Source: Chloracidobacterium thermophilum B
GTDB taxonomy: Bacteria; Acidobacteriota; Blastocatellia; Chloracidobacteriales; Chloracidobacteriaceae
Reading direction: 5' to 3'
Assembly: GCF_000226295.1 (NCBI RefSeq)
Contig: NC_016024.1
Span: forward strand, 1 to 64,000
DNA length: 64,000 bases
Below the pieces are notes generated by a model. That model was not told where the DNA came from. It made no database searches and worked only from the letters and a program-made list of their open reading frames with translations. The translations under genes were made by a program, and so were the position numbers. Positions 1 to 64,000 of the stretch are shown here, piece by piece. How positions within the stretch are numbered: position 1 is the stretch's first letter; every line of letters begins with the position of its first letter.

Positions 1-1395
1 ATGATGGACGACGAAAAGTGGACTGCCTTTCTGAGGGAGATCGAAAGGCGTATCAACCACGAAAGCTTCAGCACGTGGTTCAAGCCGGTGACATTGCATG
101 CCTGCCAGGGGGACACCATTTACCTCCGCGTTCCCAACCGAAGCTATGAGGACTGGATTACAGAGACCTACCATGAGTATGTCGAAGAAGCCCTGAAAGC
201 CGTTGGATGCGGTGGGGCGCGCTTGGTGTTTGTCTATACGGAGTCACCTGAACCCAAGTCTGCCAACGGGTTGCTTGACGATGAGTCTCCCAAGTCAGGC
301 AAAGATGCCTTTTCCTTTGGTGTCTTTGACAGCGAACTCTCCGAGGGGTTGGCGGGCGCACGCATTGTTGACCTTGAACCCCTCGAACTCCCGCTCAACC
401 CAAAATACACCTTTGACACCTTTGTTGTCGGCTCGTGCAATCAGTTTGCGCGCGCCGCTGCCATGGCGGTAGCTGACACGCCGACCCGCACCTACAACCC
501 CCTGTTCATCTATGGCGGCGTGGGGCTTGGCAAGACTCACCTGATGCACGCCATCGGTCATGCCATCCGCAACCGGGACCGCCACATGCGGTTGGTGTAC
601 ATCTCCTCGGAAAAGTTCATGAACGAACTCATCAATGCCATCCGGTACGACAAAGCCCAGGCGTTCCGCGAGAAGTACCGGAGCATTGACGTGCTGCTGA
701 TTGACGATATTCAGTTCATTGCCGGCAAAGAACGCACCCAGGAAGAGTTCTTCCACACCTTCAACGCCCTCTACGATGCCCAGAAGCAGATTGTTATTTC
801 CAGCGACTGCCCACCACGTGAAATCCCTACGCTGGAGGAGCGCCTTCACTCCCGTTTCGAGTGGGGACTTATTGCTGACCTTCAGCCGCCTGACTTGGAG
901 ACCAAGGTCGCCATTCTGAAACGCAAGGCTGATCTGGAAAAAATTGACCTGAGTGACAACGTGGCCCTGTTCATCGCCGGAAAAATCAAGTCGAACATCC
1001 GTGAGCTGGAAGGGTCACTCATCCGGCTGGTGGCATACGCCTCACTCAAGCAGCGCCCGATTGACATTGAGCTGTGCAAAGAGGTCCTCAACATTGAGGA
1101 AGAAGAACGCCCCATCACCATTGAAATGATCCAGCGGGTCGTCAGCGACCACTACGGGCTGCGGGTGGCTGACCTCAAATCCAAGAACAACTCACGCAAT
1201 ATCGCGGTGCCACGGCAAGTCGCCATGTACTTGTGCAAGCAGCTCACCAACCACAGCCTGCCTGAAATCGGACGCCACTTCGGCAACAAGCACCATACAA
1301 CCGTGCTCCACAGTTGCGAGAAGATTTCCCGCCTCTACCAGACCCAAAACGATTTCCACAGGCTCATCAACAACCTAATTAGTTCATTGAAATAG
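1..1395 (+). CDS. dnaA: Chromosomal replication initiator protein DnaA
   Basis: DnaA binds 9-mer boxes at oriC, oligomerises with ATP and melts the origin. The 464-residue protein has the full family layout: an N-terminal helicase-loading domain (about 1-80), a variable linker, an AAA+ domain with Walker A GLGKTH at 175-180 and Walker B LLIDDIQF near 235, and a C-terminal helix-turn-helix with the box-recognition signature HHTTVLHS near 430. The ATG is doubled at the start (MM), so the true start could be either one. An origin follows directly downstream, the usual bacterial arrangement. The window begins at the first base of the gene, so its promoter is not visible. Confidence 0.98.
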
Positions 1396-1404
1396 ACTTA
1401 GGGG

Positions 1405-1430
1405 AGTTTTCCACAGATCTGTGGAAAACT
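1405..1430. repeat. 26-bp perfect palindrome carrying two opposed DnaA boxes
   Basis: Bases 1405-1417 are the exact reverse complement of 1418-1430, with no loop. Each half contains one TTTTCCACA box (1407-1415 plus, 1420-1428 minus), so two boxes face each other four bases apart. It begins only ten bases after the dnaA stop codon. Confidence 0.9.
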
Positions 1431-1442
1431 GCCTGTGGATGA

Positions 1443-1501
1443 CCTGTGGAACCTGTGGAAAACTCTGCCCACCTCCCGAAGTTTTCCACAGGTTCCACAG
1501 G
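1443..1501. repeat. 22-bp perfect inverted repeat in oriC, 15-base loop
   Basis: The arm at 1443-1464 is the exact reverse complement of 1480-1501, with 15 unpaired bases between. Each arm carries one strong TTTTCCACA box and one weaker GGTTCCACA box in tandem. As single-stranded DNA or RNA it would fold into a long stable hairpin. Confidence 0.9.
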
Positions 1502-1668
1502 AAAGGGCTTTTTTTCCACAGCTTTTTCCACAGCCGAATTCAAATCCAAGTGTTCTAAAATCAATAACTTGTAATTTTTTTCCACATTTCCACAGGCCCT
1601 ACTAGGACTACTAGATCATGATCCATGTGGATATTTCATGAAGCGTAGTAAAAGATGCCCGCCCGGAA

Positions 1669-3378
1669 TCAGCGGTACATAGCCGCAGGGGCCGCCTGCT
1701 CAGGGCAAATCTCGACCTTCAAACCGGGAAAGACCGTTGCCCAAATCGGCAGCACCTGCTGGGCGCACCACACTTCCAGGCTGATGTCCGTGTTGTCCAC
1801 GGAAATGGGCACAATCTGCAGGCTCTGGTCCTGCATCTCCACAATGACTTCCTTGACTTTGCCGCCGTGGCGACGGTCAAGGGCATCGGCGAGGCGCAGG
1901 ATGGGAATCAGCCTGGTGACGGTTTCCTGATGGACCGGCAGAAGGCGGGTGAAGTCTTCGTGCTTGCGTTTTGGAAGTGAGCCACGGTGGTAGCGCGCCA
2001 GATTGGCAATGATGGCTATCTCGTGTGGATGGAAGCCGGGAAGCTCGGCGTGACGAATGAGGTACATCGCATGTTTGTGATGGCTTGTGTGTGCGATGTG
2101 GTAGCCAATATCGTGCAGCAGCGCCGCGTAGCGAAGCCATTCCCGTTCACGCATGCCCAATCCGTGGAGGGGCAGGGTCTGGTCGAAAATCTGCTCAGCA
2201 AGCTTGGCGGTGTGGTGGGCGTGGCCGGCTTCGTAGGCATACCGGCGGGCAACGGAGAGAATACTGTGCTCCCGGATGTCCCCGGCTGACAGAGGCGTAT
2301 GGGAAAGCGACCAGCCCTGTTCACGCAGGTAGTTGATGACAACTCCTTCCCGCAGCGACCACTCGCAGGTAGTCAGATGTTGAATACCCAGTTCCCGGAA
2401 AATGGTCTCCAGCAGGATGCCGCCGGCAACGATGATGTCAGCCCGGCGACTGTCCACACCGGGAAGTTTGCGTCGCGCTTTGTGCGGCATCCGTTGCAGA
2501 CGGCGGTTGAGGGCTTGCAGCTCTGCGTAGGTCAGTTCTGATGCAAAGGATGTAAATGCGACCTTCTTGGGCGCTGGGGCCTTTGTTTCCAGGGAGTGTG
2601 TATCGGGCTTGGCAGCGGCAAGGGCGAGGATGGTTCCAGAGGTTCCGACGACCCGCTGAAAACCTCCGGCCTCCTGGATTTCACGTACCGTCCGGGCAAG
2701 GCCGCTCTGAATGTAGGTGGTGAGGGCTTCAATTTCAGCGCGCGAAGGTGGGTCCTGCCGGCTCAGAAACTGCTCCTGAAGACGAACTGCGCCCAGCTTG
2801 ACCGAGGCCAGATAGGTTGGCGTCTGGCCGTCCGTCAGAATGAACTCGGTGCTTCCGCCCCCGACGTCAATGATGAGTCCGCGTTCACCCTGGAAATCGG
2901 TAACTTCAGCGACCGCCAGAGCAATGAGACGGGCTTCCTCGACGCCGGGGAGAATCTCAACTTTCAGCCCGATCTCCTGCTCAACACGCTGAAGGAACAC
3001 GTCCCGGTTCCAGGCTTCCCGGATGGCGCTCGTCGCCACCACTAACACGGCTGTCACGTCGTGCGCATGCGCCAGGTCGGTGAAACGACGGAGCGTGGCG
3101 ACGGCAGCTTTGATTTTTTCATCCGTCAGGTGGTGAGTCTCGGTAAGACCGGCGGCCAGGCGTACGGTGTCTTTCTCCCGTTCAATGATACGCAGTCTTT
3201 CTCCCGGACGGGCTTCAGCAATGATGAGATGGATCGAGTTTGAGCCAACGTCTATCGCCGCAACGCGGTGAAGTGCTGAACCCGGCCTAGGTGAGATGCT
3301 TTGACGGGTAGCCGCAGGCAATGTGAGTTCCAAGGAGGTGGGATGATTCCAACCAGAGGCCGGCAGAGATGAAGCCAA
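1669..3378 (-). CDS. ppx: Exopolyphosphatase / guanosine pentaphosphatase (Ppx/GppA family) with HD domain
   Basis: It is predicted to hydrolyse inorganic polyphosphate or pppGpp. The ASKHA ATPase core is clear: phosphate-1 loop DVGSNSIHLII near residue 43 and phosphate-2 loop DVGGGSTEFI near 165. A C-terminal HD phosphohydrolase-like domain contains LLHDIGYHIAHTSHHKH near 420. At 569 residues it is the long Ppx form with the HD region. The conserved fold begins about 35 residues in, so the true start may lie downstream of the ATG chosen here; no internal ATG precedes the core. Family assignment is firm, but Ppx versus GppA preference cannot be read from sequence. Confidence 0.88.
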   Translation of the reverse strand: MASSLPASGWNHPTSLELTLPAATRQSISPRPGSALHRVAAIDVGSNSIHLIIAEARPGERLRIIEREKDTVRLAAGLTETHHLTDEKIKAAVATLRRFTDLAHAHDVTAVLVVATSAIREAWNRDVFLQRVEQEIGLKVEILPGVEEARLIALAVAEVTDFQGERGLIIDVGGGSTEFILTDGQTPTYLASVKLGAVRLQEQFLSRQDPPSRAEIEALTTYIQSGLARTVREIQEAGGFQRVVGTSGTILALAAAKPDTHSLETKAPAPKKVAFTSFASELTYAELQALNRRLQRMPHKARRKLPGVDSRRADIIVAGGILLETIFRELGIQHLTTCEWSLREGVVINYLREQGWSLSHTPLSAGDIREHSILSVARRYAYEAGHAHHTAKLAEQIFDQTLPLHGLGMREREWLRYAALLHDIGYHIAHTSHHKHAMYLIRHAELPGFHPHEIAIIANLARYHRGSLPKRKHEDFTRLLPVHQETVTRLIPILRLADALDRRHGGKVKEVIVEMQDQSLQIVPISVDNTDISLEVWCAQQVLPIWATVFPGLKVEICPEQAAPAAMYR

Positions 3379-3578
3379 CTACGACATACAACGTTGGCGA
3401 GGCTAGCAAAAGATTGACCGCACCTCAAGTAACTGACACGCCATGAAGACAGTGCGAAAGTGGGGGCAACGTCAATGAACTTCGGTTTGGCACTCCCGCT
3501 GCAGCCATCCTGCTGGGAAGGACGGCGGGGTGGGAGACGCCAGCCCACCACTTTCGCCTTACGGAGGATATTACCTGA

Positions 3579-4352
3579 ATGTCGTCCCCAAGACACACCT
3601 TTGAGCGACGATTGGCTTGCTGTTGTTTTGCGCCTCTTATGGCGCTGGCCTTTGTTCATCCCACTGCCATTGCCCAGTCCAAGTCACCAGCAAAGCCGGC
3701 TGTCAGTCAGCCCGCTGTCACGCCAGAGGAAAAGACGCCCAAAAGCACACCGGCGCTGACAAATGAGCAACTTCAGGCCGACCCCGAAGCCGCCCTCAAG
3801 GTACTGCTCGAAGGCAATCGCCGCTTTGCCGCCGGCGAAACCATCCATCCCCGCCAGGACATTGCGCGGATTCGTGAAACGGCCAAAGGGCAAAAACCCT
3901 TTGCCATCATCATCGGCTGCTCTGATTCCCGGGTGCCCAACGAAATCGTCTTTGACCAGGGACTGGGCGACCTGTTCATCGTACGGACGGCCGGCCAGGT
4001 TTCAACCTACGCTTCGTGGGGAAGTATCGAGTTTGCTGAGGAAGTGCTTGGTGCCAAGCTCATCTTCGTGCTGGGGCACACGAAATGCGGCGCAGTGCAG
4101 GCGGCTGTCCGGGTGCCGGAGGTGCCAGGGCACATTGTCACCCTCATCAACGACATCAAGCCTGCTGCCCAGCGGGTCAAGGGCCAGCCCGGCGATGAAG
4201 TCGAAAACGCCGTCCGGGAAAACGTCCGCATGCAGGTCGAAAAGCTCAAAAATCTTGAGCCGGTTCTGGCCAAGCGGTTTCGTGAGGGCAAGCTCAAGAT
4301 CGTCGGCGGCGTCTATGACATTGACACCGGTCTCATCACGCTCGTCGAGTAG
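3579..4352 (+). CDS. Exported beta-class carbonic anhydrase
   Basis: It interconverts CO2 and bicarbonate. The 257-residue protein starts with a hydrophobic signal peptide ending at about residue 32 (APLMALAFVHPTAIAQS), then a Pro/Ala/Lys-rich linker, then the beta-CA fold from about 68. The zinc ligands and catalytic dyad are all present: Cys114, Asp116 and Arg118 in CSDSRVP, and His167 and Cys170 in HTKCGA. GGAGG at 3563-3567 supports this start. Export is unusual for a beta-CA in a bicarbonate-uptake cluster and implies action in the periplasm. The gene lies 75 bases upstream of sbtA and is probably co-transcribed with it. Confidence 0.93.
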   Translation: MSSPRHTFERRLACCCFAPLMALAFVHPTAIAQSKSPAKPAVSQPAVTPEEKTPKSTPALTNEQLQADPEAALKVLLEGNRRFAAGETIHPRQDIARIRETAKGQKPFAIIIGCSDSRVPNEIVFDQGLGDLFIVRTAGQVSTYASWGSIEFAEEVLGAKLIFVLGHTKCGAVQAAVRVPEVPGHIVTLINDIKPAAQRVKGQPGDEVENAVRENVRMQVEKLKNLEPVLAKRFREGKLKIVGGVYDIDTGLITLVE

Positions 4353-4427
4353 TGCATCCACCAGGCTGGCATAGCGCTGCTGTGCCAGCCGACCACCAGC
4401 CACACACCCACGCACGAGAGGAAAACC

Positions 4428-5513
4428 ATGAACGCTACCCAAGCGATGTTCTTGAGCTTGTTGTCGCCAATGGTGCTCGCTTTCATCCTTGGCGTCATTG
4501 CCACCCGCGTCAAAAGCGACCTGAAATTTCCCGAAGACCTCTACACGGCGCTGACGATTTACCTTCTTGTCGCTATCGGTCTCAAGGGTGGCTACAAGCT
4601 TTCCATCAGTCACCTGAGCGACTTCTGGCGACCGGGCCTGGCAGCGATTGCGCTGGGAGTCATTATTCCGATAGTGAGTTATTACATCCTGCGGCAGCTA
4701 GGAAAGTTCAACGTCTGGAACGCGGCGGCCATCGCAGCCCACTATGGCTCGGTGTCCGCTGTGACCTTTGGCGAGGCCATTGCCTTCCACGACACGCTCA
4801 AGGAAGAAGCCTTGCGGGCAGCTATCGAAGCCGGCACCGTTGCCGCTGGGACGGCGGCCGATGCCCCGGCAGCTTTGGCGGTCTATCAGGCGCAGGGACT
4901 CAACTACGAAGGGTTCATGCCTTCGCTGTTAACCATCATGGAAGTTCCGGCCATTCTGGTGGCCATCATCATCGCCCGCCTGCAGAGTCGTGAGGATTCG
5001 CTGGACGCCGGGGAAGGCGGGACGATGGGCGAGGTTCTGCGGGAGTTGCTGGCCGGGAAAAGCACCCTGCTGCTCATTGGGTTTCTCATTGTTGGTTATG
5101 TTTCAGGGAAGCGCGGCTGGGAGCAGGTAGCCCCGTGGTTTGACACGCCATTCCGGGGCGTCCTGACCCTGTTCCTGCTTGAAGCCGGTCTCGTGACCGG
5201 GCGGCGTCTGGAAGACCTGAAGAAAGTCGGTCCGTTTCTCGTTGCCTTTGGCATTCTGATGCCCATTGCCAGCGCTGTGGCAGGCATCTTTGCCGGTCGG
5301 CTTGCGGGAATGACCATGGCGGGAGCGACGGTCTTGGGCGTTCTGGCCGCCAGCGCTTCATATATTGCCGCACCGGCGGCGTGTCGCGTCGCACTGCCAA
5401 AAGCCAGCCCGACCTACTACCTCACGGCCTCCCTGGCCATCACCTTTCCGTTCAACATTATTGTCGGGCTGCCGCTGTACCACTTCATTGCCACCAGGGT
5501 CTATGGGCTGTAG
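4428..5513 (+). CDS. sbtA: SbtA-type sodium-dependent bicarbonate transporter
   Basis: SbtA proteins are Na+/HCO3- symporters first described in cyanobacteria. This 361-residue protein is highly hydrophobic, with about ten membrane segments in two inverted halves separated by a polar loop near 185-205 (RLQSREDSLDAGEGGTMGE). Start and end motifs, such as FILGVIATRVKSDLKFPEDLY and the glycine-rich last helices, match the family (formerly DUF897). GAGAGGAAA lies just before the ATG. The gene sits between an exported carbonic anhydrase and a PII-like partner gene 20 bases downstream, which strongly supports bicarbonate transport. Confidence 0.9.
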   Translation: MNATQAMFLSLLSPMVLAFILGVIATRVKSDLKFPEDLYTALTIYLLVAIGLKGGYKLSISHLSDFWRPGLAAIALGVIIPIVSYYILRQLGKFNVWNAAAIAAHYGSVSAVTFGEAIAFHDTLKEEALRAAIEAGTVAAGTAADAPAALAVYQAQGLNYEGFMPSLLTIMEVPAILVAIIIARLQSREDSLDAGEGGTMGEVLRELLAGKSTLLLIGFLIVGYVSGKRGWEQVAPWFDTPFRGVLTLFLLEAGLVTGRRLEDLKKVGPFLVAFGILMPIASAVAGIFAGRLAGMTMAGATVLGVLAASASYIAAPAACRVALPKASPTYYLTASLAITFPFNIIVGLPLYHFIATRVYGL

Positions 5514-5533
5514 GTCTGAAAAGGAGGACACCG

Positions 5534-5836
5534 ATGAAAACATTCGAGATGAAGCTCGTGGTGATTATTACCGAAGACGAGCTGGAGCCGCGTCTGACGA
5601 AGGAAATCCTGGCTCTGGGGGCGCGTGGCTATACGGCCAGCCGGGTGCATGGCGAGGGTTGGCACGGCGCGCGAAAGAGCGAGTGGGAAGGGGAGAACGT
5701 CCGCATCGAGACCATCGTGCCGGAGCCTGTTGCCAACAGCATTCTGGCACACATCGCCGATCGCTACCTGCCGCACTATGCCACCGTGGTTTACATGCAG
5801 ACGGTGAGCATCCTGCGCGTTGAAAAGTTCACATAG
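5534..5836 (+). CDS. sbtB: SbtB-like PII signalling protein
   Basis: SbtB is a trimeric PII-like protein that binds adenine nucleotides and gates SbtA. The 100-residue product has the ferredoxin-like PII fold: beta-1 KLVVIITEDEL, the GARGYT turn, a short T-loop around residues 35-55, and a final strand YATVVYMQTVSILRV. The ATG at 5534 was chosen because AAAAGGAGG (5519-5527) sits just upstream, and upstream in-frame sequence overlaps sbtA and looks noncoding. Its place directly after sbtA is the canonical sbtAB order. The CGPC-like C-terminal redox motif of some SbtB proteins is absent. Confidence 0.88.
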   Translation: MKTFEMKLVVIITEDELEPRLTKEILALGARGYTASRVHGEGWHGARKSEWEGENVRIETIVPEPVANSILAHIADRYLPHYATVVYMQTVSILRVEKFT

Positions 5837-5904
5837 CACTAGCCCCGGAGGTAACCGCGGGTGTGTGGATGTGCTGGCCAAGGGCTGGAATTTCTGTGCA
5901 GCTT

Positions 5905-5933
5905 TTGACTTGCTTTCCAACTGAAACTAGAAT
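5905..5933 (+). promoter_or_regulatory. Sigma-70-type promoter for the NYN-domain gene
   Basis: A TTGACT -35 element (5905-5910) and a TAGAAT -10 element (5928-5933) are separated by exactly 17 bases. The pair lies about 70 bases before the ATG at 6004, in a 167-base gap after sbtB. A second TTGACA at 5935-5940 has no good -10 partner. Confidence 0.6.
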
Positions 5934-6003
5934 GTTGACAAGCCAAAAACGAGGCGGCTTTTCACATTCCTGACCGTTTATTCAGTTCACAGAAAGCAGT
6001 CGC

Positions 6004-7068
6004 ATGGCATCCAATGATCTCCGGAGCAGTTCCTCCGGATCGCATCTCGCTCATGCTCCATCAAACCGTGGCCGGGTAGCGATCTTCATTGATGGCAATA
6101 ACCTGTTTCACGCCGCGCGGTCGGCTGGCGTCGAAATAGACTACGCCAAGCTCCTTGCCTACCTCCGGGGGGAGGACCCGCTGCTGCGGGCCTTCTTTTA
6201 TACCGGAGTGGACCAGCAGGCGGAGCGCCAGCAGGGGTTTCTGCTCTGGATGCGCCGCAACGGCTACCGTGTCGTACAGAAAGAACTCAAAACCTTCCCG
6301 GATGGCACCAAGAAAGCCAACCTCGATGTCGAAATTGCCGTGGATATGCTGTCACTGGCCGACAAGTACGACACGGCTATCCTCGTCAGCGGGGATGAAG
6401 ACTTTACTTATGCCCTCAATGTGATTGCCTACAAGGGGGTACGGGTTGAGGTGGCTGGCTTCCGTGCCAACACTTCGCCGCGCCTGATTGACGTTGCCGA
6501 CCGCTTTCACGAACTGGATGCCATCGTGACCGACATCAGCAAGTCTCCAAGCAAGCGGGACTCGCAACAGACAGAAGCTCTGCGTCCAAGTGGAGAGTGG
6601 TCAATTTCACCGGATCGCCCGGCTGAGAAACCCGAATTGAGTGGAGCCACGGCCTCTCCGGCAGAAACCGGCAGCGTTGAAGTACCTGATGAACAACCCA
6701 GTCAGCCACCGGTTTCAGGGGGCACGGGAGAACTTGTTGGAAAACCCACCCAGCCGACGGAAACGGCATCATCGGGAACAGCACCCCTGGAAACAGTGCC
6801 GGCGGTTGTCGAACCACCGCCTGTCACCGTGGACAATATCGTTGTGGGGGCGCTCCAGTCTGGCGAACATCCCGTCGTGATGGCTGATGAATGGGAGGCA
6901 TCAGAACTACCAGCCGAAGCGATGCCCGGTTCTACCTTGGAGCTGTCGGCCCTTGTGCCTTCGCCGGAACTGCCCGAAACCGGTAGGCCGGAACCTGGCA
7001 CCGAAGGCGATACGGTTGGCAGCGACACACCAGGAGCTGAGCAAAGCCCGAAGGTCGGGCAACGCTGA
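6004..7068 (+). CDS. NYN-domain (LabA/DUF88-like) protein with long Pro/Glu-rich tail
   Basis: NYN domains are PIN-like folds that often act as RNases. Residues about 20-175 carry the expected acidic residues: IFIDGNNLFHAA, NLDVEIAVDML and LVSGDEDF. This places the gene in the LabA/YihE-type DUF88 family. From about 180 to 354 the protein becomes low-complexity, rich in Pro, Glu, Ser and Thr, with no recognisable fold, so it is probably disordered. A good promoter (5905-5933) precedes it, suggesting separate transcription from sbtAB. The substrate is unknown. Confidence 0.82.
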   Translation: MASNDLRSSSSGSHLAHAPSNRGRVAIFIDGNNLFHAARSAGVEIDYAKLLAYLRGEDPLLRAFFYTGVDQQAERQQGFLLWMRRNGYRVVQKELKTFPDGTKKANLDVEIAVDMLSLADKYDTAILVSGDEDFTYALNVIAYKGVRVEVAGFRANTSPRLIDVADRFHELDAIVTDISKSPSKRDSQQTEALRPSGEWSISPDRPAEKPELSGATASPAETGSVEVPDEQPSQPPVSGGTGELVGKPTQPTETASSGTAPLETVPAVVEPPPVTVDNIVVGALQSGEHPVVMADEWEASELPAEAMPGSTLELSALVPSPELPETGRPEPGTEGDTVGSDTPGAEQSPKVGQR

Positions 7069-7120
7069 GCACCTGACCTCCGGGGCGACAAAATCAACAC
7101 GCTGGCGTCGAAGTTACGGA

Positions 7121-8749
7121 CTACAGCAGGTTTCCCGTCAGCACAAATGGCCCAAGGTGTGGACCGGGCTGATTGAGACAGGTTTCAAGCGCCAGCCGGA
7201 GCATTGGACGGAGGTCTTCCGGCGGCAGCACGGCATCGCAGAAACCACGCGCTGCCGCAAACCGGGCATCGAGCTGCGCTTCGTAGGTGGCCCGAACGGC
7301 ATCCATTTCCGCCTGCAAGTCGGCGTCCGGCGATTTTCCTTCCGCCTTGAGCCGTTCCAGTTGGGCTGAAAACAGCGCCATGACGGCCGATTCACCTTCC
7401 ATGACGCCCATGCGTCCGGTGGGCAGCGAGAAGATGAAGTTCGGGTCGAAACCCTGTCCGGCCATGGCGTAGTAGCCAGCGCCCGACGCATGGTTGACCG
7501 TCAGCACCAGCTTGGGCACGGTGGCCGTCGCCATGGCTTCAACGAAGTGAGCGCCGGCGCGGATGATGCCGGACTGCTCGGCTTCGACGCCGACCATAAA
7601 GCCCGACACATCCTGCACGAAAAGCAGGGGCAGGCGGTGCCGGTTGCAGGTTTCGATGAAGTAGGCCACCTTCTCGGCGCTTTCCCGATAGACAATGCCG
7701 CCGAAGCGCGGTGGCCGGTCGCCGGTGGACTTGATGAGGCCCCGCCGGTTGGCAATCAACCCAACCGGGATGCCTTCGACCCGCGCGTGGGCGCAAATCA
7801 TTTCACGGGCGTAATCGGCCTGAAACTCATCGAAGGAATCAGCATCCAGCAGGGTGTCAAGCAGGGCTTCAACATCGTAGGGAAGCCGGTGATCGGCCGG
7901 CAGGATTTGATATGCCTCCCGTGGGTCGCGCCGGGGAGGCCGCGCTGGTGTAACCGAAACGGCACGGGGCGGCGGTGGCGGCAGCTCCGCCACCAACCGC
8001 CGGAGCCGCGCCAGACAGGCCGCATCATCCGGCTCGCGGTAATGCGCCACGCCGGAAACTGTCGTGTGCATCCGCGCACCGCCTAACGCTTCCGGGTCCG
8101 AGGTCTGCCCCGTCGCTCCGCGCACGAGGTTGACCCCGCCAAGGCCCATGAAACTCGTGCCTTCAACCATGACGATGACATCCGACAGCGCTGGCAGATA
8201 GGCGCCGCCGGCAATGCACTGCCCCATCACGGCAGCCAGTTGTGGTATGCGCAGATGCCGGCGCATCAGCGAGTTGTAGTAAAACAGCCGGGCCGCGCCA
8301 TACTGTCCGGGAAAGACGCCTCCCTGATAGGGCAGGTTGACGCCGGCCGAATCCACCAGGTAGGCAATCGGCACACGGCAGCGCATGGCCACTTCCTGGG
8401 CCCGTAGCATCTTCGTAATGGTTTCGGGAAACCAGGCGCCGGCCTTTACCGTGGGGTCATTGGCTACAACCACAATCTCGCGTCCGTGGCAGCGTCCGAT
8501 ACCCGTCACCACGCCGGCTGCCGGCGCTTGTCCGTCATACCGGTCGTAGGCCACGAGCAGGCCTATTTCGAGGAAGGGGGAACCGGGATCGAGCAACCCG
8601 GCAATGCGTTCGCGGGCCGTCAGCTTCCCTTGGGCGTGGAGGCGCTCGATTTTGGCTTCACCGCCGCCCAGTCGGAGCCGGGCTTCAAGTTCCCGCAGTT
8701 CGGCCGTCAGGCGTTCCAGATTCTGCGACATCGTGGTTTTCAGCGACAT
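7121..8749 (-). CDS. Acyl-CoA carboxylase, carboxyltransferase (beta) subunit
   Basis: This biotin-dependent carboxyltransferase subunit (542 residues) moves CO2 from carboxybiotin to an acyl-CoA such as propionyl-, methylcrotonyl- or geranyl-CoA. It has two crotonase-fold halves: an N half with VVVANDPTVKAGAWFPET and a C half with oxyanion-forming GAGYYAMAG. The NDPTVK and LVDSAGVNLP signatures lean to the methylcrotonyl/geranyl-CoA group, but the acyl substrate is not settled. No biotin carboxylase or biotin carrier gene is adjacent, so its partners must be elsewhere. A second ATG at 8731 (MSQNLERL) is an equally good start. The start overlaps the upstream gene by 10 bases. Confidence 0.88.
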   Translation of the reverse strand: MSLKTTMSQNLERLTAELRELEARLRLGGGEAKIERLHAQGKLTARERIAGLLDPGSPFLEIGLLVAYDRYDGQAPAAGVVTGIGRCHGREIVVVANDPTVKAGAWFPETITKMLRAQEVAMRCRVPIAYLVDSAGVNLPYQGGVFPGQYGAARLFYYNSLMRRHLRIPQLAAVMGQCIAGGAYLPALSDVIVMVEGTSFMGLGGVNLVRGATGQTSDPEALGGARMHTTVSGVAHYREPDDAACLARLRRLVAELPPPPPRAVSVTPARPPRRDPREAYQILPADHRLPYDVEALLDTLLDADSFDEFQADYAREMICAHARVEGIPVGLIANRRGLIKSTGDRPPRFGGIVYRESAEKVAYFIETCNRHRLPLLFVQDVSGFMVGVEAEQSGIIRAGAHFVEAMATATVPKLVLTVNHASGAGYYAMAGQGFDPNFIFSLPTGRMGVMEGESAVMALFSAQLERLKAEGKSPDADLQAEMDAVRATYEAQLDARFAAARGFCDAVLPPEDLRPMLRLALETCLNQPGPHLGPFVLTGNLL

Positions 8750-9192
8750 TCGCCCGCAATTTCGTGGTAGCGGTCGTGGAGTTTGTTGAGCGCCGCTTTG
8801 ATTTCCTCATCGCTGGCCTGCCGGGCCACAAGTTGGGCGACCTCAGCCGCCTCCCGTTCGAGCTTTGCCAGCAGTGGACGGAGTGCTGCTGCATCATAGC
8901 CCTTGGGCGGCCGGGAACGCGCCCACAGCCGGGCCTTGCGGGCCATTTCAGCCGCCCGTTTGCGTACCGGGCCAAAGTCGCCATCTTCCATCGGGTGAAA
9001 CGTTCCGGCCAGGACGGAGTGAAACTCCTCCTGGGCTTTCCACGGGGCTTTGGGCTTGGGAGCGACGCCGGTCGTGGGTTCCTGCACGACGGCAGGCTCG
9101 ACGACGGTATGCCCGACAGACGCTTGTCCGCCGATACCAAACGCCAGAACCAATCCAGTGAAACCGGTTGCAAAGGACTTGGTACGAATCAT
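8740..9192 (-). CDS. Secreted alpha-helical protein of unknown function
   Basis: The 150-residue product begins with a signal peptide (KSFATGFTGLVLAFGIGGQAS). After a Pro-rich linker, residues about 52-150 look all-helical, with a His-containing first helix (EEFHSVLAGTFHPMEDGD) and a last helix KLHDRYHEIAGEC. The pattern resembles the four-helix bundles of cytochrome c-prime-like periplasmic proteins, but there is no CxxCH heme motif. I do not recognise a named family. It overlaps the carboxyltransferase start by 10 bases and is probably co-transcribed with it and with folE upstream. Confidence 0.65.
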   Translation of the reverse strand: MIRTKSFATGFTGLVLAFGIGGQASVGHTVVEPAVVQEPTTGVAPKPKAPWKAQEEFHSVLAGTFHPMEDGDFGPVRKRAAEMARKARLWARSRPPKGYDAAALRPLLAKLEREAAEVAQLVARQASDEEIKAALNKLHDRYHEIAGECR

Positions 9193-9210
9193 TCCTGATG
9201 AGACTCCATA

Positions 9211-9834
9211 TCACCCGCCCCGGCTGGTTGCCTGGCGGGAAAGATAGTTGAAAAACTGCTCGCGCCACGGGGCTTCCTGAAAGCATCCCCGCAGGACGGT
9301 GCTTTCCACAGACCCGTCCGCGCGAACGCCGCGCATTTCCATGCACATCTGACGCGCAATCAGGCAGACGGCCACGCCTTGGGGATGACACACCCGCTCG
9401 ATAGCAGTAGCGACATCCATGGCCAGGCGTTCCTGAAGCTGCGGCCGGCGTGCCGCGTGCTCAAGCAGTTTGGCCGGCGCGCCAATGCCCATCGCCAGCG
9501 CGGCGGGGACGTAAGCCACGTAAGCTGCGCCGAAAAACGGCGTCAGATGGTGGGCGCACATCGAATGGAACGACATCCCGCCAACGGCAATGAACTGACC
9601 GGACAGCTCTGCGGCCGGAAAGGTTGAAACCACCGGCGGTGGCTGGTCTGCAATGAAGGGTGCAAAAAACTCCGCCCAGAACTCCGCAACGTTTTCCGCC
9701 GTGCGCTCCAGATGAGTATCACGGTCTGCGGTCAGCCGCAGCGCCTCCAGCATGCGTTGCAGGGCGCGCGCTGCCGTCAGCAGTTCCATCCCCTCATTGC
9801 TCTCTGGCTTGGTTTGCTCGTCGTGCTTCGGCAT
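9211..9834 (-). CDS. folE: GTP cyclohydrolase I
   Basis: FolE converts GTP to dihydroneopterin triphosphate, the first step of folate and pterin synthesis. The 207-residue protein has the family motifs [33 protein letters not shown] and the second zinc cysteine in CMEMRGV. The usual CEHH zinc motif reads CAHH here, replacing the Glu with Ala while keeping the zinc-binding Cys and His. Divergently oriented asnS starts 77 bases away, so the short gap must hold both promoters. Confidence 0.92.
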
Positions 9835-9911
9835 GCTATTCCCACAATCGTGACAAGGCTCACGCTATCACAAGTTTGTCCCGTGATGCTCCCAACGATA
9901 TTGAAACAACC

Positions 9912-11228
9912 ATGACGAATCACGTGCGGATTGCTGATTTTGCCGCCAACCTTGGGCAGACCGTCACCATCAGGGGTTGGCTTTACAACGCCCGTTCGAG
10001 CGGAAAACTGCTGTTTCTCGAAATCCGGGACGGTTCCGGGATCGTGCAGGGAATAGTTTCCAAAAACGCTGTTTCCGAAGAAGTCTGGAACCGGGCGGCG
10101 GCGCTGACCCAGGAATCTTCCATCATCGTCACCGGGATGCCCCGCGAACACCCCAAACGACCCGGTGTGTACGAACTTGACGTACACGACCTCACCATCG
10201 TTCAACTGACGCAGGACTACCCCATCACGCCCAAGGAACACGGCATCGAGTTTCTGATGGACCACCGCCACCTGTGGCTGCGCTCCAAACGGCAGCACGC
10301 CATCCTGCGCGTCCGGCACGAAGTTGTCCGCGCGGTCCGCGACTTTCTCGACAACGATGGCTTCATTCTGGCCGACACCCCCATCCTGACGCCGGCGGCC
10401 TGTGAAGGCACCACGACCCTGTTCGAGCTGGATTACTTCGACGACGGCAAAGCCTACCTGACGCAGTCGGGGCAGCTTTACAACGAAGCCACTGCTGCCG
10501 CCTTCGGCAAGGTCTATTGCTTCGGCCCGACGTTTCGGGCCGAAAAGTCCAAGACCCGCCGCCATCTGACAGAGTTCTGGATGGTCGAACCGGAAGTTGC
10601 CTACGCAACGCTGGAAGACATGATGGTGCTGGCTGAGCGTTTCCTGAGCTTCATCGTGGCGCGCGTCCTGGAGCGCCGCCGGGAAGAACTCAAGCTGCTC
10701 GAACGCGATACAAGCAAGCTGGAAGCCATTGCCGCGCCGTTTCCACGCCTGCCCTACGATGAAGCTGTGCGGATGCTTCACGAGGCGCATCTGGCCGGCA
10801 AGCTCGAACACGATTTTGTCTGGGGAGGCGACTTCGGTGCGCCGGATGAGACCTACCTGGCACAGCAGTTTGACCGGCCGGTGATCGTCCACCGCTATCC
10901 GGCGCAGGTCAAAGCATTCTACATGGAAGAAGACCCGGAACGCCCGGAACTGGCCCTGTGCATGGACGTGCTCGCCCCGGAGGGCTATGGGGAAATCATC
11001 GGCGGCGGCCAGCGCATGCAATCCTACGACCGGCTTGCACAGCGGATCGCCGAGCACAACCTGCCCCGCGAAGCTTTTGAATGGTATCTTGACCTGCGCC
11101 GGTACGGCACGGTGCCCCACGCTGGCTTTGGCATGGGCATTGAGCGGTGTGTTGCCTGGTTATGCGGTCTGGAGCACGTCCGCGAAACGATACCTTTCCC
11201 GCGCATGCTGTACCGGCTGCGGCCCTGA
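9912..11228 (+). CDS. asnS: Asparagine--tRNA ligase
   Basis: This class IIb aminoacyl-tRNA synthetase charges tRNA-Asn. The 438-residue product has an N-terminal OB-fold anticodon domain ([25 protein letters not shown]) and a class II core with motif 2 [25 protein letters not shown] and motif 3 [13 protein letters not shown]. The lack of an AspRS GAD insert and the [15 protein letters not shown] motif point to AsnS. The ATG at 9912 fits the fold; longer in-frame sequence upstream overlaps folE and is not needed. Confidence 0.93.
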
Positions 11229-11265
11229 AACCCGAAAAAATACAGAAAGGTGCAGCGAGACCACA

Positions 11266-12129
11266 ATGCGGCTGAAAACTACGTCACTCTGGTTGGCGCT
11301 CTTGCTGGCAGGTTGGTTGACGGGCAGTGCGGCTGCCCAGTCGCCAACCAGCCCAAAGCCGGCTTCTGGGCTGACGCCAACGGATACCGTCCAGATGTTT
11401 TACCGCCTGCTGCGGGAGCAGCGGTTGACTGAGGCTTTCCAACTGCACGTCTGCGGCCCGGCCGTTGAAAAAATGACGCCCCAGCAGTTGGACGAACTGA
11501 AGCCGGAATTTCTCAAGCTGATCGGAAAGATTCCTGAAAAGCTCACGACGAGCGGCGAAACCATCACCGGAGATGACGCCACGGTGTTTGTCGTCGTGCC
11601 GGCTGAGGCTGCACCCGGCAACCCGTCGCCACAAACTGAAACGGCCTCGGTTGGACTCATTCGCAGCAACGGACGCTGGCTCATCGGCGACCGTGAAACC
11701 CAGGCCCTGGCCTTGGCCCACGGCGAAAGCTTCTTCAAGTTGAGCGAAGAAGGTGTCTTCATCCGAATGTTTCAGAACGAAGACGCCATGGCGCGGCTGG
11801 TGACGCAGTTGGTGGAAATCGAGCAGGTGTTTGCCCGCAACAACCGGGGGCAGTACGGCACGCTCCCGGAACTTGTTGCGTACCGGAACCAGTTCCGGGA
11901 AGACATCGCCCGCCTGCTGGCATCGCTCGAAAACGGCGAAATCTTCGGGCACACGATTGAAATCGAGCTGACGCCCGACCGCCGGGACTTTGCTGTCTAT
12001 GCCGTTCCCAAGCGGCACAACTACGATGGCCGCTACTCATTTTATGCCGACCGCAGCGGCGTTCGTTACCGCAACTACGGCGGCGCACGCATCGAGAAGG
12101 ACACGCCCGGCAACAAGACCCTCAACTGA
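11266..12129 (+). CDS. Secreted protein with DUF4878-like and pilin-like domains
   Basis: A signal peptide (LWLALLLAGWLTGSAAAQ) begins this 287-residue protein. Residues about 30-150 resemble the NTF2-like/DUF4878 lumen domain (TDTVQMFYRLLREQRLTEAFQL, later RSNGRWLIGD). Residues about 180-280 resemble the globular part of acidobacterial pseudopilins: a helix with ARNNRGQYGTLPELV and a strand region ending RYSFYADRSGVRYRNY. The N-terminal pilin helix and prepilin cleavage site are missing, so it is probably a free periplasmic protein. It lies 37 bases after asnS and 38 bases before the next gene. Function is unknown. Confidence 0.7.
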   Translation: MRLKTTSLWLALLLAGWLTGSAAAQSPTSPKPASGLTPTDTVQMFYRLLREQRLTEAFQLHVCGPAVEKMTPQQLDELKPEFLKLIGKIPEKLTTSGETITGDDATVFVVVPAEAAPGNPSPQTETASVGLIRSNGRWLIGDRETQALALAHGESFFKLSEEGVFIRMFQNEDAMARLVTQLVEIEQVFARNNRGQYGTLPELVAYRNQFREDIARLLASLENGEIFGHTIEIELTPDRRDFAVYAVPKRHNYDGRYSFYADRSGVRYRNYGGARIEKDTPGNKTLN

Positions 12130-12167
12130 GACTCAACGGAGAAGCACCGGCTGCCGAACCCAAAGCA

Positions 12168-13382
12168 ATGACCAATCACGACTCCCGCCACATCGAAACT
12201 CTGGCTGTTCACGCCGGGCGGACGCCGGACCCGGCAACCGGGGCCGTCATGCCGCCGATTCATCTGGCCACCAACTACGAGCGCGATGCCACCGGAGCCT
12301 GCCCCCGTGGGTTTGAGTACACCCGTGAAGGCAACCCCAACCGGCAGGCGCTGGAAACCAGTCTGGCGCGGCTGGAGGGCGGTGCGGCTGCCGCCTGCTT
12401 TGCTTCGGGGAACGCGGCGGCCGCGGCCATCTTTCAGGCGCTGACGCCAGCGCAGCACGTCGTCATCGCACAGGATACCTACTACGGTACGGCCGTTTTG
12501 CTCAAAGACATCTTTGCTGCCTGGGCGCTGGAAGCCACCTTCGTGGATGCGACCGACCCGGAAGCCATTGCCGCCGCCATGCGCCCGCAGACGGCGCTGG
12601 TCTGGGTTGAGACGCCCTCCAATCCGCTGCTGTCCATCGTGGACATTGCCCGCGCAGCGGCTATTGCCCACGCGCATGGCGCGCGTCTGGTGGTTGAAAA
12701 CACCCTGGGAACGCCCGTCCTTCAGCAGCCGTTCGAGTTTGGCGCGGATTTGGTTGTTCACTCGACGACGAAGTTCCTGGGTGGACACAGTGATGTGCTC
12801 GGCGGGGTGGTGGTGACGAACGTTGTGGACGAGTTCTTTCAGCGGCTCCGGCGCATCCAGGTCATTGGCGGCGCGGTGCCATCACCCTTTGACTGTTGGC
12901 TGTTGCAGCGGAGTCTGAAAACCCTTCCCTGCCGGGTTCGGGCGCAGTCCGAAACGGCGATCAAGGTGGCGCGCTTTCTGGCGACGCACAAGCGCGTTGA
13001 ACGGGTGCTGTATCCGGGATTGCCGGAGCATCCCGGCTACCTGACGGCCAAACGGCAGATGAGTGGCTTTGGCGGTGTGCTGTCGTTCACGCTCAAGGAA
13101 GGTGCCGCTGCCGCCAAGGCGTTGCCGTCACGTACGCGCATTTTCACCCACGCCACGAGCATCGGCGGGGTGGAGAGTCTCATTGAGCATCGCGCTTCGG
13201 CGGAAGGGCCCGACACCCGCGCGCCGCAAAACCTGGTCCGTCTGTCCATCGGGCTGGAGCATCCCGACGATCTCATCGCCGACCTGGCCCAGGCACTGGG
13301 CGAAGTGCCGCAGCCCGAACCAAAGCCGGTCTTTCCGGGTGGGCGACTGCTCCGCACGCCTGGAATGCCACAGAGCGGTTGA
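12168..13382 (+). CDS. Cys/Met-metabolism PLP-dependent enzyme (cystathionine gamma-synthase/lyase type)
   Basis: Fold-type I trans-sulfuration enzymes interconvert cysteine, homocysteine and cystathionine. The 404-residue protein has the family signatures: ETLAVHAGRTPDPATGAVMPPIHLATNYE at the N terminus, FASGNAAAAAI for the PLP phosphate, and the PLP lysine at about 202 in HSTTKFLGGHSD. Oddly, the aspartate that contacts the PLP ring nitrogen (VDNTF in relatives) is Glu177 here (VVENTLGTP). Whether it is a synthase, lyase or O-acyl-homoserine sulfhydrylase cannot be decided from sequence. The stop lies six bases from the converging dacB stop. Confidence 0.87.
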   Translation: MTNHDSRHIETLAVHAGRTPDPATGAVMPPIHLATNYERDATGACPRGFEYTREGNPNRQALETSLARLEGGAAAACFASGNAAAAAIFQALTPAQHVVIAQDTYYGTAVLLKDIFAAWALEATFVDATDPEAIAAAMRPQTALVWVETPSNPLLSIVDIARAAAIAHAHGARLVVENTLGTPVLQQPFEFGADLVVHSTTKFLGGHSDVLGGVVVTNVVDEFFQRLRRIQVIGGAVPSPFDCWLLQRSLKTLPCRVRAQSETAIKVARFLATHKRVERVLYPGLPEHPGYLTAKRQMSGFGGVLSFTLKEGAAAAKALPSRTRIFTHATSIGGVESLIEHRASAEGPDTRAPQNLVRLSIGLEHPDDLIADLAQALGEVPQPEPKPVFPGGRLLRTPGMPQSG

Positions 13383-13388
13383 TATGGC

Positions 13389-14789
13389 TTACCGGCTGGT
13401 GCCGGCCGTGCGCGCCGTCACGCGCTCCATCACTTCTGCGTCCTCACAGAGCGAGGGAGACATCTCCGACCCCAGGGCCAGTGGCAGTGCGCCGCCGCTG
13501 TCGGCGGCTACCATCGAGATGATCTCTTCCTGAAGCGGCCGCAGGCTGTGGGGAGAGCCGCGCTCCAGAATGGCAAAGAACAGAAGCCCCCGCTTCTGGG
13601 TGTACAGAATGCCGGCCAGCGCACTTGTGGAAGACAGGGTCCCGGTTTTGCCGATGACGGTGCCTATCAGGTCTGGGCTGGTGAAGCGACGTTGCAGCGT
13701 GCCGTTGTCAATCCCGGCTATCGGGAGCAGTTCGCCCAGGGAGATGTTCCGTTTTTCGAGCCAGTTGACGGCATAGCGCATGAGTTTGACCGTCGCGCGG
13801 GGCGTAATGGCGTTCTGCCCAAGGCCGGAGGTCGTTTGCAGATAAACTTCCTGGGGAGGCAGCTTGACCTTTTCGATGAGGTACTGCCGCACGCCGGCCG
13901 CACCGCCGACGCGCGCGCCGACAACATGGGTCATTTCATTGTGACTGTAAGCGTTGATGGACTTGAGAATCTTCAGAAGCGGTGACGAGCGATACTCCAG
14001 CAAGGGGTAACGGGGCGTCGTGTGGTCATCAGCAAGAGCGTTGCCGGGCGAAATGGTGATGCCGTGATAGACCGGCATCTGGCTGAAGGCCCTGACGCCG
14101 CGCACCGCGTTCCAGACGGCTTCGGTTTTGGGCGTCCAGCGGCTCCGGTCAAGGGTGGTGAGAATTTCGCTCCCAATAACCGCCGGCTGTGAGCGCAGAT
14201 TGAGCAGCATGCCGGACCCGATCCGAAGGTTGCCCTGGACGTTGCGAATGCCCATCTCGTAGAGCTTCTCGCCGATGAGAAACAGGCTTTCCGTCACAAA
14301 GGATGGGTCCTGTTCACCGCTGAACACCAGATCGCCCATGAGCGTCCCGGTGGACCAGTCTATCGCGCCGGTGTAGCTGATGCGGGTCGGATAGCGGTAG
14401 TTGACCCCCAAGGCTTCAAGCGCCGCCATTGAGGTCATGACCTTCGTGACCGACGCCGGGTTGTACATCAACCCTTCGTTCAGGCTCAGAACCGGTGTAC
14501 CGTCCAACGCCTCGAAGTAGATGCCGTGCGGTTGTACCGAACGGGAATAGCTCAGCAGGCGGGCCGTAACCAGGTCAGGCAGGGTGAGTGGAACTGGTGG
14601 TGGTTGGACTTCATCAAGGGGAGCGGCTGGCCCGCTGGGGTGGTTATTACCCGAATCCACCCGCACAGCTACCGACCGGCGCAGGTCATCGTTCGTGACA
14701 ACGCGCGGGCGCTGTTGCGCCATGAGGGGGAGAGTCAACAAACAGCAGGCGCTCCACAGAGCGAGCGACATCCGAACCAGGTGCTTCAT
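13389..14789 (-). CDS. dacB: D-alanyl-D-alanine carboxypeptidase/endopeptidase (PBP4, peptidase S13)
   Basis: This periplasmic penicillin-binding protein trims or cleaves peptidoglycan cross-links. The 466-residue precursor has a signal peptide (LALWSACCLLTLPLMAQ). It carries the three active-site motifs: SxxK at 113-116 (SVTK), SxN within NAYSHNEMT near 295, and KTG in IGKTGTLSS near 410. Length and motif spacing match the PBP4 family, which has an inserted domain between SxxK and SxN. It converges with the upstream PLP enzyme gene. Confidence 0.9.
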   Translation of the reverse strand: MKHLVRMSLALWSACCLLTLPLMAQQRPRVVTNDDLRRSVAVRVDSGNNHPSGPAAPLDEVQPPPVPLTLPDLVTARLLSYSRSVQPHGIYFEALDGTPVLSLNEGLMYNPASVTKVMTSMAALEALGVNYRYPTRISYTGAIDWSTGTLMGDLVFSGEQDPSFVTESLFLIGEKLYEMGIRNVQGNLRIGSGMLLNLRSQPAVIGSEILTTLDRSRWTPKTEAVWNAVRGVRAFSQMPVYHGITISPGNALADDHTTPRYPLLEYRSSPLLKILKSINAYSHNEMTHVVGARVGGAAGVRQYLIEKVKLPPQEVYLQTTSGLGQNAITPRATVKLMRYAVNWLEKRNISLGELLPIAGIDNGTLQRRFTSPDLIGTVIGKTGTLSSTSALAGILYTQKRGLLFFAILERGSPHSLRPLQEEIISMVAADSGGALPLALGSEMSPSLCEDAEVMERVTARTAGTSR

Positions 14790-14870
14790 GGTCGAAAGCT
14801 TCCTCTTGATGTGGTGGTGATGGTGTCCTGGCTGACTCTGGCACAGACGGTTGGCACAGAGGAAACGATG

Positions 14871-16310
14871 TTACCGCTGTGTACCGCCGACAGTCATCTC
14901 CGAAATTTTGATAGTTGGCAGACCAACGCCGACTGGCACGCTTTGCCCGTCCTTACCACAGGTGCCGACGCCGAGATCGAGTTCCATGTCACAGCCAACG
15001 GCGGTGACTTTCGTCAGGGCATCGGGCCCGTGCCCGATGAGCGTGGCATCCTTAACCGGCGCTGTGATGCGGCCATCCTCGATGAGGTACGCTTCACTGG
15101 CCGAGAAAACGAACTTGCCGCTGGTAATGTCCACCTGGCCGCCGCCAAACTGTACGGCGTAGAGTCCGCGCTTGACGCTGCGGATGATGTCTTCGGGCGT
15201 TTCCGTTCCGGCCAGCATGTAGGTATTTGTCATCCGTGGCATAGGGATGTGCCGGTAGCTTTCCCGCCGCCCATTGCCGGTGCGCGGCACGCCGAGCAGC
15301 CGGGCGTTCAGGTAATCGTTGATGTAGCCGCGCAGGATGCCCTTTTCGATGAGGACGGTGCAGGAAGTGGGGTGGCCTTCGTCGTCCATGTTGAGTGAGC
15401 CGCGCCGGCCGGGGAGTGTTCCGTCATCCACAATGGTACAGGCGTCACTGGCCACCCGCTGTCCGAGCAGGTCGGAAAAGGCGGAGGTTTTCTTGCGGTT
15501 GAAATCGGCTTCCAGTCCGTGCCCGATGGCTTCGTGGAGCAGGATGCCGGGCCAGCCATGCCCCAGGACGACTTCCATGGGTCCAGCCGGTGCTTCCACG
15601 GCGTCGAACTGCAACACCGCGAGCCGGACGGCCTCACGCGCGAGCGCTTCCGGGGCCAGTTCCCCCTCGGTGAACATCCCGAAGCCGCGCCGTCCGCCGC
15701 CGCCGGCCCGTCCGGCCCGGAGTTCGCCATCCTGGTCGGCAATGCACACGACGCCAACCCGCGCCAGTGGCTGGATGTCGCCGGCCAGAACGCCCTCGCT
15801 GGTGGCCACCATGACGACTTTCCATTCGTCGGTCAGGCTGGCCTGTACCTTCTGGATGCGCCGGTCGGCGGCATAGCACCGTTCGTCTATGTCTTTGAGC
15901 AGCTCGATTTTGCGTTCTATCGGGGGATCATCGCCGGTTTCCGTCTGGGGATACAGGTCATGCACCTTGGCCTGTGGCGTCACGGCCACGGGGCCAACGG
16001 ATTGGGCTGCCTGGGCAATGCAGGCTGCCGTGCGCGCTGCCTGCCGGATACTGGCCGGTGAAATATCGTCGGTGTAGGCATAGCCGGTCTTTTCTCCGGC
16101 AATGACGCGCACGCCGACTCCCTGGGCCACCGACCGGTTGGCCGTCTTGATGAGGCGTTCCTCCAAGGTGAGGGCGTTGGTGCGGCAATACTCGAAATAC
16201 AGGTCGGCATAGTCGCCGCCGGCCGCCAGAGCTTCGCCGAGCAGGGCGTCGAGGTCGCCGGTGGTCAGCCCATAGCGGTCAAGAAAGAAGGCAATGGCAT
16301 CCGTGGTCAT
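14871..16310 (-). CDS. tldD: Metalloprotease TldD
   Basis: TldD is the zinc-dependent catalytic partner of the TldD/TldE (PmbA) peptidase, which degrades unfolded peptides and matures some modified peptides. The 479-residue protein carries the metal site LLHEAIGHGLEAD (HExxxH) and the conserved C-terminal stretch VGTCGKDGQSVPVGVGLPT. No tldE/pmbA gene is adjacent, so the partner must be encoded elsewhere. It sits 33 bases downstream of alaS on the same strand and is likely co-transcribed with it. Confidence 0.93.
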   Translation of the reverse strand: MTTDAIAFFLDRYGLTTGDLDALLGEALAAGGDYADLYFEYCRTNALTLEERLIKTANRSVAQGVGVRVIAGEKTGYAYTDDISPASIRQAARTAACIAQAAQSVGPVAVTPQAKVHDLYPQTETGDDPPIERKIELLKDIDERCYAADRRIQKVQASLTDEWKVVMVATSEGVLAGDIQPLARVGVVCIADQDGELRAGRAGGGGRRGFGMFTEGELAPEALAREAVRLAVLQFDAVEAPAGPMEVVLGHGWPGILLHEAIGHGLEADFNRKKTSAFSDLLGQRVASDACTIVDDGTLPGRRGSLNMDDEGHPTSCTVLIEKGILRGYINDYLNARLLGVPRTGNGRRESYRHIPMPRMTNTYMLAGTETPEDIIRSVKRGLYAVQFGGGQVDITSGKFVFSASEAYLIEDGRITAPVKDATLIGHGPDALTKVTAVGCDMELDLGVGTCGKDGQSVPVGVGLPTIKISEMTVGGTQR

Positions 16311-16343
16311 GCAGGACGGCTCCGGGTTACAGAAGTTGGGACC

Positions 16344-18974
16344 TCAGCCAAGGAAACGTTCGACAATGGCCGGCGTTGCCTGGAGGGCTTCAGGAAGCCT
16401 GGCGGCGTCTTTTCCGCCGGCTTCGGCGTAGTCAGCGCGACCGCCGCCGCCGCCGCCGACAATGGCCGCCAGTTCACGCACGATGTGACCAGCCTTGAGG
16501 CGGTTGGTGAGCGCATCAGCCACCCGTACGGCGAGCGAAACCTTTTCCCCGCTGCGAATGCCAATGACGACCACGGCCGGCCCCAGCTTACCCACGAGGT
16601 ATTCCGCCAACTGACGGACACCGGATTTGTCCAGATCGGCCGCTTCGAGTGCCAGCACGCGCACGTCGCCTATTGTCCGCACTTCGGCCAGCGCCGCTTC
16701 AGCGCGCTGCTGGGCAAGTTTGAGCCGCAGGGCTTCGATTTCACGCTCAGCCTGGCGCAGGCTGGTCTGGAGTTTCTCAACCTGCGCCGGAATGTCGCTG
16801 GTGTCGCCGAGGCGGAATGTGGCCGTGAGGTTGGAGAGAATGGCCTCATCGGCCTGGAATCGCTCAAAGGCTGCCTCGCCGGTCACGGCTACGATGCGCC
16901 GGACGCCAGCGGCAATCGAGCTTTCACTGATGATTTTGAACAGCCCAATGTCGCCTGTGGCCGTAACGTGCGTGCCTCCACACAGTTCCATCGAAAAGCC
17001 GGGTACTTCGACGACCCGCACGACATCGCCGTATTTTTCACCAAACAGGGCAATGGCGCCGGCGGCAACGGCCGTGTCAAGCGCCATTTCCCGTTTGGCA
17101 AGCTGGGCATTACGCCGAATCTGGGCATTGACGAGCCGTTCTATCTCGGCAATTTCGTCAGCCGACAGGGCCGCGTAGTGGGTAAAGTCAAAGCGCAGTT
17201 TGTCCGGCGCAACTTCACTGCCGGCCTGCCTGACGTGCGCGCCGAGCACTTCGCGCAGTGCCGCGTGCAGCAGGTGGGTGGCGGAATGGTTGAGCATCGT
17301 GCGCCGGCGGCGGTCAGCATCCACGGTGGCTGTCACCTGGTCATTGGCGCGCACTTCACCGCGCAGGACTTCCACGCGATGCACGATGAGACCTGTCACT
17401 GGCGCGACGGTATCCGTCACCCGCAGCGTGGCGGCTTCATTTTCGAGCAGTCCCGTGTCGCCAACCTGGCCGCCGGATTCGGCATAGAACGGCGTTTCAT
17501 CGAGAACGACTTCGCCGGTTTCGCCAGCCCGGAGGACTTCGACCAGCTCGCCCTGCCGGATAACGGCCCGTACGCGCAGGTCAGGCAGGGAAAGGTGGTC
17601 ATATCCGCGAAAAACGGTTGGCCGTCCGTCGAGCGCTGCCTGGTAGGCCGGGGCCACGGCTTTTGCTGCACCGCCTTTCCAGCTTTCACGCGCCCGAATA
17701 CGCTCTTCCGCCAGCGCCGCTTCAAAGCCGGCTTCGTCCACCCGCAGCCCGCGTTGCTCGGCAATGTAGGCAATCAGGTCAAGGGGCAGGCCATAGGTCT
17801 GATAGAGATCGAAGGCATCCGCGCCGGAGACCACGCCCTGCTCGGCGCGCCGGAATGCTTCATCGAGCCGCTTGCGGCCGGCAGCCAGCGTCGTCGAAAA
17901 GAGCTTTTCTTCCGTGGTGACGACCCGGGCAATGACCTCGGCCTGGGTCTGGAGTTCGGGAAAGGCCGTGGCCATGTGCGCGACCACGAATGCCGTGATG
18001 TCGTGCAGGAACAGGTTGTCAATCCCCAGCCGCCGCCCGTGCCAGATGGCGCGGCGCATGATCTTGCGCAGCACGTAGTTGCGTCCGGTGTTGCCGGGAT
18101 AAATGCCGTCGGCAATGGAGAACGCTGTGGCGCGGGCGTGGTCAGCAATGACCCGCATCGAAATGCCGTCCGGGCTGTCGTAGTGGTAGGGTTTGCCGGC
18201 GCGGGCGGCTATCTGTTCGATGATCGGCAGGATGAGGTCGGTGTCGTAGTTGGTCTTCTTGCCCTGCAGAACCGAGGCCAGGCGTTCCAGTCCGGCACCG
18301 GTGTCCACAGAGGGCTTGGGCAGCGGTTTCAGCGTGCCGTCGGCGAAACGCTCAAACTGCATGAAGACCAGATTCCAGATTTCAACGGTGGTATCGCCGG
18401 GCCCGTTGACGTACTCCGGCCGGTTGTCAGCCAGATCATCGCCCAGAAAATAGTGGATTTCCGAGCAGGGGCCGCAGGGGCCGGTTTCGCCCATCTGCCA
18501 GAAGTTTTCCTTTTTGCCAAAGCGCAGGATGCGGTCGGCGGGTGCGCCCACCTTCTTCCACAGCGCGAAGGCTTCGTCATCGTCCTCGTAAACCGTGAAC
18601 CAGAGCCGCTCCAGCGGCAGCTCGAACTCCCGCAGGAGCAGTTCCCAGGCGAAGGCAATGGCTTCTTCCTTGAAGTAGTCGCCAAAGGAAAAATTGCCCA
18701 GCATTTCAAAAAACGTGTGATGCCGGGCCGTTTTGCCGACTTCCTCCAGGTCGTTGTGCTTGCCGCCGGCGCGGATGCACTTCTGGGACGAAGCCGCGCG
18801 GGTGTAGTCGCGGGTTTCGCGGCCCGTGAAGACATCCTTGAACTGGTTCATTCCGGCGTTGGTAAACAGCAGGGTGTCATCCGGCGGCAGCACGGGCGAA
18901 CTTTTCACAATCCGGTGGCCGTGCCGGGCAAAGTAGTCGAGAAAGCGATGGCGGATGTCATGTCCGGTCAACAT
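16344..18974 (-). CDS. alaS: Alanine--tRNA ligase
   Basis: This class II synthetase (876 residues) charges tRNA-Ala and clears mischarged Ser and Gly. The N-terminal catalytic core shows RFLDYFARHGHRIVKSSPVLP and the motif-2 region FTNAGMNQFKDVF. The editing domain has its zinc site HSATHLLHAAL and CGGTHV. A C-Ala domain with a glycine-rich stretch (VGGGGGGRADYAEAGG) ends the protein. A long open frame on the opposite strand (16485-19103) is only a GC-driven shadow of this gene. Confidence 0.97.
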   Translation of the reverse strand: MLTGHDIRHRFLDYFARHGHRIVKSSPVLPPDDTLLFTNAGMNQFKDVFTGRETRDYTRAASSQKCIRAGGKHNDLEEVGKTARHHTFFEMLGNFSFGDYFKEEAIAFAWELLLREFELPLERLWFTVYEDDDEAFALWKKVGAPADRILRFGKKENFWQMGETGPCGPCSEIHYFLGDDLADNRPEYVNGPGDTTVEIWNLVFMQFERFADGTLKPLPKPSVDTGAGLERLASVLQGKKTNYDTDLILPIIEQIAARAGKPYHYDSPDGISMRVIADHARATAFSIADGIYPGNTGRNYVLRKIMRRAIWHGRRLGIDNLFLHDITAFVVAHMATAFPELQTQAEVIARVVTTEEKLFSTTLAAGRKRLDEAFRRAEQGVVSGADAFDLYQTYGLPLDLIAYIAEQRGLRVDEAGFEAALAEERIRARESWKGGAAKAVAPAYQAALDGRPTVFRGYDHLSLPDLRVRAVIRQGELVEVLRAGETGEVVLDETPFYAESGGQVGDTGLLENEAATLRVTDTVAPVTGLIVHRVEVLRGEVRANDQVTATVDADRRRRTMLNHSATHLLHAALREVLGAHVRQAGSEVAPDKLRFDFTHYAALSADEIAEIERLVNAQIRRNAQLAKREMALDTAVAAGAIALFGEKYGDVVRVVEVPGFSMELCGGTHVTATGDIGLFKIISESSIAAGVRRIVAVTGEAAFERFQADEAILSNLTATFRLGDTSDIPAQVEKLQTSLRQAEREIEALRLKLAQQRAEAALAEVRTIGDVRVLALEAADLDKSGVRQLAEYLVGKLGPAVVVIGIRSGEKVSLAVRVADALTNRLKAGHIVRELAAIVGGGGGGRADYAEAGGKDAARLPEALQATPAIVERFLG

Positions 18975-19035
18975 CGGGTCACTCCTGACGAGGCAGGCGC
19001 AGACGGTTCTGAAATCCGTGTTTCACTTGGCAGAG

Positions 19036-19058
19036 GAAAACGCCGTCAGGGCGTTTTC
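19036..19058 (-). terminator. Short hairpin between trxA and alaS
   Basis: A perfect 9-bp stem (19036-19044 with 19050-19058) encloses a 5-base loop, and its minus-strand 3 prime arm ends in TTTTC. It lies downstream of the trxA stop and upstream of alaS, so it may be a weak terminator or attenuator. There is no extended T run after the stem. Confidence 0.4.
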
Positions 19059-19144
19059 GGCCGGGTGGTATGCACCTTGAAAACGCCGACGGCCGCGTTG
19101 TAGTCAGGCCAGGTCTTGTCACCGACCAGCCGCATCCAGCCTGC

Positions 19145-19471
19145 TCACAGGTGCTTTTCGAGCATGCGGGCGATGGTATCCTTTGGATGCGCGCCGGTGA
19201 GCCGTTCCTGTTCCTGCCCGTTCTTGAACACGATTAGTGTCGGAATGCCGCGAATGCCAAAGCGGGCTGAGGTCTGGTTGTTTTCATCCACGTTGAGTTT
19301 CCCCACCCGCACCCGTCCGGCGTAGTCGTTGGCGAGGGCTTCAACCGTTGGGGCCAGCATCCGGCAGGGTGCACACCAGGCCGCCCAAAAATCCACAAGC
19401 ACCGGACGATCAGACTGCAACACTTCGCGCTCGAAGTTGCTGTCCGTGATTTCAATGACGTTACCGCCCAT
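19145..19471 (-). CDS. trxA: Thioredoxin
   Basis: This 108-residue cytoplasmic disulfide reductase has the thioredoxin fold and an active site WCAPC at 32-36 (Cys33, Cys36), rather than the more common WCGPC. The cis-proline loop [12 protein letters not shown] is intact. GGAGGAA sits a few bases before the ATG. The length is typical of TrxA and there is no signal peptide. Confidence 0.93.
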
Positions 19472-19808
19472 GATAGTTCCTCCAGGAGTTTGAGTTCACC
19501 GTTCTTTGTATCATCTGAAAAACCGGGAACGAACGGACAGGTGATTACTAGCACACGCCTTTTGCCTTGCGCCAATAGCGAACGCTTTTGGCGGCGGGCG
19601 GCTTCCGGCGGAACCACCCGGCTGAATGCTGCCAAATCCGGCTGGAAAAACCTATGTGCCTGTGGGTTGTCAAACACAGCGAGGTATTGCCGAATGTGCT
19701 GCGGCCGAAGGCGATTACTGACACCCTGACCACGCAGCAGATACCGCCCGCGCCCAGCCTGCGCACCTGGACGGTTTTGGCCGATGAAACCCTTGAGGAA
19801 CCAACGGT
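19472..19808. other. 337-base gap between glycosyltransferase and trxA
   Basis: This stretch lies downstream of the glycosyltransferase and upstream of trxA, both on the minus strand. It contains the trxA ribosome binding site (GGAGGAA near 19482). Short open frames on both strands have no RBS or recognisable features. I saw no tRNA, repeat or convincing terminator here. Confidence 0.5.
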
Positions 19809-20813
19809 TTACACAGAGTGCTTCCCAGCAGCCGGCGCAGTTGCCCGGACCCCTTCGCCCACGTCGTCTTCAAAACCCTGACGCTCACGAACGACATACA
19901 GCGGACGGCGCTTGACTTCCTCGTAGATTTTCCCGACGTACTCGCCGACCAGGCCCAGGCTAATCAACTGTACGCCGCCGATAAGCAGTACGGTGATGAG
20001 CGTCGAGGTCCAGCCAGGGACCGTCCAGCGCAGGACAAAGAACACATACAGGGCATAGACAATGTAGAGTGCTGCGAAGGTGGCCATGCCAAAGCCGAGC
20101 AGCGTCGCCATCCGCAGCGGCCAGACAGAAAAGGAAACCAGCCCGTGGATGGCAAAGCGCAGCATGCGGGTCACGGAATACTTGCTTTCGCCGGCGAAAC
20201 GGGCCGGGGCGTCAAACGGAATGGCTGCCGTGCGAAACCCCAACCAGCTTACGAGACCACGGTTGAAGCGGTGGGTTTCACGCATGGCGCAGAAGCTGTC
20301 CACCGCCAGGCGGCTCATCAGCCGGAAGTCGGCCGCACCGGGGATGATCGGCGTTCCCGATCCCCAGTTGAGCAGCCGGTAAAACAGCCAACTCGTGAGG
20401 CGCTTGCCAAAGCTGGCGTCAGCAGTTTCGCGGCGGATGGTGTACACGATGTCAGCCCCCTGTTCCCACGCCCGGACGAGTTCCGGGATGAGTTCCGGCG
20501 GATGCTGTAGATCGCTGTCGAGTGTGATGACGGCCGCACCTTGGGCAGCATCCAGTCCGGCCAACAGGGCCGCCTGGTGTCCGAAGTTGCGGGAAAAGGT
20601 CAGCGTCTTGACCCGTGCATCACGGGCGCGCAGACGGGCCAGTACCTGTGGCGTAGCATCGGTTGAGCCATCGTCCACGTAGATGATTTCCACATCGTAG
20701 GGCAGTGCCGCCACCGCAGCCGAGAGCGCCGTATGAAAGGCTTCCAGACCCTCGGCTTCGTTGAAGCAGGGCGCGACGATGGAAAGCAGGCGGTCGGACA
20801 TAAGTTGGGTCAT
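19809..20813 (-). CDS. Membrane glycosyltransferase family 2 (DPM1/GtrB-like)
   Basis: It probably transfers a sugar from a nucleotide sugar to a polyprenyl phosphate carrier. The 334-residue protein has the GT-A core (IVAPCFNEAEGL, IIYVDDGSTDATP, LDSDLQHPPELIP) followed by two C-terminal membrane helices around 235-300, typical of GtrB and bacterial DPM synthases. The ATG at 20813 overlaps the upstream stop codon by four bases (ATGA), so translation is likely coupled. A second ATG at 20801 is possible. Its neighbour is a multi-span GT-C-like protein that could use the lipid-linked sugar. Confidence 0.85.
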   Translation of the reverse strand: MTQLMSDRLLSIVAPCFNEAEGLEAFHTALSAAVAALPYDVEIIYVDDGSTDATPQVLARLRARDARVKTLTFSRNFGHQAALLAGLDAAQGAAVITLDSDLQHPPELIPELVRAWEQGADIVYTIRRETADASFGKRLTSWLFYRLLNWGSGTPIIPGAADFRLMSRLAVDSFCAMRETHRFNRGLVSWLGFRTAAIPFDAPARFAGESKYSVTRMLRFAIHGLVSFSVWPLRMATLLGFGMATFAALYIVYALYVFFVLRWTVPGWTSTLITVLLIGGVQLISLGLVGEYVGKIYEEVKRRPLYVVRERQGFEDDVGEGVRATAPAAGKHSV

Positions 20814-22621
20814 GGGCAGTCCTGAGCGAGGTCGGCCTGCCGTTGAGCGATGTCCGCCCGGTCGGGAGCCAGTTGCCGGGCCGCAGCATAGGCAGCAGCG
20901 GCTTCCGGGCAAAGGTGCAGAGCGCGCCGCGCCTCGGCCAGAGTGAACCAAATTTGGGCGTCATCCGGCGCCAGCGTGGCCGCGCGCTCCAGATAGGGCC
21001 GCGCTTCACGCGGGCGGCCGGTCGCCAGCAGCGCGTAACCGTAGTCGTAGCAGGCAAGGCTCTGGTTGAGAGTGGTTTCATCACCCTTCAGCCACGGTTC
21101 AAGCACGGCAATGGCGCGTTCAAACTGTCTGGCCTGGCAGTAGGCATTGCCCAGGGCGCGCGCCAGCCGGTCTTCGTGCGGAGCCAGGGCGTAGGCGCGT
21201 TCCAGGCAGGCAATGGCCTCATCCAGGCGTCCCCGCGCGCGCAGGGCATCCGACAGATTGCCCAAGGCAAAGACGTTATTCGGGTGAAAGTGAAGAATCC
21301 GGCGGTAGAGCACGAGGTCATTCTGCCAATAAGGGACGTACTGCGCCGTCAGCCAACCGTACCCTATCAGCACACCGGACATGGGCAGGAGGCTTGCCAG
21401 GGCCCTGGCTTGCGGGCTGGTGAGGCGCTCCAGCCACACCATAAAGCACCAACCGAGCAGCAGAGCAAAACCCAGTGTCGGAAGGAAAAGATAGCGGTCG
21501 TGGAGAAATTCCTGCGGACGAAAGTGGCGCAGGTTGAGCGTCGGCAACAGGGGCAGCCCAATCCAGGCCAGCAGTGTCAGTGCCAGCGGAGCGCGGCGCA
21601 GCGCCCACGCCGCGCCAATGCCCACCCCCAGCAAGCCCATCAGCGGCAACCAGAACAGGCGGTCGGTCGGGCTGGTCACGTACGTAAGTTCGTATTCAAG
21701 GCGCAAGCCGACGGGCCACACGAGCAACTGTACGTACGTCCACAGCACGAGCGGGGCCGTCAGGGCCACTGTCAGCCACGGAAGGTAGGGCGTCCCTTCA
21801 AACACACCGGGCAGCGCCAACCGGCGTGCAACAAAGTATCCGGCAAGGGCGAACGTCTGCGGCCAGAGGGCGTGCAGTGCCGCGCTGAAGCGCATCCGCC
21901 AGCTTCCAGGCCGCTGGGTCAGATGCAGCAGGAAGACCATCGGCCACCAGAACACGGCAAATTCCTTGGTGAGCAGGGCGGCGGCCAGCGCGCCGGCGGA
22001 CAGCCAGTTGCGCCCGCTGGTCAGTCCCCAAGGCCAGCCCCGCTGCCACGTGGCTGGAAGCGATGAGTCTTCGGTGCAGCCAAATCCATGGTGCGGATGC
22101 CAGCCCGCGGCCTGAAGATGAAGGCCGAGCGCCAAGGTGAAAAACAGCATCAGCAGGGCATCGGGAAAGGAAGCAATCCAGGCCACAGATTCCACATGCG
22201 TCGGGTGCAGGGCAAAGATGACCGTCGCCAGGACACGTCCGGGCCCCTTGCCCAGAAGAAGCCCACCTGCCCACCAGACTCCGCCGATGGCCGCCAGGTA
22301 CAACAGCAGGGAAGTTGTATGCCAGCCCCGTGGGTCTTCGCCGAAAAATGCATAGTTGGCCGTCATCCAGACCAGGTACAGCGGCCGGTATGAGTTCGTG
22401 AGCGTATAGCCGGGCTGCCCGCTCCAGACGTGGTCGGTGAAGGCGCGGCCAATGTAGGCCCAGGAGCGGATGTGGAGGTTTTCCTCGATTTGCAGGTGGT
22501 CGTCAAAAACCCGTTCATAGTTGACCGTCGGGACATACAGCAGAATGACCGACAGCAGTATCCCCAGCAGCCACCAGTGGCTGGTCAGGGATGCCGGAAG
22601 CCACAATTCGCGCCGCTGCAT
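20810..22621 (-). CDS. Multi-span membrane protein with TPR repeats (TMTC/GT-C-like)
   Basis: The N-terminal two-thirds hold about ten membrane helices and a periplasmic acidic motif FDDHLQIEEN after the first helix. The HPTHVESVAWIASFPDALLMLFF stretch is like that in TMTC-type O-mannosyltransferases. From about residue 440 to the end come three or four TPR units (NNVFALGNLSDALRARGRLDEAI and similar). It probably glycosylates exported proteins or a surface polymer using lipid-linked sugars made by the downstream glycosyltransferase. Acceptor and sugar are unknown. The 603-residue length and domain order fit the family. Confidence 0.75.
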   Translation of the reverse strand: MQRRELWLPASLTSHWWLLGILLSVILLYVPTVNYERVFDDHLQIEENLHIRSWAYIGRAFTDHVWSGQPGYTLTNSYRPLYLVWMTANYAFFGEDPRGWHTTSLLLYLAAIGGVWWAGGLLLGKGPGRVLATVIFALHPTHVESVAWIASFPDALLMLFFTLALGLHLQAAGWHPHHGFGCTEDSSLPATWQRGWPWGLTSGRNWLSAGALAAALLTKEFAVFWWPMVFLLHLTQRPGSWRMRFSAALHALWPQTFALAGYFVARRLALPGVFEGTPYLPWLTVALTAPLVLWTYVQLLVWPVGLRLEYELTYVTSPTDRLFWLPLMGLLGVGIGAAWALRRAPLALTLLAWIGLPLLPTLNLRHFRPQEFLHDRYLFLPTLGFALLLGWCFMVWLERLTSPQARALASLLPMSGVLIGYGWLTAQYVPYWQNDLVLYRRILHFHPNNVFALGNLSDALRARGRLDEAIACLERAYALAPHEDRLARALGNAYCQARQFERAIAVLEPWLKGDETTLNQSLACYDYGYALLATGRPREARPYLERAATLAPDDAQIWFTLAEARRALHLCPEAAAAYAAARQLAPDRADIAQRQADLAQDCP

Positions 22622-22666
22622 GGAGATGTTCTCCGGGGATGCACCGGCCAGCTTGACCGGGGTGGA

Positions 22667-22696
22667 TTGCGTCGCGTGCGTTGGTACGACTATACT
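22667..22696 (+). promoter_or_regulatory. Candidate sigma-70 promoter for tig
   Basis: TTGCGT (22667-22672) and TATACT (22691-22696) are 18 bases apart, in the 166-base gap between the divergent membrane protein gene and tig. This would give a leader of about 85 bases. The -10 is near consensus and the -35 is partial. Confidence 0.45.
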
Positions 22697-22787
22697 ACAC
22701 GCTTGTCTATCCGTTGCCTGTGGCCAGAGACCTTACCGCTAACGCCATCGGCGCGGCACTTGCCTACACCGCATCTGAGGACACCGC

Positions 22788-24191
22788 TTGAAACTCGAAA
22801 TCAATCATTTGTCATCGGTCAGGAAGGAACTCATTATCGAGCTTCCGGCCGAACGTGTCACACGCAGCTTCAACCGCTTCTCCCACGAACTTGCCCGCCA
22901 GGTGCGCATTCCGGGTTTTCGTCCGGGCAAGGCCCCGGTGTCGCTGGTGCGCCAGCGTTTTCAGGCCGACATCCACGAGCGCGTGCTGGCCCAACTCGGC
23001 TCGGAGGCCATTCAGGAAGCCATTCGCGCCTCGCAGTTACAGGTGCTCGGCGAGCCGACCATCCAGGACATTCGCCTTACCGATCAGTTGCCCTTCGTAC
23101 TCAAGGTTGCCGTGGATGTGTTCCCGGAGTTCACGGTCGGCCCGCTGGAGGGCCTGGAAGGCACGAAGCGGGTCGTCCCAGTGACGGACGCCGACGTGGA
23201 GCGTGTGCTGGAGCAGCTTCAGGACTCCCTGGCGACGGTAACGCCGGTGGAAGATGGGCGTCCGTCCCAGCCAGGTGATCTGGTGACGGTGGCGCTTAAG
23301 GGGTACATCCTTGAAGACGGAGCGCCTGTGCCGTCTGAGGAGCGCGCGCCGGACATCACGCTGCGGCGGGAAACGCTGGAAATCGGCGGCAAGACCACTC
23401 GGCGGGAATTTGACGAGGCGCTGCGCGGGAAGAAGGTTGGGGAACAGGTCGTCGTCGAGATTCAGTATCCACCGGCTGCGCCGGGAAGTACGGCCGAAGC
23501 GGCTCCGGCAGCAGAAGGAGTCGGCGACCTTGCCGGCAAGCGCGTCCAGTTTCATCTCACGGTTGAAAAGCTGGTTCAGAAAACACGCCCACCGCTGGAT
23601 GATGCGCTGGCCCAGCGGGTAGCCGGGATGGACCTGGCCGCATTGCGGGCGCGGATTCAGTCCGACCTGGAAGCCGATGTGGAGCGGCGCGCCCTGGACG
23701 CCCTGGACACCCAGTTGCTCGACCAGCTCGTGGCGCGGACGGGAGTGGAAGCCCCGGAATCGCTCGTGACACAGCAGGTCAACCGGCGGCTGGGCGAGTT
23801 CGTCGAACGCCTTCAGCAGCAGGGCATTGACCCGCGTAAGGTCAACTATGATTTCCAGAAAATGGGCGAAGCCCTGCGTCCCGGTGCGGAAACCGAGGTC
23901 AAGCGGGCAATTGTTTTGGAGCAGGTGGCCCGCGAAGCCAACGTGCAGGTGACGGAGGCCGAACTGACTGAGTATTTGTCTGAGATGGCGGCGCAGATGG
24001 GCGTAGCGCTGGAAGCCCTGCGCGCCCGCTTGACAAGGGAAGACCAGCTCGATAATGTCCGGGCTACGCTGCGAAACCGAAAAGCTTTGGTCGTCGTGCG
24101 CAGTGCTGCGCGGGTCGAGACACAGACCGTTTTGCCAGCCGCTGCTCCAGCGCCGGAAGAAACGGTTTCATTCCTGTCCGAAAACCAATAG
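22788..24191 (+). CDS. tig: Trigger factor
   Basis: Trigger factor is the ribosome-bound chaperone and peptidyl-prolyl isomerase at the nascent-chain exit. The 467-residue protein has the ribosome-docking signature GFRPGKAP near residue 43, a middle FKBP-like domain (about 155-260) with an Ala/Pro insertion near 235-245, and a helical C-terminal chaperone domain. It starts at TTG (22788), preceded by GAGG at 22777, because no ATG precedes the conserved MKLEINHLSS start. It opens the tig-clpP-clpX-lon set found in many bacteria. Confidence 0.92.
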   Translation: MKLEINHLSSVRKELIIELPAERVTRSFNRFSHELARQVRIPGFRPGKAPVSLVRQRFQADIHERVLAQLGSEAIQEAIRASQLQVLGEPTIQDIRLTDQLPFVLKVAVDVFPEFTVGPLEGLEGTKRVVPVTDADVERVLEQLQDSLATVTPVEDGRPSQPGDLVTVALKGYILEDGAPVPSEERAPDITLRRETLEIGGKTTRREFDEALRGKKVGEQVVVEIQYPPAAPGSTAEAAPAAEGVGDLAGKRVQFHLTVEKLVQKTRPPLDDALAQRVAGMDLAALRARIQSDLEADVERRALDALDTQLLDQLVARTGVEAPESLVTQQVNRRLGEFVERLQQQGIDPRKVNYDFQKMGEALRPGAETEVKRAIVLEQVAREANVQVTEAELTEYLSEMAAQMGVALEALRARLTREDQLDNVRATLRNRKALVVVRSAARVETQTVLPAAAPAPEETVSFLSENQ

Positions 24192-24273
24192 AACCATGAC
24201 CAGGCCCCTGCGCCCACACGCCAGTCGCGCGTGGCGCTTATCTCAATAGCCCTCAAGGTACGGTTGCACTGCC

Positions 24274-24873
24274 ATGATTCATCCGACAGCGGCTCTCGTT
24301 CCCATGGTCATCGAGCAGACCAGTCGCGGCGAACGCGCTTACGACATCTACTCGCGCCTGCTCAAAGACAACATCATTTTTATTGGCACGCCCATTGATG
24401 ACACCGTTGCCAGTCTCGTTGTGGCGCAGCTTTTGTTTCTGGAGTCTGAAGACCCCGAACGCGACATCTCGATTTATATCAACAGCCCCGGCGGTTCGGT
24501 TACGGCCGGAATGGCCATCTACGATACAATGCAGTTCGTCAAGCCTGACATCGTGACCTTCTGTATCGGGCAGTGCGCCTCGATGGGGGCGCTGTTGCTG
24601 GCCGCCGGGACAAAGGGCAAGCGGTATGCCCTGCCCCACTCGCGTATTCTGATTCACCAGCCCTCCGGCGGCGCTCAGGGACAGGCGACAGACATCCTTA
24701 TTCAGGCTGAAGAAATCAAACGTATCCGTGAACTGACTTCCAACATCCTGGCCAAGCACACCGGCAAGCCCTTTGAGGTCATTGAGGCGGATGTCGAACG
24801 CGACCGCATCATGTCGGCGACACAGGCTATGGAATACGGTATCGTGGATCAGGTATTGACATCTCGCACCTAA
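24274..24873 (+). CDS. clpP: ATP-dependent Clp protease proteolytic subunit
   Basis: ClpP forms the 14-subunit serine protease barrel fed by ClpX or ClpA/C. The 199-residue product has the catalytic Ser103 in [14 protein letters not shown] and His128 in RILIHQP, with conserved [18 protein letters not shown]. Length and motifs are those of standard ClpP; its propeptide is short. clpX follows 89 bases downstream on the same strand. Confidence 0.96.
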
Positions 24874-24962
24874 GCAGTTGGCTTTGATGAAAACCGCTTG
24901 CTGACCGCAAGCCAGCCCGCTGCTGACGCGCCGTGGAGCCAGCCGTGAGAGGAAGAGACGAC

Positions 24963-26180
24963 ATGTTACGCTGCTCTTTCTGTGGGAAGAGTCAGAACGA
25001 GGTCAAAAAGCTCATTGCCGGCCCGACCGTTTATATCTGCAATGAGTGCATTGACATCTGCAATGAAATCATCAACGACGACGCACGCCAGGAAGCCGTC
25101 ACGCAGCGTCCCTACCTGCCGCGCCCGATTGAGGTCAAGGCATTCCTGGATGACTACGTTATCGGGCAGGATGAAACCAAGAAAAAGCTTGCGGTTGCTG
25201 TCTATCAGCACTACAAGCGGATCGACATGCTGCGTAACCGCACGGCCGGGGACGTGGAAATCTCCAAGAGCAACATCCTGCTCATCGGCCCGACGGGCAC
25301 CGGCAAGACGCTTCTGGCGCAGACTTTGGCACGCATCCTGAACGTCCCGTTTGCCATCGTGGATGCCACGACGCTGACCGAAGCTGGCTACGTCGGCGAG
25401 GACGTGGAAAACATCATCCTCAAGCTACTCCAGGCGGCGAACGGCGATATTGAGCGGGCGCAGCAGGGCATCATTTATATTGACGAAGTTGACAAGATAT
25501 GCCGTAAGGACGACAACCCCTCGATTACCCGCGATGTCTCCGGCGAGGGCGTTCAGCAGGCGCTGCTCAAGATTCTCGAAGGGACGATTGCCAGCGTGCC
25601 GCCACAAGGCGGACGCAAGCATCCTCACCAGGAATTCTACCCGGTGGACACCACCAACATGCTGTTCATCTGCGGTGGGGCGTTCTGCGGACTTGAACGT
25701 ATCATCGAGCGGCGTATCGGCAAGAAAGCCCTTGGTTTCAATGCCAAGATTGACCGGCGTCCGGCCTCGAAAACGGAAGGTATCTACAGCCAGGTACAGC
25801 CGGAAGACCTCATCAAGTATGGTCTCATCCCGGAGTTTGTCGGACGGCTTCCCGTCATCGGTACGCTCCACGAACTCGATGAAGAAGCGCTCATTGACAT
25901 TCTGACCAAGCCCAAGAACGCCATCATCAAGCAGTACCAGCGACAGTTCGAGTGGGACAACGTCCGGTTGCGGTTTACCGACGATGCCCTGCGTGCCATT
26001 GCCCGCATGGCGCATCAGCGCAAAGTGGGCGCACGCGGGTTGCGGATGATTCTGGAAGAATTGATGCTGGATGCGATGTACTTCCTGCCGAGCCAGAAGC
26101 GCATCCGTGAGTTTACCGTGACCCGTGAAATGGTCGAAGACCGGCGTGTTCACCTGCCGCTCCCGGAGAAGGCAGCGTGA
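24963..26180 (+). CDS. clpX: Clp protease ATP-binding subunit ClpX
   Basis: ClpX is the hexameric AAA+ unfoldase that delivers substrates to ClpP. The 405-residue protein has the N-terminal C4 zinc-binding domain (Cys4, Cys7, Cys26, Cys29), Walker [13 protein letters not shown], Walker [11 protein letters not shown] and the sensor regions. The ATG at 24963 follows GAGAGGAAGAG and places the zinc motif at the N terminus as in other ClpX proteins. A GTG at 24933 would add ten residues but has no RBS. In one line with clpP and lon. Confidence 0.96.
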
Positions 26181-26269
26181 GAGACAGCAGCCAACCTGCC
26201 CTCTCCGGTATCCATTGGCGCCACAGCGGTTGGCCAGCCTCCTGCTAGGAATAACCTGTAGAGTTTTGC

Positions 26270-28728
<2,459 letters not shown>

Positions 28729-28732
<4 letters not shown>

Positions 28733-29346
28733 AGGTCGTTGCGGCGACGTTTTTGAAAAGCGCGACGGCGGCGGCGGAGTACCCACCTCCGACTTTGCCT
28801 GAAGTCGCGTTTCTGGGGCGGTCGAACGTCGGCAAGTCAAGCCTCATCAACTCGCTGCTGGGGATGCGTGGGTTGGCCCGGACCAGCCAGACGCCCGGCC
28901 GGACACAACTCATCAACTTTTTTGAAATCAACCGCGAACTTCGCTTTGTGGACTTACCGGGATATGGTTATGCGCGTGTACCACAAGCTGTCCGTGAACG
29001 CTGGCGACCCATGATTGAGGGCTACCTGAACCGCCGCTCCGCCTTGGCCTTGTGCGTGCTCATCGTGGATGCCCGCCTGGAACCCCAACCGCTGGACCTG
29101 ACGATGTATGAGTGGCTGGCTGCGATGTCGCGTCGTTTCTGTGTCGTGGCCACCAAGGCCGACAAGCTTTCCCGATCCCAGTTGCTGTCCAGGTTATCGG
29201 CTTTGCGCGCCGTTTATGGTCCGGGCGTGTTGCCCTACTCTGCGCTGACCCGCGCCGGTGCGGAGCAGGTCTGGGAGGTCATCCACGCCGCCATCGCCGC
29301 CTGGAAGCCCCGCCGCAACTCCCTGGAACCTGAAACTGAAAGCTGA
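28729..29346 (+). CDS. engB: Ribosome biogenesis GTP-binding protein EngB (YsxC/YihA)
   Basis: EngB is a small Ras-like GTPase needed for 50S subunit assembly. The 205-residue protein has G1 [17 protein letters not shown]3 [10 protein letters not shown] and G4 [10 protein letters not shown]. The length is typical. It overlaps lon by four bases, a common lon-engB arrangement. Confidence 0.95.
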
Positions 29347-29437
29347 ACCGGTCTGAACGCGACCGATTGCTGAAAGCCCATAATCCAGAAAACCGATACG
29401 GCTGCACATCGGATGCCTTGAATCCATCCTCACCATC

Positions 29438-30772
29438 ATGACATCTGCCATGGAAGAAATGCTGGAACCGGCTGAATCTGTCGCCGTCGGGAATGGGGAA
29501 TCCCCCCCATCCGCAAACGGCTTTTACGATATTGCGACACTCCGGGACATGCCGCTGTCCGACCTGGTGCGGATTGCCCAGGAACTGGAAGTCCCCGGTG
29601 CGGGCAGCCTGCGCAAGCAGGAACTGGTGTTCAAAATCCTGCAGGCCCAAACTGAACGGTCAGGCCTCATTTTCTCGGAAGGCGTCCTGGAGTGCCTGCC
29701 CGATGGGTTCGGCTTTTTGCGCGCCCCGGACTACAACTACCTGCCCGGCCCGGACGACATTTACGTGTCGCCGTCACAGATTCGGAAGTTCGATCTGCGC
29801 ACCGGGGACACCATTTCCGGGCAAATCCGGCCGCCCAAGGAAGGCGAGCGGTACTTCGCGCTCATCAAGGTCGAGGCCATCAACTTCGAGCCGCCCGATC
29901 TGCGCCGGGAGCGGGTACACTTTGACAACCTGACGCCGCTCTATCCCAACAAGCGCCTGCGGATGGAGAGCACGCCGGAAAATCTCTCCGGGCGCGTGCT
30001 CGACCTGGTGACGCCGATTGGCCGTGGGCAGCGGGGGTTGATCGTCGCACCGCCCCGGACGGGCAAAACGATGCTGCTCCAATCCATTGCGAATTCCATC
30101 ACACGCAATCACCCGGAGGTCATGCTCATCGTGCTGCTCATTGACGAGCGGCCCGAAGAAGTGACCGACATGCAGCGCAGCGTCCAGGGTGAAGTGGTGA
30201 GTTCGACCTTTGATGAACCGCCGACGCGCCACGTCCAGGTGGCGGACATGGTGATCGAAAAGGCCAAGCGGCTCGTCGAGCACGGGCGGGACGTCGTCAT
30301 TCTGCTGGACTCGATCACGCGCCTGGCCCGGGCGCACAACGCCACTGTGCCGCCTTCCGGCAAGATTCTCTCCGGCGGTGTGGATGCCAACGCCCTGCAA
30401 AAGCCAAAGCGGTTCTTCGGCGCAGCCCGCAACCTCGAAGAAGGCGGCAGCCTGACCATCATTGCAACGGCCCTCATTGACACCGGCTCCCGGATGGACG
30501 ACGTGATCTTCGAGGAGTTCAAAGGCACGGGCAACATGGAAATTCACCTCGACCGGAAGCTCATCGAGAAGCGCATCTTCCCGGCCGTGGACATCAACAA
30601 GTCCGGCACCCGCAAGGAAGAACTGCTCGTCCCGAAGGAAGACCTGAACCGGATTTTCGTACTGCGGCGCGTGCTGAGTCCGCTGTCAAGCGTCGAGTCC
30701 ATGGAGCTGATGCTGAGCCATCTGGAGCGAACGAAGACCAACGCCGAATTTCTGGCTTCGATGAATGCCTAG
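29438..30772 (+). CDS. rho: Transcription termination factor Rho
   Basis: Rho is the hexameric RNA helicase that ends transcription at unstructured C-rich RNA. The 444-residue protein has an N-terminal Rho-N domain ([24 protein letters not shown]), the RNA-binding OB fold ([30 protein letters not shown]) and the RecA-like motor with Walker [13 protein letters not shown] and Walker [15 protein letters not shown]. It has a standard length with no large inserts. The ATG at 29438 lies 91 bases after engB. Confidence 0.97.
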
Positions 30773-30792
30773 TCCCTGCAGCCCATTCATCC

Positions 30793-32214
30793 ATGGACAT
30801 TGTCTTTGCTGTTTCTGAGCTTGCGCCGCACTCGAAAACCGGCGGCCTGGCCGATGTAGCCGCCGCCCTGCCCAAGGCTCTGGCCGCAACGGGTCTGACC
30901 GTGCGCGTGGTGACGCCGCGCTATGGTTTCATCACGGCTGGCGAGTATGTCGGCGACCTGCCGGTGCCCTTTGGTTTCGGGGTGCAAACCGCCCACGTGT
31001 TCCGGGAGCGCCGGCACGGAGTGGAGATATTTCTGATTGACGCCCCGGCGTATTTTCATCGCGGACGCAAGTTGTACGGCGAGCCGGATGACCCCCGGCG
31101 CTTTGCCTTTTTCAGCCGGGCCGTCATCGAGTTGACGCGCTGGTTTGGCAAGCCGCCGGATGTCATCCACGGCAACGACTGGATGACGGGGCTGATTCCG
31201 GTCTATCTGCGTACGACCCTGCGTGGCGATCCGTTTTTTGCCCGGACGGCAACCATCACCAGCATCCACAACCTGGCGTTTCAGGGCTTTTTTGATTTGA
31301 ACGACTTGGCCTACTTTGGCCTGCCCGGCGATTTGCGCCAGGGGCCCGACGGGCTGGAGTTCAGTGGCGCCGGAAGCATGCTCAAGGGCGCCATTTTGGC
31401 TTCGGACGCCCTGACGACCGTCAGCGAGCGGTATGCCCAGGAAATCCAGACACCAGAGTACGGCTTCCGCATGGACGGTCTGCTGCGGCTGCGGCGACAC
31501 GATCTGGTGGGCATCCTCAATGGCGTGGATTACGACGAATGGAATCCAGCTACTGACCCACACATCGCTGCCAACTACACACCAGAAGACCTTGGCGGAA
31601 AACGCCTGTGCAAAGCCGACCTGCTGGCGCGCTTCGGCATGCCGGTCGAGCTGGACCGTCCGGCCATTGTCATCGTCTCCCGGTTGAGCGACCAGAAAGG
31701 ACTGGACCTGGTACGGGATGTTGCGTGGCGCATTCTGCACAGCGGGGCCTACTTTCTGCTGCTCGGTTCGGGCGATCCGCGCTACGAGGTCTTCTTTCAA
31801 CACCTGCGTGACACCGCTCCCCGGCGCGTGGCCGTTTACTTTGGGCTGAATGAGCCACTGGCGCACCAGATGGAAGCCGGGGGCGATATGTTTCTTATGC
31901 CCTCAGCCTATGAACCCTGCGGGCTGAATCAGATTTACAGCCTCAAGTATGGCACCGTGCCGATTGTACGGGCCACCGGCGGGCTGGATGACACCATTCA
32001 GGACTTCGACCGGATAACCGGCACAGGCAACGGGTTGAAGTTCCGGGCCTACCATGCCAACCGCCTGATGGAGAAAATCTACGAAGGACTGCTGCTGTAT
32101 CGTCAGCCGCACGTGTGGCGCATGCTTCAGCAGAACGGCATGCGGGCGGATTTTTCCTGGGCCCGGGCAGCGCGGAAGTACCGCGCCGTCTATGAGCGCG
32201 TCTGCGCCCTGTGA
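30793..32214 (+). CDS. glgA: Glycogen synthase (ADP-glucose, GT5)
   Basis: GlgA extends alpha-1,4-glucan chains from ADP-glucose. The 473-residue protein has the substrate loop KTGGLADV at residues 14-21, HGNDWMTGLIPVYLRT, and the C-terminal nucleotide-sugar site PSAYEPCGLNQIYSLKYGTVPIVRATGGLDDT. These are diagnostic of bacterial and plant starch/glycogen synthases. It starts 20 bases after rho. No other glycogen gene is adjacent. Confidence 0.95.
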   Translation: MDIVFAVSELAPHSKTGGLADVAAALPKALAATGLTVRVVTPRYGFITAGEYVGDLPVPFGFGVQTAHVFRERRHGVEIFLIDAPAYFHRGRKLYGEPDDPRRFAFFSRAVIELTRWFGKPPDVIHGNDWMTGLIPVYLRTTLRGDPFFARTATITSIHNLAFQGFFDLNDLAYFGLPGDLRQGPDGLEFSGAGSMLKGAILASDALTTVSERYAQEIQTPEYGFRMDGLLRLRRHDLVGILNGVDYDEWNPATDPHIAANYTPEDLGGKRLCKADLLARFGMPVELDRPAIVIVSRLSDQKGLDLVRDVAWRILHSGAYFLLLGSGDPRYEVFFQHLRDTAPRRVAVYFGLNEPLAHQMEAGGDMFLMPSAYEPCGLNQIYSLKYGTVPIVRATGGLDDTIQDFDRITGTGNGLKFRAYHANRLMEKIYEGLLLYRQPHVWRMLQQNGMRADFSWARAARKYRAVYERVCAL

Positions 32215-32228
32215 GTGTGTAAGCCAGG

Positions 32229-32927
32229 GTGGTGCATGTGGCGTGTCGGCATCCCATTGTCATCATTGGCGGGTTTCTCGTGGACTGGACGGCCTACCAG
32301 CCGCTGGCCACGACATTGGAAACGGCCTGCCGCGTCCCGGTCGCCATTGTGCCCCTGACCCAGGCCAGTTGGCTCTATGCCTCGGTAACGGGCAGTTACC
32401 GCTCCCTTCTGGAACTGACGCACACCACGGTTGAAAAAGCCTGCCGCGAACATGCGGCCGGGCGGCTCAACTTTGTCACCCACAGCGCCGGCGGCATCGT
32501 GGCGCGTCTGTATCTGGGCGATGAGAACTACGATGGCATTGCCTACCGCGGCCACCGGCGGACGGCTACGCTCATCACCCTGGGCTGTCCGCACACCAGT
32601 CTGCTTTCCTGGACGCGCCGCACGATGGATTTCGTCAACAGTTGCTATCCGGGCGCGTTCTACCGGACAGTGCAGTATGTGGCCGTCATCGGCCGCGCCA
32701 TTCGCGGAGCTTTTCCCGGTACGCTGGCCGAAATGGCAGCCTATCAGAGCTACCGGCTGGTGTGCGGCGATGGCACGGTGTGGGGCGATGGCGTCGTCCC
32801 GGTCGAAAGCGGACAGTTGGACGGGGCGACGAACTACATCTGCGAAGGCATCCAGCACGTGCCTAACCGGGCCGATGCGGACTGGTATGACGCCGTGCTC
32901 GCCCGGTGGGTCCGGCATCTGGAGTAA
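32229..32927 (+). CDS. Alpha/beta-hydrolase (cyanobacterial/chloroplast lipase-like)
   Basis: The 232-residue protein has an alpha/beta-hydrolase core with oxyanion start IVIIGGFLVDWTAY, nucleophile elbow THSAGGIVARLYLGD and a late Gly-Asp-Gly loop WGDGVVPVES. The run THSAGG...YLG followed by ITLGCPHTS and YPGAFY is like a lipase family common in cyanobacteria and plant plastids. It has no signal peptide. It begins with GTG 14 bases after glgA. The substrate is unknown; an acyl lipid is the family-based guess. Confidence 0.72.
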   Translation: MVHVACRHPIVIIGGFLVDWTAYQPLATTLETACRVPVAIVPLTQASWLYASVTGSYRSLLELTHTTVEKACREHAAGRLNFVTHSAGGIVARLYLGDENYDGIAYRGHRRTATLITLGCPHTSLLSWTRRTMDFVNSCYPGAFYRTVQYVAVIGRAIRGAFPGTLAEMAAYQSYRLVCGDGTVWGDGVVPVESGQLDGATNYICEGIQHVPNRADADWYDAVLARWVRHLE

Positions 32928-32955
32928 GTCCGGCATGCAAGGGAAATCACAGCTT

Positions 32956-34413
32956 ATGAACAAGTGGCAGCTCTTCATTGCCGGGGAGTTTCGTCCGGGA
33001 GGCCGGCAGGAGTGCTTTCCTGATTATCATCCGGCAACCGGTGCGGTGACGGCAGAGGTGGCACTGGCAACACCGGACGATTGCGATGCCGCCGTTACGG
33101 CCGCCAAACAGGCTCTTTCTGCCTGGCGGCGTTTTCCGGTCGCCGAGCGGGCGCGGTTGCTGCGGCGCGTTGCCGAGGGGATCGAAGCGCGCAGCGCGGA
33201 GTTTTTGCAGGCTGAGGTCGCCGATACCGGCAAGCCCTGTGCGCTGGCGCGTACCCTGGACATCCCGCGTGGAGCGGCAAACTTCCGCATCTTTGCCGAT
33301 CTGGCCGCCGGGTTGGCCACGGAATGCTTTGAAACGGCGACGGACGACGGCGCCGGGGCGCTCAACTACGGCCTGCGGCGGCCATTGGGCGTGGTGGGCG
33401 TCATTTGTCCGTGGAATCTGCCCCTGCTGCTGCTGACGTGGAAAATCGCACCGGCCCTGGTGATGGGCAATACGGTGGTCGTCAAGCCCTCGGAGGAAAC
33501 ACCGGCGACGGCGACGCTGCTGGGCGAGGTCATGACGGCGGCCGGTGTGCCGCCGGGCGTCTATAACGTCGTCCATGGCTTTGGCCCGGGAAGCGTCGGG
33601 GAATGGCTGGTGGCGCACCCGGATGTCGCTGCCATTACCTTCACCGGTGAAACCCGTACCGGACAGGCCATCATGCGGACGGCAGCCACCCGGACGAAGC
33701 GCCTTTCGTTCGAGTTGGGCGGGAAAAATGCCGCCATCGTCTTTGCCGATGCCGATTTTGACCGCGCAGTAGCCGGCGTGGCGCGGTCGAGTTTTCTCAA
33801 CGGCGGGCAGGTGTGTCTCTGTTCGGAGCGGGTGTATGTCGAGCGTCCGGTGTTTGAGCGTTTTGTTGACGCCTTGGCGCTGGCTGCCCGACAGCTTCGG
33901 CCCGGGCCGCCTGAAGACGAGACCACGACACTGGGCCCGTTGATTTCAGCAGCGCACCGGGAAAAGGTGCTTGGCTATTATGCAGCGGCGCGGGCGGCCG
34001 GGGCTGAAATCCACGCCGGGGGCGGCTGTCCGGCGCTTCCACCGCCATACGATCAGGGTTACTTCGTCGAACCAACGGTCTGGACGGGCCTGCCGGAAGA
34101 CACTCCCTGCATTGTCGAGGAAATTTTTGGCCCCGTCTGCCATGTCGCGCCTTTCGATACGGAGGAAGAAGCGGTAGCGCTGGCCAACGCCGGTGACTAC
34201 GGCCTGTGCGCGGCGCTCTGGACGCGCGACCTGGCGCGCGCCCACCGGGTGGCGCACGCGCTCGACGTAGGTGTGGTGTGGATCAATAGCTGGTTTTTGC
34301 GCGACCTGCGGACGCCTTTCGGGGGCATGAAACTGAGCGGCATCGGACGTGAGGGCGGCCGCCACTCGCTCGAATTCTACTCGGAAATCAAAAATGTCTG
34401 CGTCAAGCTCTGA
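32956..34413 (+). CDS. NAD(P)-dependent aldehyde dehydrogenase (ALDH8 / muconic semialdehyde type)
   Basis: The 485-residue protein oxidises an aldehyde to the acid. It has the catalytic Cys287 (NGGQVCLC), general-base Glu253 (FELGGKN), the cofactor loop FTGETRTGQAIM and the ICPWNLPLLLL motif. The C-terminal stretch WFLRDLRTPFGGMKLSGIGREGG is typical of 2-hydroxymuconic and 2-aminomuconic semialdehyde dehydrogenases (ALDH8), though no other aromatic-degradation gene is nearby. An ATG at 32935 would add seven residues and is a possible alternative start. Confidence 0.87.
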   Translation: MNKWQLFIAGEFRPGGRQECFPDYHPATGAVTAEVALATPDDCDAAVTAAKQALSAWRRFPVAERARLLRRVAEGIEARSAEFLQAEVADTGKPCALARTLDIPRGAANFRIFADLAAGLATECFETATDDGAGALNYGLRRPLGVVGVICPWNLPLLLLTWKIAPALVMGNTVVVKPSEETPATATLLGEVMTAAGVPPGVYNVVHGFGPGSVGEWLVAHPDVAAITFTGETRTGQAIMRTAATRTKRLSFELGGKNAAIVFADADFDRAVAGVARSSFLNGGQVCLCSERVYVERPVFERFVDALALAARQLRPGPPEDETTTLGPLISAAHREKVLGYYAAARAAGAEIHAGGGCPALPPPYDQGYFVEPTVWTGLPEDTPCIVEEIFGPVCHVAPFDTEEEAVALANAGDYGLCAALWTRDLARAHRVAHALDVGVVWINSWFLRDLRTPFGGMKLSGIGREGGRHSLEFYSEIKNVCVKL

Positions 34414-34460
34414 ATGTCCGGCGTTGTGCGCCGCAAGTGCCAACAGGAGGTCGTGAAACG

Positions 34461-35300
34461 GTGAGTGAAAGGGCACAGGCTGCGTCTTGTCCAGTCGAAC
34501 CCAAAACCGATGTTCAGCGTGAGGTGTTTGCCCGGACTCATGCGCGCCGCCGCAACGAGTGGAAACGCTTTTGGAAGGCTGGGGTAAAAGCCTTTGAGGC
34601 AGGCGATTACGAAAAAGCGCGGTTTCTTTTTTCTGACGCCGTACGCGAGGCGCGCCGCTTCGGTGAAACCGACCCGCGCTTTGCCACCTGTCTCAACAAC
34701 CTGGCGATGACCTTCGATATGCTGGGGGAAACGGCGCAGGCCGAGGCCATTTATCGCCGGGCCATCGAAGCCGACGCCAAGGCACTCGAAATTCAGTACG
34801 GCGGCTTCGTCACCAGCCTCACCAACCTGGCGCAGATGCTGGCTGACGAAGACCGCATCGCCGAGGCCGTCCAGCTTTATGACCGCGCCATTGCTTTTCT
34901 GGAAGCGCTTCATGGCCACGACACGCTGCACATTGCGCCCCTGCTCAGCGAAATGGCGCGGATGTGCGACCAGGATGGCGACTACGCCCAGGCGGAAGCC
35001 GCCCTGCGGCGGGCGCTGGCCATTCGTGAGCACGCGCATGGGCCCGACGATCTCTCCGTGGCGGTTACGCTCAACAACCTGGCTGTCTCCTGTGATTTAC
35101 GCGGCAAGTACGACGAAGCCCAGGCGCTGCTGGAACGGGCGCTGGACATCTTCGAGCGCCGTCTGGGGGAAAACCACCCGAAGGTCGCCGAAACACTCAA
35201 GAATCTTGGCGTGCTCCACGACCGGCAGGGGCGCCGCCTGCAAGCCGAAGCCTGTTTTGCACGGGCGCGTTCGATTCTTGAGCCTGACAGCCGGAGTTAG
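34461..35300 (+). CDS. Tetratricopeptide-repeat protein (kinesin light chain-like TPRs)
   Basis: The 279-residue protein is almost entirely helical, with five or six TPR units of about 42 residues (for example ATCLNNLAMTFDMLGETAQAEAIYRRAIEAD and VTLNNLAVSCDLRGKYDEAQALLERALDIF). The longer 42-residue spacing is that of the kinesin-light-chain TPR class. It starts at GTG (34461) with CAGGAGG ten bases upstream. There is no signal peptide or enzymatic domain; it is probably a cytoplasmic scaffold. Its stop codon overlaps the stop of the converging kinase gene. Confidence 0.8.
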   Translation: MSERAQAASCPVEPKTDVQREVFARTHARRRNEWKRFWKAGVKAFEAGDYEKARFLFSDAVREARRFGETDPRFATCLNNLAMTFDMLGETAQAEAIYRRAIEADAKALEIQYGGFVTSLTNLAQMLADEDRIAEAVQLYDRAIAFLEALHGHDTLHIAPLLSEMARMCDQDGDYAQAEAALRRALAIREHAHGPDDLSVAVTLNNLAVSCDLRGKYDEAQALLERALDIFERRLGENHPKVAETLKNLGVLHDRQGRRLQAEACFARARSILEPDSRS

Positions 35301-37327
35301 TTTGCTGGACCGGTTCCGGCTGCCGTTGGGTTGGGCGTCTGGTCACAGTCAGATGGTGGAGCTTCCGGCGGTTCATCCACGGCGCTGATGGGCAGGGACA
35401 CGGTGAAACTCGTCCCGACACCGGGCTGGCTTTCCACCCGTACGTCTCCGCCGTGGGCAGCGACAATGCTCTTGACGATGGACAGTCCCAGCCCGACACC
35501 CACGCCGGAACGGTTGTTGCGCGACTGCCGATAGACATCGAACACGTAGGGCAGGTCTTCCGGGGGAATGCCGATGCCGGTGTCCGTCACGCTGATTTCG
35601 ATGAAATCACGCCCGATGTTGACACCCATGCCGTTGACCACGGCCGCGTTGAGCATGACCACCCCGCCTTTTGAGGTGAACTTGACGGCGTTGGTCAGCA
35701 GGTTGCTGATGACGCGCAGCAGCTTGCTGCGGTCGGCCAGCAGCGGCGGGAGGTGGGCGGCATCCGGCAGCTCGTACTTCAGGATGATGTTTTTGCGGTT
35801 GGCTTCCGGGCGGATGCCGTCCACGGCTTCCTGGAGCAGGGCTGTAACATTGAATGACGTGCGGTTGAGCGTGATGCCGGTTTCCTCACTGCGATAGACT
35901 TCCTGCACTTCGTTGAGCAGGGTGAGGGCCCGCTCCAGACTGTTGCGGGCGACACCGATCAGGTGGCGTGTGTCGTCATCGGTCTTTCCGATGGTCTCGA
36001 ACAGTTCCAGTGCACTGTACACACAGCCCAGCGGGGAACGCAGATCGTGGACGGGCATGGCGGCAAAGCGCGCCTTGAGCCGGTCCAGTTCGCGGAGTTT
36101 GGTGTTGGCTTCGGCAATCTCGGCGTAGAGTTTCTGGAGTTCGAGTTCGGCGGCTTTGCGGCCCTCGATGTCGCGCAGCCGGAACAGCAGTTCGGTGATG
36201 TTCTCGCCACACCGGATGGGGGCGACGCGCCCGGCGCACCAGTGTTGGAGTTCCCCGGTAAAGTGAAACTGCGCCTCGAAGGAAGCCGCCTGTCCCGTGG
36301 TCATCACCTCGCGCACAGCCGCACGGATGGGATTGGCATCGGTTGCATAGTCGAGCAGGTTCCGTCCCAGGAGGGTACTTTCCTGACAGCCCAGATCGGC
36401 ATGGTTGAGGTAGGTCACTTCGCCGTCGAGGGTGGTGCAGATGAGGATGTCCGGCGCGTTTTCCACCAGTGAGCGAAAGCGGGCTTCGCTTTCGGTAAGC
36501 TGGCGGCGCAGGGCGTTGAATTCCGTCAGGTCGGTGGCGACGGCCACCACACAGGGGCGTCCGCCAATCGTCACCAGGTTGGCCGCGACGGTGACATCGC
36601 GCATCTGGCCGGTTCGCGTCTGAATGGTCGTATCGAAGGTTTGTGGGGTCGCTTTCTGGCGGAGGGCATGGAGCACCAGGGCGGGCAGCGTCGGATCGAG
36701 CCACAAATTCAGCTTGCCCAAGGAGTGGCCGGGAACCCCACTGCGGGTGTATCCCGTCAGTTCTTCAAAGGCCGTGTTGATTTCGACCACCTTGCCCGTC
36801 CGCGCACTGAAGATGCAGCTTGGCGACGGGCTGAGGTCAAAGAACTTCCGAAACCGCTCTTCACTTTCCCGGATGGCATCCCCAAGACGCTTGTAGGCGG
36901 TGATGTCTTTGGCCAGTCCGACCAGACGGATCGGGCGTCCGGCGGCATCCTGGACTGGGAAGATACTCTCCCGCAGCCAGCGCACCCGACCGTCCGGGCG
37001 ACAGAGGCGGTATTCCGTATCTGAACCGTTTGGATTGGAGTGGGCCGCAATCCAGCCAGCGCGGTCGTCGGGATGGATGGCCGCGGTCAGGCAGTCCGGC
37101 TCGTGGGTGGCGACTTCGGGTGAAATACCCCAGACCTTTTCAAATTCGTGATTGGCGTACAACAGCCTTTTTTCCGGCCAGGTGGCCACCCAGAAGACAT
37201 GTCCCAGATGGTCAAGGCTTTGCCGCAGCAGCGCCGCTTCATCCGACAGTAGGGCCGCTCCCTGATGCGTCGTGGTCTGATGATCATCTGTTTTCTGGGA
37301 AACCGGCACGCCCTGAAAGAGCAACAT
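35297..37327 (-). CDS. Multi-PAS sensor histidine kinase
   Basis: The 676-residue protein has no membrane helix, so it should be cytosolic. It carries three PAS domains (about 35-160, 165-285, 290-400), each with typical PAC tails such as RPIRLVGLAKDITAYKR. A coiled linker leads to the HisKA domain with His427 in HDLRSPLG, then the HATPase domain with N box NLLTNAVKFT and G boxes DTGIGIP and GLGLSI. The ATG at 37327 is favoured by GAGG about 12 bases upstream; other ATGs lie at 37342 and 37372. No response regulator is adjacent. Confidence 0.88.
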   Translation of the reverse strand: MLLFQGVPVSQKTDDHQTTTHQGAALLSDEAALLRQSLDHLGHVFWVATWPEKRLLYANHEFEKVWGISPEVATHEPDCLTAAIHPDDRAGWIAAHSNPNGSDTEYRLCRPDGRVRWLRESIFPVQDAAGRPIRLVGLAKDITAYKRLGDAIRESEERFRKFFDLSPSPSCIFSARTGKVVEINTAFEELTGYTRSGVPGHSLGKLNLWLDPTLPALVLHALRQKATPQTFDTTIQTRTGQMRDVTVAANLVTIGGRPCVVAVATDLTEFNALRRQLTESEARFRSLVENAPDILICTTLDGEVTYLNHADLGCQESTLLGRNLLDYATDANPIRAAVREVMTTGQAASFEAQFHFTGELQHWCAGRVAPIRCGENITELLFRLRDIEGRKAAELELQKLYAEIAEANTKLRELDRLKARFAAMPVHDLRSPLGCVYSALELFETIGKTDDDTRHLIGVARNSLERALTLLNEVQEVYRSEETGITLNRTSFNVTALLQEAVDGIRPEANRKNIILKYELPDAAHLPPLLADRSKLLRVISNLLTNAVKFTSKGGVVMLNAAVVNGMGVNIGRDFIEISVTDTGIGIPPEDLPYVFDVYRQSRNNRSGVGVGLGLSIVKSIVAAHGGDVRVESQPGVGTSFTVSLPISAVDEPPEAPPSDCDQTPNPTAAGTGPAN

Positions 37328-37748
37328 GACTTGGCACCTCATCTTCCGCGCGGTGGGGTAACTCGCAGCCAACAGCGCGCATGTTCTGCCTCACCGTAGG
37401 CTTATTCCCCGGTCGCCCTTAAGAGCGAAAAAAGCCGATCAAGTGTGCCAACGTCTCAAAGATGTCTTTCTTGGGTGTGTTTGTGCCGTACCGTTTTTTG
37501 GAGGGCCGCTGATAGAGGATGGAAAACAGGGGCAGGGGAGAGCGGTCAGGTGCGGAGGCTGAGCGGAGGCTGAAAAGACACAGACAGTTGGCGTGCAGAA
37601 AGCCTTTTCGTGGTATCATCGCGCACGGCAACGCTTCTTCAGTGTTGCGCAAATACGCTTTACGTCTTTTTCCCAAGTATCTTTCAGGCAGCTTTGCATC
37701 ACCAGGCAGCCGTGGGGAAACACCCTGTCTGTGTTTGGGTTTCAACTG
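37328..37748. other. 421-base divergent gap between kinase and secreted repeat protein
   Basis: This intergenic stretch must hold the promoters of two divergent genes. It contains an 11-bp tandem direct repeat (37552-37573) and a candidate extended -10 element TGGTATCAT at 37611-37619 facing the gene at 37749. An in-frame ATG at 37593 would extend that gene, but the product would lose its N-terminal signal position. I see no tRNA or ncRNA here. Confidence 0.5.
37552..37573. repeat. Tandem 11-bp direct repeat
   Basis: Two perfect copies of GCGGAGGCTGA lie head to tail at 37552-37562 and 37563-37573. They lie upstream of the candidate -10 at 37611 and could be a regulator site or simple slippage. 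Confidence 0.7.
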
Positions 37749-38981
37749 ATGACACGACGGTGGATCGCCAGTCGCTGGATCGCCAGCTTGGCATGGATAG
37801 TTTCTGGTTTTTTGGTTTTTCTGGAGGTTGCCTTGCCAAGGGGAGTTTGCCTTGGCGAAACCGGCCGCCAGCGCGAGGGGAGCCACACCCACCTGTGGCG
37901 CGCAGGCAACCGGCAGGAAACCGGCCGGCTGCCGTTTCCAGCGCCGACCCAGATGCCCGGCCAAGCGTCAGGACAGTCATCGCCGGGGCAGGAAGTCACA
38001 GCCGAAACCCATGACCTGCCCGCTTGGGTGTTGGTTTATCCCTACGCCACCTTTGTGGCGCGCAGCAGCGGTGACGCCGCGACAGAAAGCGGATATTTCA
38101 CGCTGGTGACGAACGATTCCCCACGCACGGCCTTTGACTTCTACAGGCAGTCGTATGAGGAAAAAATCAACGAGACCCAGTTCACTCTCGATTTCATGGC
38201 TCTGGCTCCACGCTACGGAGAACTGTGGCTGACCGGAACGGCCAATGAGACCGTTCGGGTGGCCATGGTCTCCGCTGCGGCCTCACCGGCTGGGGCGTTG
38301 CCGGCCAGGGTGGCACCGGCGTTGGCAGGAAAAACCTTCATCTATGTTTCGTACACCCGAAGCACCGATTTCGAGTCGGCCTATCGTCATCCGATGAGTG
38401 AGATTGGGGACCTGGCCGACCTCGACTTTCAGCCCACACACTTCGAGTGTGAACTGGATAGTGATGACAGGTTTCTTTTCACCCGGGAATACCTCAAGGC
38501 GATTCACTTCGTTCACCGCCAGCATCGGACCTTGCGGTCCATCGAGTTTGGCCCATTGGTTGAGGCTGGGTCGGTCGGAATGCCTGCTTCAGATGACGTG
38601 TCCGGGCAATCAGGTAAGCTGCCCCCATGGGTGATTATTTATCCCGGAGCCAGGCTTTTGGCCAAAGCTGTGGATGCCAGGAAAACCTCCGGCACCCTCA
38701 TTCTGGCCAGCGATCAGAGTCAGGAGCAGGTGTATGCGTTTTACAACCAGCAGCTCAAGGAACCGTACCGGGGTTTTGGACTTGAACGGAGCAGTTGGTC
38801 GCAGGGTGTGGAGTTTTCGACGGCGGATTGGACGAACGGCACGGACAAGCTGCTCAGTGTCATCACCTTGCAGGACAAATCGCCCCAGACGGTGGTGCTG
38901 TTGCGGTACACAGGGGAAGCCCCCAGAATCGTCAAGCCACAGCGCCGCCACCCGGCACACCCGCCAATACGCCGCTCCTGA
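37749..38981 (+). CDS. Secreted protein with two copies of a PYPGA-type domain
   Basis: The 410-residue product starts with a membrane or signal segment (IASLAWIVSGFLVFLEVALP). It then has a disordered Pro/Gln-rich region, and two related domains: one around LPAWVLVYPYATFVARSSG...GYFTLVTNDSPRTAFDFYRQ and one around LPPWVIIYPGARLLAKAVD...GTLILASDQSQEQVYAFYNQ. The copies are recognisable by the W-V-hydrophobic-YP start, a strand with G-hydrophobic-L, and a DS/DQ helix ending in FY. The signal region itself carries a repeated RWIAS pentapeptide. This resembles a domain common in acidobacterial exported proteins; function is unknown. Confidence 0.65.
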   Translation: MTRRWIASRWIASLAWIVSGFLVFLEVALPRGVCLGETGRQREGSHTHLWRAGNRQETGRLPFPAPTQMPGQASGQSSPGQEVTAETHDLPAWVLVYPYATFVARSSGDAATESGYFTLVTNDSPRTAFDFYRQSYEEKINETQFTLDFMALAPRYGELWLTGTANETVRVAMVSAAASPAGALPARVAPALAGKTFIYVSYTRSTDFESAYRHPMSEIGDLADLDFQPTHFECELDSDDRFLFTREYLKAIHFVHRQHRTLRSIEFGPLVEAGSVGMPASDDVSGQSGKLPPWVIIYPGARLLAKAVDARKTSGTLILASDQSQEQVYAFYNQQLKEPYRGFGLERSSWSQGVEFSTADWTNGTDKLLSVITLQDKSPQTVVLLRYTGEAPRIVKPQRRHPAHPPIRRS

Positions 38982-39138
38982 CCTACCCGTGGGTGCTTAG
39001 GAGTGATATGCAAACGCCTGTGCCGTCTGGTTGTCTCCGGTCAGATGGCTAGGGGGGAAGTAGAGTGGGGGGCACCGGGAGGGTGCCCTGTTCACCTGAG
39101 CTGACCAAAGCCGGACGCTGTTTTGGAAAATTACGGCC

Positions 39139-41766
39139 GTGTCCCAACCAGCGAAAACTGCACTGCGTGAGCCATCAGCACCGCTCATCCACATCGTGGA
39201 TGATGATGACGCCGTGCAGCGGTTGTTGACCATCCTGATGGAAAAAGAAGGTTTCCGGGTTGTGGCGCACCGCGACGGCCTCACGGCCCTGGAGCAGTCC
39301 CCGGCCCTTCAGCCGGACCTGGTGCTGCTCGATGTCGCCATGCCGGGGATGGATGGCATTACGCTCTGCCGTCATTTGCGCCAGCTTGACTCTTACCGAC
39401 AGGTGCCCATTTTGATGCTCACAGGGCTGTCTGACGATGGCACCGTGGCGGCTGCTTACGCTGCCGGAGCCACGGACTACATTCCCAAACCCGTGCAGCC
39501 GGAGGTGCTCAGGCACAAGGTGAGCTACCTTCTCCACAGCCACCACATTGCGCGGCAACTTCGGGAAACCGAAAACAAACTGCGTTCGATCGTGCAGTAT
39601 GCCAATGATGCCATTCTCGTGCTGGACGCGGCTTTGCACGTTCTGGAACTCAACCCGAAAGCCGAGGTGCTGCTGGGAGCCGGTGTGGTTGGGAAAGTGA
39701 TCGGGGAGCTTCTCGATACCGAAGAATCCCTGGATACCCTCCTGCCACACATCACCCAGACCGGGAAGGTCATCGAAGCCACAGTCAGAAACCGGGATGG
39801 CAGGACAGCCTTGGTTGAACTGACCAGCAGCGATTTTTACCTCGGCACGCATCGGCGCTACGTTCTCATTCTGCGCAACATCACCGGGCGCAAGCCTTCC
39901 GAAAAAACTTTGGAAGCTCCCAGCGACCTGCCGGACTCCCTGACGGCTGTGCCATCACAGGGCCGTGGCCCCTCTGAACAAGAGCCGGAGACATCCGACA
40001 TTCTGGATGCTTTGCCTCTGGGACTCGCCCGGTTGAACCGCCGTGGACAGATCATCTTTGTCAACCGGCACTTGGCAGACCTGCTCGGCGAACGGCCATC
40101 CCGCTGTCTGGGGACTTCCGGGCGACGCTATGTGAGCCGCCTGAGTTGGGAGGGGTATGGGCCGGCCCTGCGCCGGTTTTTGTCCCAACGGCCGCTTTCC
40201 AGCACGGCTGGTGAGCCAGTCGTGCTCACGCAGAGCGTGGTTCTCAGAAAAGCTGATGGGTGTTTCTTCCCGGTCATCCTTTCCCTGATGCCTGTCCCTG
40301 GCAGGGATGAATGGCTTGCCTTGGTTGAAGACCGCACACGTCACCAGAAGCTCGAAGAAAGGCTCCAGCGCCTCAATGAAGAATGGGTCGTGGCTGTGAA
40401 TGCCCTTTCAGACATGATTCTGCTCGAAGACAGAGCGGGGCGGATTCGGCGCTGCAACCGTGCTGTGGCGGAGTTTCTCAACCGTCCTCACTCGACCATC
40501 ATTGGACAATCCTCAGCCGCACTGTTCTGGGGGGCAACGGAAGGGTCATTGGCGACCTGCGTCCAACATCCGGCAGCGTTCCAGTTTCCCACCAGCGACC
40601 GCTGGTTTCGGATGAACAGCTACTGGATTGACCAGGCGCGCGGGATTGGCACCGGTTGGGTGCATATCATCACGGACATCACTTCCCAGCGGCGCAGCGA
40701 ACTGGAACGGGGACGACTGATCCGGGTCATCGAGCAGGTTGGAGAAGCGGTTGTGACCTTCGACCGGCACGGCCGGGTTCAGTTCTGCAATCCGGCTTTC
40801 GAGCAACTGACCGGAATTCGGAGCTGGGAGGCAGTTGGCCATTCATTGCACCGGTTGGGCTTCGGGCCGGTTGACCGGGCCGTTCGCCGGGACATCCTGC
40901 GCCAGCTTGTCCGTGGAAAGAGCTGGTGCGGGCGCTACCTGGCACGCCGCCGCGACGGGAGTACCTATCCGCAGCAGGCGACCATTTCACCGGTGCGCGA
41001 TGCCCAAGGGCAGTTGCAGAACGTGGTCGTGGTGTGTCGGGACGTCACCGAGCAACTCCGCTACGAAGCCATCGCTGAAGCCGTGAACGTAATGGAGAAC
41101 GCGAGCCACATTTTTTCTGCCATCCGCCACGAGATGGGTAATCCCATCAACTCCATCAAAACGGCACTCACCGTTCTGCGGCAGGCACAACCGCTGTCTT
41201 CCGAGGCTGTCACTACCTATGTCGAGCGATGCCTGTCAGAAATTGGGCGCGTGGAATATCTGCTGCGCGCCCTGCGCTCTTTCAGCCTGTACGAAACGCC
41301 CGAACTCCAAGCCCAGCCGCTGCTGCCTTTTCTGGAGCGCTTCTGCGCCCTTGTCAAGGATGACCTGGCCGCGCAGGGAGTGGATTTTCAACCCTGCCTC
41401 GCCTCCGACCTGGGATGGGTCAACTTCGATGCGCGGGCGCTGCATCAAGCCCTGATGAACCTCATCTCGAACGCTGTGGATGCCTTGTCATCAGTGCCGG
41501 AGCCGCAGGTTATCCTGACGGCCCGGTGCCATCGTCGGCTGATCGTCATTGAAGTACGCGACAACGGGCCGGGCATCGCGCCAAAACACCGCGACCACAT
41601 CTTCAAACCGTTTTACACCACCAAGCCCCAGGGAACGGGACTTGGGTTGGTCATTGCCCGGAAGTTGCTTTCCAAAATGCGGGGAACCGTCGAGCTTCAG
41701 TCGCCGCCCACGGGAGGCTGTGTGGCCATCGTCACCCTGGAAGCTCTGCACGAAAATGATGCCTGA
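39139..41766 (+). CDS. Receiver-multi-PAS histidine kinase
   Basis: The 875-residue cytosolic protein starts at GTG. It has an N-terminal receiver domain (Asp65 in LVLLDVAMPG, Lys in YIPKPV), about four PAS domains between 145 and 655, HisKA with His664 in RHEMGNPINS, and a HATPase domain with DNGPGIAPKHRDHIFKPFYTTK and GTGLGLVIARKLL. A receiver at the front of the kinase suggests that it takes a signal from another phosphorelay protein. The HEMGNP and YTTKPQGTGLGL motifs are those of NtrB-like kinases, so the sigma-54 activator gene at 46383 is a possible output. Confidence 0.88.
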   Translation: MSQPAKTALREPSAPLIHIVDDDDAVQRLLTILMEKEGFRVVAHRDGLTALEQSPALQPDLVLLDVAMPGMDGITLCRHLRQLDSYRQVPILMLTGLSDDGTVAAAYAAGATDYIPKPVQPEVLRHKVSYLLHSHHIARQLRETENKLRSIVQYANDAILVLDAALHVLELNPKAEVLLGAGVVGKVIGELLDTEESLDTLLPHITQTGKVIEATVRNRDGRTALVELTSSDFYLGTHRRYVLILRNITGRKPSEKTLEAPSDLPDSLTAVPSQGRGPSEQEPETSDILDALPLGLARLNRRGQIIFVNRHLADLLGERPSRCLGTSGRRYVSRLSWEGYGPALRRFLSQRPLSSTAGEPVVLTQSVVLRKADGCFFPVILSLMPVPGRDEWLALVEDRTRHQKLEERLQRLNEEWVVAVNALSDMILLEDRAGRIRRCNRAVAEFLNRPHSTIIGQSSAALFWGATEGSLATCVQHPAAFQFPTSDRWFRMNSYWIDQARGIGTGWVHIITDITSQRRSELERGRLIRVIEQVGEAVVTFDRHGRVQFCNPAFEQLTGIRSWEAVGHSLHRLGFGPVDRAVRRDILRQLVRGKSWCGRYLARRRDGSTYPQQATISPVRDAQGQLQNVVVVCRDVTEQLRYEAIAEAVNVMENASHIFSAIRHEMGNPINSIKTALTVLRQAQPLSSEAVTTYVERCLSEIGRVEYLLRALRSFSLYETPELQAQPLLPFLERFCALVKDDLAAQGVDFQPCLASDLGWVNFDARALHQALMNLISNAVDALSSVPEPQVILTARCHRRLIVIEVRDNGPGIAPKHRDHIFKPFYTTKPQGTGLGLVIARKLLSKMRGTVELQSPPTGGCVAIVTLEALHENDA

Positions 41767-41857
41767 CCGGACACAGGGCAGATCGGCTTTCGGTCGGCGG
41801 GCGGATGTGGTTTGCTAAATCAAACATCCTGTGGACTTTGCCTGACAGAAAGCAGCC

Positions 41858-42760
41858 ATGAGAAAGCTTTTCATTACCGGAGCAAGTGGTTTTGTCGGAC
41901 AGGCGCTGTTGCCGGCGCTCAAGCTGGAAGGGTATGACATTGCGGCTTTGTCACGAAAGGTGCGTGATACATCGAGTGGCGTCCGCTGGGTGCTCGGGGA
42001 CCCGGTGACGGTGGATGACTGGCAACGGGAAGTGGATGGCGCTTTTGGCCTCATCAATCTGGCCGGAGAACCCATCATCGGGAAGCGGTGGACGCCGGAG
42101 CAGAAACAAGCGCTGCGCGACAGCCGCGTGGTAACAACCCAGAATCTGGTTACAGCCATTGCCCAGGCTAGGCAAAAGCCGTCGGTTCTTGTGTCAGCTT
42201 CGGCCATCGGGCTGTATCCCAAAAATGAGGAAACCGAACTCGATGAAACCAGCCGCCCGGCCGACGACTTTCTGGGGAAGCTCTGCCAGGAGTGGGAAGA
42301 TGCAGCCAAGGTCGCCGAGGTTCACGGTGTCCGTACGGTGCTGCTGCGGATCGGGGTCGTTCTGGGGCGCAACGGCGGCGCGCTGGAGCGGATGTTGCCC
42401 GTCTTCAAATGGGGGTTGGGTGGGCCGTTGGGTAGCGGCAACCAGTGGTTTTCCTGGATTCACATTGCCGATGTGGTCGGCCTCATCCTGTGGGCGCTGG
42501 CGTCCGGGCAGGTGCGGGGTCCCGTCAATGCTGTGGCGCCGAATCCGGTGCGGATGAAGGACTTTGCTTCAACGCTTGGAAAGGTTTTGAACCGTCCGGC
42601 CTTTCTGCCAGCGCCGTCCTTTGCACTCAATCTCGTCCTTGGCGAATCGGCTCAGGTGATACTCGATGGGCAGCGTGTTCTGCCCAAAGCTGCCCTGCAA
42701 CAGGGCTACACCTTTCGTTTTCCAGAGCTGGAAGCCGCCCTGCGTGACCTGACGACCTGA
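41858..42760 (+). CDS. TIGR01777 family NAD-dependent epimerase (SDR39U1-like)
   Basis: This extended short-chain dehydrogenase has a nucleotide-binding Rossmann start (MRKLFITGASGFVGQALLPALK) and the family signature LINLAGEPIIGKRWTPEQKQALRDSR. The C-terminal part SGNQWFSWIHIADVVGLI and NAVAPNPVRMKDFASTLGKVL is typical of TIGR01777 proteins. The physiological substrate of this family is not established. It converges with the phosphatase gene, with a 17-base gap. Confidence 0.9.
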   Translation: MRKLFITGASGFVGQALLPALKLEGYDIAALSRKVRDTSSGVRWVLGDPVTVDDWQREVDGAFGLINLAGEPIIGKRWTPEQKQALRDSRVVTTQNLVTAIAQARQKPSVLVSASAIGLYPKNEETELDETSRPADDFLGKLCQEWEDAAKVAEVHGVRTVLLRIGVVLGRNGGALERMLPVFKWGLGGPLGSGNQWFSWIHIADVVGLILWALASGQVRGPVNAVAPNPVRMKDFASTLGKVLNRPAFLPAPSFALNLVLGESAQVILDGQRVLPKAALQQGYTFRFPELEAALRDLTT

Positions 42761-42777
42761 CTGGATTTGGCCGACTA

Positions 42778-45372
42778 CTACCCGGTCAAGCGGGTTTTGG
42801 CTGTTTCTCGTGCTGTCCGTTGTGCGGCAGTCCGCTGGGTGGTCGCCGGCCGTGACTGCTGTGCGTGGGGATTGCCCCGACGGACGACGACCACTGTCAT
42901 GTCGTCTGCCTGTTCGGCTTCGCCAATGTGCCGCCGGACATCCGAGATGATAGCTGTGCACAGGTCGTGGGCGCTCTGCTGGTCAGCCTTCTGCTCCATG
43001 AAGTCGTCAATCAAATCCCGCAGCGCCTCGTAGCCATAGGGAGACCCGTATTCGTTCAGGGCTTCGATGATCCCATCGCTGGCGAGCACAAGAAACTCCT
43101 GCCCTTCGATGTAGAGCTGCCCACCCTGGTATTCATCGTAGGTTGCCCGGCGCAGGCTCCCCAAGGGGAGTCCACGAACGTCAAGTAATTCGACGTAAGG
43201 ACGCTCGCGGCTGGCATAGTGCCAGCGCCCCACTACGGGAAAGCCAGCGTTGGCGACCGTGAAGCTGCCGGTGGCCAGATCGAGCTGCGCATAAACTGCC
43301 GCTACAAACATGCGGACGCGCTTCATGTCCGGGTAGAGCAGCTCGTTGAGCCGGGTGAGCATGGCGGCGCAGCCCAGTTCGTTTTCTTCCGCCTCGCTCC
43401 GAAAGGCGGTAAGCGCCACGGCGGTAAACACGGCACCGGAGACACTTTTGCCGGATACATCGCCGACAAAGATACCCAGCTTGCCATCCGGCCCGAGGAA
43501 GAAATCATAGAAGTCACCACCGACTTCCCGTGCCGGCACGCTCAGGGCGGCAATGTCCCAGCCGTCGAGCCGAGGGGGTTCGGGTGGAAGAAATGACATT
43601 TGAATCTGGGTCGCCAGGGCAAGCTGCCGCGCGTGCCGCTGCTCCTCAAGGAAGTGGTCAAGTGGGATGGGTTGTCGGTCGCGCTCACTTTCAGGTGGGC
43701 GCCAAGCGAGGGCGGTGGCCGCAAAGGGCAGTCCCACCAGCAGGGTGGGAACCCAGGGCGAGATTCCCAGCATCGGCAAAGTGGCCGCAACAATCGCCAG
43801 GCTCGTTGCCTGATACACCCACACGGCGCAGAGTGTCGCCCACAGGCCAAACCGCTCAAGCGTCGCCACCAGAACGAGCGCCAGCCCGGCCTGGTGCAGG
43901 AAAAGCCAGGGCTGCTCCAGCGCCGATGGCAGGACAGGGGTCAGGGAGTCACGCCACTCTACGCTGCCCAGAAGGGCGATGATGGCCAGGGACAACCAAC
44001 GTGGCCAGCGCAGCCAGTCCACAAGTACGACCCAGGTAAAAGCCACCAGCACCAGCCCCAGATCAAAGGTATTGCCCACCAGCCTCCCCACCATCAGCAG
44101 GCCTGGCGACCAGGCATCGAGCAGCAGCCGAAGATTGTCGTTGACGTTTCCGGCAACCGGAAACAGGTCAGCCAACAACCAGTGCACGAGACCCGTCAGT
44201 CCCAACAAAAACCAGCCTACCCCGCCGCCGATAAGTCCGCGCTGGAGAATCGTCGTGTATGGCACGCGGCGCAGGAGCAGGATGGCCCGGAAGACTTCCG
44301 TACGCGGGCGCTGGGTGTCGTACTCAATGTGCAGCAGTGCAGCGCACACTACCCAGACCACAGCCATGCCCAAGAGAAGTGTCGCCAGGATGGAGATGAC
44401 ATAAACGCCTAACGTCCCAAGGACAAACTGCGTGCTTTGCACCCTGGCCAGCCGGTCCGGGGCACTATCGGCGACCGGGTTTTTAAACAGGGCCGTGCCG
44501 ATGGAATACGGCAGTGACGGAGCGAGATCAAAGAACCAGGCAATTCCCACTACCACTGCTGCCACGGTCGGGACACGCCAGAGAATGACGTGGCGGCGGG
44601 AGGTTTTCAGCAGATAGACGGCAGCAGTGATGAGCAGAATCGTCTGAATCGGCGGCCCAAGGAGGAGATAGATGATTTCTGAATCGAAGGGGCGGGCCCA
44701 GCCGCTTGTGGTGGGCTGAAGCCGGTGTTGAAAATACCACACGGTTTCACCGCGCAGCCGGACGAGCACCACGCGCGTCAGTTCGGGCAACTCCGGGAGC
44801 GGCTGCTGCCACCGCACTTCCGTCTCCGGCTGGCCGGGGACATGTTCGACCTGGGGCGGGCCCAGCCAGAACAGTCCGAGGCTGGTGCTGCTGTCGAGAA
44901 AAGCCCGCGCCCGTGCAATGGCGACATCCGCTGCCGGCAGTTCGGCCGTGGAAACCGGTATGTCGCCGTTGAGATAGCTGATGAGTTCCCCGCTGTTGGA
45001 AAGCCCCACCTGGGCTGCCAGGCTTCCATTAGGACGCAGCCACACCACATGGTCAATCACCACTGGAAGGTGGTACTGGGCGACCAGGCGTTGGAGATTG
45101 GCTTCCGGCCGGTGCTGGCGAAGGGTTGCGAGCGTGACCTGATCAAGCTGGAGCACGCGGAGCGTCAGGCTGCGCGGCAGAGATTGTCCCGTCTGCCGGT
45201 TGAAGAAGTCATAGGCCAGGCGGGTGTTGGCCTCACGGTCCAGCCCATTGAGCAGCACCGGTTCCGGGATGGCCTGGCTGGTTAGCAGGAGACCCAGAAA
45301 GAGACCAACCAGCGCCGCTATGGCAAGCGCCGCAATGGGTGGAAAGGGCAACGGGCTGGTCGAAGCAGACAT
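42778..45372 (-). CDS. Membrane-anchored PP2C-type (SpoIIE/RsbU) serine phosphatase
   Basis: The 864-residue protein has an N-terminal helix, a periplasmic region of about 200 residues, then several membrane helices between about 235 and 560. The C-terminal PP2C domain (about 610-830) has the acidic metal motifs REVGGDFYDFF and IFVGDVSGKSVSGAVF and the late DGIIEALN. Such phosphatases usually switch partner anti-sigma antagonists in response to an external signal. No STAS protein or anti-sigma kinase is adjacent. A Thr/Arg/Ala-rich tail of about 30 residues follows the phosphatase domain. Confidence 0.85.
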   Translation of the reverse strand: MSASTSPLPFPPIAALAIAALVGLFLGLLLTSQAIPEPVLLNGLDREANTRLAYDFFNRQTGQSLPRSLTLRVLQLDQVTLATLRQHRPEANLQRLVAQYHLPVVIDHVVWLRPNGSLAAQVGLSNSGELISYLNGDIPVSTAELPAADVAIARARAFLDSSTSLGLFWLGPPQVEHVPGQPETEVRWQQPLPELPELTRVVLVRLRGETVWYFQHRLQPTTSGWARPFDSEIIYLLLGPPIQTILLITAAVYLLKTSRRHVILWRVPTVAAVVVGIAWFFDLAPSLPYSIGTALFKNPVADSAPDRLARVQSTQFVLGTLGVYVISILATLLLGMAVVWVVCAALLHIEYDTQRPRTEVFRAILLLRRVPYTTILQRGLIGGGVGWFLLGLTGLVHWLLADLFPVAGNVNDNLRLLLDAWSPGLLMVGRLVGNTFDLGLVLVAFTWVVLVDWLRWPRWLSLAIIALLGSVEWRDSLTPVLPSALEQPWLFLHQAGLALVLVATLERFGLWATLCAVWVYQATSLAIVAATLPMLGISPWVPTLLVGLPFAATALAWRPPESERDRQPIPLDHFLEEQRHARQLALATQIQMSFLPPEPPRLDGWDIAALSVPAREVGGDFYDFFLGPDGKLGIFVGDVSGKSVSGAVFTAVALTAFRSEAEENELGCAAMLTRLNELLYPDMKRVRMFVAAVYAQLDLATGSFTVANAGFPVVGRWHYASRERPYVELLDVRGLPLGSLRRATYDEYQGGQLYIEGQEFLVLASDGIIEALNEYGSPYGYEALRDLIDDFMEQKADQQSAHDLCTAIISDVRRHIGEAEQADDMTVVVVRRGNPHAQQSRPATTQRTAAQRTARETAKTRLTG

Positions 45373-45501
45373 GTAGCAGCGACTTCACAAATGCGCACAA
45401 CCCCAAGACCCGGTGTGCCCCGGTGAAACTCATCCGTGCCTTTTCAGCCGAGCGGCGGCCGCACCCTTCAGAGAAGGAGATTCGTCGCCAGAGGTATCCA
45501 C

Positions 45502-46092
45502 TCAGGCGGACTTCTTCTTGCTGGCCTTGCTCTTGGCAGACGTGGCAGCTTTGGGCTTTGAGGGCGGTGCGGCTGGTGCCGGGTCAAGCGTGACTGGAGG
45601 GAGAGCTTGGTCTGCGGCAGTTACGCCCGCCGATGATTTGCGTTTCCGCTTGGGTGAGCCAGGGGGAACAACTTCGGCTGCCGGACTTGCCGCCGTGGAA
45701 GGCCCTACCGTTGCAGAAGCGTCCGGTGCTGGTGTTTCCGGCGCAGCCGCTTCCGTCGTTGCCGCCTTCTTGCGACGGGCACTTGACTTTTTCACCTCAC
45801 TTCGGGGGGGATTCAACGCCTTGGCAAGGGACGGGGGAAGCACGACCGCCGGTATGGCTTCCTCGGCCATCGCGCCCTCACTGATGGCGGCGTTCATCTT
45901 CTGGCGGCGTCTGATCTCTTCTTCAACCAGCCTGTCAAGCACTTCATTTTCGGCGCGAAACCAGTCTTCAGCCATGTGCTGTGGCGTGCTGTATCCACGC
46001 TCGAGGGAAAGCTGGTGCGCCCGCCGGCGAATGGCGTCCACGACCGCGCTGTCCTGAAGCAACGACTGACGAACTTGCTTGGTATCCATCAT
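45502..46092 (-). CDS. DUF2934 protein with long Ala/Pro/Lys-rich tail
   Basis: Residues about 15-60 form a DUF2934 domain (VVDAIRRRAHQLSLERGYSTPQHMAEDWFRAENEVLD), a short helical motif of unknown role. From about 95 to 196 the sequence is low-complexity, rich in Ala, Pro, Lys and Ser. It ends in a Lys/Ala-rich segment (SKASKKKSA) reminiscent of histone H1-like DNA-binding tails. The ATG at 46092 follows GGGAGGAA about 14 bases upstream; ATGs at 46089 and 46140 are alternatives. Nucleic-acid binding is only inferred from composition. Confidence 0.68.
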   Translation of the reverse strand: MMDTKQVRQSLLQDSAVVDAIRRRAHQLSLERGYSTPQHMAEDWFRAENEVLDRLVEEEIRRRQKMNAAISEGAMAEEAIPAVVLPPSLAKALNPPRSEVKKSSARRKKAATTEAAAPETPAPDASATVGPSTAASPAAEVVPPGSPKRKRKSSAGVTAADQALPPVTLDPAPAAPPSKPKAATSAKSKASKKKSA

Positions 46093-46382
46093 TTCTGTGC
46101 TTGGTTCCTCCCTAGGCCTCCCAACTGCACGCCGTGCCATTGAACGATGATGTTGGGTTGGTAAACCGGCGCGCTTGACAAGGAGCGCAAAAGTGCGAGT
46201 CGTCCTGTATGTATGCACAAACCGGAGATTTTCTTGGACGACTGTTGGCAAACACACTACCATGCGACATCTGCTTTGAAAACCCTGGGTGGGCTGTGCT
46301 GGTTTTACCAGGCAGTTGTGAACCCTGTGGCGCGCGCGCCGGACAAGAGCCGATGCAGTAAGGGGGATGAGCTGGGACTGTC

Positions 46383-47825
46383 ATGGCTGATCGTGTGCCG
46401 TCCATCCTTATCGTGGATGATGAGTTGAGTATGCGTGAACTGCTCGACCATGTGTTTCGGCGGGCAGGCTACCGCACCTTCGTCGCGGCCAATGGGGCAC
46501 AGGCCCTGGAAGCTCTGCGGGGGACGGTGTTTGACGTTGTCCTGTCGGATGTCAGGATGCCGCGTCTGTCCGGCACCGAACTGCTGCACGAATGCCGCCA
46601 AATCTCACCCGATACGGTGGTTATCCTCATGACGGCCCATGGCACGGTCGAGCAGGCGCGCGAAGCCTTCAAACTCGGCGCGGACGACTTCATCCAGAAG
46701 CCGTTCGACATTGACGAACTCAAGCTCATCGTCAAAAACGCGCTGGAAAAAAGTCTTCTGCGCCGGGAAGTCGCCCTGCTCAAACGCGAACTGGGCGATC
46801 GCACGCGGCTGGAGAACATCATCGGGCGCAGCCGCCCCATGCAGGAAGTGTTGCGACTCATCCAGACCATCGCCGGTACGAACAGCACGGTACTCATCAC
46901 GGGTGAATCCGGCACCGGCAAGGAACTCGTTGCCCGTGGCATCCATGCCTGCAGCCCGCGCAGCGAACGCCCCTTTGTTTCCATCAACTGCGGCGCGTTC
47001 ACGGAAACCCTCCTCGAATCGGAACTCTTTGGCTACATGAAGGGTGCCTTCACCGGTGCCACCACGAACAAAAAAGGACTGTTCGAGGCCGCTGACGGCG
47101 GCACGCTGTTTCTCGATGAGATCGGCGAAATGAGCCTGGGGATGCAGGTCAAGCTGTTGCGCGCCCTGCAGGAACGCTCGATACGGCGGGTGGGCGGTAC
47201 GGAAGAAATCCCGGTGGATGTGCGGGTCGTTGCCGCCACCAACCGTGATCTTTCCCAGATGGTCGAAGCCGGAACTTTCCGCAAAGACCTGTACTTCCGG
47301 GTCAACGTCATTCCCATCAACGTTCCACCGCTGCGCGAACGGCGGGAGGACATCCGCGAGCTGGCGCTGCACTTCCTCAAAAAGTACGGGCAAAACCGCA
47401 CCCCGCCGGTAACGTCCATTGCCGAAACGACACTCAAGTACCTTGAAAATTACTCATTTCCGGGGAACGTCCGGGAGCTGGAAAACCTCATCGAGCGGGC
47501 CGTGGCCCTGGAGCCAACCCACGAAATCCAGCCGGAGCGCCTGCCGGAAACCGTACTGCGCTATGACCCGGCGCGGACGGCTTCCGTCTTCGATCTGCCG
47601 GAGCAGGGCATCCACCTCGAAAACTTCCTGATGGAAATCGAGAAATCCTATATTTTGCAGTCTTTGCGGCGGACGCGGGGCAATCAGACCAAGGCGGCGG
47701 AGCTGCTTCACATGTCGGTGCGCAGCCTGCGCCACCTGCTCGACAAGCACAAAATTCGCCATACGGCGAGTATGTTCCGTGAAAGTGGGGCCTTTCGTAC
47801 AGGCGACACCTCGGATGCCCCATAA
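46383..47825 (+). CDS. NtrC/PilR-type sigma-54-dependent response regulator
   Basis: The 480-residue protein has a receiver (Asp56 in VVLSDVRMP), a sigma-54 activator AAA+ domain with Walker A GESGTGKE and an intact GAFTGA loop ([12 protein letters not shown]), and a C-terminal Fis-type helix-turn-helix ([23 protein letters not shown]). Intact GAFTGA and Walker motifs mean it should activate sigma-54 promoters. No partner kinase is adjacent. The carotenoid desaturase gene follows 114 bases downstream on the same strand, but I saw no -24/-12 site there. Confidence 0.92.
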
Positions 47826-47939
47826 GTTCACGCCCCGGATGCCCTGCCCCCCGCAGGGAAAACAGGCCGGCCGGCTCCCCCTGCCGGTTCGCGTTTCCGC
47901 GCCGGTCGCGGACACCTCATTTCCCCACCTGCTGGAAAC

Positions 47940-49316
47940 ATGAAAAAAATCCTCATTGCGGGCGGCGGTCTGGCCGGTCTCGCGGCCGCCTACGATATGG
48001 CCCAGGCCGGCTGCCAGGTTGAAGTCTTTGAGTCGCGCCCGGTGCTGGGCGGGAAGGTTTCATCCTGGAAAGATGCGGACGGCGACTGGATTGAGTCTGG
48101 GCTGCACGTCTTTTTCGGCTGCTACGAAGAGTTGTTCAAGCTCATGCGCGCCGTCGGAGCCGATAGCTATCTCCGGTGGAAAGCGCCGGTGTGCCATTTC
48201 ACCCTGCCGGGAGGCGTCACCTACGACATCGTTTCCTGGCGTGGTTTGCCCTTTCCGCTCCACCTGCTGCCGAATCTCGTCACGGCCAGTCAGTTTTCGC
48301 TGGGCGAAAAACTCGCCTACGGACGCGCCCTGCTGCCAGTTCTTTTCGGAGACAGCCGCTACGCCGACGCCCAGGATGAAATCAGTTATGCCGACTGGCA
48401 TCGGCAGCAGGGATTGGGGAACAACCTGCTGGGTGGGATGCTTCTGCCCCAGACGCTGGCGCTGAAGTTCCTGCCGCCGGAAGAGCTTTCGGCACAGGTC
48501 GTCCTGAACGTGTTTCGCCTGTTTCTCCGCCGCGACGACGGCTTTCAGGTTGCCTTTCTCGAAGGTTCGCCGGAAGAGTGCCTTGTGCAGCCGCTGGTTC
48601 AGGCGATTACACGCGCCGGCGGGCGCATTCACACCGGGCGCAAGGTCACGCGGATTGAGCTGGATGCCGTCGGGCACGTCCGTGGTTTCGTGGTGGATGA
48701 GACGCTGCACACGGGTGATGCGTATCTGTGCGCCCTGCCGGTACATCAGATGAACCGGCTCATTCCGGCCGCCTGGCGGGCGCAGTATCCGTACTTCGAT
48801 CACCTGCGGCATTTCGTCGGCGTGCCGGTGATGAACGTCCAGCTTTGGCTCGATGGACGCCTGACCGAACGGGACAACCTGCTCTTTGGCGGCGCGGGAC
48901 TGACGCCGGTTTATGCCGACATGCGTCTGACGACGCCGCGCTATGCCCCGGCCAGCGGCAACACCCTGCTTGAAGCCGTGGTGGCGCCAGCGCGCGAACT
49001 GATGGCGCTGAGTGATGCCGAAGTCGTGGCGGCTGTGTGGGAGCGGATGAAGTCGTATTACCCGGCGGTCGCGCCGCACCTCAACATCGTGAAGTCCTCT
49101 GTGGTGCGGATTCCCCAGTCGGTCTATCACCCCAAGCCCGGACTGGAGCGATACCGTCCCACGCAGGCTTCGCCGGTGCCCAACTTCTTTTTGGCTGGCG
49201 GTTTTACCCGAGGGCACCGCTTCTTTGACAGCATGGAAGGGGCCGTGGCCAGCGGGCGGCTGGCCGCCAAAGCCATGCTGGCCTATGTGCAGACTTGCCG
49301 GCAGGCGGCGGCGTGA
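47940..49316 (+). CDS. crtQ: Carotenoid desaturase, CrtP/CrtQ plant type (zeta-carotene desaturase-like)
   Basis: This FAD-dependent desaturase (458 residues) acts in carotenoid synthesis. The N terminus is a dinucleotide-binding fold ([28 protein letters not shown]). [21 protein letters not shown] and the region [14 protein letters not shown]...PVYADMRL are closest to zeta-carotene desaturase (CrtQ) rather than phytoene desaturase. The C-terminal [29 protein letters not shown] is the family FAD loop. This is the cyanobacteria/Chlorobi route rather than the proteobacterial CrtI route. CrtP versus CrtQ is a judgement from a few motifs. HpnE of hopanoid synthesis is a related alternative. Confidence 0.68.
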
Positions 49317-49331
49317 ACGCTGCTGTAAACG

Positions 49332-50387
49332 TTACTCAGAAGCCCCCTTGGCTTTGGCTGTGGCTTCCGGCGCGGTTGCCGCAACGCGGTGGGGCATGAG
49401 GATGGCGCGCAGTTCCCGTTCGAGCTGTTCGCGCAATGCCGGATTGGCGGCCAGCGCCTGCTTGGCATTTTCGCGTCCCTGTCCCAGGCGTTCGCCGCCT
49501 TTGATGGAAAACCAGGCGCCGCTTTTCTCGATGAGTTTGTGTTCCACGCCGAGGTCCAGCAGGTCGCCTTCGCGGCAAATGCCCTTGCCGTAGATGATGT
49601 CGAATTCAACTTCCTTGAACGGTGGCGCCAGCTTGTTTTTGGCAATTTTGGCTTTGGTACGGCTGCCGATGATTTCCTCGCCGTCCTTGATCGAGGCCGT
49701 GCGGCGGATGTCAATCCGTACCGAGGCGTAGAACTTGAGCGCCCGGCCGCCGGTGGTCGTTTCCGGTGATCCCCACATCACGCCGATTTTTTCCCGAATC
49801 TGGTTGATGAAAATCAGGCAGGTGTTTGTACGGTTGGCGACGGCGGTCAGCTTGCGCAGGGCCTGGGACATCAGCCGTGCCTGAAGGCCCGGCAGGGCAT
49901 CGCCCATGTCGCCATCGAGTTCGGCTTTGGGAACGAGTGCTGCCACAGAGTCCACAACCACGAGGTCGAACGCTGCCGAGCGGACAAGAGCTTCTGCAAT
50001 TTCCAGCGCCTGCTCACCATTATCCGGTTGCGAGACAAAGAGGTTTTCAATATCCACGCCGAGTTTGGCGGCATAGCCCGGATCGAGCGCATGTTCGGCA
50101 TCAATGAAGGCCACCTGTCCGCCGGTGCGCTGGGCTTCGGCGGCAACGTGCAGGGCCAGCGTCGTTTTGCCGCCGGATTCCGGCCCGTAGATTTCAACGA
50201 TCCGCCCCCGGGGCACACCACCAATGCCGATGGCCGCATCAAGGCTGAGGCAGGTCGTGGAAATGGCCGGCACCTCAATGGCCTGCCGCTCGCCCAGGCG
50301 CATCACGACACCCTTGCCAAACTGCTTTTCGAGGCTGGCGATGGCGGCATCAATGGCTTTGTTGCGTTCCTGTCGTGTGTCCGTCAT
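49332..50387 (-). CDS. recA: Recombinase RecA
   Basis: RecA forms the nucleoprotein filament for homologous recombination and SOS induction. The 351-residue protein has Walker [10 protein letters not shown] at 68-76, Walker [11 protein letters not shown], loop 2 [13 protein letters not shown] and DNA-contacting [12 protein letters not shown]. The ATG at 50387 fits the conserved start. Longer in-frame upstream sequence has no conserved content. No clear LexA box was found in the 250-base gap upstream. Confidence 0.96.
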
Positions 50388-50637
50388 GGGTGGCTCTCGC
50401 TTTGCAAAAGGAAAGTCGGGAAGGTTTGGAAGGAAAAACCAGAAATGGACTTTGAACCTTACCTGCCCGGCACTAGATTGAAAAGAGCAGGCTGTAAGTC
50501 TGTCCCTCGTCCGGTGGTACGGGCAAGGGGCCTGCAAGGATTTAATGCTTCCGCCCCGGTGGCTGGCGGGTCCGGGTTCAGGTTTTTGAGTTTTTCAGAT
50601 GTTGTGTTGGTGATCGCGAGTTTCAGGAGGTCTTCCC

Positions 50638-51771
50638 ATGGCGGCTCCCGGCAATCCCTTTGTGTCCATGGCGGCGCGTCCCAGTGAGCAGACCCGTGGG
50701 TTGTGCCCGGCGCTGGCGATGTATTTGTCCTGTGTCAACTGTCCGTTTGTGGCGGCCTGTCCCTACAAAACCCGGCTGGGCGATTTTGGTGTGGAGGCGG
50801 CGGCTCAGGAAAATGAGGCGCGTGACCGGGCGCAACGGCTCATGACGGTGCTGTGTAACGAAGGTGCGCCGGATGCCCAGCGGCAGCAGGCGGCCGATGA
50901 AGCGGCGGCCTGGCTGGAGGCGGACACCGGGCTGTTGCCCCACATCCGGGGGGCGCTGGCCATTGCCTTGGGGGACTACGGCGACGTACGCGCCTTCGAG
51001 CCGCTGGTGGCCACGCTGGGCGATCTGCGGCTTGGTGAGCAGCAGTCTTTCCTGCGTGAGGATGCGGCTTTGACGCTGGGCGATATGAATGACGCGCGCG
51101 CCTGCGAACCTTTGACCCACTGGCTGACGGACTGGCGGCCGGGGGTACGTTTTGCCTGCGCTGTTGCGCTGGGGCGGCTCGGTCTGCCGGAGGCGGTTCC
51201 GGCGTTGAAGTCCCTGCGGGATATTCGCATTGGTGATGATTTCGGGCAGCTCAACGAGCAGGTGCATGAGATGTGCCTGCATGCCCTGGCACTCCTGGGC
51301 GAGGCCGAGGTGCGCGAACCGTTGGAGCAGCTTCTGACGGCGGAACGGCGGGTGGCGCTGTCACGCGCTGAAATCGTCTTTGCTCTGGGCGAGCTGGGGG
51401 ACACGGCGAGTGTGCCGGCGCTCGAAGCCCTTTATGCGAGTGAGATTGGCGAGGGATTGCGCCACTACACGGCGATTGCCCTGGGCCGGCTTGGCCGGGA
51501 CACGCGCGAGCTGGTGCATCCCCTGCTGGCGGCGGAGGATGAAGACCTGGCGTTGCACGCGGCGCGGGCTTTGGCGGCATTGGGTGATGAACGGGCTATC
51601 GAGCCGCTGGTGCTGCGCGGGTTGACCTGCCGCCGTGGGTACATCCGCCGGTTGTCAGTTCAGGCGCTTCGTCCGTTTCTGGGGCAACCGGCGGTACGGG
51701 CGGCGCTGGAAGCCTACGCCGAGCAGGAGCCGGTACCGAGCCTGCGCCAACGGCTGGCACTGGGCGCATAG
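50638..51771 (+). CDS. HEAT-repeat (PBS lyase-like) protein with N-terminal Cys cluster
   Basis: The 377-residue protein has a short N-terminal segment with four cysteines (Cys23, Cys32, Cys35, Cys41; CPALAMYLSCVNCPFVAAC), followed by about eight HEAT-like repeats of roughly 30 residues. Examples are RGALAIALGDYGDVRAFEPLV and ALAALGDERAIEPLV. Proteins with these PBS-lyase HEAT repeats are common in phototrophs and often act as scaffolds. The Cys motif could bind zinc or an iron-sulfur cluster. It starts with ATG after AGGAGG. Function is unknown. Confidence 0.75.
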   Translation: MAAPGNPFVSMAARPSEQTRGLCPALAMYLSCVNCPFVAACPYKTRLGDFGVEAAAQENEARDRAQRLMTVLCNEGAPDAQRQQAADEAAAWLEADTGLLPHIRGALAIALGDYGDVRAFEPLVATLGDLRLGEQQSFLREDAALTLGDMNDARACEPLTHWLTDWRPGVRFACAVALGRLGLPEAVPALKSLRDIRIGDDFGQLNEQVHEMCLHALALLGEAEVREPLEQLLTAERRVALSRAEIVFALGELGDTASVPALEALYASEIGEGLRHYTAIALGRLGRDTRELVHPLLAAEDEDLALHAARALAALGDERAIEPLVLRGLTCRRGYIRRLSVQALRPFLGQPAVRAALEAYAEQEPVPSLRQRLALGA

Positions 51772-51867
51772 ACGGGCTGCTTACGTGCGTCGGGGTACCA
51801 CAGGTTTCAGGCTAACCTACCCCCGGAAGCAAGGCCTGGTGCGTTGCCGGGCTGCGGTCGTAAGCCG

Positions 51868-53106
51868 TTACTTCCACTGGGCTACAACGTCAAACTCAAC
51901 GAGTGCCTTGTTGGAGTTTCGCTTGCGAAGGGGCCGGCATTCGATGTGTGAGAAGCCAAGCGCAGAGAGCATTTCCGCATACAATTGCTCGGTGGGAACC
52001 AGCGTTCCATAGAATGTCGAGTTGCCAACGATGTAATGCACCTCTGCGCCAGCAGCCAAGAGTTTCGGCAGTTCACAGAAATGCGTCCACATGTCATCGA
52101 AGTATTTGGCGACGTATTTTGCCAGCAACCTGCCATGCTTGTTCTCGGCGCATGCAATGGCTTGCAGCACATTCGTCAGACGTGTACTTCTGAAGTGTCC
52201 CTCCGGGCGCTTCCAGTCTGTGAGCCGGCTCGTTGCAATTCCCCAGGTTCCACCGATGGCCTTCCAATCGAGTTCACCGGCATCCCTGCCGTTCTGGAGA
52301 AAGCCCAGCCAGTACATATATGGGCGCAGCTCACGAATGTAGGACATGCGGTTGACATAAGGCGGTGAGGTAATCACCAGGTCGAACGTTCCTGAAATCT
52401 TGCCCTTCAACGTCCGTGCATCTGCGAGGACAACGGAGGCTGTGCCGCTGGGGTTTTCCAGTACTCCTTCAAGCACAAACTGAACACTCGCTGCAAATAC
52501 CGAACCTCTGTCCACGGGAAAGGGAAGAGCGAATCCATCATCATTTCCAAATGACAGGGACTGGTGATTGAATGCCGCCTGCGACAGCTCAATGAGCGTA
52601 CGACAAAAGGCCACCAGCAGTAAATTGCGGGAAGGTGTATCCGGCTCGGTGGCCTTTTCGATAGCTGCGCGAAGCAATCGAAGAAAGGTAAGTGTTTCCA
52701 GGCTCCACCACCGTTCAACATTAAAAATAGGTGGCGTTGAAACTGGCTTGACAGCATGCCTGGCAACCAAGTCAAGCACTTCCTGACACGCAGATTGCAC
52801 CGCTTCAATGGTTTCCGCTGGGTATCGGGCAATTTTGGTTTGTGTAAGCCAGACCAGGAATGGATTAATATCGGCTGTTGTACTTTCGCGGCCGTAGCAG
52901 GCAGCGCAGAGTGCTGTTGTTCCTGTCCCACAAAATGGATCCAAAATCCTCTGTGCATTGGGATGGTTGGCAATCAGTTCCTCAACGATCTTCAAAGAAT
53001 AAGCCGGGGTTAACCTAAGCCAGCCATATCTGCCCACCCTGGCATTGAACTTGTGGGTATATTCAGCCCGGCGCCGAAGCTGTTCTCGTGACGGAAGGGA
53101 AACCAT
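51868..53106 (-). CDS. DNA amino-methyltransferase (N6-adenine or N4-cytosine) of a restriction-modification pair
   Basis: The 412-residue protein has S-adenosylmethionine motif I DPFCGTGTT at 56-64 and catalytic motif IV TSPPY at 246-250. These are diagnostic for amino-group DNA methyltransferases; motif I precedes IV, with about 180 residues between them. SPPY slightly favours N4-cytosine, but N6-adenine is possible. It lies eight bases downstream of a likely restriction endonuclease gene. The pair is clearly lower in GC than its surroundings (hand counts 43-57% per 60-base line versus about 73% in a cmr line), suggesting horizontal gain. Confidence 0.85.
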   Translation of the reverse strand: MVSLPSREQLRRRAEYTHKFNARVGRYGWLRLTPAYSLKIVEELIANHPNAQRILDPFCGTGTTALCAACYGRESTTADINPFLVWLTQTKIARYPAETIEAVQSACQEVLDLVARHAVKPVSTPPIFNVERWWSLETLTFLRLLRAAIEKATEPDTPSRNLLLVAFCRTLIELSQAAFNHQSLSFGNDDGFALPFPVDRGSVFAASVQFVLEGVLENPSGTASVVLADARTLKGKISGTFDLVITSPPYVNRMSYIRELRPYMYWLGFLQNGRDAGELDWKAIGGTWGIATSRLTDWKRPEGHFRSTRLTNVLQAIACAENKHGRLLAKYVAKYFDDMWTHFCELPKLLAAGAEVHYIVGNSTFYGTLVPTEQLYAEMLSALGFSHIECRPLRKRNSNKALVEFDVVAQWK

Positions 53107-53114
53107 ACCTGACC

Positions 53115-53933
53115 CTATGGTGCCAGCAGCACCTTGAGAGTGGCTTCCACTTCACCGCGCAGACGTTGACTGTTGCGCTGGAAGAAACCTTCCAGGTCAT
53201 AGCCAACCACATCCCACATGAAATCATAGGTGGATACCAAGGGATCATTTTTGCCGACAATGCCGGTGAGAACCAACCATTTTTCACTTCTGTACCGGTC
53301 CAAGATGTCGGCATCAATTTGTGTTGAGAGTATTATTGCACAAGGAAAATGAGCTTTTGTATATGCTATTGCCGCACTCGCAATGTCGGCATTCTGACGC
53401 TTTGCGTCCTTACTCTTGTAACCCTGTCGAATCTCAAAGACCGCGCCAATCAGTGCATTGGATATTTTGGTATCAACACCGATCTTCTCTGCGGCCTTCT
53501 GCATCCACGTATGAAAAATCTGCTTTCGGTGGTCGTCAGAAATTCCTTCCAGAGGCACCCGGCCGTCCAGGTAAAGGGTACGCTCCTTGCCCGTGGGTAG
53601 CTGTGTCTTGTAAGACCAGGTCACGTCGTTATGCGTGAGTCTCAGTGAGTCACACAGGATTGTCCTGAAAAGTTTTTCGCATCTGCTTCCTATCTGGCGA
53701 TAGACGCTTGTCATCCCGCCTGCGGCTTTGTGGGCGGTGTACATCATTGGGTTATCCAACCCAAACCAGTTGTAGAACGGATCCGCCTGATACAGCTTTT
53801 GGAACTGTTCCAAGGTCAAACCTTTACCCCGCTTGCCTTGACCAAATCTTGGCTTATATCTGGCGCAAACCCGAATTGGCTCAAGCACGATGTCAAGGTA
53901 ACGCTTGTCTTGAGTATCCAAGCCAAAATTCAT
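53115..53933 (-). CDS. Likely type II restriction endonuclease
   Basis: The 272-residue protein is named mainly from context: it precedes a DNA methyltransferase by eight bases on the same strand, with matching low GC. It has charged stretches that could form a PD-(D/E)xK nuclease site: Asp123 (LYLDGRV) and Glu167 with Lys173 and Lys175 (FEIRQGYKSKD). The run FEIRQGYKSKDAKRQNAD looks like a conserved core, and there are no membrane or signal segments. I do not recognise its specificity family. It could instead be another accessory DNA-interacting protein. Confidence 0.6.
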   Translation of the reverse strand: MNFGLDTQDKRYLDIVLEPIRVCARYKPRFGQGKRGKGLTLEQFQKLYQADPFYNWFGLDNPMMYTAHKAAGGMTSVYRQIGSRCEKLFRTILCDSLRLTHNDVTWSYKTQLPTGKERTLYLDGRVPLEGISDDHRKQIFHTWMQKAAEKIGVDTKISNALIGAVFEIRQGYKSKDAKRQNADIASAAIAYTKAHFPCAIILSTQIDADILDRYRSEKWLVLTGIVGKNDPLVSTYDFMWDVVGYDLEGFFQRNSQRLRGEVEATLKVLLAP

Positions 53934-53982
53934 GATCTAGTGGCGTCCAGGTGTGTATCCGTGGAATACACGGCTGCCAAGG

Positions 53983-54933
53983 CTAACCCCGAATTGGTGG
54001 GTGGTCCCAGTTGGCCAGAACGCCATTCCACGGTGGAATGACAATCGAAGCCTTGCCTTCACAGACCGTCTTGCATGCCAGGCGGATGACCGGGTGCTCT
54101 GTCCCATCGTACGGATAGCCAATTTTTTTCAGGCGCGTGACTTCAAAGGGCGTAATCGCACTGAGGTTTTCAGCGCCGCTCAGTACACCAATCCAGCACG
54201 TGCCACAGGCCCCGGTCTGGCATTCCGTGGGAATCGGTCCCGCGACACAGCGCGGGTCTTTTGCCTTGAACGCTGCCGCATTGGGCATCTGCCCGGCGGC
54301 CGTCGTCAGGGGCTGCCCATAAATGGCCTGAAACTTTGCCGCCGGGTCATGTTCATCAAAGCGAATCGTGTAGGTCTGGTTGATTTCACTGCGCAGGAGC
54401 ATATCCCACACGGTGCGTGGCTCCGGCCGCCGACGCTCGGCAACGATCAGTTCCGGCTCCAGCGGCGGCACATCCATTGGCGGCGGGGGCGTTAGGAAGG
54501 CTTCCACGCCGACCTGTTGCAGCGTGGCGTAAGCCACGGCCGTAATCCCCAGCGCCAGTGCCGGATCAACCCCTGTGCGCCGTGCTGCCTGGCGAATATG
54601 GTTTTCCAGCGTTGTCCGAGGCGGCGTGCGGAGGTCAATCAGCACGGCTTTCTGAACCTTCGGCCAGAAACGATGTCCATAAAAAAACCGGTGTGAGGTG
54701 TGAATATGGTCAGCCAGGCGGTAGCGCCCGTTGAGCAGGCAGTCCTGCCGGGCGCGCGCTTCATCTTCGGCCAGCATGCGAAACAGCTTGACCGGATAAA
54801 AAGCAAACCACACCCGGAGCGCGTTCTGGTCAACGGGGTGCACATCGGGCAGAAGGCTGGCAACAATCGCCGCCCAGGCTTCGTCGTCGTGGCGGCGCAG
54901 AAACTCAATAAACTGACCGACAGTATCTGACAT
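53983..54933 (-). CDS. Protein with C-terminal [2Fe-2S] ferredoxin domain and unknown N-terminal domain
   Basis: The 316-residue protein has a plant-type [2Fe-2S] ferredoxin domain at about 185-305. Its cluster cysteines are Cys238, Cys243, Cys246 and Cys287 (CQTGACGTC...LAC). Residues about 1-150 form a helical region with a conserved-looking His-rich stretch (ADHIHTSHRFFYGHRFW), which I do not recognise. A Pro-rich linker lies between. An electron-transfer role is likely; its partner is unknown. The ATG at 54933 is preferred over GTG at 54948 for its spacing from AGGT. It precedes the low-GC restriction pair. Confidence 0.72.
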   Translation of the reverse strand: MSDTVGQFIEFLRRHDDEAWAAIVASLLPDVHPVDQNALRVWFAFYPVKLFRMLAEDEARARQDCLLNGRYRLADHIHTSHRFFYGHRFWPKVQKAVLIDLRTPPRTTLENHIRQAARRTGVDPALALGITAVAYATLQQVGVEAFLTPPPPMDVPPLEPELIVAERRRPEPRTVWDMLLRSEINQTYTIRFDEHDPAAKFQAIYGQPLTTAAGQMPNAAAFKAKDPRCVAGPIPTECQTGACGTCWIGVLSGAENLSAITPFEVTRLKKIGYPYDGTEHPVIRLACKTVCEGKASIVIPPWNGVLANWDHPPIRG

Positions 54934-55038
54934 GGTGAATACCTGCACGTCTGAGGTTGTCCCTTATGCGCGCATGGCGCGAAATCGGGCATCATAGTCG
55001 GGCGTTCATCAGACTGTCCACTGTGCGAGGTGTGGCCG

Positions 55039-56016
55039 GTGAAGGCGCTGCGTTTGGTCAACGGACAATTACAGCTCGCCGAAATCCCCCGGCCGGACAT
55101 GCCCGAAGAAGCGGTCATCCGGGTGACTTATGCCGGTATCTGTGCGACGGATGCCGCCATCGTACGGGGCTACACCGGCTTTTCCGGCACGCTGGGCCAC
55201 GAATTTGTCGGCGTCGTGGCTGCGGCCCCCGATGCTGCCTGGATCGGGCGGCGGGTCGTCGGAGACATCAACGTGGCCTGCGGCACGTGTGAAGCCTGTC
55301 AAGCCGGCGACAGACACCACTGCGCGCAACGCACCGTCATCGGCATCCGCCAGCGCGACGGCGCTTTTGCCGAATACCTGGCGCTGCCGCTGCGCAACCT
55401 CTACGCCGTGCCTGATACCGTCAGTGATCTGGATGCCGTCTTTGCCGAGCCGCTGGCCGCCGCCTGTCGCATTCTGGAGCAGGTTTCCTGCCAGCCAGGC
55501 CAGACGGTAGCCGTTTTGGGTGACGGCAAGCTTGGACAACTCATTGCCCGGGTGCTGCACGCGCATGGGCTGGTTGTGACACTCATCGGCCGTCACGCAC
55601 GCAAGCTGGCCGTGGCGGCCGAAGCCGGTATCGCAACCCGCCACGCGGATGAACTTCGGTCGGCAAACCGCCGGTTCGAGGTCGTTGTGGAAGCCTCCGG
55701 GCGCGCTACCGGTTTGGCCGATGCCCTGCGACTGGTACGCCCCCGTGGAACGGTCGTGCTCAAGTCCACTTCAGAAACACCTTGGATGCTTCCTCCAGCC
55801 ACAGTTGTCGTCCCGGAAGTGACGCTGGTCGGGTCGCGCTGTGGCGATATGCCAACCGCTCTGGCGCTGCTCGCCGCACGCAAGGTCAACCCACAGCCGC
55901 TCATCGAAGCGGTCTATGACCTGGACGACGGACGACGCGCTTTCGAGCACGCGACCACACCGGGCGTGCTCAAGGTGCTGCTCCGGTGCTATCTGCCAGA
56001 AGGCACACCACGGTAA
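55039..56016 (+). CDS. Zinc-containing medium-chain dehydrogenase/reductase
   Basis: The 325-residue MDR-family enzyme oxidises an alcohol or polyol with NAD(P). It has the catalytic zinc region (AGICATDAAI, LGHEFVGVV), the structural zinc motif with four cysteines (CGTCEACQAGDRHHC) and the Rossmann glycine loop VAVLGDGKLGQL. The GTG at 55039 was chosen because GAGG lies eight bases upstream and MKALRL is the usual family start; GTG at 55030 is another option. BchC of bacteriochlorophyll synthesis is a distant relative, but the structural zinc motif speaks against that name. The substrate is unknown. Confidence 0.82.
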   Translation: MKALRLVNGQLQLAEIPRPDMPEEAVIRVTYAGICATDAAIVRGYTGFSGTLGHEFVGVVAAAPDAAWIGRRVVGDINVACGTCEACQAGDRHHCAQRTVIGIRQRDGAFAEYLALPLRNLYAVPDTVSDLDAVFAEPLAAACRILEQVSCQPGQTVAVLGDGKLGQLIARVLHAHGLVVTLIGRHARKLAVAAEAGIATRHADELRSANRRFEVVVEASGRATGLADALRLVRPRGTVVLKSTSETPWMLPPATVVVPEVTLVGSRCGDMPTALALLAARKVNPQPLIEAVYDLDDGRRAFEHATTPGVLKVLLRCYLPEGTPR

Positions 56017-56165
56017 CGGTTTCCGGCCGACGTCAAGCTCTGTCTGCGCAATATGCCTGCCAGAGGTTCACTCCTTATGGTTTCTGTTGAAGTGTTGCTG
56101 GCTGGCAGAGTAAAACAGAGAAAGTACAACCACTTGCAAAACACTCTGGGACGCCGTAGCTGCCA

Positions 56166-56202
56166 GGCACGCTTGCCGTGCCAAGGCCCTTGGGAAGGGC
56201 TT
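56166..56202. other. Two adjacent stem-loops before the Cmr operon
   Basis: A perfect 6-bp stem (GGCACG 56166-56171 with CGTGCC 56177-56182) is followed at once by a second stem (AAGGCCCTT 56183-56191 with AAGGGCTT 56195-56202, one bulge, GGG loop). They lie in the gap after the dehydrogenase gene, 47 bases before the Cas10 start. They could be a terminator of the upstream gene or leader structure of the CRISPR operon; no U-rich tail is present. Confidence 0.4.
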
Positions 56203-56249
56203 GATACGGACCCCGCTTGGCTATGGCCGGACTGTGGGAGGTAACGCCC

Positions 56250-58844
56250 TTGGCCGCGAACTGGGAAAAGATTCTGCTTACCTACCTGCACGACCCACCT
56301 GACAAGGCACTCGCCATTCGCGGACACGTTGACCGCGCCCGCCGGTATGCCGCCATTGTGGTTGGCGAAGAGGGAAGCTGCCACATCGAAGAAGCTGCTG
56401 CAACCGCCGATCCACTGGCCTCGGCGGTTGAACGCTTTCCCATGCCAACGGCCGGAAGAGATGGCGAGCGGGCCGTTGCCCCGAAAAACGGCCAACTGCG
56501 TATCTTCCATCCGCTATCGGCCGCTCCAAAAGACCTCAATGTGCCGCCGCTGAATGACGCCTTGACGCAGGCCGAGGAACAGCAGCTTCGGGCTATCGTC
56601 GGCGGTTTGCCCGCAAACGAACACTTCATGCGCCTGCTGGCCATCTGGCGGTTGTGGCCGGATGCGCTGGCGACGGTTCGCCCGTGCTTTGCGTTGCTCC
56701 CGGCAGACACGCGGACGCCAGACCATACCATCTGGCATCACGCCGACACGGCTGCGGCGTTTCGAGCGGCCCTTGACGCCGGCGGCGGAGAAGCCCTGCT
56801 CGCCTTTGCGCTGGGGCCTGTCCAGCGGTTTATCGAGGCGGCGCGAACCGTACGCGATCTGTGGTCAGGCAGCATGATCCTGTCGTGGCTGGCGTTTCAG
56901 GCGATGAAGCCCATCCTTAAAGACCTTGGCCCGACAGCGCTCATCTACCCTTCCCTGCGCGGTGTTCCGCTGGTGGATTTGTGGCTGCGCAACGCGCAAG
57001 GACTACAAGAGCAAGTGCCCCTGCCGCCAACCGAACTGCGGATGACACCCTCGCTGCCACACCGGTTTCTGGCCCTTGTGCCGTGGGGCAAGGACGGTAC
57101 GGCTGCCCAAGAACTGGCCAAAAGCTGCCGCCAGGCTGCCGATGCCGCCGTCAAGGCCCTGGCTGAGGCCGTCCGGGCAAAGCTCAAGCAACCTTTGGAC
57201 AACGCCTGCCAAGGGTGGGACAAGCGGTGGGACGCACAAATCGAAAACTACTTCAACGTTGCGACCGCTGTGCTGCCGCTGGGCGGCTCTGCCCAAACCA
57301 TTGACCAGAAGCTGGCGCGCCTGCTCACCGGCAAAGCTTCCTTCGAGGAAGCCTTTCCCAACGCGGCCGCCGTCCGTCAGCTTGCCCGCGCCATTCCCAA
57401 AGGTGATCAACCGGGCTACGACCAGGAACACGCCGGGCGCTGGCAGCATCAGGTCGAGCTGGCGCAGCGGTCGCTGGCTGCCCATCGCACCGTTCGCCAT
57501 GTCCCATCCAATCTACCGGTTCAGACTGGCGGGCGCTTTCCGCAGAAATGTACGCTGCTCGGAACCTTCGAGCAGATGGGGCCGGACGAACTCAGCGCAT
57601 CAAAGCAGTTCTGGAATACGCTTTCGGCGTCAGAGCAGGGCCTGAGTATCGAGGGCGTTCGCCTGCGGCCGGGTGAAGGCTTGTGCGCCATCGGGCTGGT
57701 CAAGCGATTTGCCGCGCCGGCCTTTCTGAAAAAGGAACTGGAGCTTTCAACGGACGACCTGCGTTTCCCGGATACCTGGACTGTCGCGGCTGCTGACTGG
57801 TTGCGGCAGGCCGGAATTGACTGGCGGCGGGACTGGAGAAAGCCCTGGAACGGCAACTGGCTGTACTGGTCCCGACCGGACGAGAATCCCGAAGACGCCG
57901 ATTCCTGCCCGGCGGAACTTTGGAAAATCATCGCGTCGGCCAAAAAAGAACAGGGCCGGCCGCCGGTGTACTACGCCATTCTCAAGCTTGACGGCGATGA
58001 GCTTGGCGGCTGGCTGCGGGGTGAAAAGTCGCCGCCGGTGCGGGAGGTGATGCACCCTGAACTTGTCGCCTACTACGAAAATCTGCACCAGCAAGCCGGG
58101 CTGGACGCCAAACGCCCGGTCGGCCCGGCGCTGCATGCCGCCATCAGCACGGCGCTGGCCAACTTTGCCCTGCACATCGTCCCACAGGTCGTTGCCGAAC
58201 ACGGCGGAACGGTCATTTATTCCGGCGGCGATGACACCCTGGCGCTGCTGCCGCTCAGCACCGCCCTGGACTGCGCCCATGAACTGCAAGCTGCCTACAC
58301 AGCCGACTGGTACGAAAAAGACGGCCGCACCTACCTGCTCATGGGTTCGCTGGCTACGCTGTCGGGCGGGCTGGTGCTTGTTCACGCCAAGGACGATCTC
58401 CGGCTGGCATTGCAGGATGCCCGCCGCGCCGAAGAGCAGGCCAAGGATGCCGGCCGCGATGCCCTGGCCATAACCGTCCGCCGCCGGTCGGGCGAGCACA
58501 CAACAGCCATCTGTCCGTGGGGCTTTGTCCCGGTGGTGACGAAGTGGAAACAGGCGTTTCTTGCCGGGGCTTCGGATCGGTGGGCCTATCACCTGTACGC
58601 CGGGCGGCATACGCTGGCCGCCCTTCCCAGGGAAGCCATCCAGGCGGAGATACGGCGGCAGTTGGGGCGGGCGGAAAAGCCAATTCTCCCGCCTGATGCG
58701 CTCGTTGCGGATTTTGAGGCCTTCACGAATGCAAAGGTCGCTTCAGGGAGCCGCCCGCGTTTTGCTTCGGTCGGAGAGGCGCTCGGGCATTTTCTCACGC
58801 TCTGCCATACGGCGTCGTTTATGGCGCGTGGGGGAAGGGAATGA
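56250..58844 (+). CDS. cmr2: Type III-B CRISPR Cas10/Cmr2 (HD + palm/GGDD)
   Basis: Cas10 is the large subunit of the Cmr effector; on target RNA it makes cyclic oligoadenylates and, with an HD domain, can cut DNA. The TTG at 56250 is favoured by GGGAGG at 56236-56241 and gives 864 residues starting MAANWEKILLTYLHDPPDKA; ATG 56223 and TTG 56217 are alternatives. The HD pair (residues 14-15) and the palm motifs LKLDGDELG and IYSGGDDTL (659-662) are intact, so cyclase activity is expected. The zinc finger has only Cys434 (CTLLG) and Cys479 (CAIG), with the second cysteine of each pair replaced. It starts the Cmr operon. Confidence 0.93.
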   Translation: MAANWEKILLTYLHDPPDKALAIRGHVDRARRYAAIVVGEEGSCHIEEAAATADPLASAVERFPMPTAGRDGERAVAPKNGQLRIFHPLSAAPKDLNVPPLNDALTQAEEQQLRAIVGGLPANEHFMRLLAIWRLWPDALATVRPCFALLPADTRTPDHTIWHHADTAAAFRAALDAGGGEALLAFALGPVQRFIEAARTVRDLWSGSMILSWLAFQAMKPILKDLGPTALIYPSLRGVPLVDLWLRNAQGLQEQVPLPPTELRMTPSLPHRFLALVPWGKDGTAAQELAKSCRQAADAAVKALAEAVRAKLKQPLDNACQGWDKRWDAQIENYFNVATAVLPLGGSAQTIDQKLARLLTGKASFEEAFPNAAAVRQLARAIPKGDQPGYDQEHAGRWQHQVELAQRSLAAHRTVRHVPSNLPVQTGGRFPQKCTLLGTFEQMGPDELSASKQFWNTLSASEQGLSIEGVRLRPGEGLCAIGLVKRFAAPAFLKKELELSTDDLRFPDTWTVAAADWLRQAGIDWRRDWRKPWNGNWLYWSRPDENPEDADSCPAELWKIIASAKKEQGRPPVYYAILKLDGDELGGWLRGEKSPPVREVMHPELVAYYENLHQQAGLDAKRPVGPALHAAISTALANFALHIVPQVVAEHGGTVIYSGGDDTLALLPLSTALDCAHELQAAYTADWYEKDGRTYLLMGSLATLSGGLVLVHAKDDLRLALQDARRAEEQAKDAGRDALAITVRRRSGEHTTAICPWGFVPVVTKWKQAFLAGASDRWAYHLYAGRHTLAALPREAIQAEIRRQLGRAEKPILPPDALVADFEAFTNAKVASGSRPRFASVGEALGHFLTLCHTASFMARGGRE

Positions 58845-59971
58845 ACGGGGCGATGAAGACCGTCGGCTTGTGCCTGGAAGCACTTGATGTGCTGTTCTTC
58901 CGCGACGGACGGCCCTTTATGGACGGCACCGAGCAGATGCTCAGCGGTTTGCCGCTCCCGCAAACCCTGGCCGGAGCCATCTGCACGGCGCTCATGCAGG
59001 CTGCCGGCTGCGACTTCGGCCGGTTACGGCACGCGCTGGAAGAAGGAAAGCCGTTTGCCGAAGCCGTACGCGAAGCTTGCAGCGCGGAGGCGCACTGGAT
59101 CGGTGCGTTGGCCGTACGTGGCCCCTGGCTGGCCCGGTGGGACAAAAACCCCGCTACGCCATGCGAAGTGCTCGTGCCGGCGCCGGCGACGCTGCACCGG
59201 GCCAAAGGGAAAACCGGCGGCCAACAGCTTTTTGCCCTGGCCCCCCTGCAGGAAGAACTCCCCGGCTGGCACCCTGTGCCGGAAGAGCAACGGCGTCCGC
59301 TGTGGCTCAAAGAAGCGGTCGTCACCGAGCCGGTCGAAGGCTATCTGACGCCCGCCGGGCTGTCCCACTTTCTCGAAGGCAAACCGGTTTCTGCGACGGA
59401 AGTTGTCCCGGCAGGCGATTTGTTCGGACTGGATTACCGCATCGGCATCGGCATTTCGCCCGAACGCCTGGTGAGTGAGGAGTCACAGATTTACGGACGT
59501 GGTTTTCTGGCGCTGAAGCAGGGCGTGTTTCTCTATGCCGAAGTGTGCCTGCCGGACGACGCGCCAGCGGGCGCGCTGGACAAGTTGACAACCCTGGCTT
59601 TTGGCGGTGAAAGCCGCCACGTGCTGTGCCACCGGCTGAAAGAACCCTTTGCCTGGCCGCGTGAAGTCCCTTCCACAGAAGGGCAGAAGCCGCTGGTACT
59701 GCTGACGACCCCGTGTGTGTTTGCGCACGGCTGGAAGCCAGAGGCGTTCACCGGCCGCCTGGCGGCCGCTGCCGTGTCCGGTTCAGTCGCGTTTTCCGGC
59801 TGGGACCTGGCGCGCGGCGGGCCCAAACCTACGCGCTTTGCCGTCCCGGCCGGAAGTGTCTATTTCCTGGATGACCTGCCGGACGATGCCCCGTTCCTGC
59901 TGGCGGAAACGGAGGACGACCGTCGGCAGGGCTGGGGATGCTATGTGAGAGGAGTGTGGAACCATGTCTGA
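58841..59971 (+). CDS. cmr3: Type III-B CRISPR RAMP protein Cmr3
   Basis: Cmr3 (Cas5 group) binds the 5-prime crRNA tag and pairs with Cmr2 at the base of the complex. The 376-residue product has the Cmr3 N-terminal signature LEALDVLFFRDGRPF, followed by GLPLPQTLAGAICTALMQ and a late RRQGWG segment. Its ATG overlaps the cmr2 stop (ATGA) after GGGGAAGGG, so translation is coupled. Confidence 0.92.
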   Translation: MNGAMKTVGLCLEALDVLFFRDGRPFMDGTEQMLSGLPLPQTLAGAICTALMQAAGCDFGRLRHALEEGKPFAEAVREACSAEAHWIGALAVRGPWLARWDKNPATPCEVLVPAPATLHRAKGKTGGQQLFALAPLQEELPGWHPVPEEQRRPLWLKEAVVTEPVEGYLTPAGLSHFLEGKPVSATEVVPAGDLFGLDYRIGIGISPERLVSEESQIYGRGFLALKQGVFLYAEVCLPDDAPAGALDKLTTLAFGGESRHVLCHRLKEPFAWPREVPSTEGQKPLVLLTTPCVFAHGWKPEAFTGRLAAAAVSGSVAFSGWDLARGGPKPTRFAVPAGSVYFLDDLPDDAPFLLAETEDDRRQGWGCYVRGVWNHV

Positions 59972-60890
59972 ACCCGTAGCCGCCAACGCGAACGCCGCTT
60001 TGCAGCGTGCCGCCGCCCTGCTGTTTATCCATGCCCAGACAGGTCTGCATCCCGGCTCGGGCACGGCTTTGGGAACTGTGGATTTGCCGGTACAACGTGA
60101 GCGCCATACGCAGTGGCCGGTCATTCCCGGCTCAACGCTCAAGGGCATTGTGCGCGATGCATGCCGCCGGGCTGCCGGCAACAACGGTGATCTGTTCGCT
60201 GTCTTCGGCCCGGAAACCGCCGAGGCCGGCAAGCACGCCGGGGCGCTGAGCATGACCGATGCGCGCATCCTGGCTTTTCCGGTACGTTCCCTGCGGGGCG
60301 TCTTTGCCTGGGTGACGTGCCCGGCCGTACTCGAACGGCTTCAGCGCGATCTGAAACTGGCTGACCTGGGCAACGCCGGCTTCAGGCTGCCGGCTGAACC
60401 GGGGAAAGACAAAGCCCTGTGCCATGCCGACAGCCCCCTGCTGGTTGGCGGCAAACAGTTGGTGCTGGAAGAGTTCGAGTTTGAACGCACGGGCGATGCC
60501 AATGATCTGACGGACTGGCTTGCCGTGCGGGCCGTAGCTGACGAGGCAACGCAAAAGCGGCTGCAAAGCCATCTGGTCGTGCTGCACGACGACGACTTCA
60601 CGCATTTTGTCCGCCATGCCACCGAGGTCGTGGCCCGCGTCGGCCTCGATTACGAACGCAAGACGGTCAAGGAAGGCGCGCTGTTTTACGAGGAGTTCCT
60701 GCCGGCAGAGACGCTGTTTTATGCCGTGGTGCTGGCCAGCGCCAGTCGCCGCAACGGCCACAGCCAGTCAGCCGGCGACGTTCTGGCGTACGTACAGTGC
60801 CATACCCCGCCCTACCTGCAAATCGGGGGCGATGAAACCATTGGCAAGGGACTCTGCGCCGTGCGGCTGGTCAACGGAAAGGAGGCGTGA
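59964..60890 (+). CDS. cmr4: Type III-B CRISPR RAMP protein Cmr4 (backbone, RNA cleavage)
   Basis: Cmr4 (Cas7 group) repeats along the crRNA and cuts target RNA every six bases. The 308-residue protein has LHPGSGTALGTVDLPVQRERHTQWPVIPGSTLKG. Within this, His29 and Asp40 align with the His15 and catalytic Asp26 of the Pyrococcus furiosus Cmr4 sequence as I recall it, so target-RNA cleavage should be intact. The C-terminal glycine-rich loop QIGGDETIGKGL is typical. It overlaps cmr3 by eight bases and is preceded by GAGAGGAG. Confidence 0.94.
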   Translation: MSEPVAANANAALQRAAALLFIHAQTGLHPGSGTALGTVDLPVQRERHTQWPVIPGSTLKGIVRDACRRAAGNNGDLFAVFGPETAEAGKHAGALSMTDARILAFPVRSLRGVFAWVTCPAVLERLQRDLKLADLGNAGFRLPAEPGKDKALCHADSPLLVGGKQLVLEEFEFERTGDANDLTDWLAVRAVADEATQKRLQSHLVVLHDDDFTHFVRHATEVVARVGLDYERKTVKEGALFYEEFLPAETLFYAVVLASASRRNGHSQSAGDVLAYVQCHTPPYLQIGGDETIGKGLCAVRLVNGKEA

Positions 60891-60895
60891 GGCTT

Positions 60896-61297
60896 ATGGC
60901 AAGTCAACCAACACTTGACCAGCGCCGCGCCAGCCACGCCTGGGAAGCTGTGCAGCGCGCAAAGCAGAAGCAGGGCCCGCACCAAAAGCAGGAACCCAAA
61001 AAGTTCGGCGGACAGGCCAAAAAACTGCCCGTCCGTATCATGACGGCCGGGTTGGGGCAGGCGCTGGCGTTTCTGAAAGCCAAAGGTTATGCGCCGGGAC
61101 TGCTCGCCGAACTCACCGACTGGATCAACCAGCGGATGCCACCCCAGGGAAACGAGCCAAAAGACCTGCTGGAGCGCATTGTCAAAGGCAATGCCGATGT
61201 TCTGCGGCGGGCAACCGATGAAGTGCTCGCCTATCTCCTGTGGCTCAACCGCTTTGCCGAAGCCGAAGGACTGACAGAAGAAACAGAAGCGTCATGA
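60896..61297 (+). CDS. cmr5: Type III-B CRISPR small subunit Cmr5
   Basis: Cmr5 (Cas11 group) lines the inner face of the complex. The 133-residue helical protein has the family start TLDQRRASHAWEAV and ends in helices DEVLAYLLWLNRFAEAE. A Lys/Gln-rich insert (about 23-45) extends the first loop beyond compact Cmr5 proteins. The ATG at 60896 is ten bases after AAGGAGG; GTG at 60887 is too close to that site. Five bases separate it from cmr4. Confidence 0.88.
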   Translation: MASQPTLDQRRASHAWEAVQRAKQKQGPHQKQEPKKFGGQAKKLPVRIMTAGLGQALAFLKAKGYAPGLLAELTDWINQRMPPQGNEPKDLLERIVKGNADVLRRATDEVLAYLLWLNRFAEAEGLTEETEAS

Positions 61298-63681
61298 CCC
61301 AGCAGCTTGTTTTGCCCAAAAGCACATTCGAGCTATTCAAGCTTATCACGAGCACCCAGGTTCAGCATCCGGGCCTGCAACTCGACAAGTACAGCGTTCC
61401 GGGCAATCAGGAGGCACAAAAAAGCGCTCTGGAGGGGGTATGCCGTGTTCCCGGTGATTCGTCACTGCTCACAGAGCTGCTGGCGCGTCGGCAGGCTATG
61501 TTGAAGGCTCTGCCGGGCGGAAGCTGGTTTGACTGTACGACAACGGGCCCTTTGACGCTGCATCTGGCGCGGGCGACGGCGCTGGAAAACGCTGGTATCT
61601 GCCTGCATCCGATCTACGGCTTTGCCTACCTGCCCGGCAGCGGCCTCAAAGGGCTGGCGCGCGCCTACGCTGAAACCGTCTGGTTGCCGGCGCAGTCTGA
61701 CCAGCCGGCTGCCTGGCGGCAGATTGAGGATGTCTTTGGCTGGGCCCCCAACCCGGACCGTCGCCAACAGATTGCGAACAGCCATCATCCGGCCGCCGTC
61801 CGGCATCAGGACGACACCGACCCGGACTCCCCGGAGGTCAAGGCCGCATGTGGCAACGTTGTTTTTCACGACGCCTGGCCGGAATGCTGGCCCAGGCTGG
61901 TGGTGGACATCGTCAACAACCACCATTCCGGGTACTACCAGGAAACTCATCAACATCCGCCGGGCGACTGGGAAGACCCGGTACCCGTGTACTTTCTGGC
62001 CGTTGCGCCAGACGTGACCTTCACGTTTCCGTTGAGCAAGCGCCACCACGACGTTTCTGATGACCTTCTGGAACTGGCCCGGGCGTGGCTGCTGGGCGGG
62101 CTGTGTCATCTGGGCGCTGGCGCCAAGACCAACACCGGCTACGGGGCATTCAAGCCGGCGGAAGGTACGTTGCCGCCGCTGCCGGAGCACAGGCTGGAAA
62201 TCTTTGAGACCGAGCTGAAACTGACCTCGCCAGCCTTTCTGGCCGGAGCCAATCAGCAGCGTGAAGACTGCGACCTGCGTCCGGCGACGCTGCGCGGCCT
62301 GCTCCGCTGGTGGTGGCGCACCCTGCACGCCGGCGCGGTGGATGTCGCCACCCTGCGCACTCTGGAAGCTGCCATCTGGGGGGATACCAAAGGCGGTGCA
62401 GCGGTGCGGCTGGTTGTGGAGCGGGTTGCCAGCCCCAATCCACAGCCCTACAACAAGAGAGACTTGGCAAACTTCGACGACCGGAAGAAGAAATCCGAGT
62501 ACGGTATTCCCGAAGCCAACCCGGAAAAGACCACGCAGGGCCTGTGGTATCTCTCCTATGGAATGGACGAGTCCAGCCGCGAAGGGGAGAGAAAGCAGCG
62601 CCACTGGCTTGAACCGGGTGCAACCTGGCGGTTGCGGCTGGTAGCCCGTCCAACCCACTTTGTTGAGCCGGTGAAAACAGGGCAGAAAGCAAACCGCCAG
62701 GCAGACAAAGCCCAGCCGGTCAAGCACACAGCCAGGCCCATAACGGCCGACGAGGCACTGGAGCAGGCCAAAGCGGCCCTGTGGCTGCTGTGCCACTTTG
62801 GTGGCGTCGGCTCAAAGGCACGCAAGGGATTTGGCTCGCTTCAGGCAACCCAACTGGCCGATGGATACAGGCTGGAAACCTGCCGGCAAGCCGCAGAACG
62901 GTTGCGTGGACAGTTAGGGCTGGCAGCAAAACCTAACGCCATTGGACTGAGTCAAATGCTTGGCCCGGTTGAGGTTGATTTTTCCTGGCCGGATGTCTGG
63001 AGCGTACTCGACCAGGTGGGGTTTGCCTATCAGGCGTTTGCCAAAAAGTACAAGCATAAGCTGGAGAAGAAAGCCCTGGGGTTGCCCCGCCGGATTGGCC
63101 CACCCGTGCAGGGGAGCTTCACCCCCCGCCCGCCCGTCAAAGATCGGCATGCTTCGCCGGTGCACATTCACCTTGCCCCCCGTAAAGATGGCGAGCAGGG
63201 CTGGACGGTGCGCATCGTGGCTTTTCCGTCAGCATATCTTCCAGACTTGGGGACCAGCCGGAATTTCCTGCAAGCGTTTCTCCAGAAAGTTAAGAGCGAC
63301 TTGGAACAGCGTGCCAGCCTTTCCGCACCTGGCGGGCAGAAGCCGGCAGTGTCCAATCCGGCTGTGGGGAGCGCATCGGCGTCAACCACCTCATTTCCTT
63401 CCCCCGGAACCACGGTCAAAGCTGTGCTTCTGGAAGAGAAGACCAAAAAAGGCGGCTGGAAGGCGCGCCACCTAGACAGCCGCCGAGAAGGTCCGATTGT
63501 GAATACTAAAGAAGTGCCAGGCGACAAGCAGCCCGGTGAAGAGGTGGAACTCATCGTCGCCAGCGCTGGCGACTCACTGAGTTTTCGTTGGCCGACTGAG
63601 GAAGAAAAACAACGCGCCCAGAAAGCCCAGGACAAGACGAAAAAGGGCCCTGGCCATCAACCCAAAGGAGGTCGTCGGTGA
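61294..63681 (+). CDS. Fused Cmr6-Cmr1 RAMP protein with extra C-terminal domain
   Basis: This single 795-residue frame combines two normally separate subunits. Residues 1-295 are Cmr6-like: YGFAYLPGSGLKGLARAYAE, CGNVVFHDAWPECWPRLVVDIVNNHHSGYY and GAKTNTGYGAF. Residues about 302-525 are Cmr1-like: ELKLTSPAFLAGANQQREDCDLRPATLRGLLRWWWRTLH and GVGSKARKGFGSL. Residues 526-675 continue with a RAMP-like C-terminal part (RHASPVHIHLAP). A Ser/Pro linker leads to a small beta-rich domain (about 705-770: AVLLEEKTKKGGWKAR...VELIVAS...FRWP) and a basic tail. ATGA overlap with cmr5 couples translation. Cmr6 and Cmr1 sit together at the head of Cmr complexes, so the fusion is structurally sensible. Confidence 0.9.
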   Translation: MTQQLVLPKSTFELFKLITSTQVQHPGLQLDKYSVPGNQEAQKSALEGVCRVPGDSSLLTELLARRQAMLKALPGGSWFDCTTTGPLTLHLARATALENAGICLHPIYGFAYLPGSGLKGLARAYAETVWLPAQSDQPAAWRQIEDVFGWAPNPDRRQQIANSHHPAAVRHQDDTDPDSPEVKAACGNVVFHDAWPECWPRLVVDIVNNHHSGYYQETHQHPPGDWEDPVPVYFLAVAPDVTFTFPLSKRHHDVSDDLLELARAWLLGGLCHLGAGAKTNTGYGAFKPAEGTLPPLPEHRLEIFETELKLTSPAFLAGANQQREDCDLRPATLRGLLRWWWRTLHAGAVDVATLRTLEAAIWGDTKGGAAVRLVVERVASPNPQPYNKRDLANFDDRKKKSEYGIPEANPEKTTQGLWYLSYGMDESSREGERKQRHWLEPGATWRLRLVARPTHFVEPVKTGQKANRQADKAQPVKHTARPITADEALEQAKAALWLLCHFGGVGSKARKGFGSLQATQLADGYRLETCRQAAERLRGQLGLAAKPNAIGLSQMLGPVEVDFSWPDVWSVLDQVGFAYQAFAKKYKHKLEKKALGLPRRIGPPVQGSFTPRPPVKDRHASPVHIHLAPRKDGEQGWTVRIVAFPSAYLPDLGTSRNFLQAFLQKVKSDLEQRASLSAPGGQKPAVSNPAVGSASASTTSFPSPGTTVKAVLLEEKTKKGGWKARHLDSRREGPIVNTKEVPGDKQPGEEVELIVASAGDSLSFRWPTEEEKQRAQKAQDKTKKGPGHQPKGGRR

Positions 63682-64000
63682 ACAAGCCAAGCATTCTGAT
63701 CTGTACCGTTGGCACGAGTCTGTTTCAGCCCAACCTGGAAGCTTTGAAGAAAGGCCTGTCCAACGACGGTATCAAGCCGGAATACCGCCCCCTGGCCGAA
63801 GCCTACCAACGTGGCGACTGGCCGGGAGTTGCCAAAGCCCTGCGCCCTTTGCCGGCCAGTGACCGGGTGTGCGGCGCAGAGATCAACTCCATTGCCAGCC
63901 TGCTTGAGAAGGAATACATCCCGGCAGACTGTGGACTGTTTTTTCTTCACTCCAGCACGGACAAGGGACGCGACATCGCGGCCATTCTCAAGGATTACTA
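63678..64000 (+). CDS. CARF-domain CRISPR accessory protein, N-terminal part (cut by window end)
   Basis: A frame starts at GTG (63678) six bases after AAAGGAGG and overlaps the previous stop by four bases; it runs open to the window end (107 residues seen). The start KPSILICTVGTSLFQPNL is the TVGTSL nucleotide-binding motif of CARF proteins, and LFFLHSSTDKGRDIAA is the second conserved strand and loop. The pattern is like the APE2256/TIGR02619 CARF group. It could be a cyclic-oligoadenylate-activated effector such as Csx1/Csm6-like or a ring nuclease; the C-terminal domain that would decide is outside the window. Confidence 0.8.
   Translation, partial: MNKPSILICTVGTSLFQPNLEALKKGLSNDGIKPEYRPLAEAYQRGDWPGVAKALRPLPASDRVCGAEINSIASLLEKEYIPADCGLFFLHSSTDKGRDIAAILKDY

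Follow-up and report, generated by a model that had tools for sequence, protein, structure and literature searches.

The closest described relatives of the locus analysed here are the cyanobacterial transporter-regulator pair SbtA-SbtB (slr1512-slr1513) and EcaB (slr0051), an external β-carbonic anhydrase (CA) of cyanobacteria. In the SbtA of Synechocystis, the residues S114, Y140, S324 and S327 have been proposed as the HCO3- contacts by docking and mutagenesis, and the CGPxGC loop is conserved in only some of the SbtB proteins (PMC8352866). Even for cyanobacteria, the function of external CAs has yet to be settled (PMC11360081). Passages of a review on the DIC toolkits of autotrophs propose that in these organisms an extracellular CA could help a transporter (PMC10880623).

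The growth of Chloracidobacterium is affected by bicarbonate. According to passages of a 2015 study, C. thermophilum does not grow without bicarbonate, and an anaplerotic use via 2-oxoglutarate:ferredoxin oxidoreductase and PEP carboxylase (PEPC) is proposed (PMC4376005). Stimulation of growth by bicarbonate, with anaplerosis as the proposal, is described in passages of PMC4376005, PMC8245765 and PMC12816986. The requirement of 2015 was revised in 2026, bicarbonate now being described as stimulating and not essential. The open-access passages searched contain neither published expression data nor a mention of CA or SbtA for Chloracidobacterium.

The window is the whole stretch of 64,000 nucleotides of DNA that was analysed, from C. 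thermophilum, a light-using bacterium of hot springs; it opens contig C1. The genome has 3,695,372 bp in two contigs (C1, 2,683,362 bp) and encodes the FMO protein. Three genes follow each other on the + strand of the window: a putatively exported β-CA of 257 amino acids (3579..4352; assigned by Pfam PF00484, motif positions and N-terminal analysis), a homologue of the SbtA-type Na+/bicarbonate symporter of 361 amino acids from a non-canonical PF05982 subfamily (4428..5513), and a PII-like, SbtB-type regulator of 100 amino acids (5534..5836; PF00543). The sequence-only reading had placed an intact CA, the symporter and its regulator here in a single direction, and the three ORFs are confirmed, with Pfam matches above the cut-off. 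The intergenic gaps are 75 nt between the CA and the transporter and 20 nt between the transporter and the SbtB-like gene. Each gene is preceded by a Shine-Dalgarno-like stretch (GGAGG, GAGAGG, AAGGAGG). The terminator scan shows no terminator-like sites between the genes and one weak site at 5874, after the SbtB-like gene; the promoter scan upstream of the CA gene gives nothing on the + strand, and the Rfam search finds no RNA regulatory element within or between the three genes. Since the upstream Ppx/GppA gene (1669-3378) is divergent and the downstream NYN-domain gene begins 167 nt past the SbtB-like gene, the transcription unit would consist of the three genes, which probably form a co-transcribed operon.

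Other features surround the trio. In the window, dnaA adjoins the region, and origin-proximal gene dosage could favour expression; the distance between the start of the contig and the trio is 3.6 kb in three Chloracidobacterium genomes of two contigs each (L023, L024 and the window, 1-6000). The carboxyltransferase of a biotin-dependent acyl-CoA carboxylase (PF01039), part of a bicarbonate-consuming enzyme type, is encoded on the - strand 1.3 kb downstream of the trio (window 7121-8749).

The CA matches Pro_CA (PF00484) with 136 bits, against a cut-off of 25.7. The zinc ligands C114/H167/C170 and the D116-R118 dyad are all present, and CO2 hydration is the predicted activity. In the N-terminus, MSSPRHTFERRLACCCFAPLMALAFVHPTAIA followed by QS, a basic n-region and a hydrophobic core precede a cleavage site of the AxA type, the rule by which export signals were called in this work. 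The predicted Sec-type signal peptide covers about residues 1-32 (3579..3674, + strand), with cleavage between AIA and QS. In the congener, whose CA is 84% identical overall, the corresponding segment is MFSHHYHFGQRLASVFFAPALALAFVQPVAVA, also followed by QS, and in another genus of Chloracidobacteriaceae the N-terminus begins with MAFSIASVRRTCVRPLIFLGLIGLLCLPLAG. The predicted export character is thus retained across the family while the letters of the signal peptide diverge, and the rule calls a signal peptide in every SbtA-adjacent homologue of this CA type, in agreement with the signal claimed from the sequence. The twin arginine is RR in two strains and QR in the congener. Tat export in Chloracidobacterium is consequently not supported, Sec is the more likely route, and the enzyme is not filed as EcaB. 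The CA is predicted to be periplasmic.

The transporter matches Sbt_1 (PF05982) with 371 bits, against a cut-off of 27. Its AlphaFold2 model (pLDDT 93) shows a 5+5 TM fold, and the top five fold matches in the PDB are SbtA structures (query TM 0.69-0.77). The identity to Synechocystis SbtA is 29% (85 of 297 aligned residues), measured against a reference pieced together from a search alignment. Two of the four proposed HCO3- contacts are kept: the equivalents of S114 and S324 are S110 and S311, invariant in the 50 subfamily sequences compared. Y140 is replaced by L168 and S327 by A314; across the same sequences these positions hold L, V or M, and A or once V, respectively. At the Na+ site, in the TM4/TM9 crossover, the equivalents of G111 and S322 are invariant, whereas F110 is replaced by Y and A112 by S; the contacts at this site are made by the main chain. 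By its sequence, the protein is a member of a sister subfamily within PF05982, SbtA-type but not canonical SbtA, which also occurs in cyanobacteria, Thioalkalivibrio, Hydrogenobacter, Methylophilus and many others. The earlier label of bicarbonate symporter SbtA is thus upheld for family and fold but not for canonical identity. Given the 29% identity and the two replaced contacts, we infer rather than assign HCO3- as the substrate, and consider its transport by the PF05982 protein likely.

An insertion of about 32 residues lies between TM4 and TM5 (4785..4916, + strand), as located by alignment and model. The TM4-TM5 segment has 40 residues in P0002 and L023, both from Chloracidobacteriaceae, versus 8 in the 48 other sequences. 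The model has helices at 111-134, 147-156 and 164-191, and the insertion is predicted to face the periplasm by analogy with the SbtA topology (PMC8352866).

The regulator matches P-II (PF00543) with 77 bits, against a cut-off of 25. Its best PDB match is Thermus TTHA0516 (2cz4, 1e-25), followed by SbtB structures. The protein ends in RVEKFT, without the C-terminal CGPxGC redox loop (R-loop), and by alignment its T-loop is shorter than that of cyanobacterial SbtB. Because only some SbtB carry the R-loop, its absence does not exclude SbtB, and the protein is filed as SbtB-like. The profile match and the position of the gene, directly 3' of the transporter, agree with the proposal of a PII-like regulator of the SbtA-type transporter.

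Within Chloracidobacteriaceae, the CA and the transporter co-occur in the same seven of the ten genomes, with order and strand of the trio kept. The genes are under strong purifying selection (dN/dS 0.045-0.11, with dS mostly >1). The FMO protein is encoded in eight of the ten; both FMO-negative genomes are without the module, and the one further genome that lacks it carries FMO and comes from an assembly of 85% completeness. The module tracks FMO and phototrophy in the family, across few and closely related lineages. In a profile search of 297 Acidobacteriota genomes, PF05982 was found in 16. The SbtA homologue of one genome (G151, L037:4173-5354) matches PF05982 over the C-terminal end only, beside a PII-like coding stretch, and is probably a frameshift or a pseudogene.

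The linkage recurs in other phyla. An exported β-CA directly adjoins the transporter on the same strand in 10 of the 80 named SbtA relatives, from Verrucomicrobiota (L056, L062, L068, L109), Planctomycetota (L060, L065, L090), Gemmatimonadota (L076) and the cyanobacteria Calothrix (L092) and Nostoc (L111). The chance expectation is 0.006 of 80, or 0.05 with three such genes per genome, assuming an approximate mean genome size of 4.5 Mb. Most of the 80 relatives have no adjoining CA. A PII-like ORF lies near the transporter in 62 of the 80; none was detected at three of the ten linked loci (L060, L076, L090), which hold a pair rather than a trio. The description of the module as lying outside cyanobacteria was too narrow, as the full trio is also found in Calothrix and Nostoc. 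The signals of the SbtA-adjacent exported-type CAs are of the Sec, Tat (RRQLL, RRGLL, RRELL) and lipoprotein (LIAAC, LMAGC) kinds, and these different export routes beside the same transporter are the best evidence that the CA acts outside the cytoplasm. In the CA tree, the linked CAs are not one clade: supported branches force at least three changes, the linked CAs are interspersed with some unlinked ones, and the CA of the window stands alone with its congener. A single origin of the SbtA-linked CAs is contradicted by this topology, and the linkage was probably gained or lost several times.

Variants of the cluster are also observed. In a genome from another family of the class (G173, L025:763-5668), a CA with a Sec signal, VTT-domain (DedA-like), Kup, SbtA and PII-like genes run in one direction; the Kup and VTT-domain genes between the exported CA and SbtA suggest a bicarbonate uptake coupled to ion balance. 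In two alphaproteobacterial relatives (L117:6985-7922 and L094:2428-4145), the SbtA-adjacent CA is of the cytoplasmic type without signal, and the membrane side thus differs between lineages. In G171 (L035:5375-8215), SbtA and a cytoplasmic-type β-CA flank a LysR-type-like gene, read by eye, which is possibly a carbon-responsive regulator.

Profile searches of the C. thermophilum genome, with positive controls, gave no match to RuBisCO (PF00016) or to the BMC shell (PF00936), and PEPC is present. A classical CO2-concentrating mechanism (CCM) is ruled out, as RuBisCO and the carboxysome shell are missing. The sequence-only reading had connected the locus with a bicarbonate need without known CO2 fixation; the searches agree with the latter, whereas the need has since been revised to a stimulation. 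Among 13 other module-bearing genomes searched, the RuBisCO large chain is absent from 10, and the positive ones are both cyanobacteria and one Verrucomicrobiota. Only one β-CA was found genome-wide in two Verrucomicrobiaceae assemblies. C. thermophilum encodes a second β-CA, of 226 amino acids and without N-terminal extension, adjoining a SulP transporter. The SulP-family gene and then the cytoplasmic-type β-CA occupy about 1,067,406-1,069,714 of C1 (L022:907-3215), a candidate second inorganic-carbon system of the genome. With this signal-less CA and the exported one, both sides of the membrane are predicted to have a CA.

The preferred reading, to which a probability of about 0.6 is given, is an operon for bicarbonate scavenging and recapture of leaking CO2, gated by a PII protein and serving anaplerotic carboxylation. 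The exported β-CA would hold periplasmic CO2 and HCO3- at equilibrium. The SbtA-type transporter would import HCO3- with Na+, and the CA would replenish HCO3- from CO2, including the CO2 that leaks from respiration and amino-acid breakdown. The SbtB-like protein may throttle the transporter according to the adenine-nucleotide state. The imported HCO3- would feed PEPC and biotin carboxylases, while the separate cytoplasmic β-CA would make CO2 for 2-oxoglutarate:ferredoxin oxidoreductase. The net direction, the gating and the metabolic sink in this scheme are the inferred steps.

Several lines of evidence point to this operon reading: the conserved order under selection, the tracking of FMO, the adjacency at 10 of the 80 loci, the cluster of G173, the export signals, the SbtA fold, the absence of RuBisCO and shell with PEPC present, the 10 of 13 RuBisCO-free genomes, the SulP-CA pair and the stimulation by bicarbonate. 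The Sbt-type transporters of Thiomicrospira, whichever the subfamily, support at air CO2 a laboratory E. coli that lacks CA through deletion of yadF and cynT (PMC12628692), which is also counted in its favour. Counted against it are the loss of two of the four HCO3- contacts, the lack of an adjoining CA in most SbtA relatives, the rule-based judgement of export and the few, closely related lineages behind the tracking of phototrophy. The same applies to the external CAs of cyanobacteria, whose participation in Ci uptake is unproven (PMC11360081), and to the CO2 leakage that tends to follow when a HCO3- pump is paired with a cytoplasmic CA, as stated in passages of PMC10880623. The capture module first read from the sequence therefore stands as a conserved cluster of exported CA, symporter-type and PII genes without RuBisCO or shell, but neither the canonical SbtA nor the restriction to non-cyanobacteria is retained. 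A wider claim is tentative, at somewhat under even odds: the exported β-CA, the non-canonical SbtA subfamily and the PII-like protein would be a widespread, previously unnamed module for bicarbonate capture and CO2 recapture for anaplerosis without RuBisCO, which would have been kept with phototrophy in Chloracidobacteriaceae and would explain the bicarbonate stimulation of these photoheterotrophs.

The main rival gives the exported CA a CO2-equilibrating or pH role: it would help to supply CO2 passively, by holding the periplasmic pool at equilibrium for inward diffusion, or control the pH of the periplasm, and be co-regulated with SbtA without feeding it. According to passages of PMC10880623, Rhodopseudomonas palustris needs its extracellular CA when CO2 is low, and the enzyme likely assists the entry of CO2; this speaks for such a role, and the cytoplasmic CA of C. 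thermophilum could trap the CO2 as HCO3-. On the other hand, the linkage to a HCO3- transporter family is tight and repeated, and CO2 diffusion needs no SbtA; this role is judged unlikely, with an appreciable chance of being right. It is rather improbable that the substrate of the PF05982 protein is a different small anion, e.g. a carboxylate. The fold superfamily takes in bile-acid and auxin carriers, and the low identity to canonical SbtA and the replacement of Y140 and S327 in all 50 sequences leave room for this substrate; however, the nearest solved folds are all SbtA, the two contact serines are invariant, and the gene is linked to a CA and, at 62 of the 80 loci, to PII-like partners.

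The enzyme itself could be a related hydrolase of COS or CS2, as the COS hydrolase 3vqj shares its fold family (4e-05). The closest PDB relative, the true carbonic anhydrase 2a5v, is far closer (6e-38), all the β-CA catalytic residues are kept and the gene is linked to a bicarbonate-transporter family, which makes a hydrolase very improbable. That the trio are chance neighbours with no functional link has a negligible probability: most SbtA relatives do lack an adjoining CA, yet seven genomes share the order, for the most part at dS >1, and adjacency occurs at 10 of 80 loci versus at most 0.05 expected and in several phyla. Chance adjacency is refuted by these comparative data.

With the operon reading, the trio becomes a specific set of candidate genes behind the way bicarbonate affects the growth of Chloracidobacterium, so far unexplained. 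The comparison also shows a recurrent coupling of extracellular CA and SbtA-type transporter among bacteria that mostly have no RuBisCO. Clustering makes the module testable, and the Calothrix and Nostoc copies belong to a group with genetic tools. The SbtA-linked CAs of these cyanobacteria are Tat-signal β-CAs of the EcaB kind, likened by type and not by orthology. The enzyme of C. thermophilum resembles EcaB as a β-CA with an export signal; the signal reported for EcaB is twin-arginine, whereas here it is predicted to be Sec-type, and the gene is the first of a predicted SbtA operon in an organism with no carboxysome or RuBisCO. Compared with cyanobacterial SbtA-SbtB, the transporter-regulator order, the SbtA fold and two contact serines are alike, while the identity of 29%, the replaced equivalents of Y140 and S327, the insertion on the predicted periplasmic side, the missing R-loop and the shorter T-loop set the proteins of C. 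thermophilum apart. The SulP-β-CA pair of the same genome also joins an anion transporter to a β-CA, but with a cytoplasmic enzyme, an unrelated transporter and no PII-like gene. R. palustris likewise uses an extracellular CA for DIC supply without carboxysomes; it is a facultative CBB autotroph, and the passages of PMC10880623 describe no SbtA linkage in it. In the DIC toolkits treated there (CA with SbtA, SulP or DAC), a transporter for DIC is likewise accompanied by an extracellular CA; the passages give presence and absence in autotrophs and do not mention such CA-transporter clusters, in contrast to the single gene cluster found here in an organism that has no pathway of CO2 fixation. As that review already proposes the extracellular CA as an aid to transporters in autotrophs and its role is unproven in cyanobacteria, the parts and the idea are known. 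Within the open-access literature searched, what is new is the arrangement of the three genes as a putative operon in bacteria that for the most part have no RuBisCO, together with the candidate role of this trio for Chloracidobacterium.

Follow-up and report, generated by a model that had tools for sequence, protein, structure and literature searches.

Why should a type III-B CRISPR locus encode, as one protein, two subunits that canonical complexes of this type make separately? The question is raised by a gene near the end of the 64,000-nt stretch of Chloracidobacterium thermophilum B DNA analysed here, hereafter the window. Cmr1 and Cmr6 sit at the 3′ end of the crRNA, where pairing with the target RNA begins (the seed), and both are required for target binding (PMC5965380, PMC8376896). 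In the canonical III-B systems of Pyrococcus furiosus, Archaeoglobus fulgidus and Thermus thermophilus the two are separate proteins, whereas the window locus carries them in one chain, even though it shares with those systems the six Cmr subunits, the HD and GGDD motifs of Cas10, the Asp of Cmr4 and a CARF effector. As judged from sequence comparisons and structure models, the fusion probably provides a single-chain cap for the 3′ end of the Cmr complex, with Cmr6 and Cmr1 at 1:1 and perhaps an additional S1-like grip on RNA, in a lineage that appears to have spread between phyla.

Operon context and architecture of the fused gene

The gene belongs to an operon with the order cas10, cmr3, cmr4, cmr5, cmr6-1 and a CARF gene, all on the forward (+) strand and with neighbours overlapping by a few bases. 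The first gene, cas10/cmr2 (56217-58844; 875 aa if read from the earliest possible start; PF22335, PF12469 and TIGR02577, 1.1e-69), encodes an N-terminal HD motif (LHDPPDK) and a Palm GGDD at residue 670. It is followed by cmr3, of the Cas5 group (58841-59971; 376 aa; PF09700, 5.2e-57; TIGR01888, 3e-36), by cmr4, encoding the Cas7 backbone (59964-60890; 308 aa; TIGR02580, 5.1e-76), for which motif alignment shows the conserved VDLPVQRE to be intact, its presumed catalytic Asp included, and by cmr5, encoding Cas11 (60887-61297; 136 aa; PF09701, 2.3e-27; TIGR01881, 1.1e-14). Downstream of the fusion begins a gene for a CARF7 (DUF2103-type) effector of 382 aa (63678-64000; PADLOC CARF7--CARF_DUF2103, 2.8e-136), which runs past the window to contig position 64826. 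Cmr2, Cmr3, Cmr4 and Cmr5 all score above the NCBIfam cut-offs. Several features of type III-B are present: a Cas10 with its Palm motif, Cmr3, Cmr4 and Cmr5 in the operon, and Cmr1 plus Cmr6, here in one chain. Since these last two share a single frame instead of occupying the usual separate genes, which are no strict requirement, the locus is a variant within III-B. The catalytic motifs of Cas10 and Cmr4 are conserved, as target RNA cleavage and cyclic oligoadenylate signalling would require, and the complex is probably active.

The fusion gene itself (61294-63681, +; 795 aa) starts with an ATG in a 4-nt overlap with the stop of cmr5 and contains no internal stop, which confirms the proposal of the first-pass annotation that one open frame encodes both RAMP proteins. 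Another 28 aligned proteins have the frame unbroken, which rules out a sequencing error or frameshift merging two genes. Residues 1-288 (61294-62157) constitute the Cmr6 half, matched by the NCBIfam model TIGR01898 over residues 99-287 (8.7e-32). A junction of residues 289-303 (62158-62202), weakly conserved and variable in length among relatives, leads into the Cmr1 half (residues 304-680; 62203-63333), which is matched by TIGR01894 from residue 312 (NCBIfam; 1.4e-12, in two stretches) and by the PADLOC Cmr1 model PDLC01445 over residues 305-644. This half contains both RRM-like parts of Cmr1 and the motifs LRPATLRGLLRWWWR, FGGVGSKARKGFGS and RHASP.

Independent comparisons lead to the same assignment. 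The Pfam RAMPs family matches the protein twice (2.5e-29). A profile of 29 fused proteins searched against the PDB recovered a Cmr6 chain with its first half (3x1l_H, 1e-46) and Cmr1 with its second (4w8x, 9.9e-23; 4l6u, 4.3e-22). The best whole-model PDB matches obtained with Foldseek for the AlphaFold2 model (pLDDT 80.2, pTM 0.75) include Cmr6 (9l7c_I) and Cmr1 (4w8x and 9l7c_A), and the multi-Cas7 chains of types III-E and III-D (8s9x, 7wah and 7zol among the matches listed) rank after them. When unfused Cmr6 and Cmr1 proteins of the same class were concatenated end to end and aligned with the fusion, all residues invariant in the compared rows were found to be kept in both halves. Profiles, PDB matches and model therefore agree on a complete Cmr6-like half followed by a complete Cmr1-like half, as originally read from the DNA, and the presence of a single RAMP protein only is ruled out by the NCBIfam, PDB-profile and Foldseek matches to both. 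The window locus yielded no second cmr1.

Neither a CRISPR array nor an Rfam match was found within the window. Two arrays with cas1 genes nearby lie on contig 2 of the same genome (G000), at about 985-988 kb and 421-428 kb; the repeat of one ends ATTGAAGC, and the other has GTGCAAAAATCTTTGATGCCGAAAGGCGTTGATCAC, or the complementary sequence, as its repeat. The array whose repeat ends ATTGAAGC is a possible source of crRNA. The sequence GGGGATTGAAAC is absent from the genome, and the repeat end typical of related fused loci was not found in it. A second type III-B locus, unfused, occurs on contig 1 of this genome (204525-212288; L005), and its Cmr6 bears a C-terminal extension of OB-like appearance.

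Distribution of the fusion

A scan of the genome collection yielded about 28 further loci matching both halves, a few of them cut by contig ends. They occur in Planctomycetota, Acidobacteriota, Pseudomonadota, Rhodothermota, Elusimicrobiota and Thermodesulfobacteriota, and also in Bacillota, Latescibacterota, Binatota, Actinomycetota, Bacteroidota and Sericytochromatia, the 29 aligned fused proteins representing at least 11 named phyla. Instead of the isolated oddity implied by the first reading, the fusion is widespread. Complete fused loci usually keep the order cas10-cmr3-cmr4-cmr5-cmr6-1, and no separate cmr1 was found in fused loci.

In a sample of the Planctomycetes class, 13 of 99 genomes gave a match (6 fused, 7 not), and 46 of 292 did so in the phylum to which Sericytochromatia and cyanobacteria belong, with one long frame in 44 of the 46. 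Separate Cmr1 and Cmr6 genes, taken as the norm by the first-pass annotation, are thus not the rule in every group. The 25 loci inspected in the latter phylum have both halves, except for L131, which is unfused, and L148, in which only the Cmr6 half was detected; a stop breaks the frame in L142. Viral contigs contained no relatives of the fusion, and plasmids searched with the window protein offered no place matching both halves.

Two relatives show that the locus can be lost. On contig 1 of the close relative G004 (95% identity in the upstream DNA), near 59.4 kb (L039, 7440), a deletion of about 3.2 kb begins inside cmr3 and ends inside the Cmr1 part, corresponding to window positions 59725-62892; the two sides overlap by about 2 bases where they join. 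The orthologous operon on contig 59 of G003 (L038) is frameshifted in cas10, cmr3, cmr4 and the fusion, by either decay or poor assembly. At another locus (L060, 4777-5961), a 394-aa frame ends in a C-terminal Cmr5 preceded by 260 aa of N-terminal sequence.

The S1-like tail and the role of the fused head

The additional beta-rich domain and basic end noticed at first pass are indeed present. Behind a low-complexity tether (residues 681-700; 63334-63393; pLDDT about 40), AlphaFold2 predicts a confident five-stranded barrel (residues 701-770; 63394-63603; pLDDT above 91), after which come a helix and a basic C-terminal end (residues 771-795; 63604-63678; 9 K/R against 2 D/E). For a stand-alone model of the tail, Foldseek ranks S1 domains and further RNA-binding OB folds best, among them those of eIF2alpha, exosome subunits, RNase R and II, NusA, DHX8 and eIF1A; the E-values are weak (best 6.7e-3) but the theme is consistent, and the tail is a predicted S1-type OB fold. 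By sequence, the tail had no significant match in the PDB or Pfam, and among curated S1 and CSD families none was convincing, the best Pfam match being S1CSD-TOTE-1 (0.011, in 2 of 18 tails). Matches to CD4 were discarded as chance.

A signature, LLEEKTKKGGW...GPI.N...PGD..PG, is kept across phyla. The HMM detects the tail in 18 of the 29 aligned fused proteins; as it is undetected in the other 11 and in the cyanobacterial fusions, the tail is not essential. The same tail lies directly behind Cmr6 in two unfused proteins, one from a Chloracidobacterium relative (G005; 49% identity over the tail), in which cmr1 is a separate gene, and one from a Planctomycetes-class genome (G356; 53% identity over the tail). 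The extra domain is therefore not peculiar to the fusion, but a Cmr6 accessory that in the fused protein has been placed after the Cmr1 half. S1 domains joined to RAMP-type proteins of another type III variant were noted in 2011 (PMC3150331).

Between the window and its congener G006, pN amounts to 0.26 in the Cmr6 half, 0.27 in the Cmr1 half and 0.36 in the tail, with pS of 0.65, 0.73 and 0.82, respectively, synonymous sites being near saturation; in the junction and the tether pN reaches 0.58 and 0.60. Both halves and the tail thus appear to be under purifying selection, with little acting on the junction, a pattern as expected if folded units were carried on flexible links.

A chain running from Cmr6 to Cmr1 through a link of about 15 residues is consistent with the neighbourhood at the 3′ end of the crRNA, where, as the first-pass annotation noted, the two subunits adjoin in published structures (PMC5965380, PMC8376896). 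In the mechanism proposed here, the Cmr6 half would cap the filament of Cmr4 subunits, with the Cmr1 half tethered to it and folding over the crRNA 3′ end, so that every finished complex would contain one Cmr6 and one Cmr1. The S1-like tail would then lie near the crRNA 3′ end and the incoming target, and could add a grip on RNA at the seed end, either on the target or on the crRNA 3′ end. A fixed 1:1 stoichiometry and an RNA grip by the tail are both plausible. The fusion would have arisen in a III-B lineage that subsequently moved between phyla.

A possible, though distinctly less probable, explanation is that the fusion is functionally neutral, linking two subunits that bind anyway, with the tail as a dispensable leftover of a tailed Cmr6 and a complex that behaves as an ordinary III-B. 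The freely varying length and sequence of the junction, the tails on the unfused Cmr6 of G005 and G356, the many fused proteins that have no tail and the unfused III-B locus in the same genome would all agree with such neutrality. It accounts less well for the persistence of the fusion throughout a wide lineage and in at least 11 phyla, the fused clade showing no clear reversal, and for the strong conservation of the tail motif LLEEKTKKGGW across phyla. The preferred reading remains a single-chain cap with a putative RNA-binding tail.

Origins and relation to other fused systems

The history of the fusion was followed on quick trees of Cmr4 and Cas10. On Cmr4, the window-type fusions fall into one group, bar a few long or divergent rows, and their constraint to a single clade was not rejected (AU p 0.72). 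On Cas10, in a tree in which two long rows (group fusedS, the L161 and L162 genes) are to be disregarded, most window-type fusions also group together, the exceptions being L049, L069 and L106, which fall among unfused systems. In these three the Cas10 part, and perhaps Cmr3, looks to have been swapped, with the fusion and Cmr4 staying in the fused lineage. A Phycisphaerales fusion (L072, 4727-7327) is placed outside the main fused group by the first Cmr4 tree as well as by the Cas10 tree, and may be independent of it. Horizontal transfer is suggested by identity to the window protein, which reaches 66% in a Planctomycetes-class genome (G363) and 59% in the congener G006.

On either tree the cyanobacterial fusions fall into a clade of their own, and a joint clade with the window-type fusions was not rejected on Cmr4 (AU p 0.185), so that two origins are likely, although unproven. 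Descent of both groups from one fusion event, which would make the fused form one deep branch of III-B, seems doubtful: the domain order is identical in the two groups and the Cmr4 constraint would allow it, but the unconstrained Cmr4 and Cas10 trees separate them (on Cas10 at a starred branch), and their junctions and motifs differ strongly.

In Sericytochromatia, four loci (L066, L068, L161 at 7674-12095 and L162 at 6840-11419) consist of three genes, encoding Cmr4, an extended Cmr5 and a Cmr6-1 protein with the S1-like tail, with no adjoining cas10 or cmr3. The VDLPVQRE motif, and with it the catalytic Asp, is missing from their Cmr4. Genomes G067, G079 and G098 yielded no convincing Cas10, with weak Palm matches only, and no Cas1 was found in G098 or G092. 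The 884- and 907-aa genes of L161 and L162 were considered as divergent Cas10 and rejected, as they match Lamin Tail and choice-of-anchor domains; the next gene of L161 encodes MetK. The module is possibly a CRISPR-derived complex with another role. A broader scenario, which we regard as improbable, would make the Cmr6-Cmr1-S1 protein the mark of a horizontally spread III-B sublineage whose seed end acts as a single arm for capturing RNA, with target RNA recruited by the S1-like domain and crRNA length fixed by the fused head, and which also seeded the Cas10-less and Cmr3-less Sericytochromatia module; this module would have ceased to signal or cut and would serve another role.

Very improbable is that, in the way Cas11 is produced from inside some large-subunit genes, free Cmr1 is also made from the frame by an internal start or proteolysis, so that complexes hold separate subunits; an in-frame ATG, GTG or TTG does occur near the junction in some relatives, and in the window a TTG stands at codon 293, a few bases downstream of GGAAGG, but neither the start codon nor its position is conserved and several relatives have none near the junction.

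One explicit report of a Cmr6-Cmr1 fusion was found in the open literature, the 'Cmr1-6' of cluster 4 in Microcystis aeruginosa FACHB-524 (PMC11855584). A homologous fused protein, WP_242018641.1, annotated only as a RAMP superfamily protein, belongs to the III-Bv system on plasmid pSYSA of Synechocystis 6803. This III-Bv system is reportedly the subject of a paper by Behler and colleagues (2018). As in the window, both cases unite Cmr6 and Cmr1 domains in one chain, and on pSYSA the order is Cmr6-Cmr1, behind cas10, cmr3, cmr4 and a small gene. In contrast to the window protein, the cyanobacterial fusions measure about 540-680 aa, lack the S1-like tail and have another junction and other motifs (the Microcystis protein being known here from the report alone); their Cas10 proteins form a separate clade, and the window fusion fails to group with cyanobacterial III-B on that tree. 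No description of the multi-phylum, S1-tailed lineage was found in the open-access literature, and priority is uncertain; PDB entry 9z7q is a Cmr1-MntA fusion for which no open paper was found. As the fusion occurs in many phyla and has been noted in a cyanobacterium, it represents a real variant and no unique oddity.

The Cas7 fusions of type III-D and the Cas7-11 (gRAMP) of type III-E likewise place Cas7-group subunits in one chain, and the parallel drawn with them at first pass holds for a different pair, only Cmr6 and Cmr1 being joined here. The III-E effector is a single chain of four Cas7 domains plus Cas11, with no Cas10, whereas in the window Cas10, Cmr3, Cmr4 and Cmr5 are encoded by separate genes. 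The subunits of class 1 effectors have repeatedly been merged into a smaller number of chains, with Cas7-11 as the end point. Another case of such merging, at a different pair of subunits, is this widespread natural fusion, which is confined to the cap at the crRNA 3′ end. It would provide a natural route to how the seed and the length of the crRNA are set by Cmr1 and Cmr6, and the fused head may offer simpler complexes for RNA-sensing uses.
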